Below the pieces are notes generated by a model. That model saw only the letters and a program-made list of their open reading frames with translations, made no database searches and had not been told where the DNA came from. Shown here in pieces: positions 1 through 64,000 of a stretch of DNA of 64,000 bases. Origin of the DNA: Terriglobia bacterium (GTDB lineage: Bacteria > Acidobacteriota > Terriglobia > JAIQFV01). The position numbers and the translations under genes are program-made. The stretch lies in NCBI GenBank assembly GCA_020073085.1, contig JAIQFV010000026.1:1-64000 (forward strand), in the 5' to 3' direction. Within the stretch, counting starts at the first letter, position 1. Each line of letters begins with the position of its first letter.

Positions 1-1573
1 ACCGAGACGGGAAACAATTCCGAATGTTTCAATCCGCGCCCCGCTGAATTCGCGGGGCGAACGAAAGACACTAACCCCAAAGTGTCACCCTATCCTAGTT
101 TCAATCCGCGCCCCGCTGAATTCGCGGGGCGAACCAGTGCGGCGCGTCGCGGCCCCAAGTCATCCAGATCGTTTCAATCCGCGCCCCGCTGAATTCGCGG
201 GGCGAACGTTGGATATCCAACTGGGTCACATCATGGTTGCCACGTTTCAATCCGCGCCCCGCTGAATTCGCGGGGCGAACGCAAACCGAATAACTGCCCG
301 TCACCGTTTTATTTGTTTCAATCCGCGCCCCGCTGAATTCGCGGGGCGAACGAAGATCCTTGTTCAACACGCCAACTTTTTAATCGTTTCAATCCGCGCC
401 CCGCTGAATTCGCGGGGCGAACAAATCACTGGTCTCGATGATGTACCTATGCCCGGTGTTTCAATCCGCGCCCCGCTGAATTCGCGGGGCGAACGTCAGT
501 GGGGGGGCAAGCGCTCCCAAAACTCAGCGTTTCAATCCGCGCCCCGCTGAATTCGCGGGGCGAACTCCGTACGGCGGGGAGAGAAGCGAGGGCAACATGT
601 TTCAATCCGCGCCCCGCTGAATTCGCGGGGCGAACATCGCCTGGCCGTTCACTCAACTCACCGTCAAAAAGTTTCAATCCGCGCCCCGCTGAATTCGCGG
701 GGCGAACCTCGAACCATCGCGCGGTTCTATCTCTATGGCCTGAGTTTCAATCCGCGCCCCGCTGAATTCGCGGGGCGAACGTATCGGCGACACCGCCAAG
801 GAAGGCCAAACCGCGTTTCAATCCGCGCCCCGCTGAATTCGCGGGGCGAACCACAGTCATGCGTTTATCAGGCTCGATACCCGCTATGTTTCAATCCGCG
901 CCCCGCTGAATTCGCGGGGCGAACGAATTGATGGCATTCCTTGAATTCATTAGAGAGAAGTTTCAATCCGCGCCCCGCTGAATTCGCGGGGCGAACCTCT
1001 GACTTTTTGACAGATTCAACCGGAATCCTTGTGTTTCAATCCGCGCCCCGCTGAATTCGCGGGGCGAACATCTGTTTTTTGTACGCCGATCCGCCAAAGT
1101 ACATGTTTCAATCCGCGCCCCGCTGAATTCGCGGGGCGAACGTATTAGGGCTTTGATTTCATCTTCACCCCCGATGTTTCAATCCGCGCCCCGCTGAATT
1201 CGCGGGGCGAACGTGAGTATCAAATGGCTCAGTCTGTTGTCATTAAAGTTTCAATCCGCGCCCCGCTGAATTCGCGGGGCGAACCCCCCCGGTATGTCAC
1301 CCATGTATACGCCTCCGGGGTTTCAATCCGCGCCCCGCTGAATTCGCGGGGCGAACATGATCGACTCACACGCTAATTCGGGAGGAGTCATGTTTCAATC
1401 CGCGCCCCGCTGAATTCGCGGGGCGAACCTATGAAAATTCCGCTAGGACACCTAGAAGCCTATGTTTCAATCCGCGCCCCGCTGAATTCGCGGGGCGAAC
1501 TTTGATGGTAAGGGATGCGACAAAAGGAGGAGTTATGTTTCAATCCGCGCCCCGCTGAATTCGCGGGGCGAAC
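1..1573 (-). CRISPR. Type I-C CRISPR array, 22 complete repeats, continues beyond left edge
   Basis: Twenty-two identical 37-nt repeats start at 26, 98, 171, 244, 315, 386, 458, 529, 599, 671, 744, 815, 888, 960, 1033, 1105, 1176, 1248, 1320, 1392, 1464 and 1537. They enclose 21 full spacers of 33-36 nt; bases 1-25 are part of a further spacer. On the plus strand each repeat begins GTTTCAATCC and ends GGGGCGAAC. Read on the minus strand it has an 8-bp stem (CGCCCCGC/GCGGGGCG) with loop GAATTCA and an 11-nt 3' tail CGGATTGAAAC. That tail matches the 11-nt 5' handle that Cas5 leaves on type I-C crRNAs, so the array is most likely transcribed on the minus strand from the cas2 side. No repeat is degenerate within the window, so the old (leader-distal) end lies outside it. 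Spacer targets cannot be judged without a search. Confidence 0.99.
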
Positions 1574-1769
1574 TATGGCCTTCCTAAGTGCTTCCTTTAC
1601 CACATAATGCATTGCCCAGTTCGCGAACGGGGCAATTTATTGCACCTTGATCCGGGCTTATCGTGAAAATCATTGTCATAAAGATCTGATTTGCCGAGAA
1701 TTGATCACTTCGCGAAACGTCCAGCACTTCGCCGCCACTTTGGGTTCGCGAGGCATGATTTCATTGCCA
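1574..1769 (-). promoter_or_regulatory. CRISPR leader
   Basis: This is the gene-free stretch between the cas2 stop and the first (newest) repeat, the usual leader position in type I-C loci. It holds three copies of TTCGCGA (1620-1626, 1709-1715, 1745-1751). The first sits inside a nested palindrome: ATTGCCC (1611-1617) and GGGCAAT (1630-1636) flank the 10-bp palindrome GTTCGCGAAC (1619-1628). These may be promoter, integration-host or Cas1-Cas2 recognition elements. That role is inferred from position only. Confidence 0.7.
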
Positions 1770-2054
1770 TTACACAATGAGCGGTTCCTCGAGATCAATC
1801 GGTTTCTTGGTGCCATGATGCTCAAAGGTCACATCGGCGTCCAGGAAGTAAAATCGCAAGGAATCCTCTTTCTCGTTGATCTCCTCTAGAAGTCGAGCCC
1901 TCAACAGCACCCAGTTCTTCGCATCCACCTTGCATTCAAAGACCGAGTTCTGGACCCGCAGACCATAGTCCTTGCATGCCTGGGCGACCCGGCGCAACCG
2001 TCGCCGACCGGCTTTTTCAACCGTGGAGACATCGTACGTAATTAGGATAAACAT
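1770..2054 (-). CDS. cas2: Cas2 CRISPR adaptation endonuclease
   Basis: A 94-residue protein starting MFILITYDVST, the standard Cas2 opening, with the conserved early Asp in the YDV strand and the usual ferredoxin-like length. It pairs with Cas1 in the integrase complex that inserts new spacers at the leader-repeat junction. The reading frame is open further upstream, to 2123, but that extension runs into a palindromic repeat, so the ATG at 2054 is the likely start. It is the last cas gene before the leader and array. The 120-bp gap to cas1 is unusual because other genes in this cluster touch or overlap. Confidence 0.95.
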   Translation of the reverse strand: MFILITYDVSTVEKAGRRRLRRVAQACKDYGLRVQNSVFECKVDAKNWVLLRARLLEEINEKEDSLRFYFLDADVTFEHHGTKKPIDLEEPLIV

Positions 2055-2111
2055 TATCGGTCTGAGTTCGTTGTTTACAGCTTCCCTTCTTGGGTCGCCC
2101 GGCGCGGTTTC

Positions 2112-2139
2112 GTAGGGGCGCACTGCTGTGCGCCCCTAC
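2112..2139. repeat. REP-like palindrome, GTAGGGGCGCAC family, copy 1
   Basis: A perfect 12-bp inverted repeat (GTAGGGGCGCAC / GTGCGCCCCTAC) with a 4-nt loop lies in the cas1-cas2 gap. Related copies occur at 12780-12804 and 17127-17150, so it is dispersed rather than specific to the CRISPR locus. Within the cas transcript it would form a strong RNA hairpin. Confidence 0.85.
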
Positions 2140-2174
2140 CAGCAATAAAACACATTGCTGCTGGTCCGGCGGGC

Positions 2175-3206
2175 TCACCGCAACACACACGGCAGATACT
2201 CCGGAATATCGCCCCGCAGATGGCGGGCCAGGATCCGGGCCTGAATAAGCATCAACTGTCCAATCCGGCACTGCTGTTCCAGGACCGGATGTTGCACGGT
2301 TTCCTGTTTTCGTGTCTGATATCCCGTAATGACGGCCTTTCGCCCGGTTGGGCTAAACTCCACCGCGCCGCCTTCACGCGGAGCAAAATCCTTCGGACCG
2401 ATCTGTTTTCGATTGATCATGGTGATGGCCAACCGGTCGGCGAGAAGGGGGCGGAATTCCTCCATCAGATCGAGGGCCAGGGAAGGACGATTAGGCCGCT
2501 CTGCGTGGAGATAGCCGACAAACGGATCGAGTCCGGTGGCCGTCAGGGCGGCAATGCAGTCGTGGCGCACGAGGGCATACAGAAAAGAGAGCAGGCAGTT
2601 GACGGCGTCCCGGGGTGGGCGGCGGCTGCGCACGCGAAACGAAAAATCGTCCCGCTGTTGCCGCAAGTGGAAATCGAAGACCCCAAAATAGACATTGGCC
2701 CCCTGCCCTTCCATTCCCCGAATCTCATCGAGGTCTCCCACGTGCTCCAGCATGCGCAGCAACGACGCCAGGTCGGTGGCACAAGACTGCAGCCGATCTC
2801 GTTCTTCTGTTGCTGTCGTTTCCCGGGCAGAGCGCAACACACTCTGGCGTGAATTTTGCAGCTTGCCGGCGACGCATTGACGCGCAATCAGCGCCGAAGC
2901 CCGTCGATCATCCGCCACGCGGTACTGGGCGCGACGCAACAGCACGCTGGTGTTCGGCACCCCTTCCCAGCGGCCGATGAAGTAGCCGTTTTCGCTGAAG
3001 TAATTGATTGGCACCCCGTGCTCCCAGCACAACTCCGCGGCGGGAGGGCTCATCAGGCTGTGTCCGAAAATGCAGACCGATTCCAGGTGATGGATTGGAA
3101 CCGCCAACTTCAATTCCTTCTCCACCTCTATTTTCAGAGTAAGGTGATCTCGGGAGACATAGGCCCCTTGAGTCGTGAGGTAAAGTGTGTTCTGTTTGAT
3201 TTCCAT
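2175..3206 (-). CDS. cas1: Cas1 CRISPR integrase, type I-C
   Basis: The 343-residue protein starts MEIKQNTLYLTTQGAYV, typical of type I-C Cas1. The metal-binding active site is visible in the C-terminal helical domain, with the conserved block HAERPNRPSLALDLMEEFRP (about residue 234 onward) carrying the catalytic His and Asp and an upstream Glu in the central helix region. Cas1 forms the spacer-integration complex with Cas2 and, in I-C systems, works with Cas4, which trims PAM-containing prespacers. It sits between cas4 and cas2 on the same strand. It is full length with no sign of damage. Confidence 0.97.
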   Translation of the reverse strand: MEIKQNTLYLTTQGAYVSRDHLTLKIEVEKELKLAVPIHHLESVCIFGHSLMSPPAAELCWEHGVPINYFSENGYFIGRWEGVPNTSVLLRRAQYRVADDRRASALIARQCVAGKLQNSRQSVLRSARETTATEERDRLQSCATDLASLLRMLEHVGDLDEIRGMEGQGANVYFGVFDFHLRQQRDDFSFRVRSRRPPRDAVNCLLSFLYALVRHDCIAALTATGLDPFVGYLHAERPNRPSLALDLMEEFRPLLADRLAITMINRKQIGPKDFAPREGGAVEFSPTGRKAVITGYQTRKQETVQHPVLEQQCRIGQLMLIQARILARHLRGDIPEYLPCVLR

Positions 3207-3254
3207 AGTGTTCTCAACTCCGGCCTGAGATCCGTCCCAGCATTGCTCTGGTAG

Positions 3255-3302
3255 CCGGGATGAATCGGTCCGCCGGCTTTTTGGCGGACCGATTCATCCC
3301 GG
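3255..3302. repeat. 20-bp perfect inverted repeat in the cas4-cas1 gap
   Basis: CCGGGATGAATCGGTCCGCC at 3255-3274 is mirrored exactly at 3283-3302, with an 8-nt T-rich loop. It lies in the 239-bp space between cas4 and cas1, where the rest of the operon is tightly packed. It may be a REP/MITE-type insertion, and as RNA would be a very stable hairpin. There is no U-tract directly after the stem in either direction, so it is not a canonical terminator. Confidence 0.85.
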
Positions 3303-3445
3303 GTTGTTCCGTGGGACCGCCAAGAGCCCGCGGTGGGGAAAGCATCCATCGCGGCTACCCGAGCTGGTCAACTGCGCAATTCTTGCCGACAAAACAGGGC
3401 CTTGCAGAATTGCCAAGCAGAGAAGCTCGGTTCCCACGTGCGGAA

Positions 3446-4096
3446 TCACTCCGACCACAGAGCGCGTCGAAACTGTTCCTGCTCTTTGTGGCTCTGTGCT
3501 CGGGTGATTTCGGGAAGGCACACTCCGCGCAGCGAGCATCCCTCACAGTGCGGCAGCAACACCGCTGGGGGCACCCGGCCTTCCGCCAGCATCTTGCGCA
3601 CACATTCGATGACGTAAACCGTTTCCGTCCTCAACCGGCCATCAAAAATGACATCACGCCGGCGCTTGCTTGCGGCGTGATAAATAAATCCTTGGGGCAC
3701 CTCCACGCTGAACATTTCTTCGAGGCAAAGACCCTGGGCACAAAGTTGGATATCGTCGTTTTCGAAGGGCCGCTTCTTCCCTTTCTTGTATTCGACGGGA
3801 GTTGGCTTCCCGTCTCGCATCTCAACAATGTCCGCCTTGCCGACCAGGCCGTAGCGATTGGAAAAGAGCGGCAACGCCCGCAGCAACGTCACCGTGTTCT
3901 CGGTCTCGTAACCCGGGGCGTCGGTGTGCTCGTGCAGCAGCGTACCGAGGGCGGTGTGCTCATTGTCTCCGCGTAGACCCTCGATCAGTTTCAAGCCGGC
4001 ACGCCTCGGACAAAAGGCGTAGTCGTTGAGCAGGGAGAGCGGGAAAGCCTCCGCCTGGTTTGGAACTTCCGAATTTGGGTTCTGCAATGTTATCAC
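3446..4096 (-). CDS. cas4: Cas4 exonuclease, type I-C
   Basis: The 216-residue RecB-like nuclease carries the CPRR motif near residue 29 and the C-terminal cysteine set CEGCSLRGVC (about 184-193); together these four cysteines bind a 4Fe-4S cluster. GKADIVE and PVEYKKGK match nuclease motifs II and III (Asp, Glu, Lys). Cas4 processes prespacer ends and defines the PAM side before Cas1-Cas2 integration. It lies between cas7 and cas1 as in canonical I-C operons. The 133-bp gap to cas7 and the 239-bp gap to cas1 are longer than other spacings in the cluster. Confidence 0.96.
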   Translation of the reverse strand: MITLQNPNSEVPNQAEAFPLSLLNDYAFCPRRAGLKLIEGLRGDNEHTALGTLLHEHTDAPGYETENTVTLLRALPLFSNRYGLVGKADIVEMRDGKPTPVEYKKGKKRPFENDDIQLCAQGLCLEEMFSVEVPQGFIYHAASKRRRDVIFDGRLRTETVYVIECVRKMLAEGRVPPAVLLPHCEGCSLRGVCLPEITRAQSHKEQEQFRRALWSE

Positions 4097-4229
4097 AGGG
4101 CTTCAAATCCGACTTGGCAAGCCATAAATCTGGCCTGACCGGCTACCGTTCTCAGCAAGTTGATGAAGGTTCAGCAATCCCCAGCTTTCACGAAAAGCAG
4201 AGCAGAGGGAGAAGGCCAAGGCGACCTTC

Positions 4230-5258
4230 CTATACGTTGTCAACTTCTTCTGCATTTACCGGAATGTTATTCAACAATGTGTGGAATATGACTTTCGGGA
4301 AACCGGCAACGTACTCGCCGTTCTTCGGCAGCGACGCAAAGCAATAATCCGTGACATTCCGGGGAATCACGTTGTTGTCGACCCGATTTGGCTTGGGGAT
4401 AAGTTGGAACAATTGGTGAGATGGGGCGTTGCCCAACGAGTCGGTGTGCTCGAACACAAAGAGCGCTTGCGCGTGCATCTCGCCTCGGCTCGCGGAATGG
4501 TCGAACTCAAACATGTTCGCCAGGGCGCGATACAAAACTGCGAGATCGGCTGCCTTGAAGCCGGTTCCGCTGGTTTTGTTCAGGTCTTGAGACGCGAGGA
4601 AAGGATTGTAGAATCCGTGTAGCCGATACAGGCCGTAGTTGACCAGCGCCTTTCGCCCCATCTCCGTTTGCTTGCGCTCAAAATCTTCCTGGGTAGTGAT
4701 CGCGATCCGGGTGATTGAGCAGTCCACTTGGAAAATGGGGTCAATTGAACGACTGAATCCGATCTGAATCGGCCCGCGGACCTGACCGGCGTTCGCGCCC
4801 GTGGACATGACCGCGCCAAAGCTGCGGATGTCATAGAAGTTGTCCATCATCCATTTCTTGGCGTGCTCCCGTTCCTCCCGGTTCCGCTCAATTTCCTTCT
4901 CCTTGCCAGTCTTCGGGTCGGCTTCCTTCTTTGCTCGGGGCTCCGCCTTGGCAATGAGGCTGTTCAGCGCCTCCGTGTTCTGGATAAAAATCCGGTACGG
5001 TGATTGGTTGTCCGCCCACATCTGGATCGTGTTGCGGATTTTTCGCTTGATGCAGACGTCGGTTACGAGCCCATGTTGGGTTTCGGGATCAATTCGCGGC
5101 AGGTTGCCAGCATCCGGGTCGCCGTTCGGGTTGCAGTCAAGCGCGTCAAAGAAGAATACGAACTCTTGGCGCCCGTTGACGGTTCTTGCGCCGAGCTGAT
5201 CGAGCGTGTCGAGGTAAGCGTGTTTTGGCGTGTCCGGTTTTTTCATAATCTCCACCAT
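4230..5258 (-). CDS. cas7: Cas7 (Csd2) backbone subunit of type I-C Cascade
   Basis: The 342-residue protein has the Csd2-type N-terminus with FFFDALDCNPNGDPDAGNLPR (RRM strand and the NPNGDP motif of I-C/I-B Cas7), followed by a VTDVCIKRKIRN helix. Multiple copies coat the crRNA spacer in the Cascade complex. GAVMSTGANAGQVRGPIQ (about residue 150) is the conserved glycine-rich central block. The start is either 5258 or the ATG four codons later (5246); the difference does not affect the domain. It lies 30 bp downstream of cas8c, so it is probably co-transcribed. Confidence 0.96.
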   Translation of the reverse strand: MVEIMKKPDTPKHAYLDTLDQLGARTVNGRQEFVFFFDALDCNPNGDPDAGNLPRIDPETQHGLVTDVCIKRKIRNTIQMWADNQSPYRIFIQNTEALNSLIAKAEPRAKKEADPKTGKEKEIERNREEREHAKKWMMDNFYDIRSFGAVMSTGANAGQVRGPIQIGFSRSIDPIFQVDCSITRIAITTQEDFERKQTEMGRKALVNYGLYRLHGFYNPFLASQDLNKTSGTGFKAADLAVLYRALANMFEFDHSASRGEMHAQALFVFEHTDSLGNAPSHQLFQLIPKPNRVDNNVIPRNVTDYCFASLPKNGEYVAGFPKVIFHTLLNNIPVNAEEVDNV

Positions 5259-5288
5259 TTGTAGTTTAAGGTTGTTTGATATTCACTT

Positions 5289-7346
5289 TCACTGAACAGC
5301 AGGCGCTTCTGACCCTTCCTCGTTCGGCAGATCAGCCAGCAGGGAAATGTCGAAGCGTGCCCGGTTCACGAAGTCTTCCAAGGCTTCCAATTCCTTTTTG
5401 TTCTCGTCAGGAAGCTCGCCCTTCTTTTGCTGCTTTTTGAGCTTCGCGTACCGCGAGACGAGAAAGAAGTATTGGCGCTGGTGGTGAAAGCCAAGAATGA
5501 ATATTCCTGCCTTCTGGGGAGTCAGTGTCGGGGGATATGATTTGAGCTTGCTCAGGATTTCATCCAGCAGCTTTTCGAGCTGCTGGAACTTCGGGGGCAA
5601 ATCCCGTTTGAGTTTGTTCAGGTGATGGCGGGAATTCCGATAAACGACCGGCAACACGCTGCAGGGCGCTGAGGATGCACTGCTCATGTAGCGGTCTGCC
5701 ACAGTGGATTTGTGCTCGCTGTTGGACCATCGCATTGCGTCGTCGCAGACAGCGAGTAGGCGTCCGCAGTGGTATTCGGGTTCTCTTCGGTCCACGTCGA
5801 GACCGACATCAAATGGTTGTTCGTTGTTTTTCATAAGGCGATTCACCGTAAGGCGCAGTAGCGCCATCCGTTCTGGTTTGAGTTTGTAATCAGGTTCCAA
5901 TTTGCCGGCAGCCCTTGCAGCAGCCGCGGCTTGTTCGTCTTTTAATGTTTGCGGGATGATCCGGACCCGATTGATGACCATTTGTAACACGGGCGGCGGG
6001 ACCGACTTTCCCAAGAAGGCGCCTAGAAACAAACCGGTGGAAACAACCGGCGGAAACTTCCACTCGTCGCCGGGCTGATCAGGCTGCCGCACGGTCATCC
6101 GGCAAAGGCGGATGAGAGATAGCGGTTTGTAGTTCGGCCCGTACTCCCCGAAGCGATCTCTCAGGCCATCAAACCACGCCACCAGATTCTGCACGATATC
6201 CTTAATGTTGGTTTCGCTCCAGTACCGTATCAACGTGCGTAGCTTGCTGGAGCGCGAGAATCCGAGGATGTAGAACTTCCGCTCGGCGATCTCTCTGGGC
6301 AGTCCGCGCTGAACGCTTTGGAGAAGTTCCTTCACTGATTGAGGATCGGCTGTGCTGATTTTTCCAAAGTCGAACTCCGTCGGCTCTCTCGACCAGAAAG
6401 TGAACATCACCGGGGCAACGCTTTCTGGTTCGCCCGGTTTCGGTTTTCCATCGCGCAGAAGATAATGCGTGGCGGGATTCCTCAGAAGCACCTCGATCCC
6501 CCGAATAGCGGACTTCATGCATTCAAAACAAAGCGATGCGTTTTCACCGTCCTCGAACCCGTAGGAATGAAATGCATCCTTGCCGTAACAAATTAGATAG
6601 GTCTTTCCGCCGGGAAGCCCATCGAATTGGTCGAACGTAGGCACTGCAGGTTTCAGTTCTCCGCAGCAAATACAGGGCGGCTCGTTGCCTGCTTCTCCTG
6701 GCTTCTGCCGCTCCGCGTTGATAGCCACAAAGTGGCGACTCCAGAAGACACGCACATTTGTGCAGGCTTGGAAAACCGGCAGCAAGTTGTCTTCCGCAAG
6801 GCATACCGCTATCCGATCCTTCGGTTTCTTTACGGCGAATCTTCTTTCGGTGGTATCAACCTTAACGACTAGCTTGCCAGCGCCGCGAGACGGATTCCCA
6901 TCCCACACGACCTGGATTTTGCCAGCAGCCAAGTTGTCGAAGAACTTCTTGATCGCTTGTGCGCGCCAGTCGTTTGGGAAGGCGTCAGCGAACTCTTTGA
7001 CTCGGGCGACGTGCGAATCGCGGTTCTTCGATCCAAGCTTACTGTCGGAAATCCCAAAATAGTATTCCAGGTTGTCCGTAAGAAATTGCGGATTCCCGCC
7101 TGACGAGCGTGAATTGATCACTTCCTTGGGGACGCGGTGCAGCGGCGCAAACCTGTCCGGTTTCTTCTTCCCTTTTTCGTCGCGTTGTTCGACGCCTCGG
7201 TAATGCAGGTTAACGAAGTTCCCGCCACCATCGATCTCCAACAGCCAATGAATGGTTACATTGTCGTCGAAGGCATCGGCCACGATCCCTTGTTCTGCTG
7301 CTGGCTTGACGCTGTCCCCGTATTCCTTGAGGGCTTGCAGGATCAT
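5289..7346 (-). CDS. cas8c: Cas8c (Csd1) large subunit of type I-C Cascade
   Basis: The 685-residue protein begins MILQALKEYGDSV, the family's typical opening, and has a CICCGE...CFECMKS cysteine arrangement in the middle (about 225-275) that could bind zinc. In type I-C this subunit recognises the PAM and recruits Cas3. Its gene can also encode a Cas11-like C-terminal product by internal initiation; no internal start was assigned here. Its 5' end overlaps the end of cas5 by 4 bp, showing translational coupling. Length and position match the family. Confidence 0.95.
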   Translation of the reverse strand: MILQALKEYGDSVKPAAEQGIVADAFDDNVTIHWLLEIDGGGNFVNLHYRGVEQRDEKGKKKPDRFAPLHRVPKEVINSRSSGGNPQFLTDNLEYYFGISDSKLGSKNRDSHVARVKEFADAFPNDWRAQAIKKFFDNLAAGKIQVVWDGNPSRGAGKLVVKVDTTERRFAVKKPKDRIAVCLAEDNLLPVFQACTNVRVFWSRHFVAINAERQKPGEAGNEPPCICCGELKPAVPTFDQFDGLPGGKTYLICYGKDAFHSYGFEDGENASLCFECMKSAIRGIEVLLRNPATHYLLRDGKPKPGEPESVAPVMFTFWSREPTEFDFGKISTADPQSVKELLQSVQRGLPREIAERKFYILGFSRSSKLRTLIRYWSETNIKDIVQNLVAWFDGLRDRFGEYGPNYKPLSLIRLCRMTVRQPDQPGDEWKFPPVVSTGLFLGAFLGKSVPPPVLQMVINRVRIIPQTLKDEQAAAAARAAGKLEPDYKLKPERMALLRLTVNRLMKNNEQPFDVGLDVDRREPEYHCGRLLAVCDDAMRWSNSEHKSTVADRYMSSASSAPCSVLPVVYRNSRHHLNKLKRDLPPKFQQLEKLLDEILSKLKSYPPTLTPQKAGIFILGFHHQRQYFFLVSRYAKLKKQQKKGELPDENKKELEALEDFVNRARFDISLLADLPNEEGSEAPAVQ

Positions 7347-8224
7347 GGCTCAATTTCTCCTTTCTCGATTTCACGTTCGTGAATCCGATTGGCACGGCGG
7401 AGCACGTCTTCGCGGGTGTCCAGGCTGCCCTGCCTGACGACAGCGTCGAAAAACTTGGCGTACAGCCGATCGCCGTCGTTTGTATAAACTATGTCGTAAA
7501 GCATGCGGCCCAGCGGTTCGCCGACTTCGCCAACACCATAGGTCTTCAGCGCTTCTGAAGGCAACGGTTCACCAGCATCGTCAGTGACCTTAGCTTCAAC
7601 AGGAGCGAATTGCACGCAAAGCTCGCGGCAGCCAAACGAAGGCCGATGGTAGCACTGCCCTTTCAGGACTCGTCGGGTGAAGGTAGCCTGGTATTTTCGG
7701 ATGTTGTCAATTAGGCGCAGTCCACCAAACCGGCTTTGCAGTTTGGCCTTCTCCTTCTGGAGAACTATTTGAGCGAAGATATTGTAAGCCACGTCGGCGA
7801 GAGCCAGCATATTTCGTTGCGTGCAATTCTCTTCCTGACCAAGAAGTGGGCTGCTCTGGGTGATTTGCTTCTTGACATCCTTCTTCTCTCGATACCTGCC
7901 CTTAATGTCGGCGAGCAGATGCTCCACGGGTTCTTCGCCCGTCAGCCACTTGTCCTTGGCGCGGTTGAGATCAACGACCTTTTGCACTTCGTTTCGGCGA
8001 ATGGAAACGAAGCGGAGCGGTCGAAGGACCTCGATGCGCGTGATGGCGAAGCTGAATTCAGGTTTGAACAGGATTGCCTCTAGAATGCCACGGGCAGCAG
8101 ATGGCGTCATAACAGGGTAGGAAACTCGTTCGACTTTGAATTCCGGCCGTGTGAAGCAGGCGAGCGCACCCCACACTTTGACCGAGACTTCACCAAGCGG
8201 CGGTTTGTAGTATTGTTTTAGCAT
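7343..8224 (-). CDS. cas5: Cas5 (Cas5d) crRNA endonuclease, type I-C
   Basis: The 293-residue protein has the Cas5d N-terminal RRM signature (VKVWGALACFTRPEFKVERV) followed by the SAARGILEAI helix. In type I-C, which lacks Cas6, this subunit cuts pre-crRNA in the repeat and stays on the 11-nt handle, consistent with the repeat tail seen in the adjacent array. It is somewhat longer than many Cas5d proteins (about 220-240 residues); the extra length falls in the middle and C-terminal parts. It overlaps cas3 by 7 bp upstream and cas8c by 4 bp downstream. Confidence 0.95.
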   Translation of the reverse strand: MLKQYYKPPLGEVSVKVWGALACFTRPEFKVERVSYPVMTPSAARGILEAILFKPEFSFAITRIEVLRPLRFVSIRRNEVQKVVDLNRAKDKWLTGEEPVEHLLADIKGRYREKKDVKKQITQSSPLLGQEENCTQRNMLALADVAYNIFAQIVLQKEKAKLQSRFGGLRLIDNIRKYQATFTRRVLKGQCYHRPSFGCRELCVQFAPVEAKVTDDAGEPLPSEALKTYGVGEVGEPLGRMLYDIVYTNDGDRLYAKFFDAVVRQGSLDTREDVLRRANRIHEREIEKGEIEP

Positions 8225-10677
8225 GCGAAATCCTGTGGCCAGTGGCCGTTGAGGTTGAGGCCGTATTCCGAATGATACGCGGTGGTGAAGAAAACGCCTG
8301 GAATGATTTCCTCAAAAAGCATTCTATAGGTACGGAACTCGTGCTCGTAGATGTTGACCTGAAAACGCCGGACCATCCGCATCACGCGCGACAGTCGGCC
8401 CGAAGTAAATTGCGTTGCGCGGATAAGGCGCTTGAGTCGTTGTACGGAATGGCGTCGCCCCGACCAGCCCACAAACACAGAGGTCGTCGGTGAATCAATC
8501 ACTTGGAATGCTTTGGCAGTATCCTCAAAGGCCAAGCTGGGTCGCGAGTCCCGGTTTATCTTCCGGTCTCGGAAGTCCGGGTGAGTCGGCTGGTCGAGTG
8601 AATCCAGTCGAAAGAGCCGATCGTAGTAGCGGACAAATGTTTCCGGGTTGTCCAAGTCTTGCTTCCAAAACGAGGACTGAGTCTCGGTCGTTCCCTGCTG
8701 GTATATCGCGGACGGTGGGAGCTTCATTTTTTCCTCTCGCCCCTCGTCCTCCGGCGTGAACAGGACGACCCGGCCCTTCTGCGGGCGAACCCCGTGCCGG
8801 TTGCAACGACCCGCAGCTTGAACAATGGAATCCAGCGGGCCAACAGCCCGAAAAAGAACAGGAAAGTCAATGTCCACGCCGGCTTCGATACATTGCGTTG
8901 CCACAAGAGCGAATTTCTGCTCGGTTTTCAGCAGGTCGGCAGCTTCTTGCAAAATTTCCCGGCGGTGAGCAGGGCAAAGGTTTGTAGACAAATGGAGGAC
9001 GCGAACGCCCCGCTTCAATAGTTCGCAGCAGAGCGCGTGGGCATGGCGCTTGAGGTTCACGACGGTCAGGCTCTGCGAACAGTCCTGGATCGCGTCGGCG
9101 ATTTGTGGCCATGCGCTCAAGCCGGGCAGACTTTCTTCCCAATCGTAGTTCACACGAGAGGTGATGGTGAACGGGCGCGCTGCGTCGCTGATCCTGTAGA
9201 GCGGCGGGAATCGTTGCAGCGTTGCTTGGATTGGCTTGTTGTTTGGCAGGGCAGAGGCGTATTCGCCGAATCGGATCGCGCTCTGAACCGTCGCGCTGAA
9301 ATCAGGGAGTGTCGCTGACATGAAGACGAAGGAAGTCCCTGCAAACTCAGAAAACTGCTGGAGCATTGCTAGGAGAGGCAGGAGAAGATGGCGAGGAAAA
9401 TTTTGCACCTCATCAAAAATCACGACCGAGTTGGCAAGGTTATGTAGCTTGCGGCTAGTGGCTGGCGTGTCGGTGAACAGACTCTCAAAGAATTGAACCG
9501 TCGTAGTCACAATGATGGGGGCGGACCAGTTTTCTGCGGCCAGGTCCAGCGCAGTTGGATTGTCGTCGCCGACCGGCTTGGGAGAAGAAGTGGATAGGCT
9601 ATGATGTTCAAGCACTGCCATCTGACCGAACGCCTCTCGGAATTCTTTCGCCACTTGGTCAATGATGCTGAGGTATGGCTCGACGACAATCACGCGTCGC
9701 AAGCCGTGCTTCTCCGCGTGGCGCAAAGCAAAGTTCACGGACGCGAGTGTCTTTCCGCCGCCGGTTGGCACGTTTAGAGTGAACATGCCTCGCGGAAGCT
9801 GCGAATCCCGCTCGCAGGACAACCGAACGGATTCGCGGAGGGTGCGGACTTCGTCCGATTGTTCGAGGGCCGATTTCTTGCCAATGAAGCTGTCGAGCAT
9901 TCGGCACAATTCGGAAACAGTCGGTGCCTGCCTGCGGTAGTTTTCGCGGGTGTCAGCCTTGTATTGTTGAGTAAACCGTTCCGTGTCCAGCCGGTCAGCA
10001 TCCACAAGCGCGGAGAACAACAGCCGCGTCAAGAACTCACAAGCGAGTGGATCTTTTCCTTGCGAACGCAGTGCTGGCCGATGGTTTGGCAAGTCCTCCA
10101 GATGCTCAATACCCCGTCGGAGTTGGTCGGCTTCGTGTGTCCCCCTGGTCTTGTCAAATTGCTCTTTGACGTCAGCAAGCGCAGTTTTGACCAACTCCAT
10201 CGAAGGGCCGGCAACATTTTCCTGCCGCTGAATCCTTTCTTTATTCACAGCCATTCCATTCGGAAGGCCAGCGTGGTGACCACCAATAGCGAAGCTAGCG
10301 GCCATGAAACCGGCAGAGCCTCCACGTTGGCAAACGCTGCTGCCCGCGTAAGCATGAGGAGCTTCCTCCTCCAATCCGCGCAACATGAGTTGAAATTTGC
10401 GGCGGTATTTCCCGAGGTCGTGAAGCAAGCCAGCCAAGAAGCCTTCTTCGCCAAGCTTGAAAGCTTCGGCAAGCTTGCACGATTGTTCGGCGACGTTAAT
10501 GAGATGGCTGGAAAGGGGCTGCCACCCGAGTTGAATTTCGGCCAGGTCTGCGAGTGTGTGCGACGCGCCAGTTCGTCTTGCAAACTCCTGTGCGGTCAGG
10601 CGCTCGTTTGCGAACTCCACGAACGTAAAAAGGTTTTCACCTTTCGAGGTTTTCAAAGTATGCGCGTAGAAGTTCAT
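8218..10677 (-). CDS. cas3: Cas3 HD nuclease-helicase, type I-C
   Basis: The 819-residue protein starts MNFYAHTLKTSKGE. The frame is open for 90 more codons upstream, but that extension has no Cas3-like features. The N-terminal HD domain shows LLHDLGKYRRKFQ and a later HH pair (GGHHAGLP). The helicase part shows Walker A NVPTGGGKTLASV, DEVQ in place of DEAD-type DExH, and SATLP (motif III). Cas3 is recruited by Cascade and degrades the target DNA processively, 3' to 5'. It is the first gene of the cas operon. Its promoter must lie in 10678-11118, and the adjacent IS insertion may affect it. Confidence 0.96.
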   Translation of the reverse strand: MNFYAHTLKTSKGENLFTFVEFANERLTAQEFARRTGASHTLADLAEIQLGWQPLSSHLINVAEQSCKLAEAFKLGEEGFLAGLLHDLGKYRRKFQLMLRGLEEEAPHAYAGSSVCQRGGSAGFMAASFAIGGHHAGLPNGMAVNKERIQRQENVAGPSMELVKTALADVKEQFDKTRGTHEADQLRRGIEHLEDLPNHRPALRSQGKDPLACEFLTRLLFSALVDADRLDTERFTQQYKADTRENYRRQAPTVSELCRMLDSFIGKKSALEQSDEVRTLRESVRLSCERDSQLPRGMFTLNVPTGGGKTLASVNFALRHAEKHGLRRVIVVEPYLSIIDQVAKEFREAFGQMAVLEHHSLSTSSPKPVGDDNPTALDLAAENWSAPIIVTTTVQFFESLFTDTPATSRKLHNLANSVVIFDEVQNFPRHLLLPLLAMLQQFSEFAGTSFVFMSATLPDFSATVQSAIRFGEYASALPNNKPIQATLQRFPPLYRISDAARPFTITSRVNYDWEESLPGLSAWPQIADAIQDCSQSLTVVNLKRHAHALCCELLKRGVRVLHLSTNLCPAHRREILQEAADLLKTEQKFALVATQCIEAGVDIDFPVLFRAVGPLDSIVQAAGRCNRHGVRPQKGRVVLFTPEDEGREEKMKLPPSAIYQQGTTETQSSFWKQDLDNPETFVRYYDRLFRLDSLDQPTHPDFRDRKINRDSRPSLAFEDTAKAFQVIDSPTTSVFVGWSGRRHSVQRLKRLIRATQFTSGRLSRVMRMVRRFQVNIYEHEFRTYRMLFEEIIPGVFFTTAYHSEYGLNLNGHWPQDFAC

Positions 10678-11102
10678 CTTCAGCTCATGCCTTCCCGCGG
10701 GCTGCACAGCCGCTGCTCGAACACCATATCCAGAAACGCGGGAATGACGTTGTTCTCGCTCACGCAGATTGAGGTGGTCTCCAGGAACAGACTGATATAG
10801 TACGGCAAGAAGTCTTTCCAGGCGAGACAGGGTGTGTAGAAGCATTGGCAACCCTCCAGCCAACCGTTGAAGGTATCTACGCGAGCATCCGCAGCGCATT
10901 GCCAATCCGGTGATACTTGTTTTTCGCCATTGGGGGCTCGGTTCCAAGCCACTTCAGGATAAAGCCGATTGGAACGGCCTACCTTATTTTCCGTTTGTAC
11001 AAAAAAAGCCATGCTAGCTGTTGGATGGATAGATGGGGAAAAGCTACTACTTCGGGGCCTGTTGAACGCTCCTACCTTACTGCGAGCTGGACCGAAAAGC
11101 AA
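10678..11102. other. Gene-poor region upstream of cas3
   Basis: The only long frame is on the minus strand (10680-11102, 140 codons, TTG start), ending 2 bp before the cas3 start. Its inferred protein has no motif I recognise, and its upstream limit is a stop codon inside the IS target duplication, so the IS did not truncate it. The stretch should hold the cas promoter, but no convincing -35/-10 pair stood out. Confidence 0.4.
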
Positions 11103-11118
11103 ACTGATTCTTTAGCAG
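11103..11118. repeat. 16-bp target-site duplication, left copy
   Basis: ACTGATTCTTTAGCAG occurs here and, identically, at 12603-12618, directly abutting the two ends of the insertion sequence. Perfect identity points to a recent insertion. Confidence 0.9.
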
Positions 11119-12602
11119 TGTCGTTAGTACATGATATGTCCGGTGTAAATGGCAAGTGAAGTGTCCGCTCAAAGCGGCGTAAGGTAGGGCTTTTGTCAGG
11201 AGGCCGACATGAAGCTCTACCCGGAGCGCGCGTTAAGGCGGGCCATGAAGATTCAAGAAGTGATCCTGAGGGCGATGGCGAAGAAGATTAACTGGATTCA
11301 AGCGGCGGAGATCATTGGGATCAGTCCGCGGCAGATGCGGCGGTGGGTGGAGCGGTATGAGGAATATGGGTATGACGGGCTGTACGACCGGCGGTTGGGG
11401 CAGCCGAGTCCGAAACGGGTGGCGGTGGCGATGGTGGAGCAGGTGCTGCGGTTATATCAAGACCGCTACTTTGATTTGAATGTGCGGCACTTTCACGAGA
11501 AGCTGAGGGAGGAACACGGGATTCCGCTAAGCTACAGCTGGGTGAAGAAAGCGCTGCAGGAAGCGGGCTTGGTGAAGAAGCGGCGAGCCCGGGGGGTGCA
11601 TCGGCGGCGACGCGAGCGGCGGCCGCTGCCGGGCATGCTGGTGCACATCGATGGGAGTCGGCATCGGTGGTTTCAAGACGGGCGGTATTTCGATTTGATT
11701 GCGATTCTCGATGATGCCAGCAGCGAGATCTACTATGCGCAGTTGGTGGAAGAGGAGTCGACGCGGACGGTGATGGCGGGGTTGCGGGCGGTGGTGGAGG
11801 AACGGGGGATTTTCTGCGCGCTCTACAGTGATCGGGGCAGCCATTTCTTCGTGACGCCGAAGGCGGGCGCGGGGGTGGATCGGGAGCGGGTGACGCAGGT
11901 GGGACGGGCGCTGGGGCAGTTGGGGGTCCACATGATCGCGGCCTATTCTCCGCAGGCCCGGGGGCGCAGTGAGCGCAACTTCCAAACTTGGCAGGGACGA
12001 CTCCCGCAGGAGCTTCGCTTGCGGCAGATCACGACGCTGGAAGAGGCCAATGACTTCCTGCGCCAGCACTACATCGCCGAATTCAACCGTCGCTTTGCGG
12101 TGAAAGCAGCGCAGCCCGGCACCGCCTTCGTCTCGGCGCGCGGGCGGAATCTGGATGAGATTTTTGCCGTGCAACAGGAGCGCGTGGTGAACGGCGACAA
12201 CACCGTGCGGTTCGACAATCAAGTCCTGCAGATCGAGCCGACGCGTTGGCACCGCAGCCTGGCGGGCTGTCGCGTCATCGTCTTCGAGCACCTCGACGGA
12301 AGCCTGACGATCGGTTACGGGGCTCACCGCCTCGGCCCTTACGACCCCGCCCCGGTCGGCCCCATCGCCGTGCTGCGGCCTCGTCCCAAGCCGCTTGTGG
12401 AAAAGCCGGTGGATTCACAGAAAGAAAAAAAGAAGCAAAAAAAGAAAGAACCATGGCCTGATGGAAAAGTGGAAATCCCAAAAAGCGGGATTCCCACTTT
12501 CCCACAGGCCTCATCATCATCATTTCAACAAAAAGTACTCTCAACCTAAAAGCGGACATTTCACTTGCTAAAAAGAGCGGACATTTTAATTTGCTAACAA
12601 CA
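11119..12602 (+). mobile_element. Complete ISNCY-type insertion sequence, 1484 bp, 16-bp duplication
   Basis: The ends are imperfect terminal inverted repeats of about 50 bp. The left begins TGTCGTTAG at 11119; the right, read inward from 12602, begins TGTTGTTAG. Both contain the internal words ATGTCCG and GCAAGTGAARTGTCCGCT at matching places. One intact transposase gene fills the element. The 16-bp target duplication is long. From memory, duplications of 15-18 bp characterise the ISTde1 subgroup of the IS1202-like family that ISfinder formerly listed under ISNCY, which would fit. Intact gene and perfect duplications suggest it is potentially active. Confidence 0.92.
11209..12549 (+). CDS. 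DDE transposase of the ISNCY-type element
   Basis: The 446-residue protein has an N-terminal helix-turn-helix (WIQAAEIIGISPRQMRRWVERY, about residues 28-49), a second winged-helix region, and a retroviral-integrase-type catalytic core. Candidate catalytic residues are the Asp in VHIDGSRHRWF, the Asp in LYSDRGSHF and the Glu in GRSERNFQTWQ. The C-terminal tail is lysine-rich (EKKKQKKKEPWP) and probably binds DNA. It is the only gene in the element and reads away from the cas cluster. Start ATG at 11209 follows an AGGAGG-like site (TCAGGAGGCCGAC). Confidence 0.95.
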   Translation: MKLYPERALRRAMKIQEVILRAMAKKINWIQAAEIIGISPRQMRRWVERYEEYGYDGLYDRRLGQPSPKRVAVAMVEQVLRLYQDRYFDLNVRHFHEKLREEHGIPLSYSWVKKALQEAGLVKKRRARGVHRRRRERRPLPGMLVHIDGSRHRWFQDGRYFDLIAILDDASSEIYYAQLVEEESTRTVMAGLRAVVEERGIFCALYSDRGSHFFVTPKAGAGVDRERVTQVGRALGQLGVHMIAAYSPQARGRSERNFQTWQGRLPQELRLRQITTLEEANDFLRQHYIAEFNRRFAVKAAQPGTAFVSARGRNLDEIFAVQQERVVNGDNTVRFDNQVLQIEPTRWHRSLAGCRVIVFEHLDGSLTIGYGAHRLGPYDPAPVGPIAVLRPRPKPLVEKPVDSQKEKKKQKKKEPWPDGKVEIPKSGIPTFPQASSSSFQQKVLST

Positions 12603-12618
12603 ACTGATTCTTTAGCAG
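12603..12618. repeat. 16-bp target-site duplication, right copy
   Basis: Identical to 11103-11118 and abutting the right end of the IS. Confidence 0.9.
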
Positions 12619-12710
12619 GCCAGGTTTGTCACGTGTGCGTTATTTCCGGTGAACCCCCATTTGCTGGCGACCTGCGTTGCAGGGAGTTGTGCGCCCTCGG
12701 GAGCGCAGGG

Positions 12711-12738
12711 AATAAAAAACCCGGGCCAATGGACCGGG
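12711..12738 (-). terminator. Rho-independent terminator downstream of ahcY
   Basis: Read on the minus strand, CCCGGTCC-ATT-GGCCCGGG forms an 8-position stem with one mismatch, followed at once by TTTTTTATT. It lies 92 bp after the ahcY stop and is the likely end of the metK-ahcY transcript. Confidence 0.8.
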
Positions 12739-12779
12739 CTGTTTAACTACGAGGAGATTGTTTTCGTATTATCATCACG

Positions 12780-12804
12780 GGGGCGCACGTCTGTGCGCCC
12801 CTAC
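12780..12804. repeat. REP-like palindrome, GTAGGGGCGCAC family, copy 2
   Basis: GGGGCGCAC (12780-12788), a 4-nt loop, then GTGCGCCCC and TAC. It is the same element as at 2112-2139 with a shortened left arm, located between the ahcY stop and its terminator. Confidence 0.8.
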
Positions 12805-12829
12805 GAGGAAGAACAAAGACAGCGGCTGT

Positions 12830-14190
<1,361 letters not shown>

Positions 14191-14213
14191 ATCTCGAGAT
14201 CGATCCTGAATTG

Positions 14214-15413
14214 CTAAGCTTTGGCCCCGACGGGGAGATCCAGTCTCGCGCCGGTGCGCAGTGCTTCGGCCTTGTTCGTTTGCTCCCAGGTGAAATCCTT
14301 TTCCGATCGACCAAAATGGCCGTAGGCGGCAGTCTTCTTGTAGATCGGGCGTCGAAGATTCAAGTATTCAATAATCCCGCGCGGACGCAGTGGAAATGTC
14401 GTCCGGACCAAATCGCAGATCTTTTCGTCGGCGATTCTCCCCGTGCCGAAGGTATCGACCATCACCGAGACGGGATCTGCTACGCCGATGGCATACGCCA
14501 CCTGAATCTCAACCCGTGAGGCCAATCCGGCGGCCACAATGTTCTTGGCGATGTGTCGTCCCATGTACGAGGCGGATCGATCCACCTTGGTCGGATCTTT
14601 TCCTGAGAACGCGCCGCCCCCGTGATGCCCCATGCCGCCGTAAGTGTCGACAATGATCTTCCGTCCCGTCAGTCCGCAATCCCCTTGGGGGCCGCCCACG
14701 ACAAACCGGCCCGTCGGGTTGACGAAAAACTTCGTGTTCTGGTCGAGGAATTGAGCGGGAATCACAGTCTTGATCACATGCTCGATGACCTCGGCCTTCA
14801 AATGTCCATGTTTGATTTCAGGATTGTGCTGCGTGGAGACGACGACTGCCTCGATCCGCTGGGGTTTTCCATTGGAGTATTCCACGGTGACCTGCGACTT
14901 GCCGTCCGGCCGGATGTAATCCAGGATCTTCTTCTTACGAACTTCAGCCAGACGCATCGTCAGCTTATGCGCCAGCATAATGGGCATCGGCATCAGTTCC
15001 GAGGTTTCATCGCAAGCATAGCCGAACATCAACCCCTGGTCTCCCGCCCCCTGTTCCCCACTGTCTTTGCCCTCGGCGGCTCGTTCGTCGACGCCCTGGG
15101 CGATGTCGGGGGATTGCTTGTCGATGGAGGTGATCACCGCACAGGTGAGATAATCAAAGCCATAAGAGGCGTCGGTGTAACCCACCCCCTCAATCGTGTC
15201 CCTGACGACCTTAGGGATGTCGACGTAATGGGTCGTGGTGATTTCACCCGCTACCATGGCCATCCCTGTGGTGACCAGGGTTTCGCATGCCACCCGCCCC
15301 GTCGGGTCATTTCCTAGGATGTCATCTAAAACCGCATCCGAAATCTGATCCGCAATCTTGTCGGGATGCCCTTCAGTTACTGACTCGGACGTAAAATAGT
15401 ATTTCCCTTGCAC
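14214..15413 (-). CDS. metK: S-adenosylmethionine synthetase
   Basis: This cytosolic enzyme makes SAM from methionine and ATP. The family motifs are all present: [20 protein letters not shown] at the start, GEITT, a [15 protein letters not shown]-binding block, and [16 protein letters not shown] phosphate-binding block. I chose the GTG at 15413 (399-residue product beginning [12 protein letters not shown]). A strong AAGGAGG (15421-15427) stands 7-8 bp upstream and MetK proteins usually begin this close to the [13 protein letters not shown] motif. The ATG at 15434 lies upstream of that Shine-Dalgarno sequence and has none of its own. The gene precedes ahcY and has a clear promoter at 15503-15531. 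Confidence 0.97.
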
Positions 15414-15502
15414 TCGAAAATCCTCCTTCACCATACGGTTTAACAAGTATCTTTGGAGTCGATGTCCTTGGGTGACCCCTGGCGCGGGGGTTCAAACCGC
15501 AG

Positions 15503-15531
15503 ACAATAACACAGCGCTCCACGGGGGTCAA
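15503..15531 (-). promoter_or_regulatory. Sigma-70-type promoter for metK-ahcY
   Basis: On the minus strand TTGACC (15531-15526), a 17-bp spacer and TATTGT (15508-15503) form a near-consensus promoter. Transcription would start near 15496, leaving a leader of roughly 80 nt before the metK GTG. That leader contains complementary GCGGTTT and AAACCGT ends and a small ACCCC/GGGGT hairpin, but I recognise no known riboswitch class. Confidence 0.65.
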
Positions 15532-15566
15532 CAATCAATTGTGCTACAATCAATTGTGCTACAATT
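15531..15566. repeat. 15-bp tandem repeat between divergent metK and glutaredoxin-like gene
   Basis: ACAATCAATTGTGCT is repeated twice exactly (15531-15545, 15546-15560) and followed by a third start, ACAATT. Each unit contains the palindrome CAATTG. TACAAT at 15545-15550 and 15560-15565 resemble -10 hexamers for the rightward gene. It overlaps the metK -35 by one base, so it could be an operator or duplicated promoter. Confidence 0.7.
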
Positions 15567-15596
15567 CGCTCTCCGTACGGTCCCGAAAGGGTGTTC

Positions 15597-15851
15597 ATGA
15601 GGATTCAATTACTGGGCAAACCCGGCTGCCATCTCTGCGACGATGCCAAGAGAGTTGTCCAGATGGTGTGTGCCGCCCTCGCCCTCCCCTGGGAGCAGAT
15701 TAATATCGAGGACGACGCCGACCTCTGCGAACGGTACAAGGACGAGATCCCGGTCTTGCTGCTTGATGGGAAAAAGACCTTCAAGTATCACATCGAAGAG
15801 AAGGCCTTGCGCACATCCTTGCTCCGGAAGAGCAAGGTGATGCGGGAATGA
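15597..15851 (+). CDS. Glutaredoxin-like (thioredoxin-fold) small protein
   Basis: The 84-residue protein begins MRIQLLGKPGCHLCDDAKRVV. The CxxC pair (Cys12 and Cys15) at the start of the first helix, and DEIPVLLLDGK with its cis-Pro, are the hallmarks of the glutaredoxin-like DUF836 group. It is probably a cytosolic thiol-disulfide oxidoreductase with unknown partner. The ATG at 15597 lies 6 bp after GAAAGG; an in-frame GTG two codons earlier (15591) is possible. It is divergent from metK. Confidence 0.85.
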   Translation: MRIQLLGKPGCHLCDDAKRVVQMVCAALALPWEQINIEDDADLCERYKDEIPVLLLDGKKTFKYHIEEKALRTSLLRKSKVMRE

Positions 15852-15890
15852 CGGACGGAAAGGAGTAGCTGTTCCGCCTCGGAGGGTTTC

Positions 15891-15919
15891 TTGACACGTT
15901 TCGGGGCCTCGTGTAATAT
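15891..15919 (+). promoter_or_regulatory. Consensus sigma-70 promoter upstream of tRNA genes
   Basis: TTGACA (15891-15896), a 17-bp spacer and TAATAT (15914-15919) make an almost perfect promoter, 140 bp before tRNA-Val. It most likely drives the tRNA-Val/tRNA-Asp transcript, which ends at the terminator at 16347-16380. Confidence 0.75.
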
Positions 15920-16059
15920 CCCCTGCGGCCAATGCTTGAATGCTTGAGAGACTTGTAATGCGATGCCCAGGTTCAGCATGAGTTTGGTGGGTGGAACGGC
16001 TAACAAGTCCCGGATCTGAGAAATGAGAAATCAGCTCTCCCGCGGAGCGGAGAAGCTCA

Positions 16060-16135
16060 GGGCGGTTAGCTCAGTTGGTAGAGCGCATCCCTTACAAGGA
16101 TGAAGTCACAAGTTCGAGTCTTGTACCGCCCACCA
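16060..16135 (+). tRNA. tRNA-Val (anticodon TAC)
   Basis: A complete cloverleaf: acceptor GGGCGGT pairs with ACCGCCC, the D arm is GCTC/GAGC, the anticodon stem CATCC/GGATG holds loop CTTACAA with anticodon TAC, and the T arm is ACAAG/CTTGT with TTCGAGT. The CCA end is encoded. Confidence 0.98.
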
Positions 16136-16168
16136 GTCTTCGGTCAAGGGATCGAAGAAGGACGGTAA

Positions 16169-16246
16169 GGGGACGTAGCTCAGTTTGGTTAGAGCGCGTG
16201 CCTGTCACGCACGAGGTCGCGGGTTCGAGCCCCGTCGTCCCCGCCA
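16169..16246 (+). tRNA. tRNA-Asp (anticodon GTC)
   Basis: A complete cloverleaf: acceptor GGGGACG pairs with CGTCCCC, the anticodon stem CGTGC/GCACG holds loop CTGTCAC with anticodon GTC, and the T arm is GCGGG/CCCGT with TTCGAGC. The CCA is encoded. It lies 33 bp after tRNA-Val, probably on one transcript. Confidence 0.98.
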
Positions 16247-16346
16247 TTGTCTTAAACGGTTGGAGCAAGACCCGGTTTCTTAACACCCGAGACACCCGTA
16301 TGAGTTGCGTCGGTTGATTTCACGCCCACGGATTGCCCTTTGACGG

Positions 16347-16380
16347 AGGCTACACGGGTTTCGGCTCGGTAGCCTTTTTT
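16347..16380 (+). terminator. Terminator after the tRNA pair
   Basis: AGGCTAC (16347-16353) pairs with GTAGCCT (16369-16375) and is followed by TTTTT. It is placed after tRNA-Asp and just before the first DUF507 gene. Confidence 0.8.
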
Positions 16381-16395
16381 ATTGGATTTTGAACC

Positions 16396-16674
16396 ATGCA
16401 GCTTGCCAAAGAATTTGTTTCCCACATGGCTTTCGAGATCGTCGACAAGCTGATTGAACGCGATATGATTGAAGCACGCGATCCGGATCAGCTCGTCGTG
16501 ACCTTTCGGGACATCATCCTTGAGGAACTGTCCATGGAAGACAAGCTGAACGAGGAGGTTCGCGCCCTGCTGAATCAGCATTCCGACACGATTCGACAGG
16601 ATGGGATCTCGTACCAGGAAATGTTCCGGAAAATCAAGACGAAGCTGGCGCGAGAGCGCAAGATTGTCCTTTAG
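16396..16674 (+). CDS. DUF507 family protein, first of two
   Basis: A 92-residue, highly charged, mostly helical protein resembling the DUF507 family, small cytosolic proteins of unknown function found in Aquificae, Acidobacteria and Deltaproteobacteria. Recognisable features are the N-terminal KEFVSHMAFEIVDKLIERDMIE helix and a C-terminal YQEMFRKIKTKLARER helix. It starts 16 bp after the tRNA terminator and lies 9 bp before a paralogue of identical length, so the two are surely one operon and may form a heterodimer. No signal peptide or catalytic motif is visible. Confidence 0.8.
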   Translation: MQLAKEFVSHMAFEIVDKLIERDMIEARDPDQLVVTFRDIILEELSMEDKLNEEVRALLNQHSDTIRQDGISYQEMFRKIKTKLARERKIVL

Positions 16675-16683
16675 GAAAAAACG

Positions 16684-16962
16684 ATGAAGCTCTCCCGGGA
16701 GAAGATTATTCACACCTCGCATCTGCTGGTGGACCGACTGGCGGAGATTGAGAACGTGGATTTTCTTGAGGACCGCAACACCATTCGCCAGGAGATCTTC
16801 AAAATCATGGAACAATTGATGAAGGACGAAGAAACCATCGAGGGGGCGGCCCGCAACAAACTGATGTCTCAGAAACGGCAGATCCCTGAAGGAAGCCAGG
16901 AATGGGATATCCTTCTGCGGAAATACTATCAGGAGGAACTCAAGAAGTTGGGCATTCTCTGA
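16684..16962 (+). CDS. DUF507 family protein, second of two
   Basis: A 92-residue protein starting MKLSREKIIHTSHLLVDRLAEIENVDFLED, which matches the DUF507 opening (MKLSREKIxHLSHLIVDxL) better than its upstream neighbour. It ends with WDILLRKYYQEELKKLGIL, the family's typical C-terminal helix. It probably arose with the preceding gene by tandem duplication. Function is unknown. Confidence 0.85.
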   Translation: MKLSREKIIHTSHLLVDRLAEIENVDFLEDRNTIRQEIFKIMEQLMKDEETIEGAARNKLMSQKRQIPEGSQEWDILLRKYYQEELKKLGIL

Positions 16963-16966
16963 GTTC

Positions 16967-17310
16967 AAAGTTCAAAAAAGCCGGTCCAAGGTCCCAAGTC
17001 CAAGGTCCAAAGTTGAAAGCCCAAAGTCCAAGAAGACAGTTCAAAGTTCAAAGCCTGCAATCCCACCTTTTTCGGGTCTGACTTCCGGCCTCCGGCTTCT
17101 GACTTCTCACTTCCAACTTCGAAAGAGGGCGCACCTCTATGCGCCCCTACTGAACAATTCCAACCTCTGGTTTCCGGCTCCGACCTCCGATTTCCTGCCT
17201 CCGGCTTCCAACTTCTGACCTCTGACTTCCGACTTCCAACTTCTGACCTCTGACTTCCGACTTCCAACTTCTGACCTCTGACTTCCGACTTCGGGCTTCC
17301 GGTTTCCGGC
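16967..17310. repeat. Heptanucleotide repeat tracts between DUF507 and dedA
   Basis: This convergent intergenic region has no gene. It is built of degenerate 7-bp words. From about 16990 to 17060 the word is GTCCAAR (for example GTCCAAG, GTCCCAA, GTCCAAA). From about 17080 to 17300 it is TCYRACY (TCTGACC, TCTGACT, TCCGACT, TCCAACT in order, the four-word block repeating). A third copy of the GGGGCGCAC palindrome lies at 17127-17150 within it. Confidence 0.85.
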
Positions 17311-17311
17311 C

Positions 17312-17938
17312 TCAGGCTTCTTTTCCCCATCCCCTCCCCCAGTGCCGCTTCACGAAGAGCACCAGCCCCAGGACGATCAACGCCCCCAACACGAGATCCA
17401 GGCGGTGAAAGTAGGCCCGGAGCTTTGTCCATTGCGATCCCAGTTTCATTCCCGCAAAAGCCAACAACAAGCACCATGGCAGGGAGCCGACAAAGGTATA
17501 AAGGTGGAATCGAAAGAGATTCATTCGAACGACACCGGCCGGAAACGCAATGAAGGTGCGGATCACGGGAAGCAGACGGCTGAAAAAGACGGTGGCTTCT
17601 CCATATCGGTTGAACCAGCGATCTGCCCACTCCAGATCTTTGGGGGAAAGCAGCAGGTATCGTCCGTATTTCTCAATGAGCGGTCGCCCTCCATGCGCGC
17701 CCACATAATACGCCGCGGCCGACCCTAAATTGCACCCGACCGCTCCCGCCAGGCCCACCAGCCAGAAGTTGAACCGGCCGGTAAAGACCAGGTATCCTGA
17801 AAAGGGCATGATGACTTCCGAGGGCAACGGGATGCAGGCGGATTCGATGGCCATCATCGCCATAATCCCCCAATACCCCAACGAAGAGATCGAAGCAATG
17901 ATAAAGAGGCTGAGCTTTTCGAGAAGTCCAGTAATCAT
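17312..17938 (-). CDS. DedA family membrane protein
   Basis: The 208-residue integral membrane protein has about four to five hydrophobic segments. It shows the DedA signatures ESACIPLPSEVIMPFSGYL (about 32-50, with the acidic and Pro residues) and FFSRLLPVIRTFIAFPAGVVRMN (about 117-139, with the conserved arginines). DedA proteins are proton-dependent and several act as undecaprenyl-phosphate or phospholipid flippases; which applies here is unknown. It stands alone, convergent with the DUF507 genes. The C-terminus is short and basic. Confidence 0.93.
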   Translation of the reverse strand: MITGLLEKLSLFIIASISSLGYWGIMAMMAIESACIPLPSEVIMPFSGYLVFTGRFNFWLVGLAGAVGCNLGSAAAYYVGAHGGRPLIEKYGRYLLLSPKDLEWADRWFNRYGEATVFFSRLLPVIRTFIAFPAGVVRMNLFRFHLYTFVGSLPWCLLLAFAGMKLGSQWTKLRAYFHRLDLVLGALIVLGLVLFVKRHWGRGWGKEA

Positions 17939-17975
17939 TGGAAGAGACGGTCCTCGCCGTTTCTAACCGCGGCGT

Positions 17976-19109
17976 TCAGGGTAAAACCTTTAGGATCTGG
18001 TCCATTTCATCATGGGTGTTATAGAAATGGGGGGCGACTCGGATATAGCCGCCTCTCAGAGCGGTCGCAACGCGGGCCTCCTCCAGACGATGAAAGATCG
18101 TGCGTATCTCGGGTCCCCGAACCCCCGGACGGAAGGAGACAATCCCCGAGGCCTCTCCTTCGGTTCGGGATCCCAGGACGGCATATCCTTTTGAGGTAAG
18201 GCCCTCGTACAAATGAGAGGTTACGTCGAGAATCTGCCGGGAAATGTTCTCAATCCCGACTTCAAGGAGCAAGTTGAGGGCAGCGGCCAGGCCGTAAATT
18301 CCGATGGTGTTCAACGATCCAGATTCATACCGCAAGGCGCCATGGCGGTAATTCAGTTCGCGCCGGGTGAAGTCGCTGAAATGTTCAACGTTCATCCAGC
18401 CCAGCGTCGGCGGTGTCACCTGATCGACGATTCGCTTGGACACGTAGGCCACGCCAGTCCCCTCCGTCGAAAGCATCCATTTGTGGCCGTCGGCAGAAAG
18501 GAAGTCAATCTTCTGTTTTTTCACATCAATTTCGAAGGCCCCCATCCCCTGGATGGCGTCCACACAAAAAATGATGCCGCGGCTCCGGCACATCTCTCCG
18601 AGGGCTTCGAGGTCGATCCTAAACCCGCTCAAATATTGGACATAACTGACCGTCAGGATCCGGGTGCGGGCATCGAGTACCCGTTCGATGTCTTGGAGGT
18701 CAACCCGGCCGTTTCGTTCAGGAACGGTCACCAATTCCACGCCGTGTTTTCTCAGGGCGAGCCAGGGGTAGACATTGGCCGGAAACTCCGTGTCAATGGA
18801 TACAACCTTCTCGCCCCCTTTCCAGTCTAACCCATTGGATAAAAGGGAGAGTCCGTCGGAGGTGTTTTTGACGAAAGCGATTTCATCCGGGTCGCTGTTG
18901 ATGAGACGGGCTGCCAGTTCGCGGGCGTGGTCGACGGTTTTTCCCCAGGACTTCCAGTGTACCGCACCAAATTCGTTGAGGTCGGTCAAGACGCCTTGAA
19001 TGGCGTTGGCGACGCGAGTCGATACGGGCGCGACTGCCGCATGGTTGCAATAGATCCAATGCCGGGTTACGGGGAATTCTTGGCGCATGGTTTCGAGATC
19101 AAGAGTCAA
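17976..19109 (-). CDS. Class V aminotransferase (PLP-dependent)
   Basis: A fold-type I PLP enzyme of the cysteine desulfurase/isopenicillin-N-epimerase-like group. It contains YCNHAAVAPVS near the start, the PLP-contacting FVKNTSDGLS, the Asp in CVDAIQGMG, and DGHKWMLSTEGTGVAYV with the Schiff-base Lys. The substrate cannot be told. I chose the TTG at 19109 (377 residues, MTLDLETMRQEF) because a GGGAGG stands 9 bp upstream. An ATG at 19091 is the alternative, and the longer open frame to 19196 would consume the promoter of the divergent protease gene. Confidence 0.88.
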   Translation of the reverse strand: MTLDLETMRQEFPVTRHWIYCNHAAVAPVSTRVANAIQGVLTDLNEFGAVHWKSWGKTVDHARELAARLINSDPDEIAFVKNTSDGLSLLSNGLDWKGGEKVVSIDTEFPANVYPWLALRKHGVELVTVPERNGRVDLQDIERVLDARTRILTVSYVQYLSGFRIDLEALGEMCRSRGIIFCVDAIQGMGAFEIDVKKQKIDFLSADGHKWMLSTEGTGVAYVSKRIVDQVTPPTLGWMNVEHFSDFTRRELNYRHGALRYESGSLNTIGIYGLAAALNLLLEVGIENISRQILDVTSHLYEGLTSKGYAVLGSRTEGEASGIVSFRPGVRGPEIRTIFHRLEEARVATALRGGYIRVAPHFYNTHDEMDQILKVLP

Positions 19110-19201
19110 AGAAATGGCCTCCCGCCAGCTAGAAAAAAGAACCTTGCTTACCCGAAAACGCGATATAATAGCACGACAGCCCAAAGAAGGAGACATGGAC
19201 C

Positions 19202-20203
19202 ATGAATGAACGATGGGCCAGAAGAATAGTGATTATTGCCTTGGTGTTTTCGATCAGCACGCCTCCTTTGTGGGGTGCTGACAAAAAACAAAAGGACGAC
19301 ATCAACAATATCGGCAATCGCGATGTGGGTAAAGGGATGAACCGATACTCCATCGAAAAAGAGATTGCACTGGGAAAGTCCCTGGCCCAGGAAGTCGAAC
19401 GCACCTCAAAGGTCGTTGATGACCCTATCATTGCCGAGTACGTTAACCGCGTCGGACAGAACCTCGTCAAGCACTCGGACGCCCAGGTCCCGTTTACGAT
19501 TAAGGTGATTGACTCGGACGAAGTCAATGCCTTCGCCTTGCCCGGCGGGTTTTTCTTTGTGAACACCGGCCTGATCCTTGCCGCAGAGAATGAGTGCGAG
19601 CTGGCGGGGGTCATGGCGCATGAAATTGCCCACGTTGCCGCACGTCATGGGACCCGGCAGGCCACGCGGGCGGAAGTCGCCAATTGGGCGACCCTGCCAC
19701 TGATTTTTCTCGGCGGTTGGGCGGGATACGGAATTCGGCAGGCCGCCGGTTTGGCCCTCCCCCTGGGGTTCCTGAGGTTCAGCCGGGGATTTGAAGAAGA
19801 AGCCGACTATTTGGGCGTTCAATACATGTACGCCGCGGGTTATGATCCCAATGGAATGGTGACATTCTTTGAGAGGATCCAGGCGAAAGAAAAGCACAAG
19901 CCGGGCGCCGTCTCAAAAGCTTTCTCGACCCATCCTCAGACTCCGGACCGCATTGAACGCGCCCAGAAGGAGATCGCTCAGCTCCTCCCCTCGAAGGAGG
20001 CGTATGTTGTTACCACCTCCGATTTTGACTCCATCAAGGGCCGTCTGCAGGGGATCGAGAACCGGCGGACCGTGGAAGAGGCCAAGAGCGACCGGCCTAC
20101 CTTGAAGCGGAAGACCTCGGGCGATGTCACCGACGTCGACGAATCAGGTGATAAGAAGAAGACCGAGGACGAAGCTCCGCCCACGCTGAAACGGCGGAAT
20201 TAG
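19202..20203 (+). CDS. M48 family zinc metalloprotease, periplasmic
   Basis: The 333-residue protein has a signal peptide (ARRIVIIALVFSISTPPLWGAD), then an M48 domain with AHEIAHVAARH (HExxH, two zinc His and the catalytic Glu, about 140-150) and the third ligand in FEEEADYLGVQYM. It resembles the BepA/YfgC protease domain without the TPR tail, so a role in outer-membrane protein quality control is plausible but inferred. The C-terminus is low-complexity and repeats PTLKRK and PTLKRRN. A consensus -10 (TATAAT, 19164-19169) stands upstream, without a clear -35. Confidence 0.9.
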   Translation: MNERWARRIVIIALVFSISTPPLWGADKKQKDDINNIGNRDVGKGMNRYSIEKEIALGKSLAQEVERTSKVVDDPIIAEYVNRVGQNLVKHSDAQVPFTIKVIDSDEVNAFALPGGFFFVNTGLILAAENECELAGVMAHEIAHVAARHGTRQATRAEVANWATLPLIFLGGWAGYGIRQAAGLALPLGFLRFSRGFEEEADYLGVQYMYAAGYDPNGMVTFFERIQAKEKHKPGAVSKAFSTHPQTPDRIERAQKEIAQLLPSKEAYVVTTSDFDSIKGRLQGIENRRTVEEAKSDRPTLKRKTSGDVTDVDESGDKKKTEDEAPPTLKRRN

Positions 20204-20228
20204 AGATCAGAGTTTGAAATGCCATCTG

Positions 20229-20257
20229 AAGGGGCCCTGCATTCCGGGGCCCCTTTT
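20229..20257 (+). terminator. Rho-independent terminator after the M48 protease
   Basis: AAGGGGCCC (20229-20237) pairs with GGGCCCCTT (20247-20255) around a 9-nt loop and continues into TTTTCATTTT. It lies 26 bp after the stop codon. Confidence 0.85.
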
Positions 20258-20346
20258 CATTTTCCGCCTACCGCTCCCGCTGCCCATTGCCTGATCTGCT
20301 GCCGGAGTGAATCCGTTGACAGCCGCCCCCTTCCGGGGGCCGGAAC

Positions 20347-20880
20347 TCATTGGACAGTCACCTGCCGCATCACATCACCCTTCGTGATCTTTCGAACCAC
20401 ATCCATCCCTGAAATCACCTGTCCAATGACGGTATATTTTCCGTCCAAGGCCGAGTGCGGAGACAGGCAAATGAAGAATTGGCTGTCGGCGCTGTCGGGA
20501 TCTTTGCCTCGTGCCATGGAAACCGTGCCGGTTACGTGGCGCTTGGAGTTAAACTCCGCCTTCAACTTTACGCCCGAGCCTCCTGTTCCATTCCCTTTAG
20601 GATCCCCGCCCTGGACCACAAAATCAGGCTCGACCCGGTGGAAGGTGAGTCCATTGTAGAATTTCCCCCGGATCAACTCGACCACCCGGGCAACGGTGTG
20701 AGGTGCGGCACCCGGAAAGAGTTGAATGACGATGTTTCCCTTGTCCATGTGAATGGTCATGCGGTACTGAAGGGGTTTGGGGACAGCCCCGGAGGAGACT
20801 GCGCCGGCGATGCCACTGAGGATGAGTATCAAAAGGATTGCGAAGGGTCGCAAGCCAGTCCGCATTTGTCCTGTCCACAT
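20347..20880 (-). CDS. Cyclophilin-type peptidyl-prolyl isomerase, exported
   Basis: The 177-residue protein carries an N-terminal signal segment (FAILLILILSGIAGAVSSGA) and a cyclophilin domain with FHRVEPDFVVQGGDPKGNGTGGSG, then FNSKRHVTGTVSMARGKDPDSADSQFFI (catalytic Arg/Phe/Gln blocks) and LDGKYTVIGQVISGMDVV. It catalyses cis-trans isomerisation of prolyl bonds, most likely during folding in the periplasm. The start at 20880 has a GAGGAGG about 10 bp upstream; the next ATG, five codons in, lacks one. Confidence 0.94.
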   Translation of the reverse strand: MWTGQMRTGLRPFAILLILILSGIAGAVSSGAVPKPLQYRMTIHMDKGNIVIQLFPGAAPHTVARVVELIRGKFYNGLTFHRVEPDFVVQGGDPKGNGTGGSGVKLKAEFNSKRHVTGTVSMARGKDPDSADSQFFICLSPHSALDGKYTVIGQVISGMDVVRKITKGDVMRQVTVQ

Positions 20881-20996
20881 GGGAGAGGCTCCTCCTCGGG
20901 AGGATTTCAGATTGCAAAGCGCGAAGGCATTGTTTAAGATGCGCCGTTCATCACAGGGCTAGATCCATCGTCCCCGAGCATTCTACCGGAGAAGAA

Positions 20997-23468
20997 ATGA
21001 AAATCGTCAAAATTTTCGCCGTGCTTGTCTTCCTGTTGATGGCATTGGTGGCCGGACTTTTCGGGTACGGATACTGGCTGGCCCGGAGATCATTGCCCTC
21101 GTTGGAAGGATCGTTCAAGGTGCAGGGGCTTGCCGCTCCTGTCACTGTTTACCGCGATGCCGTCGGCGTGCCACATATTTTTGCTCAATCCACGGAGGAT
21201 GTGGCCTTCGCTCAGGGCTACGTCACCGCCCAAGACCGTCTCTGGCAAATGGATGTATTTCGCCGGAACTCACTGGGTGAACTCTCGGAGGTGTTGGGTG
21301 AGCCCACTCTCCGCCTCGACGAGGAGCATTGCCGGTTGGGTTTCCGCGAGGCCGCCTCTCGAACCCTGGATGAGATGGATCCGGCCTCCCGACGATTCCT
21401 GGATCGCTATGCCGAAGGCGTGAATGCGTTCATGAGCACACATCTCGATCAGCTTCCCATTGAGTTCCGGATTCTGAGGTACCGGCCGCGACCGTGGAAT
21501 TCTGTGGATTCTCTATCGATCGCGTTGATGATGGCGGAGACTCTGAACCATACCTGGGAACGGGACATCTTCCGGGCGCGGTTGCTTGAGAAGTACGGGT
21601 TGGGAATCCTGAATGATCTCTACCCAACCCATTCGAAATATGAAATACCTCTCGTCGGGATCGACACCGGAGTGCAAGGGGACGCCCCATCCCTTTCGAT
21701 GCTCTCCCTGCAGAATATGAACCGAAACGCCGGCCTTCCTCCCCGGATGACTTCCGACTCGGTCCGTCCCTCAGAATCCTCTGCGTGGAGCGCTCTGCTC
21801 TGGGCCTGGGCACCGGAACGGAGTCAGCAGTCTGTGGTGGAGTTGTTGACACAGTGGAATGATGCCGGCGAGGACTTTCTTGTGGGAAGTAACAATTGGG
21901 TGGTCAGCGGAGCGCATTCCGCAACCGGGAAGCCGATTCTGGCGAATGATCCGCATCTTGCCCATTCGATTCCTTCCATTTGGTATCAAACGCATTTGCG
22001 GACACCCGATCTCAATGTCATCGGGGTGTCCCTTCCCGGCGCCCCCAGCCTCATCATTGGTCATAACGAGCACATCGCCTGGGGCATGACCAATCTCAAT
22101 CCCGACGTCCAGGATGTCTACGTCGAGCAATTTGACTCGGACCAGGGAACAAGATACCTGGCGAATGGCGCTTGGGTTGACGCTGAAATTCGAAAGGAAA
22201 CGATCAAGATCAAGGGAAGACCTGACAAGATCTTGTCGGTCCTTGTGACGCGTCATGGACCGGTTGTGCGACGCGTGGGCCAGACCGGTTTTGCCTTGAA
22301 ATGGACCGCGATCGAACCCCATGGAATCGGGTTCCCATTTCTTAAATTGAATTCGGCGTCAAATTGGGGAGAATTTACGACGGCGTTGAAAGAGTTCTTG
22401 GGACCGACGCAGAATTTTGTCTATGCCGACAAGGAGGGCAACATCGGGTTTTATGATGCGGGCAAAATCCCCATTCGACGCAGCGGTCTCGGCAATGTCA
22501 TTCTCCCGGGGAATTCGGATCAATACGAATGGGTTGGATACATCCCCTTTGATGAGCTTCCTCATTTGTTTAATCCTCCGGACGGCATCATTGCCACCGC
22601 CAACCAGCGTATTACCGGTGACAGCTATCCTTATTTCATCACCAGCGACTGGGAAGAGCCTTACCGGTTCGCGAGAATTCATCACCTTCTAAGCTCAGGA
22701 ACAAGATTCACGGGGAAAGATTTCTTGCGGATCCAGGGAGATGTTTACTCGGAAGCCAATCGGGGTTTGGCCGATCGGGTAATTCGAGCGTCTAGTCATG
22801 TGGTCCCCGGCGATACGGTAACCAAAGCCGCCCTCGAGCGTCTCAAATCGGGAGACTTCATCGCAACTCCAAACAACATCGAGACGACCCTCGTCGAATA
22901 TCTCCGGACCCAGCTGGAAGAGACTCTCCTGAAAGGCGTCCTTGGAGAAGAGTGGAGGGATTACCGGTCGGGCATGAAGTCGATCTTCCTCGAAAACCAG
23001 TTGACGGAACAGTCCCCCCGCTGGCTGCCAAAAGAATTTAAGAACTATGACGAACTACTCATTCGCTCGTTGGAGCAGGTGTGCCAACACCTGCAATCAG
23101 TTTATGGGTCCTCAGATTTGTCTGAATGGGTCTGGGGAAGGCGGTACCCGCTCCTGTTTCGACATGTGCTGGGGCGGGTTTGGCCGCTCGATCGAATTCT
23201 CAATGTCGGGCCCTTTCAACAACCGGGAACCAAGCAGACGGTCAAGCAAACCGATTCGCTTATAGGACCGTCGATGCGCATGGTTGTTGACTTTGCCGAC
23301 TTCGATCACTCTTTCAACAACCTCACCCTGGGGGCCTCGGGGCAGGCCTTCAGTCCGCATTACTCCGACCAAACCTCTCACTGGCTTGACGCCAGCAGCT
23401 TTCCCATGCATTTCAGCGACGAGGACGTCAAGCGGAGCGCCGTAAAGATCCTGACGCTGCAGCCGTGA
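20997..23468 (+). CDS. Penicillin acylase family (S45) Ntn-hydrolase
   Basis: The 823-residue exported protein has an N-terminal hydrophobic anchor (MKIVKIFAVLVFLLMALVAGL), then the S45 alpha-chain block VYRDAVGVPHIFAQSTEDVAFAQGYVTAQDRLWQMD. VGSNNWVVSGAHSATGKPILANDPHL marks the autocatalytic cleavage point: Ser in GSNNW becomes the N-terminal nucleophile of the beta chain. Later parts show HNEHIAWGMTNLNPDVQDVY. Such enzymes hydrolyse amide-linked acyl groups, including beta-lactam side chains and acyl-homoserine lactones; the true substrate is unknown. ATG at 20997 follows CCGGAGAAGAA. It is divergent from the cyclophilin gene. Confidence 0.93.
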   Translation: MKIVKIFAVLVFLLMALVAGLFGYGYWLARRSLPSLEGSFKVQGLAAPVTVYRDAVGVPHIFAQSTEDVAFAQGYVTAQDRLWQMDVFRRNSLGELSEVLGEPTLRLDEEHCRLGFREAASRTLDEMDPASRRFLDRYAEGVNAFMSTHLDQLPIEFRILRYRPRPWNSVDSLSIALMMAETLNHTWERDIFRARLLEKYGLGILNDLYPTHSKYEIPLVGIDTGVQGDAPSLSMLSLQNMNRNAGLPPRMTSDSVRPSESSAWSALLWAWAPERSQQSVVELLTQWNDAGEDFLVGSNNWVVSGAHSATGKPILANDPHLAHSIPSIWYQTHLRTPDLNVIGVSLPGAPSLIIGHNEHIAWGMTNLNPDVQDVYVEQFDSDQGTRYLANGAWVDAEIRKETIKIKGRPDKILSVLVTRHGPVVRRVGQTGFALKWTAIEPHGIGFPFLKLNSASNWGEFTTALKEFLGPTQNFVYADKEGNIGFYDAGKIPIRRSGLGNVILPGNSDQYEWVGYIPFDELPHLFNPPDGIIATANQRITGDSYPYFITSDWEEPYRFARIHHLLSSGTRFTGKDFLRIQGDVYSEANRGLADRVIRASSHVVPGDTVTKAALERLKSGDFIATPNNIETTLVEYLRTQLEETLLKGVLGEEWRDYRSGMKSIFLENQLTEQSPRWLPKEFKNYDELLIRSLEQVCQHLQSVYGSSDLSEWVWGRRYPLLFRHVLGRVWPLDRILNVGPFQQPGTKQTVKQTDSLIGPSMRMVVDFADFDHSFNNLTLGASGQAFSPHYSDQTSHWLDASSFPMHFSDEDVKRSAVKILTLQP

Positions 23469-23477
23469 TGAAATAAG

Positions 23478-23625
23478 GTGCCGGGTGTCAGGTGTTAGGT
23501 GCCAGGGCAAGGAAGAGAGAAGACAGCTATTCGAGGATAAAAGTCAGAGATCAGAAGTCGGAAGTCAGAATCAGTCACTTCTTGCCTCGCCTCTCGCTGA
23601 CACCCGACACCTGACACCCGGCACC
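23478..23625. repeat. Heptamer repeats in inverted arms after the acylase gene
   Basis: The left arm at 23478-23504 consists of 7-bp words GGTGCCG, GGTGTCA, GGTGTTA, GGTGCCA. The right arm at 23599-23625 is its imperfect reverse complement (GACACCC, GACACCT, GACACCC...). Between them, about 23538-23575, is a second word series AGTCAGA, GATCAGA, AGTCGGA, AGTCAGA, which is the reverse complement of the TCYGACT words at 17.2 kb. No gene is present. Confidence 0.85.
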
Positions 23626-23743
23626 TCTCCTTCCCCGCCTTTACAATCCCCACGTTCTCTCCTATCATGGGCGCGCCATTGAAACACAAACACATAGGCG
23701 GAATCCGATTGTCCAACAATCAAATCTCAGTGGGTAAGAAGCA

Positions 23744-25870
23744 GTGACCTCGTCAAATCACCCTCTCGATCCCATCTTTAAGCCCAGGTCTATCGCCATT
23801 ATCGGAGCCTCGCGGAAGAAAGGCTCCATTGGCCGGGAGATCCTCCACAATCTGATGGAGTATGAATTCAATGGAAAGATCTTTCCAGTGAATCCGAGCG
23901 CCGATGTCATCCATTCGATCAAGTGTTTTCCGTCGGTTGCCGAGATTCCCGATGAAGTGGATCTCGCGGTAATAGTGGTTCCGCGGCCCCAGGTCTTGGA
24001 GATCGTGGATGAATGTGGCCGGAAAGGTATCCGGGGGCTGGTGGTCATCACGGCGGGGTTCAAGGAAGTGGGTGCCGAGGGAGGGGCGCTCGAACAACGG
24101 CTCAAAGAAAAGGTCCGCGGATTCGGGATGCGCATGGTCGGGCCGAATTGTATGGGCCTGATTAACACCGATCTGACGGTCCGCGAGAATTGTACCTTTG
24201 CCCCGACGGAGCCGCTGACAGGCAACGTCGGGTTCATGTCTCAAAGCGGGGCATTGGGCGTGGCCATTCTCAACATTGCCCGCAAGGTCAATCTGGGATT
24301 CTCCTATTTCGTGTCCATGGGAAACAAAGCCGACATTTCGGGGAATGACCTTTTAGAGTACTGGGAGCATGACCCGCGAACAGAAATTGTCCTCATGTAC
24401 CTGGAATCGTTCGGGAACCCGCGGAAGTTCACGCAGATAGCGCGACGCATGACCCGCCACAAGCCCATCCTCGTCGTCAAGTCAGGCCGCACCACGCAGG
24501 GCGCCCGGGCCGCGTCGTCGCACACCGGGGCCATGGCCGGAATGGACATCGCGATTGATGCCCTGCTCGAGCAATGCGGGGTGTTGCGGGTCAATAGCGT
24601 GGAGGAATTATTTGATGTCGCGATCGGATTTTCAAATAACCCTTTTCCCCGAGGAAACCGGGTGGCCATTCTCACCAACGCCGGGGGACCGGCGATCATG
24701 GCGACCGACGCTTGCGTCAGTGCCAGACTCGTCATGGCCGAATTTTCAGCCGCCACCCGCACGGCCTTGGAAGGTTATCTCCCGGATGAGGCGAGTGTGT
24801 TAAACCCGGTAGACATGATCGCAAGCGCTAACCGAGACAGCTACGCCTATTGCCTGGACACGATTCTGCGGGACGACGCCGTGGACGCCGTGATTGTGAC
24901 TTTTGTACCACCCATCATGATCAACCCCATCGACATCGTGCGGGCGATCGAACAGGTTCGCAAGAAATATGCCAAGCCGGTGTTGGGAGTGTTTATGGCC
25001 AGGGACGAGTTTTTCGAAGAAATCAATCGCGTCGTCCCCGACCATTTGCCGCTTTACCTTTTTCCGGAATCGGCGGCGCGCACGCTTTCCGCCATGGTGC
25101 GTTATTCCAATTGGCGTGCACGTCCGCACAGCGGGATTCGACACTTTGAAGTCGATTCGGGGCGGGTCCGGGAGATTCTGCAGGCCGCGGGGGAATCAGG
25201 GAGAGATAAGTTGACGATCGTGGAGTCGATGGAGATTCTGCAGGCCTACGGGATCCCCATCGCCCGATATGCCATGGCGAGGACCCGGGATGAGGTTTTT
25301 GCAGCCGCCCGCGGAATCGGGTTTCCCCTGGTGCTGAAGGTTGTGTCACAGGAATTGACCCATAAAACGGAAGCAGGCGGTGTGGCGGTGGACCTGCGGA
25401 CAGAGGAGGAGCTTGGAAGCGCCTTAGAGCAGATCGAAGAGCGGCTACGATCCCTCGGCCTGCGCGAACATATCGATGGCTTCCTGGTGCAGGAAATGGT
25501 TCGAGGCGGGAAGGAGGTAATCCTGGGGATGACGTTGGATCCTCACTACGGTCCCCTGCTGATGTTTGGTCTCGGAGGAGTGTTTGTGGAGACCATTAAG
25601 GACGTCGTCTTCCGCATTACCCCCATCACTGAACTGGAGTCCCGCGAGATGATTCGCCAGATTCGCGGTTATGCCTTGCTCGAAGGCGTGCGCGGAGAAC
25701 CGTCGGTGGATTTCGGTCTTCTGGCGGAGTTGCTCCAGCGTCTGTCACAACTCATCAGCGATTTTGATGAGATCGTGGAACTGGATGTGAATCCGTTTCT
25801 GACCTCCGCGATTGCTCAAAACTCTAAAGCCCTCGACGCCCGCATCCGCCTGGCGATGGCTCCAAAATAA
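23744..25870 (+). CDS. ADP-forming acyl-CoA synthetase (acetate-CoA ligase family), fused alpha-beta
   Basis: The 708-residue protein begins with a CoA-binding Rossmann domain (FKPRSIAIIGASRKKGSIG, about 12-30). A succinyl-CoA-synthetase-like domain follows (GPNCMGLINTDLTVRENCTFAP; SQSGALGVAILN; and SSHTGAMAG with the conserved phosphorylated-His region). It ends with an ATP-grasp domain (FPLVLKVVSQELTHKTEAGGVAVDL, VQEMVRGGKEVILGM, ELDVNPF). Such enzymes interconvert acyl-CoA and ADP with acid and ATP, conserving energy from acetyl- or related CoA esters, or recycling acids. It starts at a GTG. Confidence 0.92.
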   Translation: MTSSNHPLDPIFKPRSIAIIGASRKKGSIGREILHNLMEYEFNGKIFPVNPSADVIHSIKCFPSVAEIPDEVDLAVIVVPRPQVLEIVDECGRKGIRGLVVITAGFKEVGAEGGALEQRLKEKVRGFGMRMVGPNCMGLINTDLTVRENCTFAPTEPLTGNVGFMSQSGALGVAILNIARKVNLGFSYFVSMGNKADISGNDLLEYWEHDPRTEIVLMYLESFGNPRKFTQIARRMTRHKPILVVKSGRTTQGARAASSHTGAMAGMDIAIDALLEQCGVLRVNSVEELFDVAIGFSNNPFPRGNRVAILTNAGGPAIMATDACVSARLVMAEFSAATRTALEGYLPDEASVLNPVDMIASANRDSYAYCLDTILRDDAVDAVIVTFVPPIMINPIDIVRAIEQVRKKYAKPVLGVFMARDEFFEEINRVVPDHLPLYLFPESAARTLSAMVRYSNWRARPHSGIRHFEVDSGRVREILQAAGESGRDKLTIVESMEILQAYGIPIARYAMARTRDEVFAAARGIGFPLVLKVVSQELTHKTEAGGVAVDLRTEEELGSALEQIEERLRSLGLREHIDGFLVQEMVRGGKEVILGMTLDPHYGPLLMFGLGGVFVETIKDVVFRITPITELESREMIRQIRGYALLEGVRGEPSVDFGLLAELLQRLSQLISDFDEIVELDVNPFLTSAIAQNSKALDARIRLAMAPK

Positions 25871-25880
25871 TGACTCCAAA

Positions 25881-26591
25881 ATGTTGATCGCTCTTTACAT
25901 CACCGGTGCACTGATTGTTGGAACGGTTCTCGTCTGCCTCTACGCTTCGTTCTCAATCCGCTCTTCCCTTTTTGGAAAAATATACTGGCGAGGGCGTACC
26001 GATCGCCATCAGGTCGCTCTCACCTTCGACGACGGTCCTCATCCCCGGTTCACCCGGGAGATCCTGAAAATCCTCGACGACGAGAAGGTTCCGGCTACCT
26101 TCTTTCTTGTCGGAAAAAAGGTTGAGGCGTTTCCCGATGTCGCCCGGGAAATTCTGGCAGCCGATCACGAACTGGCCTTTCACGGATACACTCATCGCCC
26201 ATTGTGGTTAAAGCCACGTCGCGTGTTACTCGATGAAATCGAGAGATCCCAGGCGGCCTTCCAGAAGGTTTGTTCCATGGAACCGCATCTTTTTCGACCG
26301 CCCTACGGAATCCGGGGACGACGGATCATGAAGCTCGCCACCAAGCGCGAATGGAAGACTATTTTCTGGACTCGGGCGGGTTGGGACTGGACCGACATTC
26401 CGGGGGAAGAAGTGGCACGCCGCGCGCTGAGGAGAGTCATGCCCGGAAACATTCTGCTCTTGCACGATAGCGATGGCCCGGCGCTGGAGGCCGATCGGCA
26501 GCGCACAGTCGATGCCCTGCGGATCATCATACGAGAGTTGAAGGATCGGGGCTTCTCTTTTGCGCGAGTCACGGAGATTTTGCCGGAGTAG
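25881..26591 (+). CDS. Polysaccharide deacetylase (NodB domain), membrane-anchored
   Basis: The 236-residue protein has one N-terminal membrane segment (MLIALYITGALIVGTVLVCLYASF) and a carbohydrate esterase 4 domain. The motifs are LTFDDGPHPRFT (catalytic Asp and metal Asp), HGYTHRP (metal-binding HxxxH), RPPYGIRGRR and LLLHDSDG. It likely removes N- or O-acetyl groups from peptidoglycan or another glycan outside the membrane. The start ATG lies 11 bp after the stop of the preceding gene, so the two may be co-transcribed. Confidence 0.92.
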   Translation: MLIALYITGALIVGTVLVCLYASFSIRSSLFGKIYWRGRTDRHQVALTFDDGPHPRFTREILKILDDEKVPATFFLVGKKVEAFPDVAREILAADHELAFHGYTHRPLWLKPRRVLLDEIERSQAAFQKVCSMEPHLFRPPYGIRGRRIMKLATKREWKTIFWTRAGWDWTDIPGEEVARRALRRVMPGNILLLHDSDGPALEADRQRTVDALRIIIRELKDRGFSFARVTEILPE

Positions 26592-26593
26592 TT

Positions 26594-26740
26594 GCCAGTG
26601 ACCAGTGGCCAGTGACCAGTGGCCAGTGACCAGTGGCCAGTAACCAGTGGCCAGTGACCAGTGGCCAGTAACCAGTGGCCAGTGACCAGTGGCCAGTGGC
26701 CAGTGGCCAGTGACCAGTGACCAGTTGCCAGTGACCAGTT
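26594..26740. repeat. Heptamer tandem repeat tract, RCCAGTG words
   Basis: About 21 consecutive 7-bp words alternate GCCAGTG and ACCAGTG (variants GCCAGTA, GCCAGTT), beginning 2 bp after the deacetylase stop. A 14-bp unit GCCAGTGACCAGTG recurs seven times. No gene is present. Confidence 0.9.
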
Positions 26741-26964
26741 GATCTTAACCCACCAATCCCCTGCGTCGGTCACCTGTCCGGATTCCTCCACTTTCTTTCC
26801 TATTTCCGAAGGCAATCCAGCCTCAGGGTAAAAAATGGTTTTGAAAATCGTTCCGCAGATTGAAGGTGGAGTCTCTTCGGTGACAATTACAGTCGCAGGA
26901 TTGAATTGCCGTGCCTGAATGGCGGTTTACCTGCGCGGGAGAGTACTTGCTGATAATTCCCGAT

Positions 26965-27015
26965 TGACAACTGGGAACTGGTCACTGGCCACTGACAACT
27001 GGGAACTGGCAACTT
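26965..27015. repeat. Heptamer repeat tract, inverted counterpart
   Basis: The words AACTGGG, AACTGGT, CACTGGC, CACTGAC, AACTGGG, AACTGGC follow each other with a 7-bp period. They are the reverse complement of the tract at 26594-26740, so the two form arms around about 225 bp of unique gene-free DNA. Confidence 0.85.
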
Positions 27016-27018
27016 CCT

Positions 27019-28026
27019 TCACCCCGCAAAATTGAACTGTTCACTCAAAACCTGCAGGTCTTTGGAGAGGAGAATGCGGGTAACAAAGGCGCGCCGCCGC
27101 CTTGTTGCTGATTCAAAGCGCAAGTCTTGAATTGTGACAAGGGTATCTTCCCCTCGCTTCGTCACGGTGTAGATCGGAAGCCGGGAAAAACCCAGAAATA
27201 TCCTCGCGGTGCGCGTTTCCCGGGCTGCACGCAAAAATTCATTGTCATCCGGCTTATAGACAACTTTGGCCTTGTTCAGGGTCAGGGCTGAGAAGTTGGA
27301 TCCCACCTCCAAGGTGAAATAGGCATGTTCTGTTTCGGCAACACCGGTCCAGACAAAAGGATTTGCGGGTTTGGGGTAGGCGCATAGAGTCATGGCATCT
27401 TCCCCCCGATAGGTAAAAGCCGAAAGTTTGGCCAGGGCGGAGCGGTGGTTCCAGTCCCTGACGGCCCATAATGCCACGATGAAAATCAGGGCGATGATGG
27501 CTCCTCCGCGTCCGCGAGCCTTGGCCCGTGCCCCGACTTCCTCTGAAATCAACCTGAACAAACTCGGCAGCACCAGACCACACGCCAGGACCGTCAGAAT
27601 GAGGGGGTCAATAATAAACTCAATGTCCCATGACACCCAGCGATCGCTGAACGGCATGAAGGGTCTCACCCCATAGCTATTCGTAAAATCCAGGAGCAGG
27701 TGGCTCCATGTGCCCACGAGGCACACCATTGCGATTGTAGAAAAGGACGGCGGGGGAAGTGCCTCCGGCTGTCTTCTCCACGATCTTTTTTGCAGGAAGA
27801 AGATTGCCCCGGCAAACAGAAGGCCCAGTCCGGTCACCCCCGCCATCGAATGGGTAATGCCCCGATGATATTGTAGATAGGCCAGGTTTCCCCAGGCTCC
27901 AGTGACAATATCGATGTCGGGGAGATTTGCTGCGATCATCAGCGCCACCGAAGCATGGCGCATTTTTTGGTTGAGTCCGGCCCGCGAGAGGGCTGCTCCC
28001 ACCAGGGTGTGCGTGAGGTTATCCAT
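27019..28026 (-). CDS. YdjM-like metal-dependent membrane hydrolase
   Basis: The 335-residue protein starts MDNLTHTLVGAALSRAGLN, the DUF457/YdjM opening with a His (His6). It has PDIDIV, HRGITHS and GTWSHLLLDFTNSYGVRPF, a His/Asp set consistent with metal binding in a phospholipase-C-like fold. About four to five membrane segments follow. The C-terminal third is soluble. YdjM-type proteins are widespread inner-membrane proteins with no firm reaction assigned. Single gene; the repeat tract begins 4 bp after its stop. Confidence 0.85.
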   Translation of the reverse strand: MDNLTHTLVGAALSRAGLNQKMRHASVALMIAANLPDIDIVTGAWGNLAYLQYHRGITHSMAGVTGLGLLFAGAIFFLQKRSWRRQPEALPPPSFSTIAMVCLVGTWSHLLLDFTNSYGVRPFMPFSDRWVSWDIEFIIDPLILTVLACGLVLPSLFRLISEEVGARAKARGRGGAIIALIFIVALWAVRDWNHRSALAKLSAFTYRGEDAMTLCAYPKPANPFVWTGVAETEHAYFTLEVGSNFSALTLNKAKVVYKPDDNEFLRAARETRTARIFLGFSRLPIYTVTKRGEDTLVTIQDLRFESATRRRRAFVTRILLSKDLQVLSEQFNFAG

Positions 28027-28138
28027 TGGCTAGAAGGACTCCTTAATAATCGACACAGGCCCGATCCTACAGAGGGGCGTCAAGTACCCATCCCAGAGTC
28101 TTTTGCGAAAGGCCTCCAAAATCTCTAACCGGCCCCGC

Positions 28139-29308
28139 CTATTGGCCATAACCCGATTTCAGATAGCGTCTTGATTTCGAGTGGCTGTCCTCGATGTCGG
28201 GGTATTCCAGCGTCTTCTGATAGGCCTCGACGGCTTCACCGCGACGCCCCGACATATCCAGAGTATTCCCCTTGAGCAGATAGAGCTGCGCCAGGAGGAC
28301 TGGATTTCGAGCGCCCGATTTTTCAGCCCGATTCAGGCACGCCAAAGCATTGGTGTAATCCTGCTTGGCGAAATAGTTCCGCCCCAGGTTGTAATTCAAC
28401 CAAGCCAGGGCTTCCGAGGCGGACTCGCTATGATCGGATGAAATCAGGCTTTCAACACTCTTGAAAACAGCAATCCCTTTATCCCAGCGACGAGACATGA
28501 TGAAGTAATTCGACGCCCACATATAGAACACATGATTCTGAGGATACTCCTTCATGAGGGCCTGCAATAATCGCTCATAGTCGTCCCAGCGTTTCTCAGA
28601 AAAATAAACGCTCAGCAGGACCACTTTGGCCTCGGTTTGCGCGTATTCCCCCTTTTCCGAAGCCAGAAGCAGTTGTCGAATCCCCTCCTCCCTGTTTCCG
28701 CGAGCGCCGAGAAGCCATGCAAACGGCTTGATCACCGCGGGGAGGGCGCCCGTGAAATAATTGTAGGAGCCCAACCCGATGTAGGTGTCGTAGAAGTTGT
28801 TGTCAATGTCGTGCGCCATCATGACGTACTTGTGCCCTTTTTGGCCATTGCGGAGGGCTGAGTAATAACTGCGGGTCACCGTGGCGTCAAAGCGAGTCGC
28901 ATTGCCATACGCGCTGGCGACGTAGGCCAGCGCAAGCTTGTCGCGGGGGTTCTTCTGGAGCCAGGACATCCCTTTTTCCAGAGCAGTTTTCGTCAGGGTG
29001 TCAAATTGGTCCTCAAGATTCTTGTTCTGCCGGTCCTCCACCGCCTGCCACCAGATCAGGGCCGCCTTGTAAACATATCCGGCCGGGTGTTCGGGATAGA
29101 GTTGAATTAATTCATCCCAGGCTTTGCCGGCTGCGGCATATTCAAGGTTGTAAGAGAGCGGAAGTCCATGGCGGATAATGGCATCGGCCTTGGCATCGCC
29201 GTAAAAATAGCCGGTTGTTTGGGGAAAACTCAGGGTCGCAACGGTGAGGCTGAGGAACAGGCTGAATGAAGCAATCGGGAGTTTGTGCGCCGCGCTGTTT
29301 TTCGGCAT
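28139..29308 (-). CDS. Exported TPR-repeat protein
   Basis: The 389-residue protein has a signal peptide (FSLFLSLTVATLSFPQTTG) and helical repeats typical of tetratricopeptide proteins, clearest at the C-terminus (LAWLNYNLGRNYFAKQDYTNALACLNRAEKSG, then LYLLKGNTLDMSGRRGEAVEAYQKTLEYPD). TPR arrays mediate protein-protein contacts. No catalytic motif is visible. It stands alone, divergent from the GNAT-MFS pair, and its partner is unknown. Confidence 0.85.
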   Translation of the reverse strand: MPKNSAAHKLPIASFSLFLSLTVATLSFPQTTGYFYGDAKADAIIRHGLPLSYNLEYAAAGKAWDELIQLYPEHPAGYVYKAALIWWQAVEDRQNKNLEDQFDTLTKTALEKGMSWLQKNPRDKLALAYVASAYGNATRFDATVTRSYYSALRNGQKGHKYVMMAHDIDNNFYDTYIGLGSYNYFTGALPAVIKPFAWLLGARGNREEGIRQLLLASEKGEYAQTEAKVVLLSVYFSEKRWDDYERLLQALMKEYPQNHVFYMWASNYFIMSRRWDKGIAVFKSVESLISSDHSESASEALAWLNYNLGRNYFAKQDYTNALACLNRAEKSGARNPVLLAQLYLLKGNTLDMSGRRGEAVEAYQKTLEYPDIEDSHSKSRRYLKSGYGQ

Positions 29309-29821
29309 GCTGCTTTCAGAATCCCCCTCTATTGCGCCCCGTGCGCTGGGAACCGGTTGTGCTCTACAAACTTCGTCGAAGCTTGCGGCAGTCTAGAGGC
29401 GAGCCACTTGACTGTCAAGCACGATCCCCAGTTCCATGGTATGAGTCGACGTTATTATATTCGACGGGAACGGATTCTTGCGATCCTCCGTCATCGAATT
29501 CTAATATTCTCTCAGACAAGGAAAAAGGAGGCAGAGCCAGGGGGACATGCGGTACACCTTTGGTGCGGCAGGCCCTTCTTGTCCCAATGGCAAGATCGAA
29601 TCCGGTCGGTTCGATTTCTCCATCGAGAGATCGGCCATCCCGGGTAGGACAGGATCTGCACCGGGCAGCATGCTATACTCCGAGCTTATCCTCCCGATGG
29701 GCTGCCGTGATGCGAGAAGACCGGATTGACCAGGAGCACTCCTGCGCGCCTCTCCCGCTCGCTTTCCAGGGAACGCGTCTTCGGTAAGAAGTATTGGAAG
29801 AGTTTCAAGGGAGACCATTAC
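29309..29821. other. Intergenic region between TPR gene and GNAT gene
   Basis: Nothing convincingly coding. The only notable site is an extended -10 (TGCTATACT, with TATACT at 29674-29679), a possible promoter about 145 bp upstream of the acetyltransferase gene. Confidence 0.4.
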
Positions 29822-30283
29822 ATGAACTCAGTGACTATAGCCCCAGCGAGCGAATCCGATCGCGAGTGGTGTGCGCAATTGATGGCGGGCACCGATCCCT
29901 GGATTACCCTCGGCAGGGGTTTGGAAGAGTGTCGAACCGTTTGCTGTCACGCGGAATACCTGCTCTTTGTTGCACGGGCCGGGCCCGAGCGGTGCGGATT
30001 TGTTCTCCTCCATCCCCGGGGCTTGGCGAGTTCTCCTTATATCGCTTCCATTGCAACGGCCGGAGAATTTCGCGGGAAGGGAATAGGGAGCCGGCTGCTG
30101 GCCTTCGCCGAAAGCTTCGTTCAGCCGCGAGCAAGACACATTTTTCTGTGTGTTTCGTCATTCAACACGCGTGCAAGAGCGTTGTATGAACGGCAAGGTT
30201 ACACGGTGGTAGGAGAGTTGAAGGACTACGCCCTCCAAGGCGCCTCTGAACTCATCATGGACAAGGTGCTGGAGAAGTCATGA
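29822..30283 (+). CDS. GNAT family N-acetyltransferase
   Basis: The 153-residue protein has the GNAT core: IASIATAGEFRGKGIGSRLLAFAE (motif A, with the RGKGIG acetyl-CoA pyrophosphate loop, about 85-95) and FLCVSSFNTRARALYERQGYTVVGEL (motif B with N..A..LYE..GF pattern). It transfers an acetyl group from acetyl-CoA to an unknown amine. Its stop overlaps the start of the MFS gene (ATGA), so the two are translationally coupled and may handle the same compound. Confidence 0.92.
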   Translation: MNSVTIAPASESDREWCAQLMAGTDPWITLGRGLEECRTVCCHAEYLLFVARAGPERCGFVLLHPRGLASSPYIASIATAGEFRGKGIGSRLLAFAESFVQPRARHIFLCVSSFNTRARALYERQGYTVVGELKDYALQGASELIMDKVLEKS

Positions 30284-31551
30284 CCCGCCGACCCTGGATG
30301 CTGGTGTCCCTATTGTCCGCCACGGCGACGGCCAGCTACCTCTGCCGGGTCAATATTTCCGTGACCGGCGCCCTGCTCATGAACGAGTTTTCCCTCTCGC
30401 AAATTCAGATGGGCCGGATCTTCAGCGCATTCCTGCTGGGGTACGCGTTGATGCAAATCCCGGGAGGACTCTTAGCGGATCGATGGGGGGCCCCGCGTGT
30501 GCTTGCGGGATCGGCCCTCTGGTGGGTCGCGGGCACGGCCCTGCTGTCAGCCGCCGGCTGGGGGCCGTTCAGAGGGAGTGGGGCGGAAGTCATCACGGCC
30601 ATGCTGGTGTTACGGTTTATCATTGGCGTGGGGGAAGCACCCACCTTTCCCGCGGCGGCGCAAGGAGTCGCTCACTGGATCCCGATGGAAAATCAAGGCC
30701 GCGCCAATGGTATTGTGATAGCGGCCATCGGGCTGGGTTCGGCTCTGGCCCCTCCTGCATTGACGGCGATCATGTTGCGCTGGGGATGGCGACTGGCGTT
30801 GCTGGCCTCTGCATTGCCCGCCCTGCTTGTCGCTGTGGCCTGGCGGCGTGTACGAGAACCAGAATTTTCGGATCTCGCCCTCCCCTTCCGTAGATCTTCA
30901 CATCGGCCGCACGGCTCCTTGCGGTCTACCAGTTTTATCCTCCTGACGCTGAGCTACACGCTGCAAGGGTATGTGGGTTATATCTTTGTGTTCTGGTTCT
31001 ATCTATACCTCGTGCAGGTCCGCCACTTCGACCTACTTCGCAGTGCCGCATTGAGTAGCTTGCCTTGGATCCTCTCCATCCTCTCTATCCCGATCGGAGG
31101 GCTGATCTCTGACCGCCTGGTGGCGGGCACGCTGGGCCTTCGATGGGGGCGTCGGGCCGTTCCCCTTTTCGGGCTTACCTTCGCCGGGATCTTTCTTGCC
31201 CTGGGGGCGCGGACTGTCAACGCCTACCTTGCCGCTGTGAGTCTGGCCTTCGCGACGGCGCTGGTTCTGAGTGTGGAAGGGCCGTTCTGGGCCACCATGA
31301 TGGAGATTGCCGGCAGGAGAAGTGGGACCGCAGGGGGGGTGATGAACATGGGGAGCAATGTGGGAGGGCTGATTTCTCCGGCGTTGACCCCAATTCTCGC
31401 GAATCGAATGGGGTGGGAGAACGCCCTTTATGTCGCCGCCGCGCTCTCCGTGCTGGGGGCGCTGTTGTGGTTCGGCATCTCTCCCGCGGCCGCCCGCAGC
31501 GTTCAGTCCGAGGCTTCCCCCCTGCCGGCCGCTTCCGAGATCCAACCTTAA
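30280..31551 (+). CDS. Major facilitator superfamily transporter (ACS-like)
   Basis: The 423-residue protein has about 12 membrane segments and MFS signatures: YALMQIPGGLLADRWGAPRVL (the motif-A-like D-R-G loop between TM2 and TM3) and RFIIGVGEAPTFPAAAQGVAHWIP, characteristic of the anion:cation symporter family that carries organic acids such as hexuronates or sialate-like compounds. SDRLVAGTLGLRWGRR is the second loop. Substrate is unknown. It overlaps the upstream GNAT gene by 4 bp and is convergent with adenosine deaminase. Confidence 0.92.
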   Translation: MTRRPWMLVSLLSATATASYLCRVNISVTGALLMNEFSLSQIQMGRIFSAFLLGYALMQIPGGLLADRWGAPRVLAGSALWWVAGTALLSAAGWGPFRGSGAEVITAMLVLRFIIGVGEAPTFPAAAQGVAHWIPMENQGRANGIVIAAIGLGSALAPPALTAIMLRWGWRLALLASALPALLVAVAWRRVREPEFSDLALPFRRSSHRPHGSLRSTSFILLTLSYTLQGYVGYIFVFWFYLYLVQVRHFDLLRSAALSSLPWILSILSIPIGGLISDRLVAGTLGLRWGRRAVPLFGLTFAGIFLALGARTVNAYLAAVSLAFATALVLSVEGPFWATMMEIAGRRSGTAGGVMNMGSNVGGLISPALTPILANRMGWENALYVAAALSVLGALLWFGISPAAARSVQSEASPLPAASEIQP

Positions 31552-31570
31552 AATATTCTCCCGGTCATCT

Positions 31571-32653
31571 TCAATTTTTTGACTCACGCTTCACGAGTCT
31601 CTGATAGCCCGGTTTGATAATGTCGTAGATGAGCCGGCACCTCGCGTTGTAAGGGATGAAGGCGCTCTTCATGGAGTTGATCGTGATCTTTTCAAGATCA
31701 TGAAGGCCCAGGCCAAAGTGCTTGACCGCGGCGGAGAATTCTTTGGTCATGGTGGTATTACTCATCAAACGGTTATCTGTATTCAGGGTGACCCGGAACT
31801 TTTCTTTGAAGTAAATTCCGAATGGATGCGCCTGGAGGGAAGGCACGGCACCGGTGTGCACATTGCTGGACAAGCAGATTTCCAATGGAATTCGCTTATC
31901 CAGGACATACTGGGCCAGGGTGCCGAGTTTGACCACTCGACCATCGGTAAGGGCCATGTCTTCTACGAGGCGGGTGGCGTGTCCGATCCGGTGCGCGCCG
32001 CACCATTGTATCGCCTGCCAGATGGACTCCTTTCCGAAGGCTTCGCCGGCATGAATTGTGATACTGAAGTTCTCGCGCTGGACGTAATGAAACGCATCGA
32101 CATGTCGCTTGGGTGGATATCCGCCCTCCTCACCCGCCAGATCGAACCCGACCACTCCGCGGTCGCGGAAGTCGACGGCCAGCTCCGCCATCTCAAGGGA
32201 TAACTTCATGTTCCGCATCCCGCAAATGATCAGTCCGAACGCGACTCTGAAATCGCGCTTTCCCTTTTCCAGACCCCGAAGCACAGCACTGACGACTTCC
32301 TCCCAATGCAACCCGCCGGCCGTATGAAACATCGGGGCAAAACGCGTTTCGACATAAATGACCCCGTCTTGGTGCATGTCTTCCATCATCTCGTACGCCA
32401 CACGTTCCAGGGCCTCCTCGGTTTGCATCACCGCGATGGTGTGTTTGAAGCCTTCGAGATACAGCGGAAGGCTCCCCCGATTCGCTCCCCTGAAGAACCA
32501 ATCAGCTAACTCACCGGGCTGGAACGTCGGCAACCCCTCGTAGTGCTTCTGACGTGCGATCTCAATAATAGTTTGGGGTCTTAAGCCGCCATCGAGGTGA
32601 TCGTGCAAAAGCACTTTCGGGGCGGCTCGAAGAAGGGTGTCGGTCAGCTTCAT
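31571..32653 (-). CDS. Adenosine deaminase family hydrolase
   Basis: The 360-residue zinc enzyme contains LLHDHLDGGLRP (HxH metal ligands, about 17-19), VGFDLAGEEGGYPPKRH, ITIHAGEAFGKES (metal His plus catalytic Glu), RIGHATRL (catalytic His) and LNTDNRLMS (metal and catalytic Asp). It converts adenosine to inosine and ammonia in purine salvage; the same genome's ahcY produces adenosine, so the two may act in sequence (inference). I chose the ATG at 32653, preceded by GAGGACC; the longer frame to 32710 lacks family similarity. Confidence 0.93.
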   Translation of the reverse strand: MKLTDTLLRAAPKVLLHDHLDGGLRPQTIIEIARQKHYEGLPTFQPGELADWFFRGANRGSLPLYLEGFKHTIAVMQTEEALERVAYEMMEDMHQDGVIYVETRFAPMFHTAGGLHWEEVVSAVLRGLEKGKRDFRVAFGLIICGMRNMKLSLEMAELAVDFRDRGVVGFDLAGEEGGYPPKRHVDAFHYVQRENFSITIHAGEAFGKESIWQAIQWCGAHRIGHATRLVEDMALTDGRVVKLGTLAQYVLDKRIPLEICLSSNVHTGAVPSLQAHPFGIYFKEKFRVTLNTDNRLMSNTTMTKEFSAAVKHFGLGLHDLEKITINSMKSAFIPYNARCRLIYDIIKPGYQRLVKRESKN

Positions 32654-33040
32654 TGGGGTCCTCAATTCGAGAGAGTTTCGCGTGGAAGGATACGCCGGTC
32701 TCGCGCTCAACTCAAGCCGTTGTCCTTCTCCCCTCTTAAAGGGCGGTCTCGCCGAGACTTGCCCCGGTGCGCTGGATCACCAACTCATCTGATGGGTTGA
32801 TGGGGGCTTTGCGCCAGGAAGTAAGGAACTCCTCGTTGGATAATTTGGAAAGTGTGAAGATTTTGTGATGATTTAGTTCTAAAAAGAGAGTGTCTCGGTG
32901 CTCATCCGCCGAGGGTGGTGTGCGATTCCAGTCGTTCTGCTCTCGCGGGGCCATGAGGCCGTATCGTCCAAAGGGTGGAAGCCCATTCTCGAGAACATCA
33001 CGAAAAGGAATCGATAAGCAGAGGAGAGGAACACGAGGAC
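32654..33040. other. Intergenic region, divergent adenosine deaminase and HD-GYP genes
   Basis: No gene, repeat or clear promoter could be supported here. Open frames in it are short and lack recognisable features. Confidence 0.4.
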
Positions 33041-34213
33041 ATGACAACCACAAGCCTTCGCTCCCCGCTGACCGAGCCGGTCCTAGCCAAGAGCAATTCC
33101 CTCAAGCAGCGGATCCTGATCGTCGACGATGATCTCTCGATTCGCTTGCTGCTCCGCGCCAGGCTGCAGGCGGCAGGATTCGAAATCCAGGAAGCGTGTG
33201 ATGCCCGAGAGGCGCTGACAGTTCTGGCGACGAATTCATTCGATCTCGCGCTCTTAGACGTTCGCATGCCCGGCATGAGCGGTCTCGAATTGCTTCCACA
33301 GATCATCAAGAACTACGGCCAGACCGGGGTCGTCATGCTCACGGCGTGCGACGACGTCTCTCTGGCTGTGCAGGCGATGCAACTCGGAGCCGTCGACTAC
33401 ATCCTCAAGTCTTTCCTATCGAATGACATTGTGGCCCGGGTGCGAAGGGCCCAGGAGCAGCACACCCAGAGACTGAATCAAGAACAGTATGTCCAGCAGA
33501 TGGAGGAAATTCTGAAAGAACAGACGACGGAACTGCGCCACGCCTTCCGGAGCCTGCAGGATGCCTCGGACATCGCCCTCGAAGCACTGGTTACCGCCCT
33601 GGATGCGCGGGAGCACGAAACACAGGCCCATTCGAAGCGCGTGGGAGAATACACCATTCACCTCGCTCGGATTATGGGTATTGACCCCCACTTGTTGAGC
33701 GACATCGGTCGCGGCGCCATGCTGCACGATATCGGCAAGATTGGGGTCGCAGACAGCATTCTGCTCCGGCCCTCAAAGTTGACCGATGAGAACTGGACGG
33801 AGATGCGAAAACACCCGCAAATCGGCTGCTGGATTCTAAGGGGAATTGACGGACTTAAATTTGCCTCTGAAATCGTACTCGCGCACCACGAGAGATATGA
33901 CGGAACAGGCTATCCGAGAGGCCTTAAGGGGGAAACCATCCCTTTAGGCGCTCGCATTTTCTCAGTGGTGGACTGCCTCGATGCCATGATCACCGATCGA
34001 CCCTACCGCGCTGCCACCAACTACGAAGCCGCCAAAGAGGAAATCATCCGCTGCTCAGGCACCCAGTTTGATCCCGCAGTCGTGAAACACTTCCTGGAAG
34101 TTCCTTTCGACCATTGGGAGGAAGTGCGGGAACGTACGTTACTGAATAACAAGAACCTCAACAACCCTTCCCTTTTACTACCCAATTCAGCGGGTCTTAA
34201 GTTTACGCATTGA
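33041..34213 (+). CDS. Response regulator with HD-GYP c-di-GMP phosphodiesterase output
   Basis: The 390-residue cytosolic protein starts MTTTSLRSPL after GAGGAC at 33041. The receiver domain (about 25-145) shows VDDD, the phospho-acceptor Asp in LLDVRMPGMSG, and a conserved Thr in MLTA. The usual KP motif reads KSF. A coiled-coil linker (about 145-180) leads to an HD-GYP domain with AMLHDIGKIGVAD, AHHERYDGTGYPRGL and DCLDAMITDRPYR. It should hydrolyse cyclic di-GMP in response to a sensor kinase that is not encoded nearby. Confidence 0.95.
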   Translation: MTTTSLRSPLTEPVLAKSNSLKQRILIVDDDLSIRLLLRARLQAAGFEIQEACDAREALTVLATNSFDLALLDVRMPGMSGLELLPQIIKNYGQTGVVMLTACDDVSLAVQAMQLGAVDYILKSFLSNDIVARVRRAQEQHTQRLNQEQYVQQMEEILKEQTTELRHAFRSLQDASDIALEALVTALDAREHETQAHSKRVGEYTIHLARIMGIDPHLLSDIGRGAMLHDIGKIGVADSILLRPSKLTDENWTEMRKHPQIGCWILRGIDGLKFASEIVLAHHERYDGTGYPRGLKGETIPLGARIFSVVDCLDAMITDRPYRAATNYEAAKEEIIRCSGTQFDPAVVKHFLEVPFDHWEEVRERTLLNNKNLNNPSLLLPNSAGLKFTH

Positions 34214-34269
34214 GGTTGACCCGGCCCGCTCCGGTTTCTGTTGAGATGAGCGGGGGCCTTGCCTGCTCC

Positions 34270-34953
34270 TCATGACCCGAGATTCAAGGAAATCTTCTGC
34301 CCGTCAAGGGTGAACTCAAGCTGATAAGCGGCTTTCGACTTCCTTCCGGCCACCGGAAAGTACAGATAGCCGGCCGCGGGTTTCGAGATTTCCCCCTCAT
34401 GCAAGCCTTTGTCGGTGAGTTCCGCTTCCATGGTCTTGCGGTCCGCGTCGGTGTTCGCTCCGGGACCGGATCGGCCGACGCCGACTCCCACGCCCGCTAC
34501 CGTCCTCACCCCCCCGCCCCGCGTCCTGCCATCATAGGGATCGTAAGTCGGAGGACCGGATTCGTATCCAATCCCCACCGTGGGGTATAACGTCACATCT
34601 TTTCCCGTTGAATTGGTCTTCTGCAGGATCTTGGCAATCTCCGCCGGGCCAGCGGGTCTCGACACCAATTTGCCAGAACGGAGAATGAACTGATTGAGGG
34701 CAATGTTCGGCTTCGCTCCAGTGACCGGAAAGAGACCCACCTCGACAACAATATATCCACGGTTGAGGTCAGTGACGAACGTGTGCCTCACCTGATCCTT
34801 GGCCATCAGAGCCGCCCCGACTGAAATCTCCTTCTGAATGGCATGGTTGGCATAATCGCCGGCGGTTGAGCGTGGCTCGATACCCTGACGGTCCTGGGCG
34901 ACAACCACCAGGGAAAGGGATAAAAGAAGCATCAGACATTGAACCCACTTCAT
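34270..34953 (-). CDS. Secreted protein of unknown function
   Basis: The 227-residue protein has a signal peptide (MKWVQCLMLLLSLSLVVVAQ). Its middle is glycine-rich with DPYDGRTRGGGVRTVAGVGVGVGRSGPG. The C-terminal part (GYLYFPVAGRKSKAAYQLEFTLDGQKISLNL) resembles a beta-rich domain seen in other exported Acidobacteria proteins. I do not recognise a named family. It overlaps the start of the gene encoded upstream by 4 bp (ATGA), so both belong to one operon and may act together at the cell surface. Confidence 0.75.
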   Translation of the reverse strand: MKWVQCLMLLLSLSLVVVAQDRQGIEPRSTAGDYANHAIQKEISVGAALMAKDQVRHTFVTDLNRGYIVVEVGLFPVTGAKPNIALNQFILRSGKLVSRPAGPAEIAKILQKTNSTGKDVTLYPTVGIGYESGPPTYDPYDGRTRGGGVRTVAGVGVGVGRSGPGANTDADRKTMEAELTDKGLHEGEISKPAAGYLYFPVAGRKSKAAYQLEFTLDGQKISLNLGS

Positions 34954-35516
34954 GGCCTTGCCTCCTTTTCTTGTTCTGCCAGCGCCGCTTTGACTCGAAT
35001 CGTTTTCCCGGTCAGCACGTAAATTCGTTGTTGAAGAATCACACCCTTCTCTGTTCGAATCTCCAACTCATAGACGCCGGGCGCAAGCCAAAAACTTTTC
35101 AGATGTCCCGCGATTCCAGCAAAGGCGCTATTCAAATAGACTTCGGCGGTCTTGGCGTTTGTTTGTAGTCTGACCTCCCCACCTTGCCCGGGCAAGAAGT
35201 ACCCAGGGTGATAGGCAGGATAGAAAGACGGGTAAACCCAATAGGACGGCCAGAACCCATAATAAAAAGGATCCCAGAAGTATGGAGAACAACTGTAGGG
35301 GAAAGGACAGCCGGCAGAATACGAATAGAAGGCTCCGAGCGATATGCTGCCGACCTTCACTCCGTGCTCGGGAATCACTTCGACCCCGGTTGCTTCCTTC
35401 CCTGAGGCCGGCCATACCTGTTCGTCAGCTGCCCGGACCAAAGAGGGAACAATACATGAACCGCCAAGGAGAAGAACCAGCAGAATTCTCGCGACGTGCA
35501 TTTGTCTTTTCCGCAT
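34950..35516 (-). CDS. Exported protein with PEGA-like domain
   Basis: The 188-residue protein has a signal peptide (ARILLVLLLGGSCIVPSLVRA), then an aromatic, Tyr/Pro-rich stretch (about 65-108; WDPFYYGFWPSYWVYPSFYP). It ends with a PEGA-like beta domain (VRLQTNAKTAEVYLNSAFAGIAGHLKSFWLAPGVYELEIRTEKG), a short surface module common in Acidobacteria. It is probably outside the cytoplasmic membrane. It is the first gene of a two-gene operon with the secreted protein ending at 34270. Confidence 0.8.
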   Translation of the reverse strand: MRKRQMHVARILLVLLLGGSCIVPSLVRAADEQVWPASGKEATGVEVIPEHGVKVGSISLGAFYSYSAGCPFPYSCSPYFWDPFYYGFWPSYWVYPSFYPAYHPGYFLPGQGGEVRLQTNAKTAEVYLNSAFAGIAGHLKSFWLAPGVYELEIRTEKGVILQQRIYVLTGKTIRVKAALAEQEKEARP

Positions 35517-35841
35517 GCGAGCCTCCCGGGGTTAGTGTTTGACGGCGAAACCAAGCAAGCGTTTGAGGAACCTTCACAACCCCTACGTTCATCGATGTCA
35601 TTATATTCCAAAGAGTTGCCAGGGGGCGGGTATAATTTTCGACATTTAGGGCTGGGTCCGCGCCTACATCCTCTTTGAAGCTTGTGAAGCTCCCGGCCGC
35701 AGTGAAACAACTTTTGCCCAATGGCATGCGATGGTCCTTCTTATTTTCCACCTCCTCCCAAAAGGGCTGATGACACTGCCTTGCTCAATCTGGTAAGCTC
35801 TTCTGCGGGACTTAGTCCGGCCAAGAGCGGAGAATCAATCC

Positions 35842-36282
35842 ATGAGGCAAAAAATAACATTAATTGTGATGCTGTTGGTATTCGCCTTACCTGCCGCAGG
35901 GTGGTCCCAGGAGAAACAGAATGAGCGGCCGCCAAGTGGGCCCAAACTTGTCGTGGATTCGGTGACTCATGATTTTGGGGTTGTCAGGCCGGGTACGCCG
36001 CTCAGGTATTCCTTTGCGATAAAAAACCAAGGGACCGCGGACCTGATTATCAGGTCCGTGAGCCCAGGCTGAGGGTGTACTGCAAGCGACTTTGATAGAG
36101 TCGTCCCTCCTGGCAAGGAGGGCAAAATCACATTGAGCGTCGAGCATACGGAAGGCTATCGCGGGGAGATTCTAAAAGGAGCCAGCGTGGCGACCAACGA
36201 TTCCACTTTTCCCAATTTTGGCCTGTTCATGCGGGCACAGTTCGAAGAGGAAAAGAAATCCGCGGAGTCCCCTCCGCGCTGA
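35842..36282 (+). CDS. DUF1573 domain protein with in-frame TGA, candidate selenoprotein
   Basis: The frame opens at ATG 35842 with a signal peptide (MRQKITLIVMLLVFALPAAG) and runs into the DUF1573 domain. At codon 77 (36070-36072) there is a TGA, after which the same frame continues for 69 sense codons to a TGA at 36280-36282, completing the domain. The family motif around this point is normally SCGCT; here it reads SPG-(TGA)-GCTASDF, so TGA sits on the first Cys of CGC. Downstream residues (VPPGKEGKITLSVEHTEGYRGEILKGASVATND) fit DUF1573 with no frame shift. A SECIS-like hairpin begins at the TGA. Read as selenocysteine, the product has 146 residues with a Sec-Gly-Cys pair. The alternatives are a single nonsense mutation or a sequencing error. 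Confidence 0.7.
36070..36109 (+). promoter_or_regulatory. SECIS-like hairpin following the in-frame TGA
   Basis: The lower stem GAGGG (36071-36075) pairs with CCCTC (36105-36109). An asymmetric internal loop follows, then an upper stem CGACTTT (36087-36093) with AGAGTCG (36097-36103, one G-U pair). The apical loop is GAT with G first, 21 nt after the TGA. A guanine early in the apical loop at about 16-37 nt from UGA is what bacterial SECIS models expect. This was paired by eye, with no energy calculation. Confidence 0.5.
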
Positions 36283-36560
36283 GCGGCGACGTGACGGCGT
36301 GCCCCCCTCGTGATGGCTTTTCCTGGTTCGGGAGGGATTCTGGATGGATTTTCGAGCCCCATTGCATCAGCTCATTTTGATCTGTCCCGGAGCGTATATT
36401 GGAGGCGTTCCCTTTCACACTGAGGCGTGGAAGCTAACCGGCCAATCGCGATGAAGATATAATGTTCTATGAAGTCGGGTCTCGACACATGCTAGAACTA
36501 CGCCCTGATCAAAAGAAATCTTTCAAACCGCCATCGAGGAGATGCTGATTGGAAGCCTCA

Positions 36561-36878
36561 ATGACTACCACGGCATTCACGCTGGATGGCTTCCGGATCA
36601 CGAAGACGCTGGGGGTGGTCCGGGGAATCACGGTCCGGTCAAGGTCCATTTTCGGGACGATAGGGGGCTCCCTGCAGACGCTCTTCGGGGGCAATATCAC
36701 CCTCTTCACCGAGTTGTGTGAGAAGACGCGGGCCGAAGCTTTTGACATGATGGTCTCCCACGCGGAACAACTCGGCGCCAATGCCGTGGTTGGGATACGG
36801 TACGATGCCACCGAAATGCTGCAAGGCGTGACCGAGGTGTTGTGTTATGGAACAGCCGTTACCGTGCGGCCCGAATAG
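36561..36878 (+). CDS. YbjQ/UPF0145 family protein
   Basis: The 105-residue protein matches the YbjQ (DUF74) family: [66 protein letters not shown] is the diagnostic run. These small cytosolic proteins form pentamers and are called putative heavy-metal-binding, though the function is not established. I prefer ATG at 36561; a TTG four codons earlier (36549) is also in frame. Confidence 0.9.
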
Positions 36879-36966
36879 TAGTAACGATTTTAATCGTTAT
36901 TGTGACCATTGCTTGGATCCCGGCACCTCATCAAGATCGTGAGGACCGGGAGAGGAGGCGGCGATC

Positions 36967-37194
36967 ATGAAACTGTTAAAATCATTTCTCTTCATTATCC
37001 TCTCGATAGTGCTCTCTGTTTCAGTTCTGAATGGGAAGGCGGAATTTACCAAGAAGGAGGGCAAGCCCTGCAATTATTGTCATACCAAGGGCCGGGAATT
37101 GAATGAGGTGGGCAGATGCTATGAGAAAACCAAGAATCTGGCAGACTGTAAGACTCCGGAGCCCAAACCAATAAAGGAACCCAAGCCCAGCTAA
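36967..37194 (+). CDS. Small exported protein with one CxxCH haem-binding motif
   Basis: The 75-residue protein has a signal peptide (MKLLKSFLFIILSIVLSVSVLNGKA) and a single CNYCH motif (Cys38-His42) in the sequence KEGKPCNYCHTKGRELNEVGRCYEKT. It is probably a tiny periplasmic mono-haem cytochrome c. A remaining Cys pair (RCYEKTKNLADC) could form a disulfide. The tail is Pro/Lys-rich (EPKPIKEPKPS). The start follows GAGAGGAGGCGGCGATC. Its partner is not obvious. Confidence 0.75.
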   Translation: MKLLKSFLFIILSIVLSVSVLNGKAEFTKKEGKPCNYCHTKGRELNEVGRCYEKTKNLADCKTPEPKPIKEPKPS

Positions 37195-37293
37195 CCGGAT
37201 GACGAGCCCAGTTGTGAGCATGATATCCTCTGCCGAATGCCCGGCATGAGGCGAGAGTGGAATCTGACCTGTGGAAGGTGACCCTGGGAGACC

Positions 37294-37986
37294 ATGATGG
37301 ACAAAAAGAGATTGCTCGTTGTTGACGAAGAGCCACAAATCGTAGAGTCCCTGCTGAAGACCTTCGCTCCGCAATACGAGGTGTTGGTCGCGAGATCCGG
37401 AGAGGAGGCCATCCGCAGGGCCGTCCTCGACCACCCGAACTGCATCCTGCTCGATGTCATGATGCCTCAACTGGGTGGTTTCATGTTATGCGAGATCCTC
37501 AAATCCGTTAAGCAGACGAAGTTGATTCCCATCCTATTCATGGGAACAAAGCCCCGACATGAGGTGTGGGCTACTGCCCAGGAATTGGGCGCGCTGGACT
37601 ACCTGGAAAAACCCTTTACCATTGCGAAGATCTCCGATGCCGTGACCTGTGCCATGCAGGTGGCTCCGGTCGAACGCCGCAGGAGTCCTCGGGTCAACAT
37701 GAGGGTGCCTATAACGATTCGAGGGAAGGACCTTCACGGGAACAAAATTGAAGTGGCGGCGGAGACCGTGGACGTCACCCGATACGGCGCCCTGATGAGG
37801 TTGCCGATTCAGATCGCAGTCGGCGAGGAGGTGGAAATCTGCCAGGCGTATCTGCCCGAATCGGGTGATGTCGCCGTTCGCACGATGGCCCGCATTGCCT
37901 GGACTGACGAGGAGGGGGTCATTGGTCCGTTTTGGCATGGTCTCGAGTTTCTGGATCCCTCTTCGCAATGGACCGAATCCAGATAG
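37294..37986 (+). CDS. Response regulator with PilZ output domain
   Basis: The 230-residue cytosolic protein has a receiver domain (about 1-122) with VVDEEPQ, phospho-acceptor Asp in LLDVMMPQLGG, and KPF near its end. A PilZ domain follows, with the c-di-GMP motif RRRSPR (about 129-134) and DVTRYGALM in place of D/NxSxxG. It should bind cyclic di-GMP under control of phosphorylation. The HD-GYP regulator 3 kb upstream could set the level of the same messenger. Confidence 0.9.
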   Translation: MMDKKRLLVVDEEPQIVESLLKTFAPQYEVLVARSGEEAIRRAVLDHPNCILLDVMMPQLGGFMLCEILKSVKQTKLIPILFMGTKPRHEVWATAQELGALDYLEKPFTIAKISDAVTCAMQVAPVERRRSPRVNMRVPITIRGKDLHGNKIEVAAETVDVTRYGALMRLPIQIAVGEEVEICQAYLPESGDVAVRTMARIAWTDEEGVIGPFWHGLEFLDPSSQWTESR

Positions 37987-38155
37987 GCGTCGGGGTCAAT
38001 GACCCCGGGACCGGGGAAACGGACCCTTCCGGTTTCTGGGAACAGGTCGGTGTCCTTTTTTCTCCACGATCTTGTGACAGGCGGGCTCGAACCGAACCGG
38101 AGATTGCTTCCCCGTGGGGACCCGGGGAAACAGCCGGAGACGCCTCCGTACGATA

Positions 38156-38473
38156 ATGACGCTCGATGAAACACTTGTTTCGGTGTGGCGACAGTCGCTC
38201 GACGAGAAGAAACCCGCAGTCTCGCTGGAGAAGGATTCCAACCCGGTCAGAATGTTTCGTTCAAAAAAACTCCGGAGCGTCGAGTTCAATTTTGGGCCGT
38301 TTCAGCTTGTCGGCATCGAACAAAACCCCGCCACAGGATCCCGCTGGGCGGAACTCGCCCGGGCCGGAAACCGGATCATGCAGTTTCGATGTCAAGGCCG
38401 CTATGTGGCCAATGTATGCGAAGGCAAGGTGTTTCGTTATCCGGCCTGGAAGGGCTTGAAACTCCCTGAGTGA
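38156..38473 (+). CDS. Conserved-looking hypothetical protein, PilZ-adjacent
   Basis: The 105-residue soluble protein begins MTLDETLVSVWRQSLDEKKPAVSLEKDSNPVRMFRSKKLRSVEFNFG. I do not recognise its family. The composition is ordinary for a globular protein and it has one Cys pair (FRCQGRYVANVCEG). The start is uncertain; the frame is open 14 codons further upstream. It follows the PilZ regulator by 170 bp on the same strand. Confidence 0.55.
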   Translation: MTLDETLVSVWRQSLDEKKPAVSLEKDSNPVRMFRSKKLRSVEFNFGPFQLVGIEQNPATGSRWAELARAGNRIMQFRCQGRYVANVCEGKVFRYPAWKGLKLPE

Positions 38474-38853
38474 CCAACCCACTCGGCCCCGATCCCGCGC
38501 CCCTGCCGACAAATCCCCAACAATTTCATCCCGGAGCCAACGCTGACCTTTTGTCCCAGAAATCCGTTTCCAGGGCATATGCAGATCCCCGCTTCAAGGA
38601 CGCCTTAGGCGGTTCCAATCCTCTGGTTGGATCTTGCCACAAACCTCGTCTTGTGAGATGATTCACATGCTTTCGATCTATGATTTACTGGCGGGTTGCA
38701 CGGTTCAACTCAATGGGGGGTGCCCCATCCCAATGGGTCTCTTCCCTTTCGTTGGTTCACATCACTCCCTTAACTGATTTCTTTCCTTGATTCCTTCTTA
38801 AGTTCAATGGTTTCCAACAATGGCATCTCGGACATGCACATGGAGGCAAACTT
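38474..38853. other. Intergenic region
   Basis: No gene, RNA or repeat could be supported in this 380-bp stretch. Confidence 0.4.
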
Positions 38854-39936
38854 ATGCGACCGTGGAAAATTTTGATGGGTCTAATTCTATTGTGTGGAGT
38901 GTCATTCGGTCAGAACTTCTCGCCGCAAAGGGATATTGTGTTTGGACAGGTGGCCGCGGGCGGGGACTACGAAACGGTCATCACGCTGACCAATCGGGGG
39001 ACGCAGACCTACGATGGAACCATGAAGTTCTATCAAGGAGAGGGCAAGAATTGGAATCCCGCTGTGAATGGAACGCCAATCACTGACGGGAAGATACCGG
39101 TGTCGATCGCTGCAGGTGCCACAGTCACCTATCATGTGACTGGCTCCAGCCTTTCAGCCGGGTTTGCATGCATCATGGCGTCCGGGCAGGCTCAAACTAA
39201 CTTTGTCGAAGGAAACCTCACCTACTTGATTCGATCGGGAGCCACTCTAATGGACAGCGTCGGGGTTTCGCCTTCCACGGAGTTCTACCTGTCGGCCATT
39301 CCATTTGAAGACTTCTCTTCGATTGCGCTTGCCCTTGCAAACGGAGACAACACAAACAAGACGGCAAGGGTGACTTTGACATTGTACTCAGAGACTAATG
39401 CAAACTTGGGTTCGAAGGATCTGTCCCTCGGGCCGTCCTGGCATACGCCTCAGTTCTTGTCCGAGTTCTTTAAGAATGTGCAGTTAACCAAAGGGCGTAT
39501 TGAGATAGTGTCCGACATTCCGATTTTCGGGACTGCCCTGACTCTGTTGTCCGGCCAATTCTCTTCCCTCCCCCTGCTGCCGTCTCAGCGCGCCTATACC
39601 TTTTCGGCCAACGCTCCGGGCGGAGAAAACTTTGCTGGCGATGCGAGCATTTGGGCTGAAGGCCCCTTCGTCAAGGGCTATATACGCGTAACCAATTACA
39701 ACGGAGCGTCCATGACCGCGGCGCCCTATCTCCTCTACGGGCGCCTTGTTAACGGGACGTTGATGTTATTCACCTGGGCGAATACGGCCCCCTACGTCTA
39801 CCAAGAGGGGACGATGTATCTGAAGATCGATAATTTCTCTTTTGCCACTAATTCCTACACGGCTGACTGGATTGCGACCTCAGTCCCTGACGTGCAAAGC
39901 GATCGGGGGCGGATTACACTGACTCGGGTGCACTGA
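38854..39936 (+). CDS. Secreted beta-rich protein of unknown function
   Basis: The 360-residue protein has a signal peptide (MRPWKILMGLILLCGVSFGQ). It opens with an Ig-like segment of the kind found in choice-of-anchor or ASPM/Hydin-type repeats (RDIVFGQVAAGGDYETVITLTNRGTQTYDGTMKFY). Later parts alternate short beta strands and Gly/Ser/Thr turns. There is no catalytic motif or membrane anchor. It is probably periplasmic or surface-exposed, with unknown role. It stands alone, and the following 460 bp hold only palindromes. Confidence 0.75.
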   Translation: MRPWKILMGLILLCGVSFGQNFSPQRDIVFGQVAAGGDYETVITLTNRGTQTYDGTMKFYQGEGKNWNPAVNGTPITDGKIPVSIAAGATVTYHVTGSSLSAGFACIMASGQAQTNFVEGNLTYLIRSGATLMDSVGVSPSTEFYLSAIPFEDFSSIALALANGDNTNKTARVTLTLYSETNANLGSKDLSLGPSWHTPQFLSEFFKNVQLTKGRIEIVSDIPIFGTALTLLSGQFSSLPLLPSQRAYTFSANAPGGENFAGDASIWAEGPFVKGYIRVTNYNGASMTAAPYLLYGRLVNGTLMLFTWANTAPYVYQEGTMYLKIDNFSFATNSYTADWIATSVPDVQSDRGRITLTRVH

Positions 39937-40400
39937 AACGCGTTGTGGCGGATGTCGAGATGCCATCGCAGGCATGCATCGACCCCATGCCTGCGGCCCC
40001 CGGGTCAAAGCGGCCCCCCCTAGCCTCTTGCTTACCGCCGTCGTGACGAATTCATTCGTCATCCTTATCGGGATAGTACGCATAGGAAAGGCTGCTGGAT
40101 GCCAGGCCGCCGAGAATTCTAGACCAATTGAAAGCGCGTCCGCCCTTGTCTGACCGAGTAACAAAGAGGCGCGTGATGGAGTAGCCCAGTCGGTTCGAGG
40201 GCGATCCCTCAGCCTTGCGGAAGTAGCGAGGGTCTTGGTGAAGGAGGCAAGGATCACTCCAGAAATCCGGGGTATCGTCTCAAAAGCAAATCATGTCGTT
40301 GTGGTGTTCTAAAGCTTTCAGCTTTCGGAATAGCCCTCCAGGCACACTATCCCCCCGCAGGCCTGCATGACAAATGCCCTCGGGCAGCAGATCTTCCGTC
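39937..40400. other. Intergenic region with small palindromes
   Basis: There is no gene. It contains CGCAGGCATG (from 39967) with its complement CATGCCTGCG about 9 bp later, and TGACGAAT/ATTCGTCA (40044-40061) around TC. The first could form a hairpin after the secreted-protein gene, but lacks a T-tract. Confidence 0.45.
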
Positions 40401-41411
40401 TTACTTGGCAGCAGTCTTCTTGGGCATGACGGTCACCGTCACCGGTGCCTGCAGCGTGAAGTCAAGTGCTGTCTCCGAGGGCACCTTCACCTGCTTACCG
40501 CGAGTCGCCAATTGGACTCCTGTTGCGGTGCCGCCCCCAACAGCTGCCCCAATAGCCGCGCCTTTGCCGCCGCCCGCAATCGCACCCACCGCTGTCCCGA
40601 CGGCCGCGCCGATCCCCACTCTCGTGGCGGTTTGCTTTCCACGCCCCTCACCCTTCGACTGGTATGAACTGCTCACCATCGGATAGGTCTCGCCATGAAG
40701 CTCCATCTTAAGGAGCTGCAACTCGAGTTCGCTCGAGCCGCTGATATGTCCCGCCGTCTTTACGTTGGCCAATTTTACAAAAATGGTGGTGTTTCTTGGA
40801 ACCACCGTGTGACCCTTTAATGAAATTGGAGCATCCGTTGACGCCCGGAACACCTCTCCCGCCTGATTCCTGGAGGAGTCGATTGAATCGACCATCCGGA
40901 TTGACATACGCGTCCCCGACGGGATCTCATAATGCACGGGCTGAGGCTCTGGCGGTGGAGCAGGAGCAGTAGCAGGAGCAGGAGCTGAAGATGTTGCGTT
41001 CGCTGGCGCTGGAGACGTCGCGGCTGATGAGGCCGCAGATTCTCTCCTCGCTGGAGCGGCCGGTTTGGCCGCCGCACCCGGTGAACTTGGAGATTCGGGC
41101 TGAGCTTCTGCCTGGGCCATCTGCCCTCCAGCAACCCTAATCTGATCGTTCACTTTCCTTACACCGGGGGCAGCACTGGCAAGTTTGAACGCTTTCAACT
41201 GAACATCGGCACTGGGAACCTCGCCGCTTAGCGTTACCTCCCCATCCTTTACGACAACATCAATGTTGGCTGCCTTCAGGTCCGGATCGGAGAACATTTT
41301 TGACTTGATATCGGTGGCAATGGTCTTATCGCTGTTCAACATGGAGCACTCTGCGACGATCAATGTCGACGCGATGAGAACCAAAACTAACAAAATCCTG
41401 TTTCTTCGCAT
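40401..41411 (-). CDS. BON-domain protein with glycine-zipper C-terminus, exported
   Basis: The 336-residue protein starts at ATG 41411 after GGAGGGAACG. It has a lipoprotein-like signal (ILLVLVLIASTLIVAEC) and a BON domain (IATDIKSKMFSDPDLKAANIDVVVKDGEVTLSGEVPSADVQLKAFKLASAAPGVRKVNDQI, about 35-95). A Pro/Ala-rich linker and a beta-rich domain follow. The last part has a glycine zipper (AAVGTAVGAIAGGGKGAAIGAAVGGGTATG, about 265-300). BON domains bind membranes or peptidoglycan-associated partners. It is likely an envelope-stress or surface protein. Confidence 0.87.
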   Translation of the reverse strand: MRRNRILLVLVLIASTLIVAECSMLNSDKTIATDIKSKMFSDPDLKAANIDVVVKDGEVTLSGEVPSADVQLKAFKLASAAPGVRKVNDQIRVAGGQMAQAEAQPESPSSPGAAAKPAAPARRESAASSAATSPAPANATSSAPAPATAPAPPPEPQPVHYEIPSGTRMSIRMVDSIDSSRNQAGEVFRASTDAPISLKGHTVVPRNTTIFVKLANVKTAGHISGSSELELQLLKMELHGETYPMVSSSYQSKGEGRGKQTATRVGIGAAVGTAVGAIAGGGKGAAIGAAVGGGTATGVQLATRGKQVKVPSETALDFTLQAPVTVTVMPKKTAAK

Positions 41412-42148
41412 CGTTCCCTCCTGTTGTTGGATGGCCGAGTCCCTATTACCCCACATGTCCGGAGGATCCGGCGTTTAAGCTGGTCCTCGTGATTTTCCCT
41501 CCTGCCTCGGAGGCTCTTTACTATGGTTCCTGATAGTGTCTCTCCAACTATGGATGAGATACCAGCAAAAAAAGATGGAGAGTAATGAAATGAGCCGGAT
41601 ATCCTGCCGCGGATTCGTCCTGGATTCCACTGCCATCTCCCCTCAAATCAAACTCCCTCCTACCCCGGGTTAAGGTTTCAGAGGCTCAACCCCCGAAGGC
41701 TGTGAAACGTGGTGTGCCGCCTCGAGCAGCCTCAGAATATAATTCTTGAACTTACGAGGTCGGCAATAATAGAATCTGAGGGAGGCCAACCACTGTTTGT
41801 CATTGTTACTGGACCTCATCCGACGTATTGACTCCTGAGTCCCTGGCCCTGAAATAACGGGCCGACCTCAGGCGGGAAAGCAAGGAGGCGCCCATGTCAA
41901 AACGCCGGAAATAGCATGCCTTCCTTCTTACCTTCGACGTGTTCGCCGGATGCCCTTGATGCGTCCGGCAACCGTACGCCTCCAAATCCGTTATGCCGGT
42001 TCAAAGTGGGCAGCAAGCGTAGGGTGACTTTAAAGGTTCGCGACTGAGTATTACGGTTCCATCCGTACACCGCTTGTTGCGCCTGGAACACAGCAGGCCG
42101 TGACATAGGTCATTTCGATTTGTCGCTCCCACAAATAACGTTGGTGTT
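41412..42148. other. Divergent intergenic region upstream of the respiratory operon
   Basis: This 737-bp stretch has no gene I can support. The one site worth noting is TGACATAGGTCA (42101-42112), a TGAC-N4-GTCA palindrome 37 bp before the first operon gene, in the right place for a regulator. No -35/-10 pair was convincing. Confidence 0.45.
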
Positions 42149-44074
42149 GTGAGTCGCTGGAAGCAGGCGAGAAGAGTGGACCAACAGCGCTATAAAGTTC
42201 GAGTTGCAGAACCCGGGTACTGGCGAGAACAGATCAAGTGCCAGTATGCTTGTCCTGTGCATACGGATGCCCGGGGATACGTTCGAGCTATCGCGGCCGG
42301 CGACTATGAAAAAGCCTACCTGATTGCCCGCGGGCCGAATCCGTTGGCCTCGCTCTGTGGGCGCATCTGTGGTGCTCCATGCGAAGCAGCTTGTCGCCGG
42401 GGCACCATCGATCAGCCGATTTCCATCCGCGCCCTCAAAGGCTTCGTCTGCGAGAAGTTCGGGTGTGATTCCCGCCGTGATCCCGGCAGTGAACTATTCC
42501 CCTACCTGAAGGAGAAGAACGAAACTCGCCAGTGTGACGATATCGACGAGCTCAGCCACTTGCTCGATTTTATCGGCAAATCCGATTTCCCCAAGCCCGA
42601 AGGAGAACGAATCGCGATCATCGGGTCGGGACCGGCGGGCTTGGCAGCCGGACACGATCTTGCCCTGATGGGCTTCCGTCCTACGGTCTTTGAAATGGAT
42701 CCGCAACCGGCGGGCATGCTTTACACCGGAGTCCCTGGCTACCGCCTGCCGCGTGAACTCATCCGCGCGGAGGTCAAAGTGATCCAGTCCCTGGGTGCCG
42801 ACATCCGTTGCAGCACTCAGGTCGGCAAAGACATCAGCTTTCCGGAGCTTCGGCGTGAGTTTGCCGCGATCATCATCGCCTGCGGCGCCAAACGGTCGCG
42901 ACTGCTGCCTATTCCCAACGCCGATGCAATCGGGGTGATGGGCGGGGTTGATTTCCTGCGCGACGTTTCACTAGGCAAAAAGGTGGAACTCGGCCAGCGC
43001 GTGGTCGTCATTGGAGGCGGCAACGTCGCTTATGACGTCGCCCGCACGGTGCTGCGCCAGGAAGAATACGACGTGTCACGCACGGCCGCTCGAATGACCG
43101 GGGTCCGGCAAGTCAACCTGGTCTGCCTCGAGTCGCTTGAGGAGATGCCTGCAGACACCGTCGAAATTCTTGAAGGCCAGGAAGAGGGTGTAACGCGTCA
43201 CAACAGTTGGGGGCCCCGTGAGGTCCTGGTGCACGAGAGGGACGGCCAGAAGTTCGTGCGTGGCGTGAAGTTCGCGCGTTGTACCCGGGTATACGACGAG
43301 AACAAGCGATTTGCCCCTAAGTTTGATGAGTCCGTCACCATCGAGATCGAGGGAGATACGGTCCTGCTTTCCGTCGGGCAGTCGGCCGATCTGAGCTTCA
43401 TCGATCCGCAGAGCGATGGGATCGAGATGCGCTCGCCGCAACAGATTGTCAATGACCCCGAGACCGGCACGACTTCCGCACCGGGAGTTTTCATTGCCGG
43501 GGACATCGCTTATGGGCCGCGGCTGATGATCCACGCCATTGCCAGCGGGAAGCAGGCAGCGCGTTCGGTTTATCGTTTCCTGCAAGGCAGTGAAATAGCT
43601 CCCGAGGAGGTGCAGTTCCATTTCCCCATCGAGCGCTATCACCGGGAGAAACACTATGAGGGCCGCTCGCGTCTGCACATTCCGACCCTTTCTCCGGAAG
43701 AACGTCTGAAGAGCCCGGGCGCCTTGGTCGAGATTGGCTACAACGAAAAGCAGGCGCAGGCGGAAGCTGGACGGTGCCTCGACTGCGGCATCAACACTAT
43801 CTTTGATGGTGAGCGCTGCATTTTATGCGGCGGCTGCGTCGATGTTTGTCCGACCGTGTGCCTGAAACTGGTGAGCTTCGATCGGCTGGCAGTTTCGCCT
43901 GAACTCGAAACGGCAACGCGCGAATTAGACCTCAATCCCTCCGACCTCTCAGCCATTCTGAAAGACGAGGACCGCTGCATCCGGTGTGGTCTGTGCGCCG
44001 AACGTTGTCCCACTGCCGCTATCACCATGGAACAGTTCAGTTTCGCCAAGGAGTGGAAACCATGTCCCGTCTAG
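42149..44074 (+). CDS. FAD-dependent NAD(P) oxidoreductase with Fe-S domains (GltD-like)
   Basis: The 641-residue soluble protein starts at GTG 42149. The N-terminal region has the GltD/dihydropyrimidine-dehydrogenase cysteine set ([10 protein letters not shown]...[16 protein letters not shown], about 31-90) for 4Fe-4S. FAD binding is at [21 protein letters not shown] and NAD(P) binding at [18 protein letters not shown]. The C-terminus holds two ferredoxin motifs, [12 protein letters not shown] and [12 protein letters not shown], plus CLDCG. It lacks membrane segments. It overlaps the Rieske gene by 13 bp and so is coupled to a bc-type complex, a pairing known for the NAD(P)-oxidoreductase-containing Rieske/cytochrome b complexes of anammox bacteria. 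It probably shuttles electrons between NAD(P)H or ferredoxin and that complex on the cytoplasmic side. Confidence 0.88.
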
Positions 44075-44526
44075 ATCCGCCCCGAATCAATCGGCGGAGT
44101 TTTCTGAGTCTCGCGTCGATGGGAAGTTTCTTTGCCGCGCTGGGCACAGCGGCGGCCGGAATGTTCCGTCTGCCCAACCCCGCGGTGTTGCCGGGCCCGG
44201 TTCGCCGTTTCAAGCTCGGCCCGCCGGAGCAGTTTGCTGCCGGAAGTGAGACTGCCCTCGCCGAGCAGGGTCTCGTGCTGTTCCGCGACGACGAAGGGTT
44301 CTATGCGATTTCGAGCACCTGTACGCACCTGGGCTGCACCGTGGCGCGGTCCCAGGATGGGTTCGCCTGCCCCTGCCATGGCTCGCGTTTCGACAGTAAA
44401 GGCAGCGTCATCGGTGGACCCGCGCCACGTCCGCTGCCCTGGCTCGAGGTCAGCCGCGCCGCCAACGGTGACTTGATCGTGAATGCAGACTCTGAGGTTC
44501 CGGAGGGCACGCGTTACCGCGTGTAG
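44062..44526 (+). CDS. Rieske [2Fe-2S] protein of a cytochrome bc-type complex
   Basis: The 154-residue protein begins with a twin-arginine-type anchor ([25 protein letters not shown]). It carries both Rieske boxes: CTHLGC (about 92-97) and CPCHGS (about 110-115), in which two Cys and two His hold the cluster and the other Cys pair forms a disulfide. It accepts electrons from quinol at the outer face. The ATG at 44062 lies inside the end of the preceding gene, and cytochrome b begins 11 bp downstream. Confidence 0.95.
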
Positions 44527-44536
44527 GAGCGAAACC

Positions 44537-46078
44537 ATGGAAGAAACGGCCACTCAGGAATTTCTGAATAACCTGCGGACGCTTCCCCAAAGCGTGAAAG
44601 ATGCCTGCTTCCGCTTGGGGAAGACGCCCGAATCGGAGCGGGAGGAGTCGCAGGCCACATTCCACAACCTCTTTCTGCATATCCACAGCGTCCGCGTTCA
44701 CCTGCGCACCCTCAGCCCCACGCTCACCTTCGGACTCGGGTTAATGGCAACCGCGAGTTTCGTGATCACCCTCATCACGGGTGTCCTGTTAATGGTGTAC
44801 TACAAACCTTCGACCGACTTGGCCTACCAGTCAATCAAAGACATCCACTTTGCGGTCTTCACCGGACGCTTCATTCGCAATATTCATCGCTGGGCCGCCC
44901 AGTTCATGGTGGTGGCGGTCTTGCTGCACATGGCGCGGGTGTTCTTCACGGCAAGCTACAAGAAGCCGCGCGAGTTCAACTGGCTGGTCGGACTGGGACT
45001 GCTGGTCATCACCCTGGCTCTCAGCTTCACCGGGTACCTGCTTCCCTGGGACCAGCTGGCCTACTGGGCCATCACCATCGGTTCCAATATTGCCAACTCG
45101 CCGCGTGAACTCACGGACGCCATCGGCATCACAAAATTCTTCGATCCCGGAGGCTTCCAGAAACGCCTGCTGCTCGGGGCGAACTATGTCGGCCAGGATG
45201 CACTGATTCGTTTTTATGTCTTGCATGTCTTTGTGCTTCCCTTGGCGCTCGTGACCCTGCTCGGCGTCCACTTCTGGCGCATTCGAAAGGATGGGGGCTT
45301 GGCCAAACCCGAAGATCCCATGGGAGGACTCGCCGAATGGGGCGGAGAACGTCGACCCGTTTTTCAGCCCCTGGCCACGAAAACCTATGGCCTCATGGCA
45401 CTGGTGAAGGGCCAGCGGCCGCCGGTAAACCGTGGCCCCGAAAACACGGTGATGAGTTGGCCGCGACTCTTTTGGGCGGAGCTTTCGGTCTTCATGGTCA
45501 CCGTGGCCACGACACTCATCCTGGCATTTTACTCCGACGCGCCGTTGAAGGAACTTGCTAACGCCGCGATCCCGGAGAATCCGGCCAAGGCGCCCTGGTA
45601 CTTCCTCGGAATTCAGGAGCTGGTCTCGTACTCGGCCTTTACGGGCGGTCTGTTGATTCCAGTCATCGTCGTCGTCGGACTGGCGCTGATTCCATTTCTG
45701 GACCGTCGTCCGGGAGGTGAAGGAACGTGGTTCGGGACCAGGAGCGAACGGTCCGTGTTCTGGCAATCCTTTCTCTTTGCTCTGGCCGTGACAGCCGGCA
45801 TGCTTGCATTTACCGTGAATTACGGTTGGTTGCGCAACTGGTTCCCCAACATTCACCAGCTGTGGATCATTGTGATCAACCCCGGCTCTCTGCTCGTCGT
45901 GATTTTTGCCGCCTGGTCAATCCTCATCCTGAAGCGCAAGAACTCAGTGCGCCTCGCGGCTGTCTCTCTGTTCACCTGTTTCCTGGTCGGTTTCATTTTG
46001 CTGACGTATTTTGCGACGGTCCATCGCGGACCCAATTGGCACTTCTATTGGTGGCCCTCGCAGTGGCCAATACACTAG
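44537..46078 (+). CDS. Cytochrome b, fused b6/subunit-IV type
   Basis: The 513-residue protein has about 10-11 membrane segments. The four-helix haem core shows HRWAAQFMVVAVLLHMARVFF (about 120-140) and a later YVLHVFVLPLALVTLLGVHFWRIRKDGG, giving His pairs for two b haems. GYLLPWDQLAYWAITIGSNI is the quinol-site loop. KAPWYFLGIQELVSY is the PEWY-like motif of the C-terminal half, with Pro-Trp instead of Pro-Glu-Trp. It is longer than a canonical cytochrome b because of the C-terminal helices. ATG at 44537 follows AGGAGCGAAACC. It forms the membrane core with the Rieske and cytochrome c genes. Confidence 0.94.
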   Translation: MEETATQEFLNNLRTLPQSVKDACFRLGKTPESEREESQATFHNLFLHIHSVRVHLRTLSPTLTFGLGLMATASFVITLITGVLLMVYYKPSTDLAYQSIKDIHFAVFTGRFIRNIHRWAAQFMVVAVLLHMARVFFTASYKKPREFNWLVGLGLLVITLALSFTGYLLPWDQLAYWAITIGSNIANSPRELTDAIGITKFFDPGGFQKRLLLGANYVGQDALIRFYVLHVFVLPLALVTLLGVHFWRIRKDGGLAKPEDPMGGLAEWGGERRPVFQPLATKTYGLMALVKGQRPPVNRGPENTVMSWPRLFWAELSVFMVTVATTLILAFYSDAPLKELANAAIPENPAKAPWYFLGIQELVSYSAFTGGLLIPVIVVVGLALIPFLDRRPGGEGTWFGTRSERSVFWQSFLFALAVTAGMLAFTVNYGWLRNWFPNIHQLWIIVINPGSLLVVIFAAWSILILKRKNSVRLAAVSLFTCFLVGFILLTYFATVHRGPNWHFYWWPSQWPIH

Positions 46079-46093
46079 GGAGGAGAGAATGCG

Positions 46094-47578
46094 ATGAACG
46101 ATCCCTCACGGTTTTATCGCTGGCTCCTGCTGGTGGCCAGCCTCGTCACCATCGCCTACCTGGTGGGTGCGGCAGTTCACGAGAACTACCTGGCCCAATG
46201 GAAGACCGTGCAGCGCCAGTATCGCGACCTACTTCGGGAGAAGGCCACCGATGAGCGAGGCCGCGAATTGGTGGCCAAGTTCCGGATCGAGATGAAGCAG
46301 GTCAGCATTCCTGCGCTGGGCGCCGTGGATCGTTGCGTCACCTGCCACAATGGAATTGACGACCCACGTATGACTAACGCCGCACTTCCCCACCGGGCCC
46401 ATCCCGGCCACCTTCTCGACAAGCATCCCGTGGACCGGTTTGGTTGCACGGTGTGTCACCATGGGCAGGGCGCGGCCCTGACATTCCAGGAGGCGAAGGC
46501 CGAAGACGTCTACTGGGACTATCCGCTGTTGCCGCCCGAGATGACCGAGGCCACCTGCGTCACCTGCCACGACGCCGAAAAGCTGCCCTCCGATCAAATC
46601 CCGATGTTGACCCTGGGCTTCGAGCTATACAAGGAGAAGAGCTGCGGCTCTTGCCACAAGCTCGGCGGGCGCGGTGGCACGCTCGGTCCCGCCCTCGACA
46701 ACGAGGGCGCAAAGACCCGGCACCAACTCATCATGACCAACTTGAAGCCGCCCTACACCTCGTGGAACTGGCAAACGGTACACTTTCGCGACCCGGGCAG
46801 CGTGGTTCTAGACAGCCAGATGCGCAACCCAACCGTGACCCGCGGGGAGGCGCTTGCGCTCACAGTCCTGATGCTCTCAGAGTGGAAGCGCGACGTCCCT
46901 GAGAGTTATCTCGCGCCTGACAAAATCGAGCAGAAGTATCGCGCCCTCCATCCCGTTCCTCTAACGGGGGAGCAGGTCTATAAACAGTACTGCACGGCGT
47001 GCCACGGGGATGGCACTTATTCCCGCTGGGACAAGAAATTCGGGCGCTTCGTACCTGCAGTGCGCGGGGTCTCGCTCGTGGCGGGAGCCCCTCGCGATTA
47101 TCTTCGGGCCAACATTGAGCAAGGCCGTCCCGGGACCCAGATGCCCGCCTGGGGACCCCATGCCGGCGGGTTGCTTCCCGAGGAGATCTCGGCGGTCGAT
47201 GAGTATCTCCGCGCCGGCGCTCAAGCCGCTCCACCGATGACTTCCCTTTCTCTTCACGGAGACTCCAGCCGCGGGCTCTCACTTTTCCTGACGAACTGTG
47301 CCGGCTGTCACGGGATGCATGGCCGCGGGGGGATCGCGCCGGAAATCGGAAACCCCATCTTCCAGCAGGCCGCCACCGATGAGTTCATTGTCCGCACCAT
47401 TCGCAACGGCCGCATCCGAACCGCGATGCCTGCATTCCAGCGTCCGGACGCATCGGTGCTCGGCGACCCGGACATCGCTGATGTGCTCGCCTACCTGCGA
47501 ACGCTCCGACAAGACAAGAGTAGGAATGCCACAGCCCCCAGCAGCACTCCCCCACCTCCCGGAGGAGGCAAACCATGA
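46094..47578 (+). CDS. Membrane-anchored hexahaem cytochrome c
   Basis: The 494-residue protein has one N-terminal membrane segment (WLLLVASLVTIAYLVGAAV) and then six CxxCH motifs: CVTCH, CTVCH, CVTCH, CGSCH, CTACH and CAGCH. The first three fall in an N-terminal multihaem region and the last three are spaced like mono-haem cytochrome c domains (CTACHGDG and CAGCHGMHGRGG). It should carry electrons in the periplasm between the Rieske/cytochrome b complex and the molybdoenzyme. Its stop overlaps the alpha-subunit start (ATGA). Confidence 0.93.
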   Translation: MNDPSRFYRWLLLVASLVTIAYLVGAAVHENYLAQWKTVQRQYRDLLREKATDERGRELVAKFRIEMKQVSIPALGAVDRCVTCHNGIDDPRMTNAALPHRAHPGHLLDKHPVDRFGCTVCHHGQGAALTFQEAKAEDVYWDYPLLPPEMTEATCVTCHDAEKLPSDQIPMLTLGFELYKEKSCGSCHKLGGRGGTLGPALDNEGAKTRHQLIMTNLKPPYTSWNWQTVHFRDPGSVVLDSQMRNPTVTRGEALALTVLMLSEWKRDVPESYLAPDKIEQKYRALHPVPLTGEQVYKQYCTACHGDGTYSRWDKKFGRFVPAVRGVSLVAGAPRDYLRANIEQGRPGTQMPAWGPHAGGLLPEEISAVDEYLRAGAQAAPPMTSLSLHGDSSRGLSLFLTNCAGCHGMHGRGGIAPEIGNPIFQQAATDEFIVRTIRNGRIRTAMPAFQRPDASVLGDPDIADVLAYLRTLRQDKSRNATAPSSTPPPPGGGKP

Positions 47579-50340
47579 GCGACAAGAACAAACCCCATCG
47601 ATCCTGGTCGCGGCGGGGCTTCATCCAGACCGCCGCCATGACCGCGGCAACACTGGTCCTGCCCGGCTGCTCCCGCAAGGAGAAGCCCGTGCTCAGCACG
47701 CTCACGGGCGACTTCGATCCGCTGCGCACTTATCCCTATCGCGGGTGGGAGGATTTATACCGCAAGATCTGGACCTGGGACAAAGTGGTCCGCTCCACGC
47801 ATTCCGCCAACTGCACCGGCTCCTGCTCCTGGAAAGTGTATGTCCGCAACGGCGTGATGGTCCGCGAGGAGCAGGCGGCTGACTATCCGCGGATCAACGA
47901 TGAACTGCCCGACTATAACCCGCGCGGTTGCCAAAAGGGCGGCTGCTTCGTGGAATATGTGTACAGCCCGCAGCGGCTTCGTTATCCCCTGATCCGCACC
48001 GGCCAGAGGGGAGAAGGCAAATGGCGGCGCGCCAGTTGGGACGAAGCGCTGACGCTGGTCGCCGGGAAACTGCTCGATAACGTTTATAATTACGGGCCTG
48101 ATACGAACACATTCTTCAGCGTCATCCCCGCCATGAGCCCGGTGAGTTTCTGTGCCGGCTCGAGGCTGGCCCATTACATCGGCGGGGTCTTCCTCTCGTT
48201 TTACGACTGGTATTGCGACCTTCCGCCAGGAGAGCCGCTCACTTGGGGCGTGCAGACCGAGGCCTGCGAGTGCGCGGACTGGTTTAACTCAAAATATATC
48301 GTGCTGTGGGGCTCCAATATTTCACAGACCCGGATCCCGGACGCCCACTTCGCCTATGAGGCCCGCTATAACGGCGCCAAGATCGTATGCATCTCGCCGG
48401 ACTACAACGCCAGCGCCACTCACGCCGATCTCTATTTCCGGATCAATCCGGGTACCGACGGCATCCTGGCCCTGGGTGTAGCCAAGCTCCTCATTGACCA
48501 GAACCTCATCGATGCTCCCTATGTCAAAGAGCAAACCGACATGCCACTGCTTGTGCTCAGCGGTACCAAACGCTTCCTCCGCGAGTCCGATCTCAAATCC
48601 GGCGGGAAGGAAGATGTCTTCTACTTTTGGGACACGAAACAGCAGCGTGCCATTGCGACGTCCGGGTCCATGGGATCAGAACAGAAGACCATCCACCTGA
48701 ACGGCGCCGATCCCGCGTTGACGGGCACCTACCCGGTGAAGCTCGCCGGCGGTACAACAGCCGAAGTCAGCCCCGTCTTCGAATTGCTCAAAAAGGAACT
48801 TGCTCAATATACCGTGGACAGAGTCGCCACCCGTACGGGGCTTCCTGCCCGTGAGATCGAACTCTTTGCCAGGGAGCTGGGCACGCGCAAGCCCGCCATG
48901 ATTATTCACGGCGCCGGGACCAATCACTGGTTTCACAACGACCTCATCAATCGCTCTTTCATACTGCTCGTGGCCCTGACCGGCAATGTAGGCAAGAACG
49001 GAGGCGGCTTTAATCATTATGTTGGACAGGAGCGCATCTGGCCGGAACACGGGTTCTTCCAGTTGGCCTATCCAGAAGGCCGCAAGAAGCAGCGCTTTCA
49101 GAACACCACGCTGTGGAGCTATGTGCACTCCACCAGCAAAGACCCGCATCTCTACAACGGCAAGCCCGTCGAATGGTACATCCAGGAGTCGGTCAAGAAT
49201 GGATGGATGCCGCTGTGGCCAAAGGACGGCCGCAAGCCGCGCGCCTTCGTCGTCTGGCGCGCCAACTATTTGAACCAGGCCAAGGGAAACGAGGTTCTCG
49301 AATCGTCACTCTGGAAAGACCTGGATCTGATTGTCGACATCAACTACCGCATGGACACCACGGCGCTTTACTCCGACGTCGTGCTGCCTGCGGCTAGCTA
49401 CTACGAAAAAGTCGACATCAACACCACGGACTGCCATAGCTACATCCACCCCTTCGGCAAGGCCTGCGAGCCGCTGTTTGAAAGCAAGACCGACTGGGAC
49501 CTCTTCCGCGCCCTTGCGGAAAAGATGGCCGACCTCGCGCGGAAGAAAGGGTTGAAGCCCTTTCACGATGAGGCCTTCGACTGGAACCGCGATTTCACCC
49601 AACTGGCGCACGACTGGACGGGCAAGGGAGAGATCCTGACCGACGAGCAGGCAGCGAACTTTATTCTCGGCAACGCACCCGAAACCCGGGGAATGACCTA
49701 CCAGCAGCTTCAGCAAAAGCCGCAGCGCTTCATTGCCACCGACCCGGAGTCCTGGAACAGCGACATGGAACAGGGCGTGGCCTACACACCCTTCAAGCAT
49801 CAACTCGAAAAGAAGCGCCCGTGGCGCACCCTGACAGGCCGGCAGCAGTTCTACATCGATCATCCGTGGTACATCGAGTTAGGTGAGGCGCTGCCTACCT
49901 TCAAGGAGCCGCTGGAGGAGAAGTTCCCCCTCTTCTGGAACACGCCGCATGGACGCTGGTCCATTCACTCCACATGGCGCGATCACCGGGCCATGCTCCG
50001 TCTGCAGCGTGGCGGGCCGATCGTCTACATGCATCCGGACGATGCCCGCAAGCGTGCCCTGAAGGACAATGACTGGGTCCGCATCCACAACGATGTCGGC
50101 CAGTGCGTGTGCCGCCTCCAGATCCTGCCGGGCGAAAAACCCGGTCGCGTGACCATGTATCACGGCTGGGAGAAATTTCTCGGCTTCAAGCAAGGCGGAT
50201 GGCAGTCGCTCACTTACATCAAGATCAAACCTACGCAGCTTGTCGGCAAGTACGGTCACGTCAACTTTCGCCTCAACTACTGGGGGCCCACGGGTAACAA
50301 CCGCGACATCAAAGTGGAAGTCGAAAAGGCCAAGATCTAA
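47575..50340 (+). CDS. Type II DMSO reductase family molybdopterin oxidoreductase, alpha subunit
   Basis: The 921-residue catalytic subunit binds a bis-MGD molybdenum cofactor and one 4Fe-4S cluster. The cluster motif is HSANCTGSC (His76, Cys80, Cys84) with a later Cys119 in PRGCQKGGC; the His ligand is typical of type II enzymes. YDWYCDLPPGEPLTWGVQT (about 210-228) is the block carrying the Asp molybdenum ligand in NarG-like proteins. A twin-arginine signal (SRRGFIQTAAMTAATLVLPGC) ends in a Cys, so it may be a Tat-exported lipoprotein. Length matches SerA, ClrA, PcrA and DdhA (about 910-925), not the longer NarG or NxrA. Substrate is unknown. Confidence 0.93.
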   Translation: MSDKNKPHRSWSRRGFIQTAAMTAATLVLPGCSRKEKPVLSTLTGDFDPLRTYPYRGWEDLYRKIWTWDKVVRSTHSANCTGSCSWKVYVRNGVMVREEQAADYPRINDELPDYNPRGCQKGGCFVEYVYSPQRLRYPLIRTGQRGEGKWRRASWDEALTLVAGKLLDNVYNYGPDTNTFFSVIPAMSPVSFCAGSRLAHYIGGVFLSFYDWYCDLPPGEPLTWGVQTEACECADWFNSKYIVLWGSNISQTRIPDAHFAYEARYNGAKIVCISPDYNASATHADLYFRINPGTDGILALGVAKLLIDQNLIDAPYVKEQTDMPLLVLSGTKRFLRESDLKSGGKEDVFYFWDTKQQRAIATSGSMGSEQKTIHLNGADPALTGTYPVKLAGGTTAEVSPVFELLKKELAQYTVDRVATRTGLPAREIELFARELGTRKPAMIIHGAGTNHWFHNDLINRSFILLVALTGNVGKNGGGFNHYVGQERIWPEHGFFQLAYPEGRKKQRFQNTTLWSYVHSTSKDPHLYNGKPVEWYIQESVKNGWMPLWPKDGRKPRAFVVWRANYLNQAKGNEVLESSLWKDLDLIVDINYRMDTTALYSDVVLPAASYYEKVDINTTDCHSYIHPFGKACEPLFESKTDWDLFRALAEKMADLARKKGLKPFHDEAFDWNRDFTQLAHDWTGKGEILTDEQAANFILGNAPETRGMTYQQLQQKPQRFIATDPESWNSDMEQGVAYTPFKHQLEKKRPWRTLTGRQQFYIDHPWYIELGEALPTFKEPLEEKFPLFWNTPHGRWSIHSTWRDHRAMLRLQRGGPIVYMHPDDARKRALKDNDWVRIHNDVGQCVCRLQILPGEKPGRVTMYHGWEKFLGFKQGGWQSLTYIKIKPTQLVGKYGHVNFRLNYWGPTGNNRDIKVEVEKAKI

Positions 50341-50352
50341 GGAGAGGCAGCC

Positions 50353-51312
50353 ATGTCAAAACACCAATATGCAATGGTGATGGATTTGAACAAGTGCCTG
50401 GGCTGCCAGACCTGCACCATCGCGTGCAAGAAGCTCTGGACCGACCGGGACGGCACCGGCTACATGTACTGGAACAATGTCGAGACGCGCCCGGGCCTCG
50501 GTTACCCGCGACAGTGGGACCGCATCGGCGGCGGCTATGACTACGGCCATGCCTGGGAGTACGACTACGAGCAGCGCCTCTTTGAAGGCCGACGCAAACC
50601 GGTCATGCCTTTCCCCGAGCCGCAGTCCGGCGTGAACTGGGACGAAGACGTGGGCGGCATGAACGGCAGCGAGAATTACTTCTTCTACCTGCCCCGCATC
50701 TGCAACCATTGCACCTATCCGGCGTGTCTGGAGGCTTGCCCGCGCAAGGCCATCTACAAGCGCGAAGAAGACGGCATCGTGGTCCTCGATCAGGACCGCT
50801 GCCAGGGTTATCGCTATTGCATTCAGGCGTGCCCCTATAAGAAGATCTACTTTAACGAGGTCGCGGGCAAATCGGAGAAATGCATTTTCTGCTACCCGCG
50901 TCTTGAGAAAGGCGAGGTCAACGCCTGTGCCGCCCAGTGCCCGGGACGGCTGCGATTCGTCGGCCTGCTGGATGACCCCGAGTCACCTGTGCACAAGCTC
51001 GTCCTCGTCCACAAGATGGCCCTTCCGCTCTATCCGGAAAGGGGGACACAACCCAACGTCTTTTACGTGCCGCCCTTCAATCCGCCGAAACGGGAGAACT
51101 ACGGCAAAAGCATCCTCGAAGACCCGCGGCTGCCGCTCGATTACCTGGTCCAACTCTTTGGTCCAGAGGTGAAAGGCGTCATTTCACAGCTTGAAGCAGA
51201 ACTCAAAAAGGCGCAAGAAGGCGGGAAGAGCGAGGTGCTGCAATTACTCATCGGCCGGGATGCCGAAGTACGCTACCGCATCCGGCCGGAACTTGTTCAG
51301 ATCAAAGCGTAG
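50353..51312 (+). CDS. Iron-sulfur beta subunit of the molybdoenzyme (NarH/SerB-like)
   Basis: The 319-residue protein has four cysteine groups: CLGCQTCTIACK, CNHCTYPACLEACP, CQGYRYCIQACP, and CIFCYPRLEKGEVNACAAQCP. In the third group Tyr replaces the second Cys, as in NarH-like subunits where a Trp there gives a 3Fe-4S cluster; the protein therefore probably holds three 4Fe-4S and one 3Fe-4S cluster. No signal is present, so it is likely co-exported with the Tat-bearing alpha subunit. It starts 12 bp after alpha. Confidence 0.95.
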   Translation: MSKHQYAMVMDLNKCLGCQTCTIACKKLWTDRDGTGYMYWNNVETRPGLGYPRQWDRIGGGYDYGHAWEYDYEQRLFEGRRKPVMPFPEPQSGVNWDEDVGGMNGSENYFFYLPRICNHCTYPACLEACPRKAIYKREEDGIVVLDQDRCQGYRYCIQACPYKKIYFNEVAGKSEKCIFCYPRLEKGEVNACAAQCPGRLRFVGLLDDPESPVHKLVLVHKMALPLYPERGTQPNVFYVPPFNPPKRENYGKSILEDPRLPLDYLVQLFGPEVKGVISQLEAELKKAQEGGKSEVLQLLIGRDAEVRYRIRPELVQIKA

Positions 51313-51321
51313 GAGATCGCC

Positions 51322-52056
51322 ATGCGAATTCGCCAGGTCGTCATCGCCGCCATAGGATTTCTGCTGTTCTCCGGTGTTATGTGGGCACAAGCTAAGGCAA
51401 AACCGGCTGCCGGACAGGCGCTGTCGGTGGTGGCGTCGTCGGCTACAGTGGAGAAACTGCTCCAGGGCGAACCTTCGACCTGGAATCAGATCGCAGTAAA
51501 GCGCATCAGCCTCAACCGCACGCCCCCACTCTACGACACCGAAGAACCTGCAGGCCTCGACATTCCGACCGTCGAGGTGCGTCTGGCACGCGCCGGAGGG
51601 AACCTGCTGGTACAGCTCAGCTGGCGTGATGCAACCCACGACGCGACCGCGCTTGCGGAAGTTCCCAATACCGCGCCGGAGACACGCTTTCGAAAAGTGC
51701 CGACGGAAGCCGATGACCGCTTCTTCGATGCCGTGGCGGTCATGTTCCCAGCGAGGCCCGAGGCGGGCGCCATCGCCCCATCGTTACAGATGGGTGATGC
51801 CGAGCATCCTGTCGCAATCTATTACTGGAATGCAGCGCGTGGCGCCCTGCTGATGGAAGCTCGGGGGCGCAGCACGACGCGTCGAACCGGGCAGAGTTTC
51901 CCGGCAGCAGGCACGTATCAGAACGGCCAGTGGAGCGTGATCTTCGCCTTGCCTGATCTGCCGGCCGGCACCCCGGTCGCATTTGCCGTCTGGAACGGCA
52001 GCCAGAAGGACCGCGACGGGCGGAAGTATTTTTCGGTCTGGCACCTGCTGGAGTAA
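51322..52056 (+). CDS. Haem b gamma subunit of the molybdoenzyme (EbdC/SerC-like)
   Basis: The 244-residue protein has a signal peptide (RQVVIAAIGFLLFSGVMWAQA) and a C-terminal ethylbenzene-dehydrogenase-type haem-binding domain. Visible features are VEVRLARAGGNLLVQLSWRDATHD, DDRFFDAVAVMFP, AIYYWNAARGALLMEARG and VAFAVWNGSQKDRDGRKYFSVWH. In this family the b haem is ligated by Met and Lys and sits at the periplasmic electron entry point. Genes run beta, then gamma with 9 bp between. Confidence 0.88.
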   Translation: MRIRQVVIAAIGFLLFSGVMWAQAKAKPAAGQALSVVASSATVEKLLQGEPSTWNQIAVKRISLNRTPPLYDTEEPAGLDIPTVEVRLARAGGNLLVQLSWRDATHDATALAEVPNTAPETRFRKVPTEADDRFFDAVAVMFPARPEAGAIAPSLQMGDAEHPVAIYYWNAARGALLMEARGRSTTRRTGQSFPAAGTYQNGQWSVIFALPDLPAGTPVAFAVWNGSQKDRDGRKYFSVWHLLE

Positions 52057-52127
52057 AGAGTATTGGCGCTTCCGTCCACGGGCGGGTATTCACCGCAAGA
52101 GGCGCCGAGAACGCCAAGGGAGTTACA

Positions 52128-52757
52128 ATGCCCACGACTGTTGTGGATGGGATTGCCGCGGCCCCGATTGACTGGCGGCAGAACGATCTTTACCGTTTTT
52201 TTGCCTCTATCTTTGCATCGCCTTCGCAGGACCACTTCCACTTTCTGTCTCAGCCTGCCCTTTCAGTGGCATTGCAGGATTTATGGAAACAACTGGAATG
52301 CGAGGGCGAGTTTCCGGGATTCAAAGGGTTTGCGAACTACGAGGAGTACGAATCCACGTATATCGCCCTGTTCGACGTGGGTGTCCCGGAGCCGCCCGTG
52401 CCGCTGTTCGAGTCAGCCCACGACAAATCCCGTCCGGCCCCGGAGATCGCGCTGGAGAACACCTATTTCTATGGGGTTCTTGGTCTCAGGGCCGACCCCT
52501 CCCAAGCCGTGCCCGATTACCTGATTACACAATTGGAATTTCTCGCCGCCCTCCGCTACACCTCGGAGAACACATCTGACAAAGCAAATGCCGCTTCACT
52601 TGCCCGAGCCGAGACCGAATTCCTGGAGCGCCATCTTATAAACTGGATTCCCACGGCCAAGAGCAAACTGGACCGGACCGGTGCTCCGGGCTTCCCTGTG
52701 CTCATGACCCTCCTGGTCCAGTTCCTCCGCCGCAGGCACGACGGATCCGGGTTCTAG
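52128..52757 (+). CDS. TorD/NarJ-like molybdoenzyme chaperone
   Basis: The 209-residue cytosolic helical protein has the TorD-family pattern of an N-terminal RQNDLYRFFASIFASPSQDHFHFL and a central EYESTYIALFDVGVPEPPVPLFES. Such proteins bind the Tat signal and hold the alpha subunit until the molybdenum cofactor and beta subunit are in place. It lies 71 bp after gamma and closes the operon, matching SerD, DdhD and EbdD positions in related operons. Length is normal. Confidence 0.88.
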   Translation: MPTTVVDGIAAAPIDWRQNDLYRFFASIFASPSQDHFHFLSQPALSVALQDLWKQLECEGEFPGFKGFANYEEYESTYIALFDVGVPEPPVPLFESAHDKSRPAPEIALENTYFYGVLGLRADPSQAVPDYLITQLEFLAALRYTSENTSDKANAASLARAETEFLERHLINWIPTAKSKLDRTGAPGFPVLMTLLVQFLRRRHDGSGF

Positions 52758-53048
52758 CACGCGAAGGCGTGTCTCTCTCTCATGAACAACACTCATCAAT
52801 GCACCTTTGCTTGACTCTGTATTCCGCCGGGCGTAGGCTTTTACTGTGAGGCCTGTGTTGTAAGAGTTAGTTCACCCTTCCCCGATGGCAATTCTCAAAC
52901 ATGAACTCTGGTTGGAATCCAAAGACGAGCAGACATTTTGTCTTTCTGGGCCAATGGGTGACGGCCCGCGCCGCCGCGGATAAGCCACAAAGCGTTGGGC
53001 TGTTGATTGAAGGTTTGTTCTCTCATTAATCTGATGGTTGGGCACAAC

Positions 53049-53717
53049 ATGAACGTTATTGTATTTGGTGCCACGGGAATGGTTGGTTCGGGGGTCCTGA
53101 TCGAGTGCCTGGAGGATCCGCGAGTCCGATCAGTGCTTGTGGTGGGACGAAGGCCATGCGGCGTTGCCCATCCGAGGCTTCGCGAACTCATGCGCTCAGA
53201 CTTCTTCGACTACAGCGACGCCAAAGCCGACCTGAAGGGCCATGATGCGTGCTTCTTCTGCCTGGGGGTGTCCTCGGCCGGGATGCGCGAGGCTGCGTAC
53301 TACCGTTTGACTTACGAGCTGACCCTCTCGGCTGCGGGGGCTCTGGCGGAGCTCAATCCTGAGCTTACCTTCTGCTACGTCTCGGGCGAAGGGACCGACA
53401 GCACCGAGCGCGGACGCTTCATGTGGGCACGGGTGAAAGGCAAGACGGAGAATCACCTCCTGCGAATGCCCTTCAAGGCCTACATGTTTCGTCCGGGCTA
53501 TATTCAGCCGCTCAAAGGGGTCCGCTCGAAGACGAAGCTGTACCAGGCGTTCTACAATGTGCTCGGGCCGATCTACCCCTTGCTGAAACGGCTGTTGCCG
53601 AATCATGTGACCACGACGGAAAACGTCGGTCGGGCCATGGTCCAGGTCGCGGCGAGTGGATGCTCAAAGCATGTGCTTGAGAATTCTGACATCAATGTTT
53701 TGGCTACTAAAGTGTAA
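53049..53717 (+). CDS. NAD(P)-binding Rossmann-fold protein (atypical SDR)
   Basis: The 222-residue protein begins MNVIVFGATGMVGSGVLIECL, a GxTGxxG nucleotide-binding motif, and continues like the HTATIP2/YwnB-type atypical short-chain dehydrogenases (FFCLGVSSAGMREAAYYRLTYELTLSAAGAL, then a VSGEGTDSTERGRFMWARVKGKTENHLL segment). The catalytic Tyr-xxx-Lys is not clear. The substrate is unknown. The frame is open 14 codons upstream; the ATG at 53049 begins the first strand, so it is preferred. Confidence 0.85.
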   Translation: MNVIVFGATGMVGSGVLIECLEDPRVRSVLVVGRRPCGVAHPRLRELMRSDFFDYSDAKADLKGHDACFFCLGVSSAGMREAAYYRLTYELTLSAAGALAELNPELTFCYVSGEGTDSTERGRFMWARVKGKTENHLLRMPFKAYMFRPGYIQPLKGVRSKTKLYQAFYNVLGPIYPLLKRLLPNHVTTTENVGRAMVQVAASGCSKHVLENSDINVLATKV

Positions 53718-53946
53718 CCGGCGTGGACACCCGATTTCGCAATAAAAGTTGGTAAATGTCCCATCCGGCAAGAAGCGGACGGGCGGGTGACGCGCCGGAG
53801 GTTTTGCCGACTCTTCCAGGGGGGGTTGTCTAATCTACAGCGGGTACTAAGGATGAGGGCTTGAAACGGCCCAGCAGGCAATATGTCCGACGCGCCTGTC
53901 GGTCAATTAACAACAACACGGCAATATGTGTCAAGGAAGACGTGAA

Positions 53947-54633
53947 ATGAGATTTCTCAGAATTAATTCAGTTGCAGGGGCCACGCTCGTCGTTTTATTC
54001 CTGACTGTGGTTGCCGCAATCGGAGCTCGATGCCAGAGTCCTCAATCTACACCGGTTCTTACTCCGAAGATTGTTGAGGATAAAGATGCACCGGAGGGAT
54101 GGAGCCGCTATGAGTTCACCTATGACGGCGGGGAGGTGCTCAGCGTGATCATGCCGAAAACACCGCCCTTGGAGTTTCTGCCGAGGGAGTCCCCTATTCA
54201 ATATTCCGTGGAGTTTTCAGGCTTGCTACTCGGAGTAGATGAGCGCCATGTCACGGCCCGTCTGGAAGGCCTTCAATTCATTGTTTATTATTTCAGCGGG
54301 CTTTCCGTTCCGACAGAACAATTCACCGAAGACCAAAAGGAGCACTTCGGTGCGCTGACCCTCCAGCGTGTTGGTTTACTGGAGAAGGGTTTCAGTCCGG
54401 TTCAACTAAGAAGCACGTTTAATGGCGGCAAGATGCGGTCCATTCGAGTCAATGACAACGAGGGATTTGAGCAAGATTTTCTTTTTGGGGTTTCCTCATC
54501 GCCGTACCATTGTCATGCTCGTGCTGTCTTCGCGGGACGATATTCCTACGTCGTTGCGGTCGTAGGGAAAGAGGACCTTAAGGAAGAGCAATACACGCCA
54601 TTCTTTAATTCGTTCCGACTCGTAAAGAACTGA
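53947..54633 (+). CDS. Secreted protein of unknown function
   Basis: The 228-residue protein starts at ATG 53947 after AAGGAAGACGTGA. It has a signal peptide (GATLVVLFLTVVAAIGARC) and a mixed beta/alpha sequence with no motif I know (MPKTPPLEFLPRESPIQYSVEFSGLLLGVDERHVTARLEGLQF...). It has few cysteines and is probably periplasmic. It is followed by the palindrome at 54684. Confidence 0.7.
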   Translation: MRFLRINSVAGATLVVLFLTVVAAIGARCQSPQSTPVLTPKIVEDKDAPEGWSRYEFTYDGGEVLSVIMPKTPPLEFLPRESPIQYSVEFSGLLLGVDERHVTARLEGLQFIVYYFSGLSVPTEQFTEDQKEHFGALTLQRVGLLEKGFSPVQLRSTFNGGKMRSIRVNDNEGFEQDFLFGVSSSPYHCHARAVFAGRYSYVVAVVGKEDLKEEQYTPFFNSFRLVKN

Positions 54634-54683
54634 CATTTAACGAGAACGGTGGTGCCGGGCCTAAAGAATCAATTGGTTGAGAA

Positions 54684-54715
54684 AAAAGGGACAGTCCCTA
54701 GGGACTGTCCCTTTT
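54684..54715. repeat. 32-bp perfect palindrome
   Basis: AAAAGGGACAGTCCCT (54684-54699) is followed directly by its reverse complement. Read in either direction it forms a hairpin ending in TTTT, so it could be a bidirectional terminator between the convergent secreted-protein and VOC genes. It shares AGGGACAG with the repeat at 14128. Confidence 0.85.
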
Positions 54716-54780
54716 CTTAGGTAGTGGCGACTTCAGTCGCTATCGGTCGAAGGCACATCTGCGGCACCCGCCGCCCGCAA

Positions 54781-55272
54781 TCAGCTCTTCCCCGCTGCTT
54801 TACTCATCTGGCCGAACACCTCTTTGGCGCGTCTCTCCATTTCTTCAGGAGCCACATCTTCGACATGCTGGCCGAGCGCCCAATGGTGGCCGAATGGATC
54901 CACCACCTGGCCGTAGCGATCGCCCCAGAACTGGTTGCCGAGCGGCATGGTCACGGTCGCGCCGGCCCCCACGGCATTGTTGAAAAGTTGATCTACGTTC
55001 TCAGAGTAGAGGTTCAGCACCACGCTGCTACCACCGACCGTCTTCGGCGACGCGCAGCCCATACCCGGGAACTCATCGTTAAGAAAAACCTTCGAATCGC
55101 CGATCTTGATCTCCGCGTGCATCACCTTGCCGTCCGGGGTGTTGTGAACGTTCAGAACCTGGGCCCCGAATGCGTTCTTGTAAAACTCCAATGCCTTAGT
55201 CGCGCCATTCACCACCAGATGCGGGGTAATCGTATGCAATCCCTCCGGGATTGCCTTCACATTTCCTGCCAT
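54781..55272 (-). CDS. VOC family protein (PhnB/glyoxalase-like)
   Basis: The 163-residue protein starts at ATG 55272 after GGAGAG. It has the PhnB-type pattern IPEGLHTITPHLVVNGATKALEFYKNAFGAQVLNVH and WGDRYGQVVDPFGHHWALGQHVEDV. The VOC fold places metal ligands in paired beta-alpha-beta modules; members include glyoxalases, dioxygenases and antibiotic-binding proteins, and the substrate here is unknown. The gene is read leftward, convergent with the secreted-protein gene. Confidence 0.9.
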   Translation of the reverse strand: MAGNVKAIPEGLHTITPHLVVNGATKALEFYKNAFGAQVLNVHNTPDGKVMHAEIKIGDSKVFLNDEFPGMGCASPKTVGGSSVVLNLYSENVDQLFNNAVGAGATVTMPLGNQFWGDRYGQVVDPFGHHWALGQHVEDVAPEEMERRAKEVFGQMSKAAGKS

Positions 55273-56303
55273 AGTGTTAACTCTCCTTTCCTTTTGTTGA
55301 GTACTCGGTTTAGACCAACTCTCTTGCAACCTATTTAAACAACAAATCAGCCAGTTCGCTCACCGGTCGGGACGCTGCCGGCCAGTGCCAGACTCCCCCA
55401 ACCATCCCATATTGCGACTTGGAGGATGATCCCGGAGAATGGGTCGCGCTCACGGCAGGTCACGGTCATAACGAGGAGGAGTTCTGCCGCCGTCCCAAAC
55501 CGGATTCGGAGCAACAGCGGATTCACTTCGTCCAGAAACAACCAGCTCACGCGCTAAGACTCATTCGATTGTCCGTCACCCCGGCAAAGATTCTCGGATG
55601 CAGCATTCCCGCTCCGGATGCAGGTAACACTACCATTCCCTTCGCCATTCAGGGACCTCGGTACGGCGGGGCATCCAGCTCCACCTCATCGATCGAAGAC
55701 CTATAATTTGGACGCAAATTCTATCGCGTTTCGTGGCGCTACGCAAACTGGATTTTGTAAGCAATTCATTTGAATTGACCCTGACCAAGCCCTAAACTCA
55801 TTGATGGCCAGACGCCCCTCCATGTCGGCCCACATCTCATTGACGATCGGCTGGCATCTGAGGCTTTCGATCAAGAGATCCCATTCCCCAAACTGAACGG
55901 TAAAGAAAAGCTGCGGAGGCGGAGATCATTTGGTTTGGGAGCATTCGACGCATTTCCTCATTGGGTTGCGACCCGGCAGCATAGATCAGCAGGATGACAA
56001 CGGGTCGCGGTAGGGGTGCCCGGGGACGGGCATCCCTACCGCGACCCCTATTCATTCACTGCAAAAACGGATGACGCTGCCAAATACACATTGCGAAGAT
56101 GTGACCGGATCATCAGGCAGCCGCACACATGCCACAAGCGCATGTGTGCGCCACCCGGCCGTCCGGATTCCTGGCTGTGAATAACAAGTAAACGAAACAT
56201 TCCCTCAGACCAGATGATGGCCCTCATAATATGAAGGTCTTCTGTTCCTTGAATATGTCAACTGTGGGTGTGATAATTTAAGAGTTCCTTTCTGGAGGAC
56301 AAA
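55273..56303. other. Long intergenic region with two hairpins
   Basis: This kilobase has no gene I can support. Two inverted repeats stand out: 56002-56022 with 56027-56047 (21-bp arms, one mismatch, core GGTCGCGGTAGGG), and GCACACATG (56123-56131) with CATGTGTGC (56141-56149). Both look like dispersed REP-type palindromes. Short open frames inside lack family features. Confidence 0.5.
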
Positions 56304-56816
56304 ATGAGATTCCATAAATCCATTCTACCCATTTTTCTACTTGTGGGTTTAGGCGTGAATGTCTCCGCCCAACAAACGTGTTCTCAGGTGCAGGAGAAGT
56401 TTGACGGGATATCTACGTCGGAGCAGAGTCCCTCGCCGTCCGGTTGGGTTGAGGTCACAAGAAGTTTTGGACCTCCCACGCAGATGGAGCAAAACAAAGA
56501 CACCTCGGGTGTCTTTGCGCTCATTTACAATTTTGATGGATGCACTATAGCGTTTTGGCTAGACGGTCATGGCAAGGTAAATTCCAAGTCCTTTATACTC
56601 TCGCCCTCAGTTCTCGGGGGAGGTCGCATTCGGCCGTCAGTCCAATCTTCGACAAACTCAGCAGAAATTAGTGATAAAATCGCCTCACTCCAAGTGCAGA
56701 TGAATCGTTTACAGAGTGAATTGAACGATCTTCGAAGGCTGATACTGAACACGAATAATGGAAGCGCTAATCAATCCTCGTTCCCTTCCCCGACCTCAGG
56801 ATCTCACAAGAACTAA
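56304..56816 (+). CDS. Secreted protein with C-terminal coiled coil, unknown
   Basis: The 170-residue protein starts at ATG 56304 after TTTCTGGAGGAC. It has a signal peptide (HKSILPIFLLVGLGVNVSAQQ), a central globular part with a likely Cys pair, and a heptad-type helix (AEISDKIASLQVQMNRLQSELNDLRRLIL, about 122-150) that should oligomerise. I do not recognise the family. Its stop lies 10 bp before the next gene, so the two probably form an operon. Confidence 0.7.
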   Translation: MRFHKSILPIFLLVGLGVNVSAQQTCSQVQEKFDGISTSEQSPSPSGWVEVTRSFGPPTQMEQNKDTSGVFALIYNFDGCTIAFWLDGHGKVNSKSFILSPSVLGGGRIRPSVQSSTNSAEISDKIASLQVQMNRLQSELNDLRRLILNTNNGSANQSSFPSPTSGSHKN

Positions 56817-56825
56817 GGATGAAAC

Positions 56826-57671
56826 ATGAGCGGGTCGCATTTTGGAAAACCAAGTTGCCCTGGAACGTTGACTTGGTGGGGGTTCGGCTTCCGGGCGCTG
56901 CTCGTGGCACTGGCCTTGTTCCTTTCAGAGTCCTGTCATGGATCCCCAACCATCCAAATTCAGGCGATCCCCGAGGGGTCCATTCAATCACTCCGGCTCG
57001 AATTGCCCCCCTCGTTGGAGCCCGAGCGAGGCAAGTACGAGACCGATGTGTTAAATGGCCTTGAGGAGGTCTCCAATTTCTTTCGGGCTTTGGGCTTCGA
57101 ATTGCCGAGCGAGCGACTCATCGACTCAGTCCTCGTGTTTGACAGTTCATCCAAGGGGCGAGAGTACATGATGAGGGAGTATGGGGCGTCCTCGGAGAGT
57201 ATTCCGGAAACCTTTTCAGGGACAGTGGAAGGTAAGAAACTCCTCCTGGTTTCCCGCGAGTCGTACCGGGAGGTCTGGCGAAAGCTGTATTCCGAGTGGC
57301 CATGGACCGACAAGACCTATCATCAGTTAATAGTCCATGAGCTGGCTCATCGGGCGCATGAAGCGATTGCGATATCGCGGTATGGCTCGGCAGACGCCAT
57401 GGGTCCACCATGGTTCTTTGAAGGCCTCGCGGTGATTTGCGCCGGCCAATTTGAAACCGACCGGCCACCAATGAGCCGCGAGGAGATCGAGAAGCAAGTC
57501 GGAGCCGGCCACACGCCAAAGGCCTCCTATCCGCTCTATGGCAGCATTGTCCGCTCCCTTGTTGCTCAGTTCGGGATGAAGACCCTGATTTCCAGAGCCT
57601 CGGAGCCGGGATTTCCAGAAATGCTGTGGTCAATCATTGGCCACCTTATTCGGAGTTGTCATGAAACCTAG
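56826..57671 (+). CDS. Secreted putative gluzincin metallopeptidase (peptidase-MA-like)
   Basis: The 281-residue protein carries an N-terminal membrane segment (GFGFRALLVALALFLSESCHG). It contains LIVHELAHRAHEA (HExxH, about 173-185) followed by PPWFFEGLAVICAGQF, in which the Glu of FEGLA is the expected third zinc ligand 20-odd residues on. This is the gluzincin arrangement used by peptidase-MA-like proteins. Its substrate is unknown. It overlaps the start of the next gene by 11 bp and follows a small secreted protein with a coiled coil, perhaps a partner. Confidence 0.75.
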   Translation: MSGSHFGKPSCPGTLTWWGFGFRALLVALALFLSESCHGSPTIQIQAIPEGSIQSLRLELPPSLEPERGKYETDVLNGLEEVSNFFRALGFELPSERLIDSVLVFDSSSKGREYMMREYGASSESIPETFSGTVEGKKLLLVSRESYREVWRKLYSEWPWTDKTYHQLIVHELAHRAHEAIAISRYGSADAMGPPWFFEGLAVICAGQFETDRPPMSREEIEKQVGAGHTPKASYPLYGSIVRSLVAQFGMKTLISRASEPGFPEMLWSIIGHLIRSCHET

Positions 57672-58215
57672 ACGAAAGATTATCGTTTACATCGCGACAA
57701 GCGCGGACGGCTACATTGCCAGACCAGACGGCGATGTGGAATGGCTCAATCGCCGGCCCAGTACGGTCGATTACGGCATTCGCAAGTTTTACCCGACCAT
57801 CGACACGATCCTGTGGGGACGCAAGACCTATGACTGGCTCCTGAATTATTACAAGAAGAGAGGCAAGACGAAGGGGCTGTTCGACACGAAGCTTGCGAAC
57901 TATGTCTTTTCCCGGAAGCCGCCGCGACGCGCGACACCTGGCGTGAAATTCGTTTCAGAGCCGGTCAAGGTGTTTGCGCAGCGGTTGCGCGCGACGCCGG
58001 GCAAGCACATCTGGATGATGGGCGGTGGAGAGTTGATCGCCTCCTTCCTCGACGCCGGCGAGATCGACGAGTTCGACATCCATGTCATTCCGGTGCTTAT
58101 CGGCGAGGGGATACCCCTTGTGGCGCCGCGTCATCGCGATGTGCCGCTCCGCTTGCTCTCATCGAAGAAGTACCCGGACGGAGTCGTTCGATTGCGTTAT
58201 GAAGTTCCGCGGTAG
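57661..58215 (+). CDS. Dihydrofolate reductase family protein (RibD C-terminal-like)
   Basis: The 184-residue protein begins MKPRRKIIVYIATSADGYIARPDGDVEWL, the N-terminal signature of the DHFR/RibD-C fold. It has TILWGRKTYDWLL, IWMMGGGELIASFLDAGEIDEFDIHVIPVLIGEGIPL and a final YPDGVVRLRYEV. Enzymes of this group reduce pterin, flavin or other substrates with NADPH, and few are characterised. It is the first gene of the cassette-like run that ends at 60.2 kb and is followed by an attC-like element. Confidence 0.92.
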   Translation: MKPRRKIIVYIATSADGYIARPDGDVEWLNRRPSTVDYGIRKFYPTIDTILWGRKTYDWLLNYYKKRGKTKGLFDTKLANYVFSRKPPRRATPGVKFVSEPVKVFAQRLRATPGKHIWMMGGGELIASFLDAGEIDEFDIHVIPVLIGEGIPLVAPRHRDVPLRLLSSKKYPDGVVRLRYEVPR

Positions 58216-58264
58216 CTCCGGGAGAGACACCCGGTGGGACTGGACGGTTCGATCCCCGGCCGCG

Positions 58265-58340
58265 GGCTAACAAGCGATTGCAGCCGCCGACGGTCGGCGC
58301 GACAATGAGGCCGACGCCGCTGAATTGCGGTCATTGGGCG
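58265..58340 (+). repeat. attC-like element 1
   Basis: The left side GGCTAACAAGCGATTGCAGC contains RYYYAAC-like GGCTAAC. The right side GACGCCGCTGAATTGC pairs with it imperfectly and is followed by TCATTGGGCG, which resembles the GTTRRRY core with ATT for GTT. It lies between the DHFR-like and DUF1697 genes and resembles the elements at 58921 and 59588 in both sides. Confidence 0.45.
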
Positions 58341-58374
58341 CTAAGAGGAGTCTCCTCATGGAGGCAGCGATTAC

Positions 58375-58917
58375 ATGACGATCTATATCGCGTTCTTACG
58401 GGGCATCAACGTCGGCGGGAAGAGTCTTTTGCCGATGAAAGAACTTGTCGCTGTGCTTGAAGACCTCGGCTCCCAAAACGTCCATACATACATCCAAAGC
58501 GGCAATGCGGTGTTCGAGAGCAGAGACAAAGACGCTTCGCGGCTTTCAAGGACGATCAGTGCTGAAATCAAGAAGCGCCGGGGATTCGAGTCCCATGTCC
58601 TCGTGTTGAAGCTCAAAGACCTCGAAAGGGCAATTGCGGAGAACCCCTTCCCCGAAGCTGAGATCGATCCCCGATTCTTACATGTGGGTTTTCTCGCCTC
58701 CTCACCCCGGAATCCTAACCTGAAAATGCTCGAAAGCATCAAGAGCAGCAGCGAACGATTTCATCTGATCGATAACTTGTTTTATCTGCATGCACCCGAA
58801 GGAGTGGGCAAATCCAAGCTCGCGGCCAAAACCGAGAAATTGCTCGGCGTCGCAATGACTGATCGTAATTGGAGAACTGTGCTCAAAGTCTGGGAAATGG
58901 CAAAAGGGTTAACGTAA
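58375..58917 (+). CDS. DUF1697 family protein
   Basis: The 180-residue protein begins MTIYIAFLRGINVGGKSLLPMKELVAVLEDLGSQNVHTYIQSGNAVFES, the characteristic DUF1697 start, and ends with APEGVGKSKLAAKTEKLLGVAMTDRNWRTVLKVWEM. These soluble proteins of 170-180 residues are common in accessory DNA, including integron cassettes, and have no established function. The start ATG is at 58375; an earlier ATG at 58358 is out of frame. The stop lies 3 bp before attC-like element 2. Confidence 0.95.
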   Translation: MTIYIAFLRGINVGGKSLLPMKELVAVLEDLGSQNVHTYIQSGNAVFESRDKDASRLSRTISAEIKKRRGFESHVLVLKLKDLERAIAENPFPEAEIDPRFLHVGFLASSPRNPNLKMLESIKSSSERFHLIDNLFYLHAPEGVGKSKLAAKTEKLLGVAMTDRNWRTVLKVWEMAKGLT

Positions 58918-58920
58918 TGG

Positions 58921-58996
58921 CGCCCCACGACGGGTTGCAGGCGACATGGCTCTTCTGCGCTCCGCAACGCGCCAGAACCCAACCGTTCATTGGACG
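58921..58996 (+). repeat. attC-like element 2
   Basis: The left side CGCCCCACGACGGGTTGCAG is matched by the right side CGCGCCAGAACCCAACCG, followed by TTCATTGGACG. It has the same GGGTTGCAG word as element 3 and the same CATTGG end as element 1. It lies between the DUF1697 gene and the broken GNAT gene. Confidence 0.4.
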
Positions 58997-59250
58997 ACGA
59001 GCAGTCATCCACCGCACGTTCTCGCTGGGAGCCAAAAGTGTCCTTTGATTGTCAACCGGTTTTGAAGGGCGACCTCGTCGAGCTCAGGCCACTTCGCTCC
59101 CAAGATTACAGTGATTTCTACGCCGTCGCAGCCGATCCGCTCATTTGGGAACAACATCCGGACAAGAAGTTGACGCGCCAAGTGTTCAGCGGACATGCCA
59201 ATTGGGAACCAGGTGTTGATCTCTCAAGGAGTATAAGCCATGTCAACTAA
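58990..59250 (+). pseudogene. Truncated GNAT acetyltransferase (N-terminal part only)
   Basis: The frame reads VLKGDLVELRPLRSQDYSDFYAVAADPLIWEQHPDKKLTRQVF, a RimJ/RimL-type GNAT N-terminus, and then departs into unrelated sequence and a stop. The acetyl-CoA-binding motif A is missing, so it cannot be functional. It overlaps the next gene's start by 11 bp. Probably a relic left by deletion inside the cassette-like run. Confidence 0.7.
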
Positions 59251-59632
59251 GCCAAAGACGATTGACGATTACCTCGTGTCCTTGAGCAAGGAGAAGCGGG
59301 CGGCGCTTGAGAACCTTCGAAGGGCCATCAAGTCCGCGGCGCCGAAAGCTGAAGAGTGCATCAGTTACAATATCCCAGCCTTTCGTCTTGCCGGAAGGCT
59401 GCTGGTGGCCTTTGGCGCGGCCGCGAACCACTGCGCCTTTTATCCCGGAGCTTTTCCCGTGAAAGCCCACAAGGACGAACTCAAGGCCTACGACACCAGC
59501 AAGGGCACCATCCGCTTTCAAGCGGACCGTCCCCTACCGGCCACACTGGTGCGGAAGCTGGTAAAGACGCGGATCACGGAGAAAACCCTCCAACAACGGG
59601 TTGCAGCGGGCAGAGCTACGCGACGCCGTTGA
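59240..59632 (+). CDS. DUF1801 (YdhG-like) family protein
   Basis: The 130-residue protein starts MSTKPKTIDDYLVSLSKEKRAALENLRRAIKSAAPKAEECISYNIPAFRLAGRLLVAFGAAANHCAFYPG, a clear DUF1801/YdhG match. It ends with the family's KGTIRFQADRPLPATLVRKLVKTRITE. Members have a frataxin-like fold and unclear roles. The start follows CAAGGAGTATAAGCC. Its last codons run into attC-like element 3, which is typical of cassette genes. Confidence 0.94.
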   Translation: MSTKPKTIDDYLVSLSKEKRAALENLRRAIKSAAPKAEECISYNIPAFRLAGRLLVAFGAAANHCAFYPGAFPVKAHKDELKAYDTSKGTIRFQADRPLPATLVRKLVKTRITEKTLQQRVAAGRATRRR

Positions 59633-59649
59633 AGCATAGCGTTGGGTGG
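59588..59649 (+). repeat. attC-like element 3
   Basis: The left side CTCCAACAACGGGTTGCAGC contains YYYAAC-type TCCAAC. The right side GACGCCGTTGAAGCATAGC pairs imperfectly with it and ends GTTGGGTGG, which fits the GTTRRRY core. This is the best-preserved of the three elements, and the next gene starts within about 25 bp of it. Confidence 0.5.
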
Positions 59650-59672
59650 ACGCAAGCCAGAAAATGCTTGGT

Positions 59673-60203
59673 ATGGCTAATGAAATGAGACAGCGAAGCG
59701 ACGGCACGGTGACGCTCAGTCTTTTTGCGCATAATGACGCTCACGCGCTGTGCAACGGAGACCGTGATCCAGAGCATCGGCGCCGGTTCGAGTTTCCCGG
59801 CGACTTCATCCCGTCGCTGAAGCACTCCGAGAACGCCATCGCCCGATGGGAGCAAGAGCGCCTTGCCGGCAAGCGCTTTCCCTTCGCCGTCCGGGATACC
59901 GCAACCGACGAACTTCTGGGTGGTTGTGAGCTCAAGCCTCTTGATGACGAAGTGGCCAACCTGTCTTATTGGACCTATGCCGCTCATCGTCGCCGCGGAG
60001 TTGCCGCACGCGCCATTGCCTTGGCGTGCGCTATCGCATTCGAAGATATGGGTTTTCGTCGGTTGGAGGTCGTTACCGATCCCGACAATGTCGGATCACG
60101 CCGGGCCGCAGTCCGCAACGGATTCAAGGAAGTGGGGATGCGTGAAGGGCGGATCCTCCACGTCGTCGAAGTGGACGAGTACCACAAACGGGTGTCTGCG
60201 TGA
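59673..60203 (+). CDS. GNAT family N-acetyltransferase (RimJ/RimL-like)
   Basis: The 176-residue form begins MANEMRQRSDGTVTLSLF; in-frame starts at 59646 (GTG) and 59664 also exist and no Shine-Dalgarno decides. Motif A is YWTYAAHRRRGVAARAIALACAIAFEDMGFRRLEVVTDPDNVGSRRAAVRNGFKEVG, with the HRRRGVA acetyl-CoA loop and the N..S...A..NGF motif B typical of RimJ/RimL enzymes. The acceptor amine is unknown. It is the last gene of the cassette-like run, and no attC-like site was seen after it. Confidence 0.88.
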   Translation: MANEMRQRSDGTVTLSLFAHNDAHALCNGDRDPEHRRRFEFPGDFIPSLKHSENAIARWEQERLAGKRFPFAVRDTATDELLGGCELKPLDDEVANLSYWTYAAHRRRGVAARAIALACAIAFEDMGFRRLEVVTDPDNVGSRRAAVRNGFKEVGMREGRILHVVEVDEYHKRVSA

Positions 60204-60326
60204 TCTTCCGAGGGAACCCTCCCGACACGCCGCTGCTGGCCGGCGAGCGGCGCATCTCGGAAATGAGCGGCAAGCCGTAAGCGCCCAAACTATTTTGGTC
60301 GAATCCATTCTCATCGGAGGTCATCC

Positions 60327-61130
60327 TTGATCATTGCCCTGGCGTCGCCTCGGATCGCCTCAACGCTTGATGAGGGGTTGGACAAGATCAAGCGGCTCCT
60401 GTCCGAAGCTTCGGCCCAAGGCGCGGAGATCGTGTGTTTCCCTGAAGCTTATCTCCCAGGTCTGCGGGGACAGGATTTTGAAGTATTGCCCTTTGATCAG
60501 ACACAACAGGAACGAATACTGCACGCCGTGGCGCAGTGGGGGCGAACGTATGCGGTGGCCACGATCCTCGGGATGGAAAGTTTCACGGAAGCAGGCCGGC
60601 AGATTGTCGCCTTTGTCATTGACGCCCGGGGCCAGGTCCAGGGATACCAAACCAAGAACCAGCTGGATCCGACCGAAGATCAGTTCTATGTGCCCGGAAA
60701 TACCCGGCGACTCTTCGAGGTCAAAGGGATTAAGTTTGGAGTGGTGATCTGCCATGAGGGCTGGCGCTACCCGGAGACGGTGCGGTGGGCGGCGGTGCGG
60801 GGCGCCAAGATCGTCTTTCATCCCCACCACACCGGCAGTGATCGAGAGGGTGTCCGTCTGACGCAGTGGGGCGCGGCCAGCGGCCCTTACTACGAGAAGG
60901 CGATGATGATGCGCAGCCTGGAGAACACCATCTACTTTGCCAGTGTCAATTATGCTTTGCGCTTCCAGGAATCGGCGACAAGTCTCATTGCCCCGTCAGG
61001 CCAGTGCCAGGCGTACTTACCCTATGGACAGGAAAGCATCTTGGTGCAGAAGATCAAAGTCGAGGAAGCGACCGGTTTGCTGGCCACTCGATACGCACCC
61101 GAGCGTTATCAAGAATTCTATTTGGAGTGA
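60327..61130 (+). CDS. Carbon-nitrogen hydrolase (nitrilase superfamily)
   Basis: The 267-residue cytosolic enzyme has the nitrilase catalytic triad: Glu in VCFPEAYLPG (about 41), Lys in YQTKNQLDPTEDQFYVPG (about 109) and Cys in VVICHEGWRYPE (about 145). It hydrolyses amide or nitrile C-N bonds; the CHEG motif in place of CYD or CWE suggests a less common subgroup. It starts at a TTG 7 bp after GGAGG, a clear Shine-Dalgarno site. It is monocistronic, followed by a long inverted repeat. Confidence 0.9.
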   Translation: MIIALASPRIASTLDEGLDKIKRLLSEASAQGAEIVCFPEAYLPGLRGQDFEVLPFDQTQQERILHAVAQWGRTYAVATILGMESFTEAGRQIVAFVIDARGQVQGYQTKNQLDPTEDQFYVPGNTRRLFEVKGIKFGVVICHEGWRYPETVRWAAVRGAKIVFHPHHTGSDREGVRLTQWGAASGPYYEKAMMMRSLENTIYFASVNYALRFQESATSLIAPSGQCQAYLPYGQESILVQKIKVEEATGLLATRYAPERYQEFYLE

Positions 61131-61189
61131 GCGCGCCACCCTAAGTGCAGCCCAGCCCGCTCCGCTGGCACTTCGCTGCGCAAGTGATG

Positions 61190-61706
61190 CTCTAGGCCCG
61201 AAGGGCTGTCAGATTGTCGCCCCACCTGAAGCTCCGCGTTCTTTGCGGAGCGAGGGTGGGGTACCCATGAGAGAAAATGTGAGAGCCCCGCTTGCGGGGT
61301 GAAACCATCTCCTTAGGTCCAAATGTGCCGAACGCCTTATTCAAGGCCTTGCACTCGGAAAGAGTTCGCGGACCCTTGCGGAATAGAGATCTTCCATGGG
61401 CCCTCCTGCTAACAGGAAAACCGAGTGTGTCCCGATATCGCTTCGTGAGTCCAGCGGACGGATTTGGGCTCCCCTAATTCGTTAAACGAGAAAGGTAACA
61501 GGGCCGGAGCGAAAGTATTGCGAAGAGGGACATGCCAGGCAATTATTGTCCGGTTGTCCAAGATTCACTCGGCAGATTCTTTCGCCCCGCAAGCGGGGCT
61601 AAGATGTCATCGGGGAAACGCGTACCCCACCCTCGCTCCGCCCCGCACAGAACGCGGGACGGCGCTTCAGGTGGGGCTACAATCTGACAGCCCTTCGGGC
61701 CTAGAG
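61190..61706. repeat. Large inverted repeat element, about 115-125-bp arms
   Basis: The left arm (61190-61303) begins CTCTAGGCCCGAAGGGCTGT and ends at GCTTGCGGGGTGAAA. The right arm (61580-61706) is its reverse complement with small indels. The arms share AGATTGT, CCCCACCTGAAG, GGAGCGAGGGTGGGGTAC and AGCCCCGCTTGCGGGG. The 276-bp middle (61304-61579) has no gene. It may be a MITE-like element or two REP clusters in opposite orientation. Confidence 0.85.
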
Positions 61707-61889
61707 GGGTGAAGGCGTCGCTCAATGAGCACCCAGTCAGGGGAATCGAATGTTCCTCCGACATTAATTATGGTCTTCAACTTCGGAATTCTGGTTTGTA
61801 CAACTATGTGACCTCCTCCTCTGAGGGAAAGTGACTGCTCGAGCGCAAGCCCCTTGGACGCGAGAACAGCGGAAGGTTGTGTTGAGACA

Positions 61890-62114
61890 ATGGATTTCGA
61901 TACGCAGATCAAGTTAGCAGTCTACGGTCACTTCGCCGAGACGGGGCGAAGGCCCTCGCCGGAAGAGGTGGCCGAGCTTGCCGGTTCGGTGGTTGGAATT
62001 GTATTGGGCGCTTACGCGAGACTGCGGGGGCAGAGACTGCTCGTCCTTGAGGCGGATGGATCGTCAATCCGCATGGCGCCCCCCTTTTCGGGAGTCCCGA
62101 CACATTTTTTTTGA
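61890..62114 (+). pseudogene. Truncated MerB-like (alkylmercury lyase family) N-terminal domain
   Basis: The 74-residue frame from ATG 61890 reads MDFDTQIKLAVYGHFAETGRRPSPEEVAELAGSVVGIVLGAYARLRGQRLLVLEADGSSIRMAPPFSGVP, resembling the winged-helix N-terminal domain of alkylmercury lyases and their relatives. It stops just where the catalytic domain would begin. The downstream bases do not continue it in any frame. It is probably a decayed gene; a free-standing small DNA-binding protein is less likely. Confidence 0.6.
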
Positions 62115-62202
62115 CCGACCAAAAGGATTTGCAACATGGCCCGCCGCTCGACAGAATCCTTCTAGACGCACCGAGCGGCGGGGCGTATGCTGGCGTCACA
62201 CC

Positions 62203-63132
62203 ATGAGAGCTGTCCTCTGCACGCGTTACGGCCCACCAGAGGTGCTTCGACTCGCGGAGGTCGAGCGACCCATCCCGCGCCGGAACCAGGTCCGCATTCG
62301 GATCTTCGCGACGGCCGTGACGGTGAGCGACTGCGTCGTCCGTGGTCTGAAGGCGCCCCGCCGGTATCGGATCCTGTTTCGGTTGCTGGCCGGCTGGAAC
62401 GCGCCGCGCCGACAGATCATCGGGATGGTGCTCGCCGGAGACGTCGATTCCGTCGGCCGAAACGTCACGTCCTTCAAGGAAGGCGATCAGGTATTCGGTA
62501 TGAGCCGTTGGGTGGTTGGCGCCTATGCGGAGGAGGTCTGCTGGCCAGTGAACACCCTCTTGGCGCCCCGGCCGACGAACCTCAGCTACGAGGAGGCTGC
62601 GGCCCTTCCGTACGGGGGCCTGTTGGCGATGCATTGCCTGCGCAAGGCCAGGCTCCGGCCCGGCCAGCGCGTCTTAGTCTATGGCGCTTCGGGCGCCATC
62701 GGCACCGCGGCCGTCCAGCTCGCCAGGCACTTCGGGGCTGTCGTGACCGGTGTGTGCAGCACCACGAATCTGCAGCTGGTCGAGTCGCTCGGCGCCGAGA
62801 CGGTCCTCGACTACACGCGAGAGGACTTCACCAGCCGGGGAGAGCGCTACGATCTCATCCTCGACGCCGTGGGAAAGCGCAAGAGCGCGGCTGCAATGCG
62901 GGACGCCAGACGCGCCCTGACGACGGGCGGGACGTGCATCTCGATCGATGACGATTTCCCGAGTCTGACCCTGCAGGACCTGAATCTGCTGCGGCGGCTG
63001 GCCGAGTCGGGAGCGCTGAAGCCGGTCATCGATCGCCGCTATCGGCTGGAGGAGATCGTCGAGGCCCACCGGTACGTCGAGCTGGGACACAAGAAAGGCA
63101 ACGTGATTGTGACCGTCGGGCCGCGCTCCTGA
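62203..63132 (+). CDS. MDR-superfamily NAD(P)-dependent oxidoreductase (quinone-reductase type)
   Basis: The 309-residue protein starts at ATG 62203 (MRAVLCTRYGPPEVLRLAEVERP), typical for zinc-free quinone-oxidoreductase-like MDR enzymes. The N-terminal GroES-like domain ends near GDQVFGMS, and the Rossmann motif is RVLVYGASGAIGTAAVQLARHFGA (about 150-175). The C-terminus shows KPVIDRRYRLEEIVEAHRYVELGHKKGNVIVTV. No zinc-ligand cysteine pattern is visible. It may reduce quinones or enones with NADPH. Its codon use is more GC-rich than neighbours to the left, so recent acquisition is possible. Confidence 0.9.
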   Translation: MRAVLCTRYGPPEVLRLAEVERPIPRRNQVRIRIFATAVTVSDCVVRGLKAPRRYRILFRLLAGWNAPRRQIIGMVLAGDVDSVGRNVTSFKEGDQVFGMSRWVVGAYAEEVCWPVNTLLAPRPTNLSYEEAAALPYGGLLAMHCLRKARLRPGQRVLVYGASGAIGTAAVQLARHFGAVVTGVCSTTNLQLVESLGAETVLDYTREDFTSRGERYDLILDAVGKRKSAAAMRDARRALTTGGTCISIDDDFPSLTLQDLNLLRRLAESGALKPVIDRRYRLEEIVEAHRYVELGHKKGNVIVTVGPRS

Positions 63133-63379
63133 AACCCAGAGGAGAGATCCTGGCCGGGTCCCTCACCACGTCGTTGTAACCAGGGTCAGATCGGGAAATT
63201 GAACAATTCAGCATCGCAAAGACGAAGCTGCATTTATCGACTCGATTTGGTACATCGCCACCGTGTCCAAATATGATAGGCATTGTTTCAGCGATCTCCA
63301 TTTGTCCAAAGTCCCGACCTGACCCCACCATGCGCTCGTGAGACTATTTTAGGTCGTCCCCGACAAGAGGAAGGATCCC

Positions 63380-64000
63380 ATGTTGAACGACGTGCGTTAC
63401 TCCCTGCGGATGATGCGCCGGACCCCAATGTTCACAGCGGCAGTCATCTTGACAGTTGCACTTGCGATTGCGGCCAATTCCGCCATCTTCAGCGTGGTGA
63501 ATGCTGTGATGCTGCGGCCGTTGCCGTTTCGGGACCCGGACCGGCTGGTGCAGGTCGCGGAGAAGAACGACAAGCTCAATCTCCCGAGTTTCGGCGCCTC
63601 GGCGTTGAACTTCCTGTCCTGGCGCGAGCAGACGCACGCCTTCGACGAGCTCGCGGCGGTGGGATTCAGCAACTACACCCTCAGCGGGAGCGGTGAACCC
63701 GAGCAGCTTTCCGGCAATCGGATCAGCCCGGCGCTGACGCGTGTGCTGGGGCTCGCGCCAGTGGCTGGCCGGGCATTCAGCGACGACGAGGAGACGCCGG
63801 GCGTCGCCCCTGTGGCCATGATTGGCGAAGGCCTGTGGAAACGACGCTTCGGCGCTGACTCCACGCTGATCGGACGCACGATCGTGCTCAATGGCGCGCC
63901 GACCACGGTCATCGGTATCGCTCCCGCGGCACTGAATCTGATTTCGGGAGGCGACATTTACACTCCGCTGTCGATCGATCGGTCGAAAGAAATCCGTCTC
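63380..64000 (+). CDS. ABC transporter permease (MacB/FtsX type), truncated by window edge
   Basis: The first 207 codons are present and the gene continues beyond the window. It begins MLNDVRYSLRMMRRTPMFTAAVILTVALAIAANSAIFSVVNAVMLRPLPFRDPDRLVQV, the distinctive opening of acidobacterial duplicated orphan permeases (MacB periplasmic core domain after the first membrane segment). The typical family product has about 800 residues and two permease repeats with no ATPase gene next to it. It probably exports or mechanically transmits to an unknown substrate. ATG at 63380 follows AAGAGGAAGGATCCC. Confidence 0.92.
   Translation, partial: MLNDVRYSLRMMRRTPMFTAAVILTVALAIAANSAIFSVVNAVMLRPLPFRDPDRLVQVAEKNDKLNLPSFGASALNFLSWREQTHAFDELAAVGFSNYTLSGSGEPEQLSGNRISPALTRVLGLAPVAGRAFSDDEETPGVAPVAMIGEGLWKRRFGADSTLIGRTIVLNGAPTTVIGIAPAALNLISGGDIYTPLSIDRSKEIRL

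Follow-up and report, generated by a model that had tools for sequence, protein, structure and literature searches.

A DUF1573 gene on the forward strand of the window (the whole 64,000-nucleotide stretch of DNA analysed here) raises the question of whether a TGA codon in the middle of its frame ends translation or is read as selenocysteine (Sec). The frame, from 35842 to 36282, is open throughout save for the TGA at 36070-36072. A first-pass annotation had described a single DUF1573 frame with one TGA at the first Cys of a CGCT motif, and both sequence and frame bear this out. The gene starts with an ATG at 35842, 9 nt downstream of GGAG (35829-35832), from its sequence a likely ribosome-binding site, and stops with a TGA at 36280-36282, giving 146 residues when the internal TGA is taken as Sec. 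Residues 1 to ~23 (35842-35910) make up a putative signal peptide with a Lys/Arg start and a hydrophobic core, low-confidence and unstructured in the structural model, and the product is putatively an exported or periplasmic protein. The DUF1573 domain, a single Ig-like beta-sandwich of the ASH/PapD type according to the Pfam match and the predicted structure, covers residues 36-137 (35947-36252); Pfam PF07610 gives the protein 58.5 bits, over a gathering score of 26.1. The TGA is codon 77, predicted to encode Sec where CGC would have its first Cys, in the residue context SPG-U-GCTASDF, and the same codon is TGA in relatives. Its partner, Cys79 (TGT, 36076-36078), is invariant in our alignment A5. 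Upstream of the gene, a stretch at 35763-35803 around GGCTGATGACACTGCCTTGCTCAATCTGGTAAGCTCT is nearly identical in a sister species amid diverged flanking non-coding DNA; it is perhaps a promoter or leader, and a sigma-70 scan of it found nothing.

Downstream of the TGA lies a candidate for the upper hairpin of a bacterial SECIS element, GCGACTTT-GAT-AGAGTCGT (36086-36104, + strand), identified by folding and by the model rules in PMC13188914. It begins 13 nt past the TGA and pairs 36086-36093 with 36097-36104 in a stem of 8 bp. According to PMC13188914, the bacterial SECIS model has a loop of 3-9 nt, an upper stem of 4-16 bp, a G within the first two loop positions, a distance of 16-37 nt from the UGA and a minimum free energy at or below -7.5 kcal/mol. 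The window hairpin, with a loop of 3 nt, G first, a stem of 8 bp and a spacing of 21 nt, fits this model, and when it was scored against the rules, as the first-pass annotation had proposed, loop, stem, G, spacing and energy all fell within the limits. The 40-nt element folds at -13.3 kcal/mol and the 42 nt that follow the TGA at -10.0, the upper hairpin alone giving -7.1. The upper stem, the GAT loop and the 21-nt spacing claimed for this element were thus recovered, whereas its lower stem is less certain: GAGGG (36071-36075) and CCCTC (36105-36109) can close a stem around the upper hairpin in the 40-nt fold (36071-36109, + strand), but in a 56-nt fold CCCTC favours a second hairpin immediately downstream. 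This second hairpin, CCCTCCT-GGCA-AGGAGGG at 36105-36122, is kept in both species of the genus.

Such a hairpin is weak evidence taken singly, because, of 2129 TGAs taken at random across the window, 7.1% have an equally stable one after them under the same rules, and for that reason we did not accept the hairpin by itself as proof of a SECIS element. What decides the selenoprotein case is the comparative evidence.

The closest comparison comes from a second species of the same genus, the metagenome-assembled genome Terriglobia bacterium SRVP_39 (Acidobacteriota). Its copy, 79% identical in protein sequence, sits between the same neighbours, carries the codon-77 TGA as its only internal stop, and keeps the hairpin. 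From the TGA on, 3 of 20 codons differ between the two species (codons 77-96), compared with 40 of 76 before it (codons 1-76; permutation P 0.005). Nucleotide changes past the TGA are mostly synonymous, and those inside the hairpin are in the loop or preserve a pair (U-G to U-A). Among 60 relatives (all but two only of the same class), no close homologue was found outside the genus, and a search of viral contigs found no relatives.

Further away, we ran the NCBIfam model NF041425, OS_HP2 family (seleno)protein, on a sample of 396 Acidobacteriota genomes, in which it listed 31 further DUF1573 copies whose sole interruption is a single TGA. In all 31 the TGA supplies the U of U-G-C, and no stop codon other than TGA interrupts any listed copy. 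The comparison of homologues at this codon, suggested by the first-pass annotation, thus found TGA conserved in a second species and in 31 further copies, with hairpins downstream. One fixed hairpin rule set was applied to all copies, with a threshold for the upper hairpin at or below -4.5 kcal/mol; 26 of 33 TGA copies reached it, compared with one of 25 Cys copies, and, of the seven remaining TGA copies, the six that were folded freely still form hairpins, albeit outside the strict rule. Most relatives in the phylum have ~340-400 residues, with extra C-terminal sequence, and the window copy is a short single-domain form. One protein (L109, G657:C24:100533-102811) has tandem DUF1573 domains, CGC being in the leading one and UGC in the one after it.

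The downstream hairpins fall into three sequence classes. In the largest (n=16), 95.8% of alignment cells are paired, dropping to at most 53.5% once the pairing is slid, and two-sided changes number 15, where shuffles average 5.5; covariation is 0.368 compared with 0.149 after shuffling, with none of 500 shuffles as high. Paired codons in this class co-vary as GAG..TCG (E..S), TCG..GAG (S..E) and GGG..CCG (G..P), so that the predicted stem is supported by compensatory changes. The window's own class is 90% paired and near-invariant, with too little variation for covariation by itself.

The genome to which the window belongs (68 contigs, 98.7% complete) was searched for the four genes named in the first-pass annotation, and all of them were found: selA (563 bits), selB (391 bits), selC, a tRNA-Sec with anticodon TCA (UCA), and selD (376 bits), which carries an in-frame TGA of its own. 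Because these genes are present and their roles are established, the genome is expected to decode UGA as Sec. One in-frame TGA occurs in this selD (L042, G000:C2:310384-311310) and in those of two relatives (L041, L043), as in Sec-containing SelD proteins. When the genome was searched by pattern for additional UGC genes, a second match came up at G000:C24:42075, which is a candidate only. Across the phylum, selB scored over the cut-off in 29 of the 30 genomes with a TGA copy and in 18 of the 30 with Cys copies only (P 0.001, uncorrected for shared ancestry, and with a Cys-only set made up of best-scoring copies instead of a random sample). The one TGA genome with no selB match over the cut-off, G709, is in 820 contigs.

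Conservation of the TGA and hairpins in relatives, in a genome equipped with the full Sec machinery, strongly supports the selenoprotein reading, and we consider that the gene at 35842-36282 almost certainly encodes a selenoprotein. A nonsense point mutation, the alternative that the first-pass annotation had kept, or an assembly error could have turned TGC or TGT into TGA in an otherwise normal DUF1573 gene of the Cys type; TGA is one base from either codon and Cys versions are common in the family. This explanation is refuted by the conservation of the TGA in independent genomes: a separate species and 31 further copies from other families of the phylum share it at this codon, hairpins included, and the changes after it in the sister species are mostly synonymous. 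We give it next to no probability. The UGA might instead be read by a near-cognate tRNA, readthrough being possible in principle, or be reassigned throughout the genome, making residue 77 Trp, Cys or another amino acid. Global reassignment was rejected because the gene itself terminates in TGA. The usual Sec TGA of selD in a genome with complete Sec genes, together with hairpins that accompany TGA copies and not Cys copies, also makes this explanation very improbable.

On the selenoprotein reading, SelB and Sec-tRNA(UCA) would read the UGA at 36070-36072 as Sec, directed by the hairpin just downstream, and we infer Sec insertion at codon 77 and export of the product. This would be a small exported protein made up of one Ig-like (ASH/PapD-like) DUF1573 domain, with a Sec77-Gly78-Cys79 pair in a turn between two strands. 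The AlphaFold model is a confident Ig-like sandwich (mean pLDDT 88.5, ~97 in the domain), and its strand list places UGC between strands 68-75 and 80-84. Foldseek returned ASH/PapD-type matches (E 2.5e-6 to 8e-6, sequence identity 12-22%), and a PDB sequence search with the single window protein gave no match. The fold is like that of the ASH/PapD-like Ig domains of HYDIN, CEP192, OCRL, the VesB/VesC C-terminal domain and PDB 2qsv of Porphyromonas gingivalis, of which, to our knowledge, the UGC/CGC motif is not a defining feature.

The Sec-Gly-Cys pair may form an extracytoplasmic thiol-redox centre, in which a Sec-Cys selenosulfide would accept or donate electrons. We consider such a role somewhat probable, the hints being the UGC spacing and a single redox fusion, L131:974-2279, in which Sec-DUF1573 is followed C-terminally by an AhpC-TSA/thioredoxin-like domain (CGYC). 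Cys-Gly-Cys peptides are redox-active mimics of disulfide isomerase, which offers a lead only. No recurrent or redox partner gene was found beside the TGA copies when 83 neighbours in 28 relatives were scanned. The pair could also bind a soft metal or metalloid (Cu, Hg, As, or selenium itself), making the protein a periplasmic metal chaperone or sensor and not a redox protein. There is a match to the copper-homeostasis lipoprotein model NF052429, but it is insignificant (E 0.055) and falls largely on the signal peptide. Some 270 bases downstream is a putative heavy-metal-binding gene of the YbjQ type that the sister genome has kept, but metal genes do not recur next to other TGA copies. We see a soft-metal ligand role, the main rival, as unlikely, and less likely than a redox one. 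Also near the Sec gene and conserved in the sister genome, a gene at 36967-37194 encodes a small secreted protein with CNYCH, a heme-c-like CxxCH motif.

Sec and Cys have been exchanged repeatedly, in one direction or the other, because the Sec label requires seven changes on a tree of 70 rows and ~100 columns, at least four of them forced by supported branches. The window copy groups, with weak tree support, with copies of family f23 from other parts of the phylum (63-64% identity), and transfer of the gene between lineages is possible. As a tentative picture, Sec-DUF1573 might be an exported Sec-Gly-Cys oxidoreductase, widespread in Acidobacteriota, whose scaffold is an Ig-like ASH fold instead of a thioredoxin fold; Sec and Cys would have been swapped several times and the hairpin gained or lost each time within coding sequence, RNA pairing thereby shaping the protein (E..S, S..E and G..P at paired codons).

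The first-pass annotation knew of no described DUF1573 selenoprotein, which proved wrong. An OS_HP2 selenoprotein (pfam07610, UxC) is listed in 2008 (PMC2398784) and a DUF1573 domain-containing selenoprotein with the motif UGC in 2022 and 2026 (PMC9312934; PMC13188914), the 2026 review giving one Sec motif and one example accession; NCBIfam holds the model NF041425. The kind is therefore already known and the window gene is a new member of it. Selenoproteins in Acidobacteria in general are recorded (PMC1794560), Acidobacteriota are not named for the DUF1573 selenoprotein in the relevant passages of PMC2398784, PMC9312934 and PMC13188914, and its extent in this phylum seems undocumented as far as this literature shows. 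The broad occurrence in Acidobacteriota, the repeated Sec/Cys exchange and the one fusion to a thioredoxin-like domain are new. An obscure selenoprotein family thus becomes a set of 33 aligned Sec copies with matched Cys copies in one phylum, usable for testing the role of the U/C-G-C centre and the rise and loss of SECIS elements inside coding sequence. Many Sec-DUF1573 genes are probably annotated as truncated.

OS_HP2, from the Olavius algarvensis symbiont and marine GOS samples, shares with the window protein the Pfam DUF1573 domain, Sec as the first residue of U-G-C and a bacterial SECIS element, and NF041425 matches all 32 aligned TGA proteins. The window copy differs in being short, single-domain and from Acidobacteriota, and its match (E 2.2e-23, 82.5 bits) lies under the naming cut-off of 100 bits. 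Since only three of the 396 phylum genomes pass this cut-off, the listed TGA copies all falling short of it, it fails to separate Sec from Cys copies here; we class the gene among DUF1573 UGC selenoproteins, as a relative of OS_HP2, and not as an NCBI-named OS_HP2. The Cys-type DUF1573 proteins of Bacteroidota and Acidobacteriota have the same domain and the CGCT motif, but carry a Cys codon in place of the TGA and, in 24 of 25 copies, lack a SECIS-like hairpin at or below -4.5 kcal/mol.
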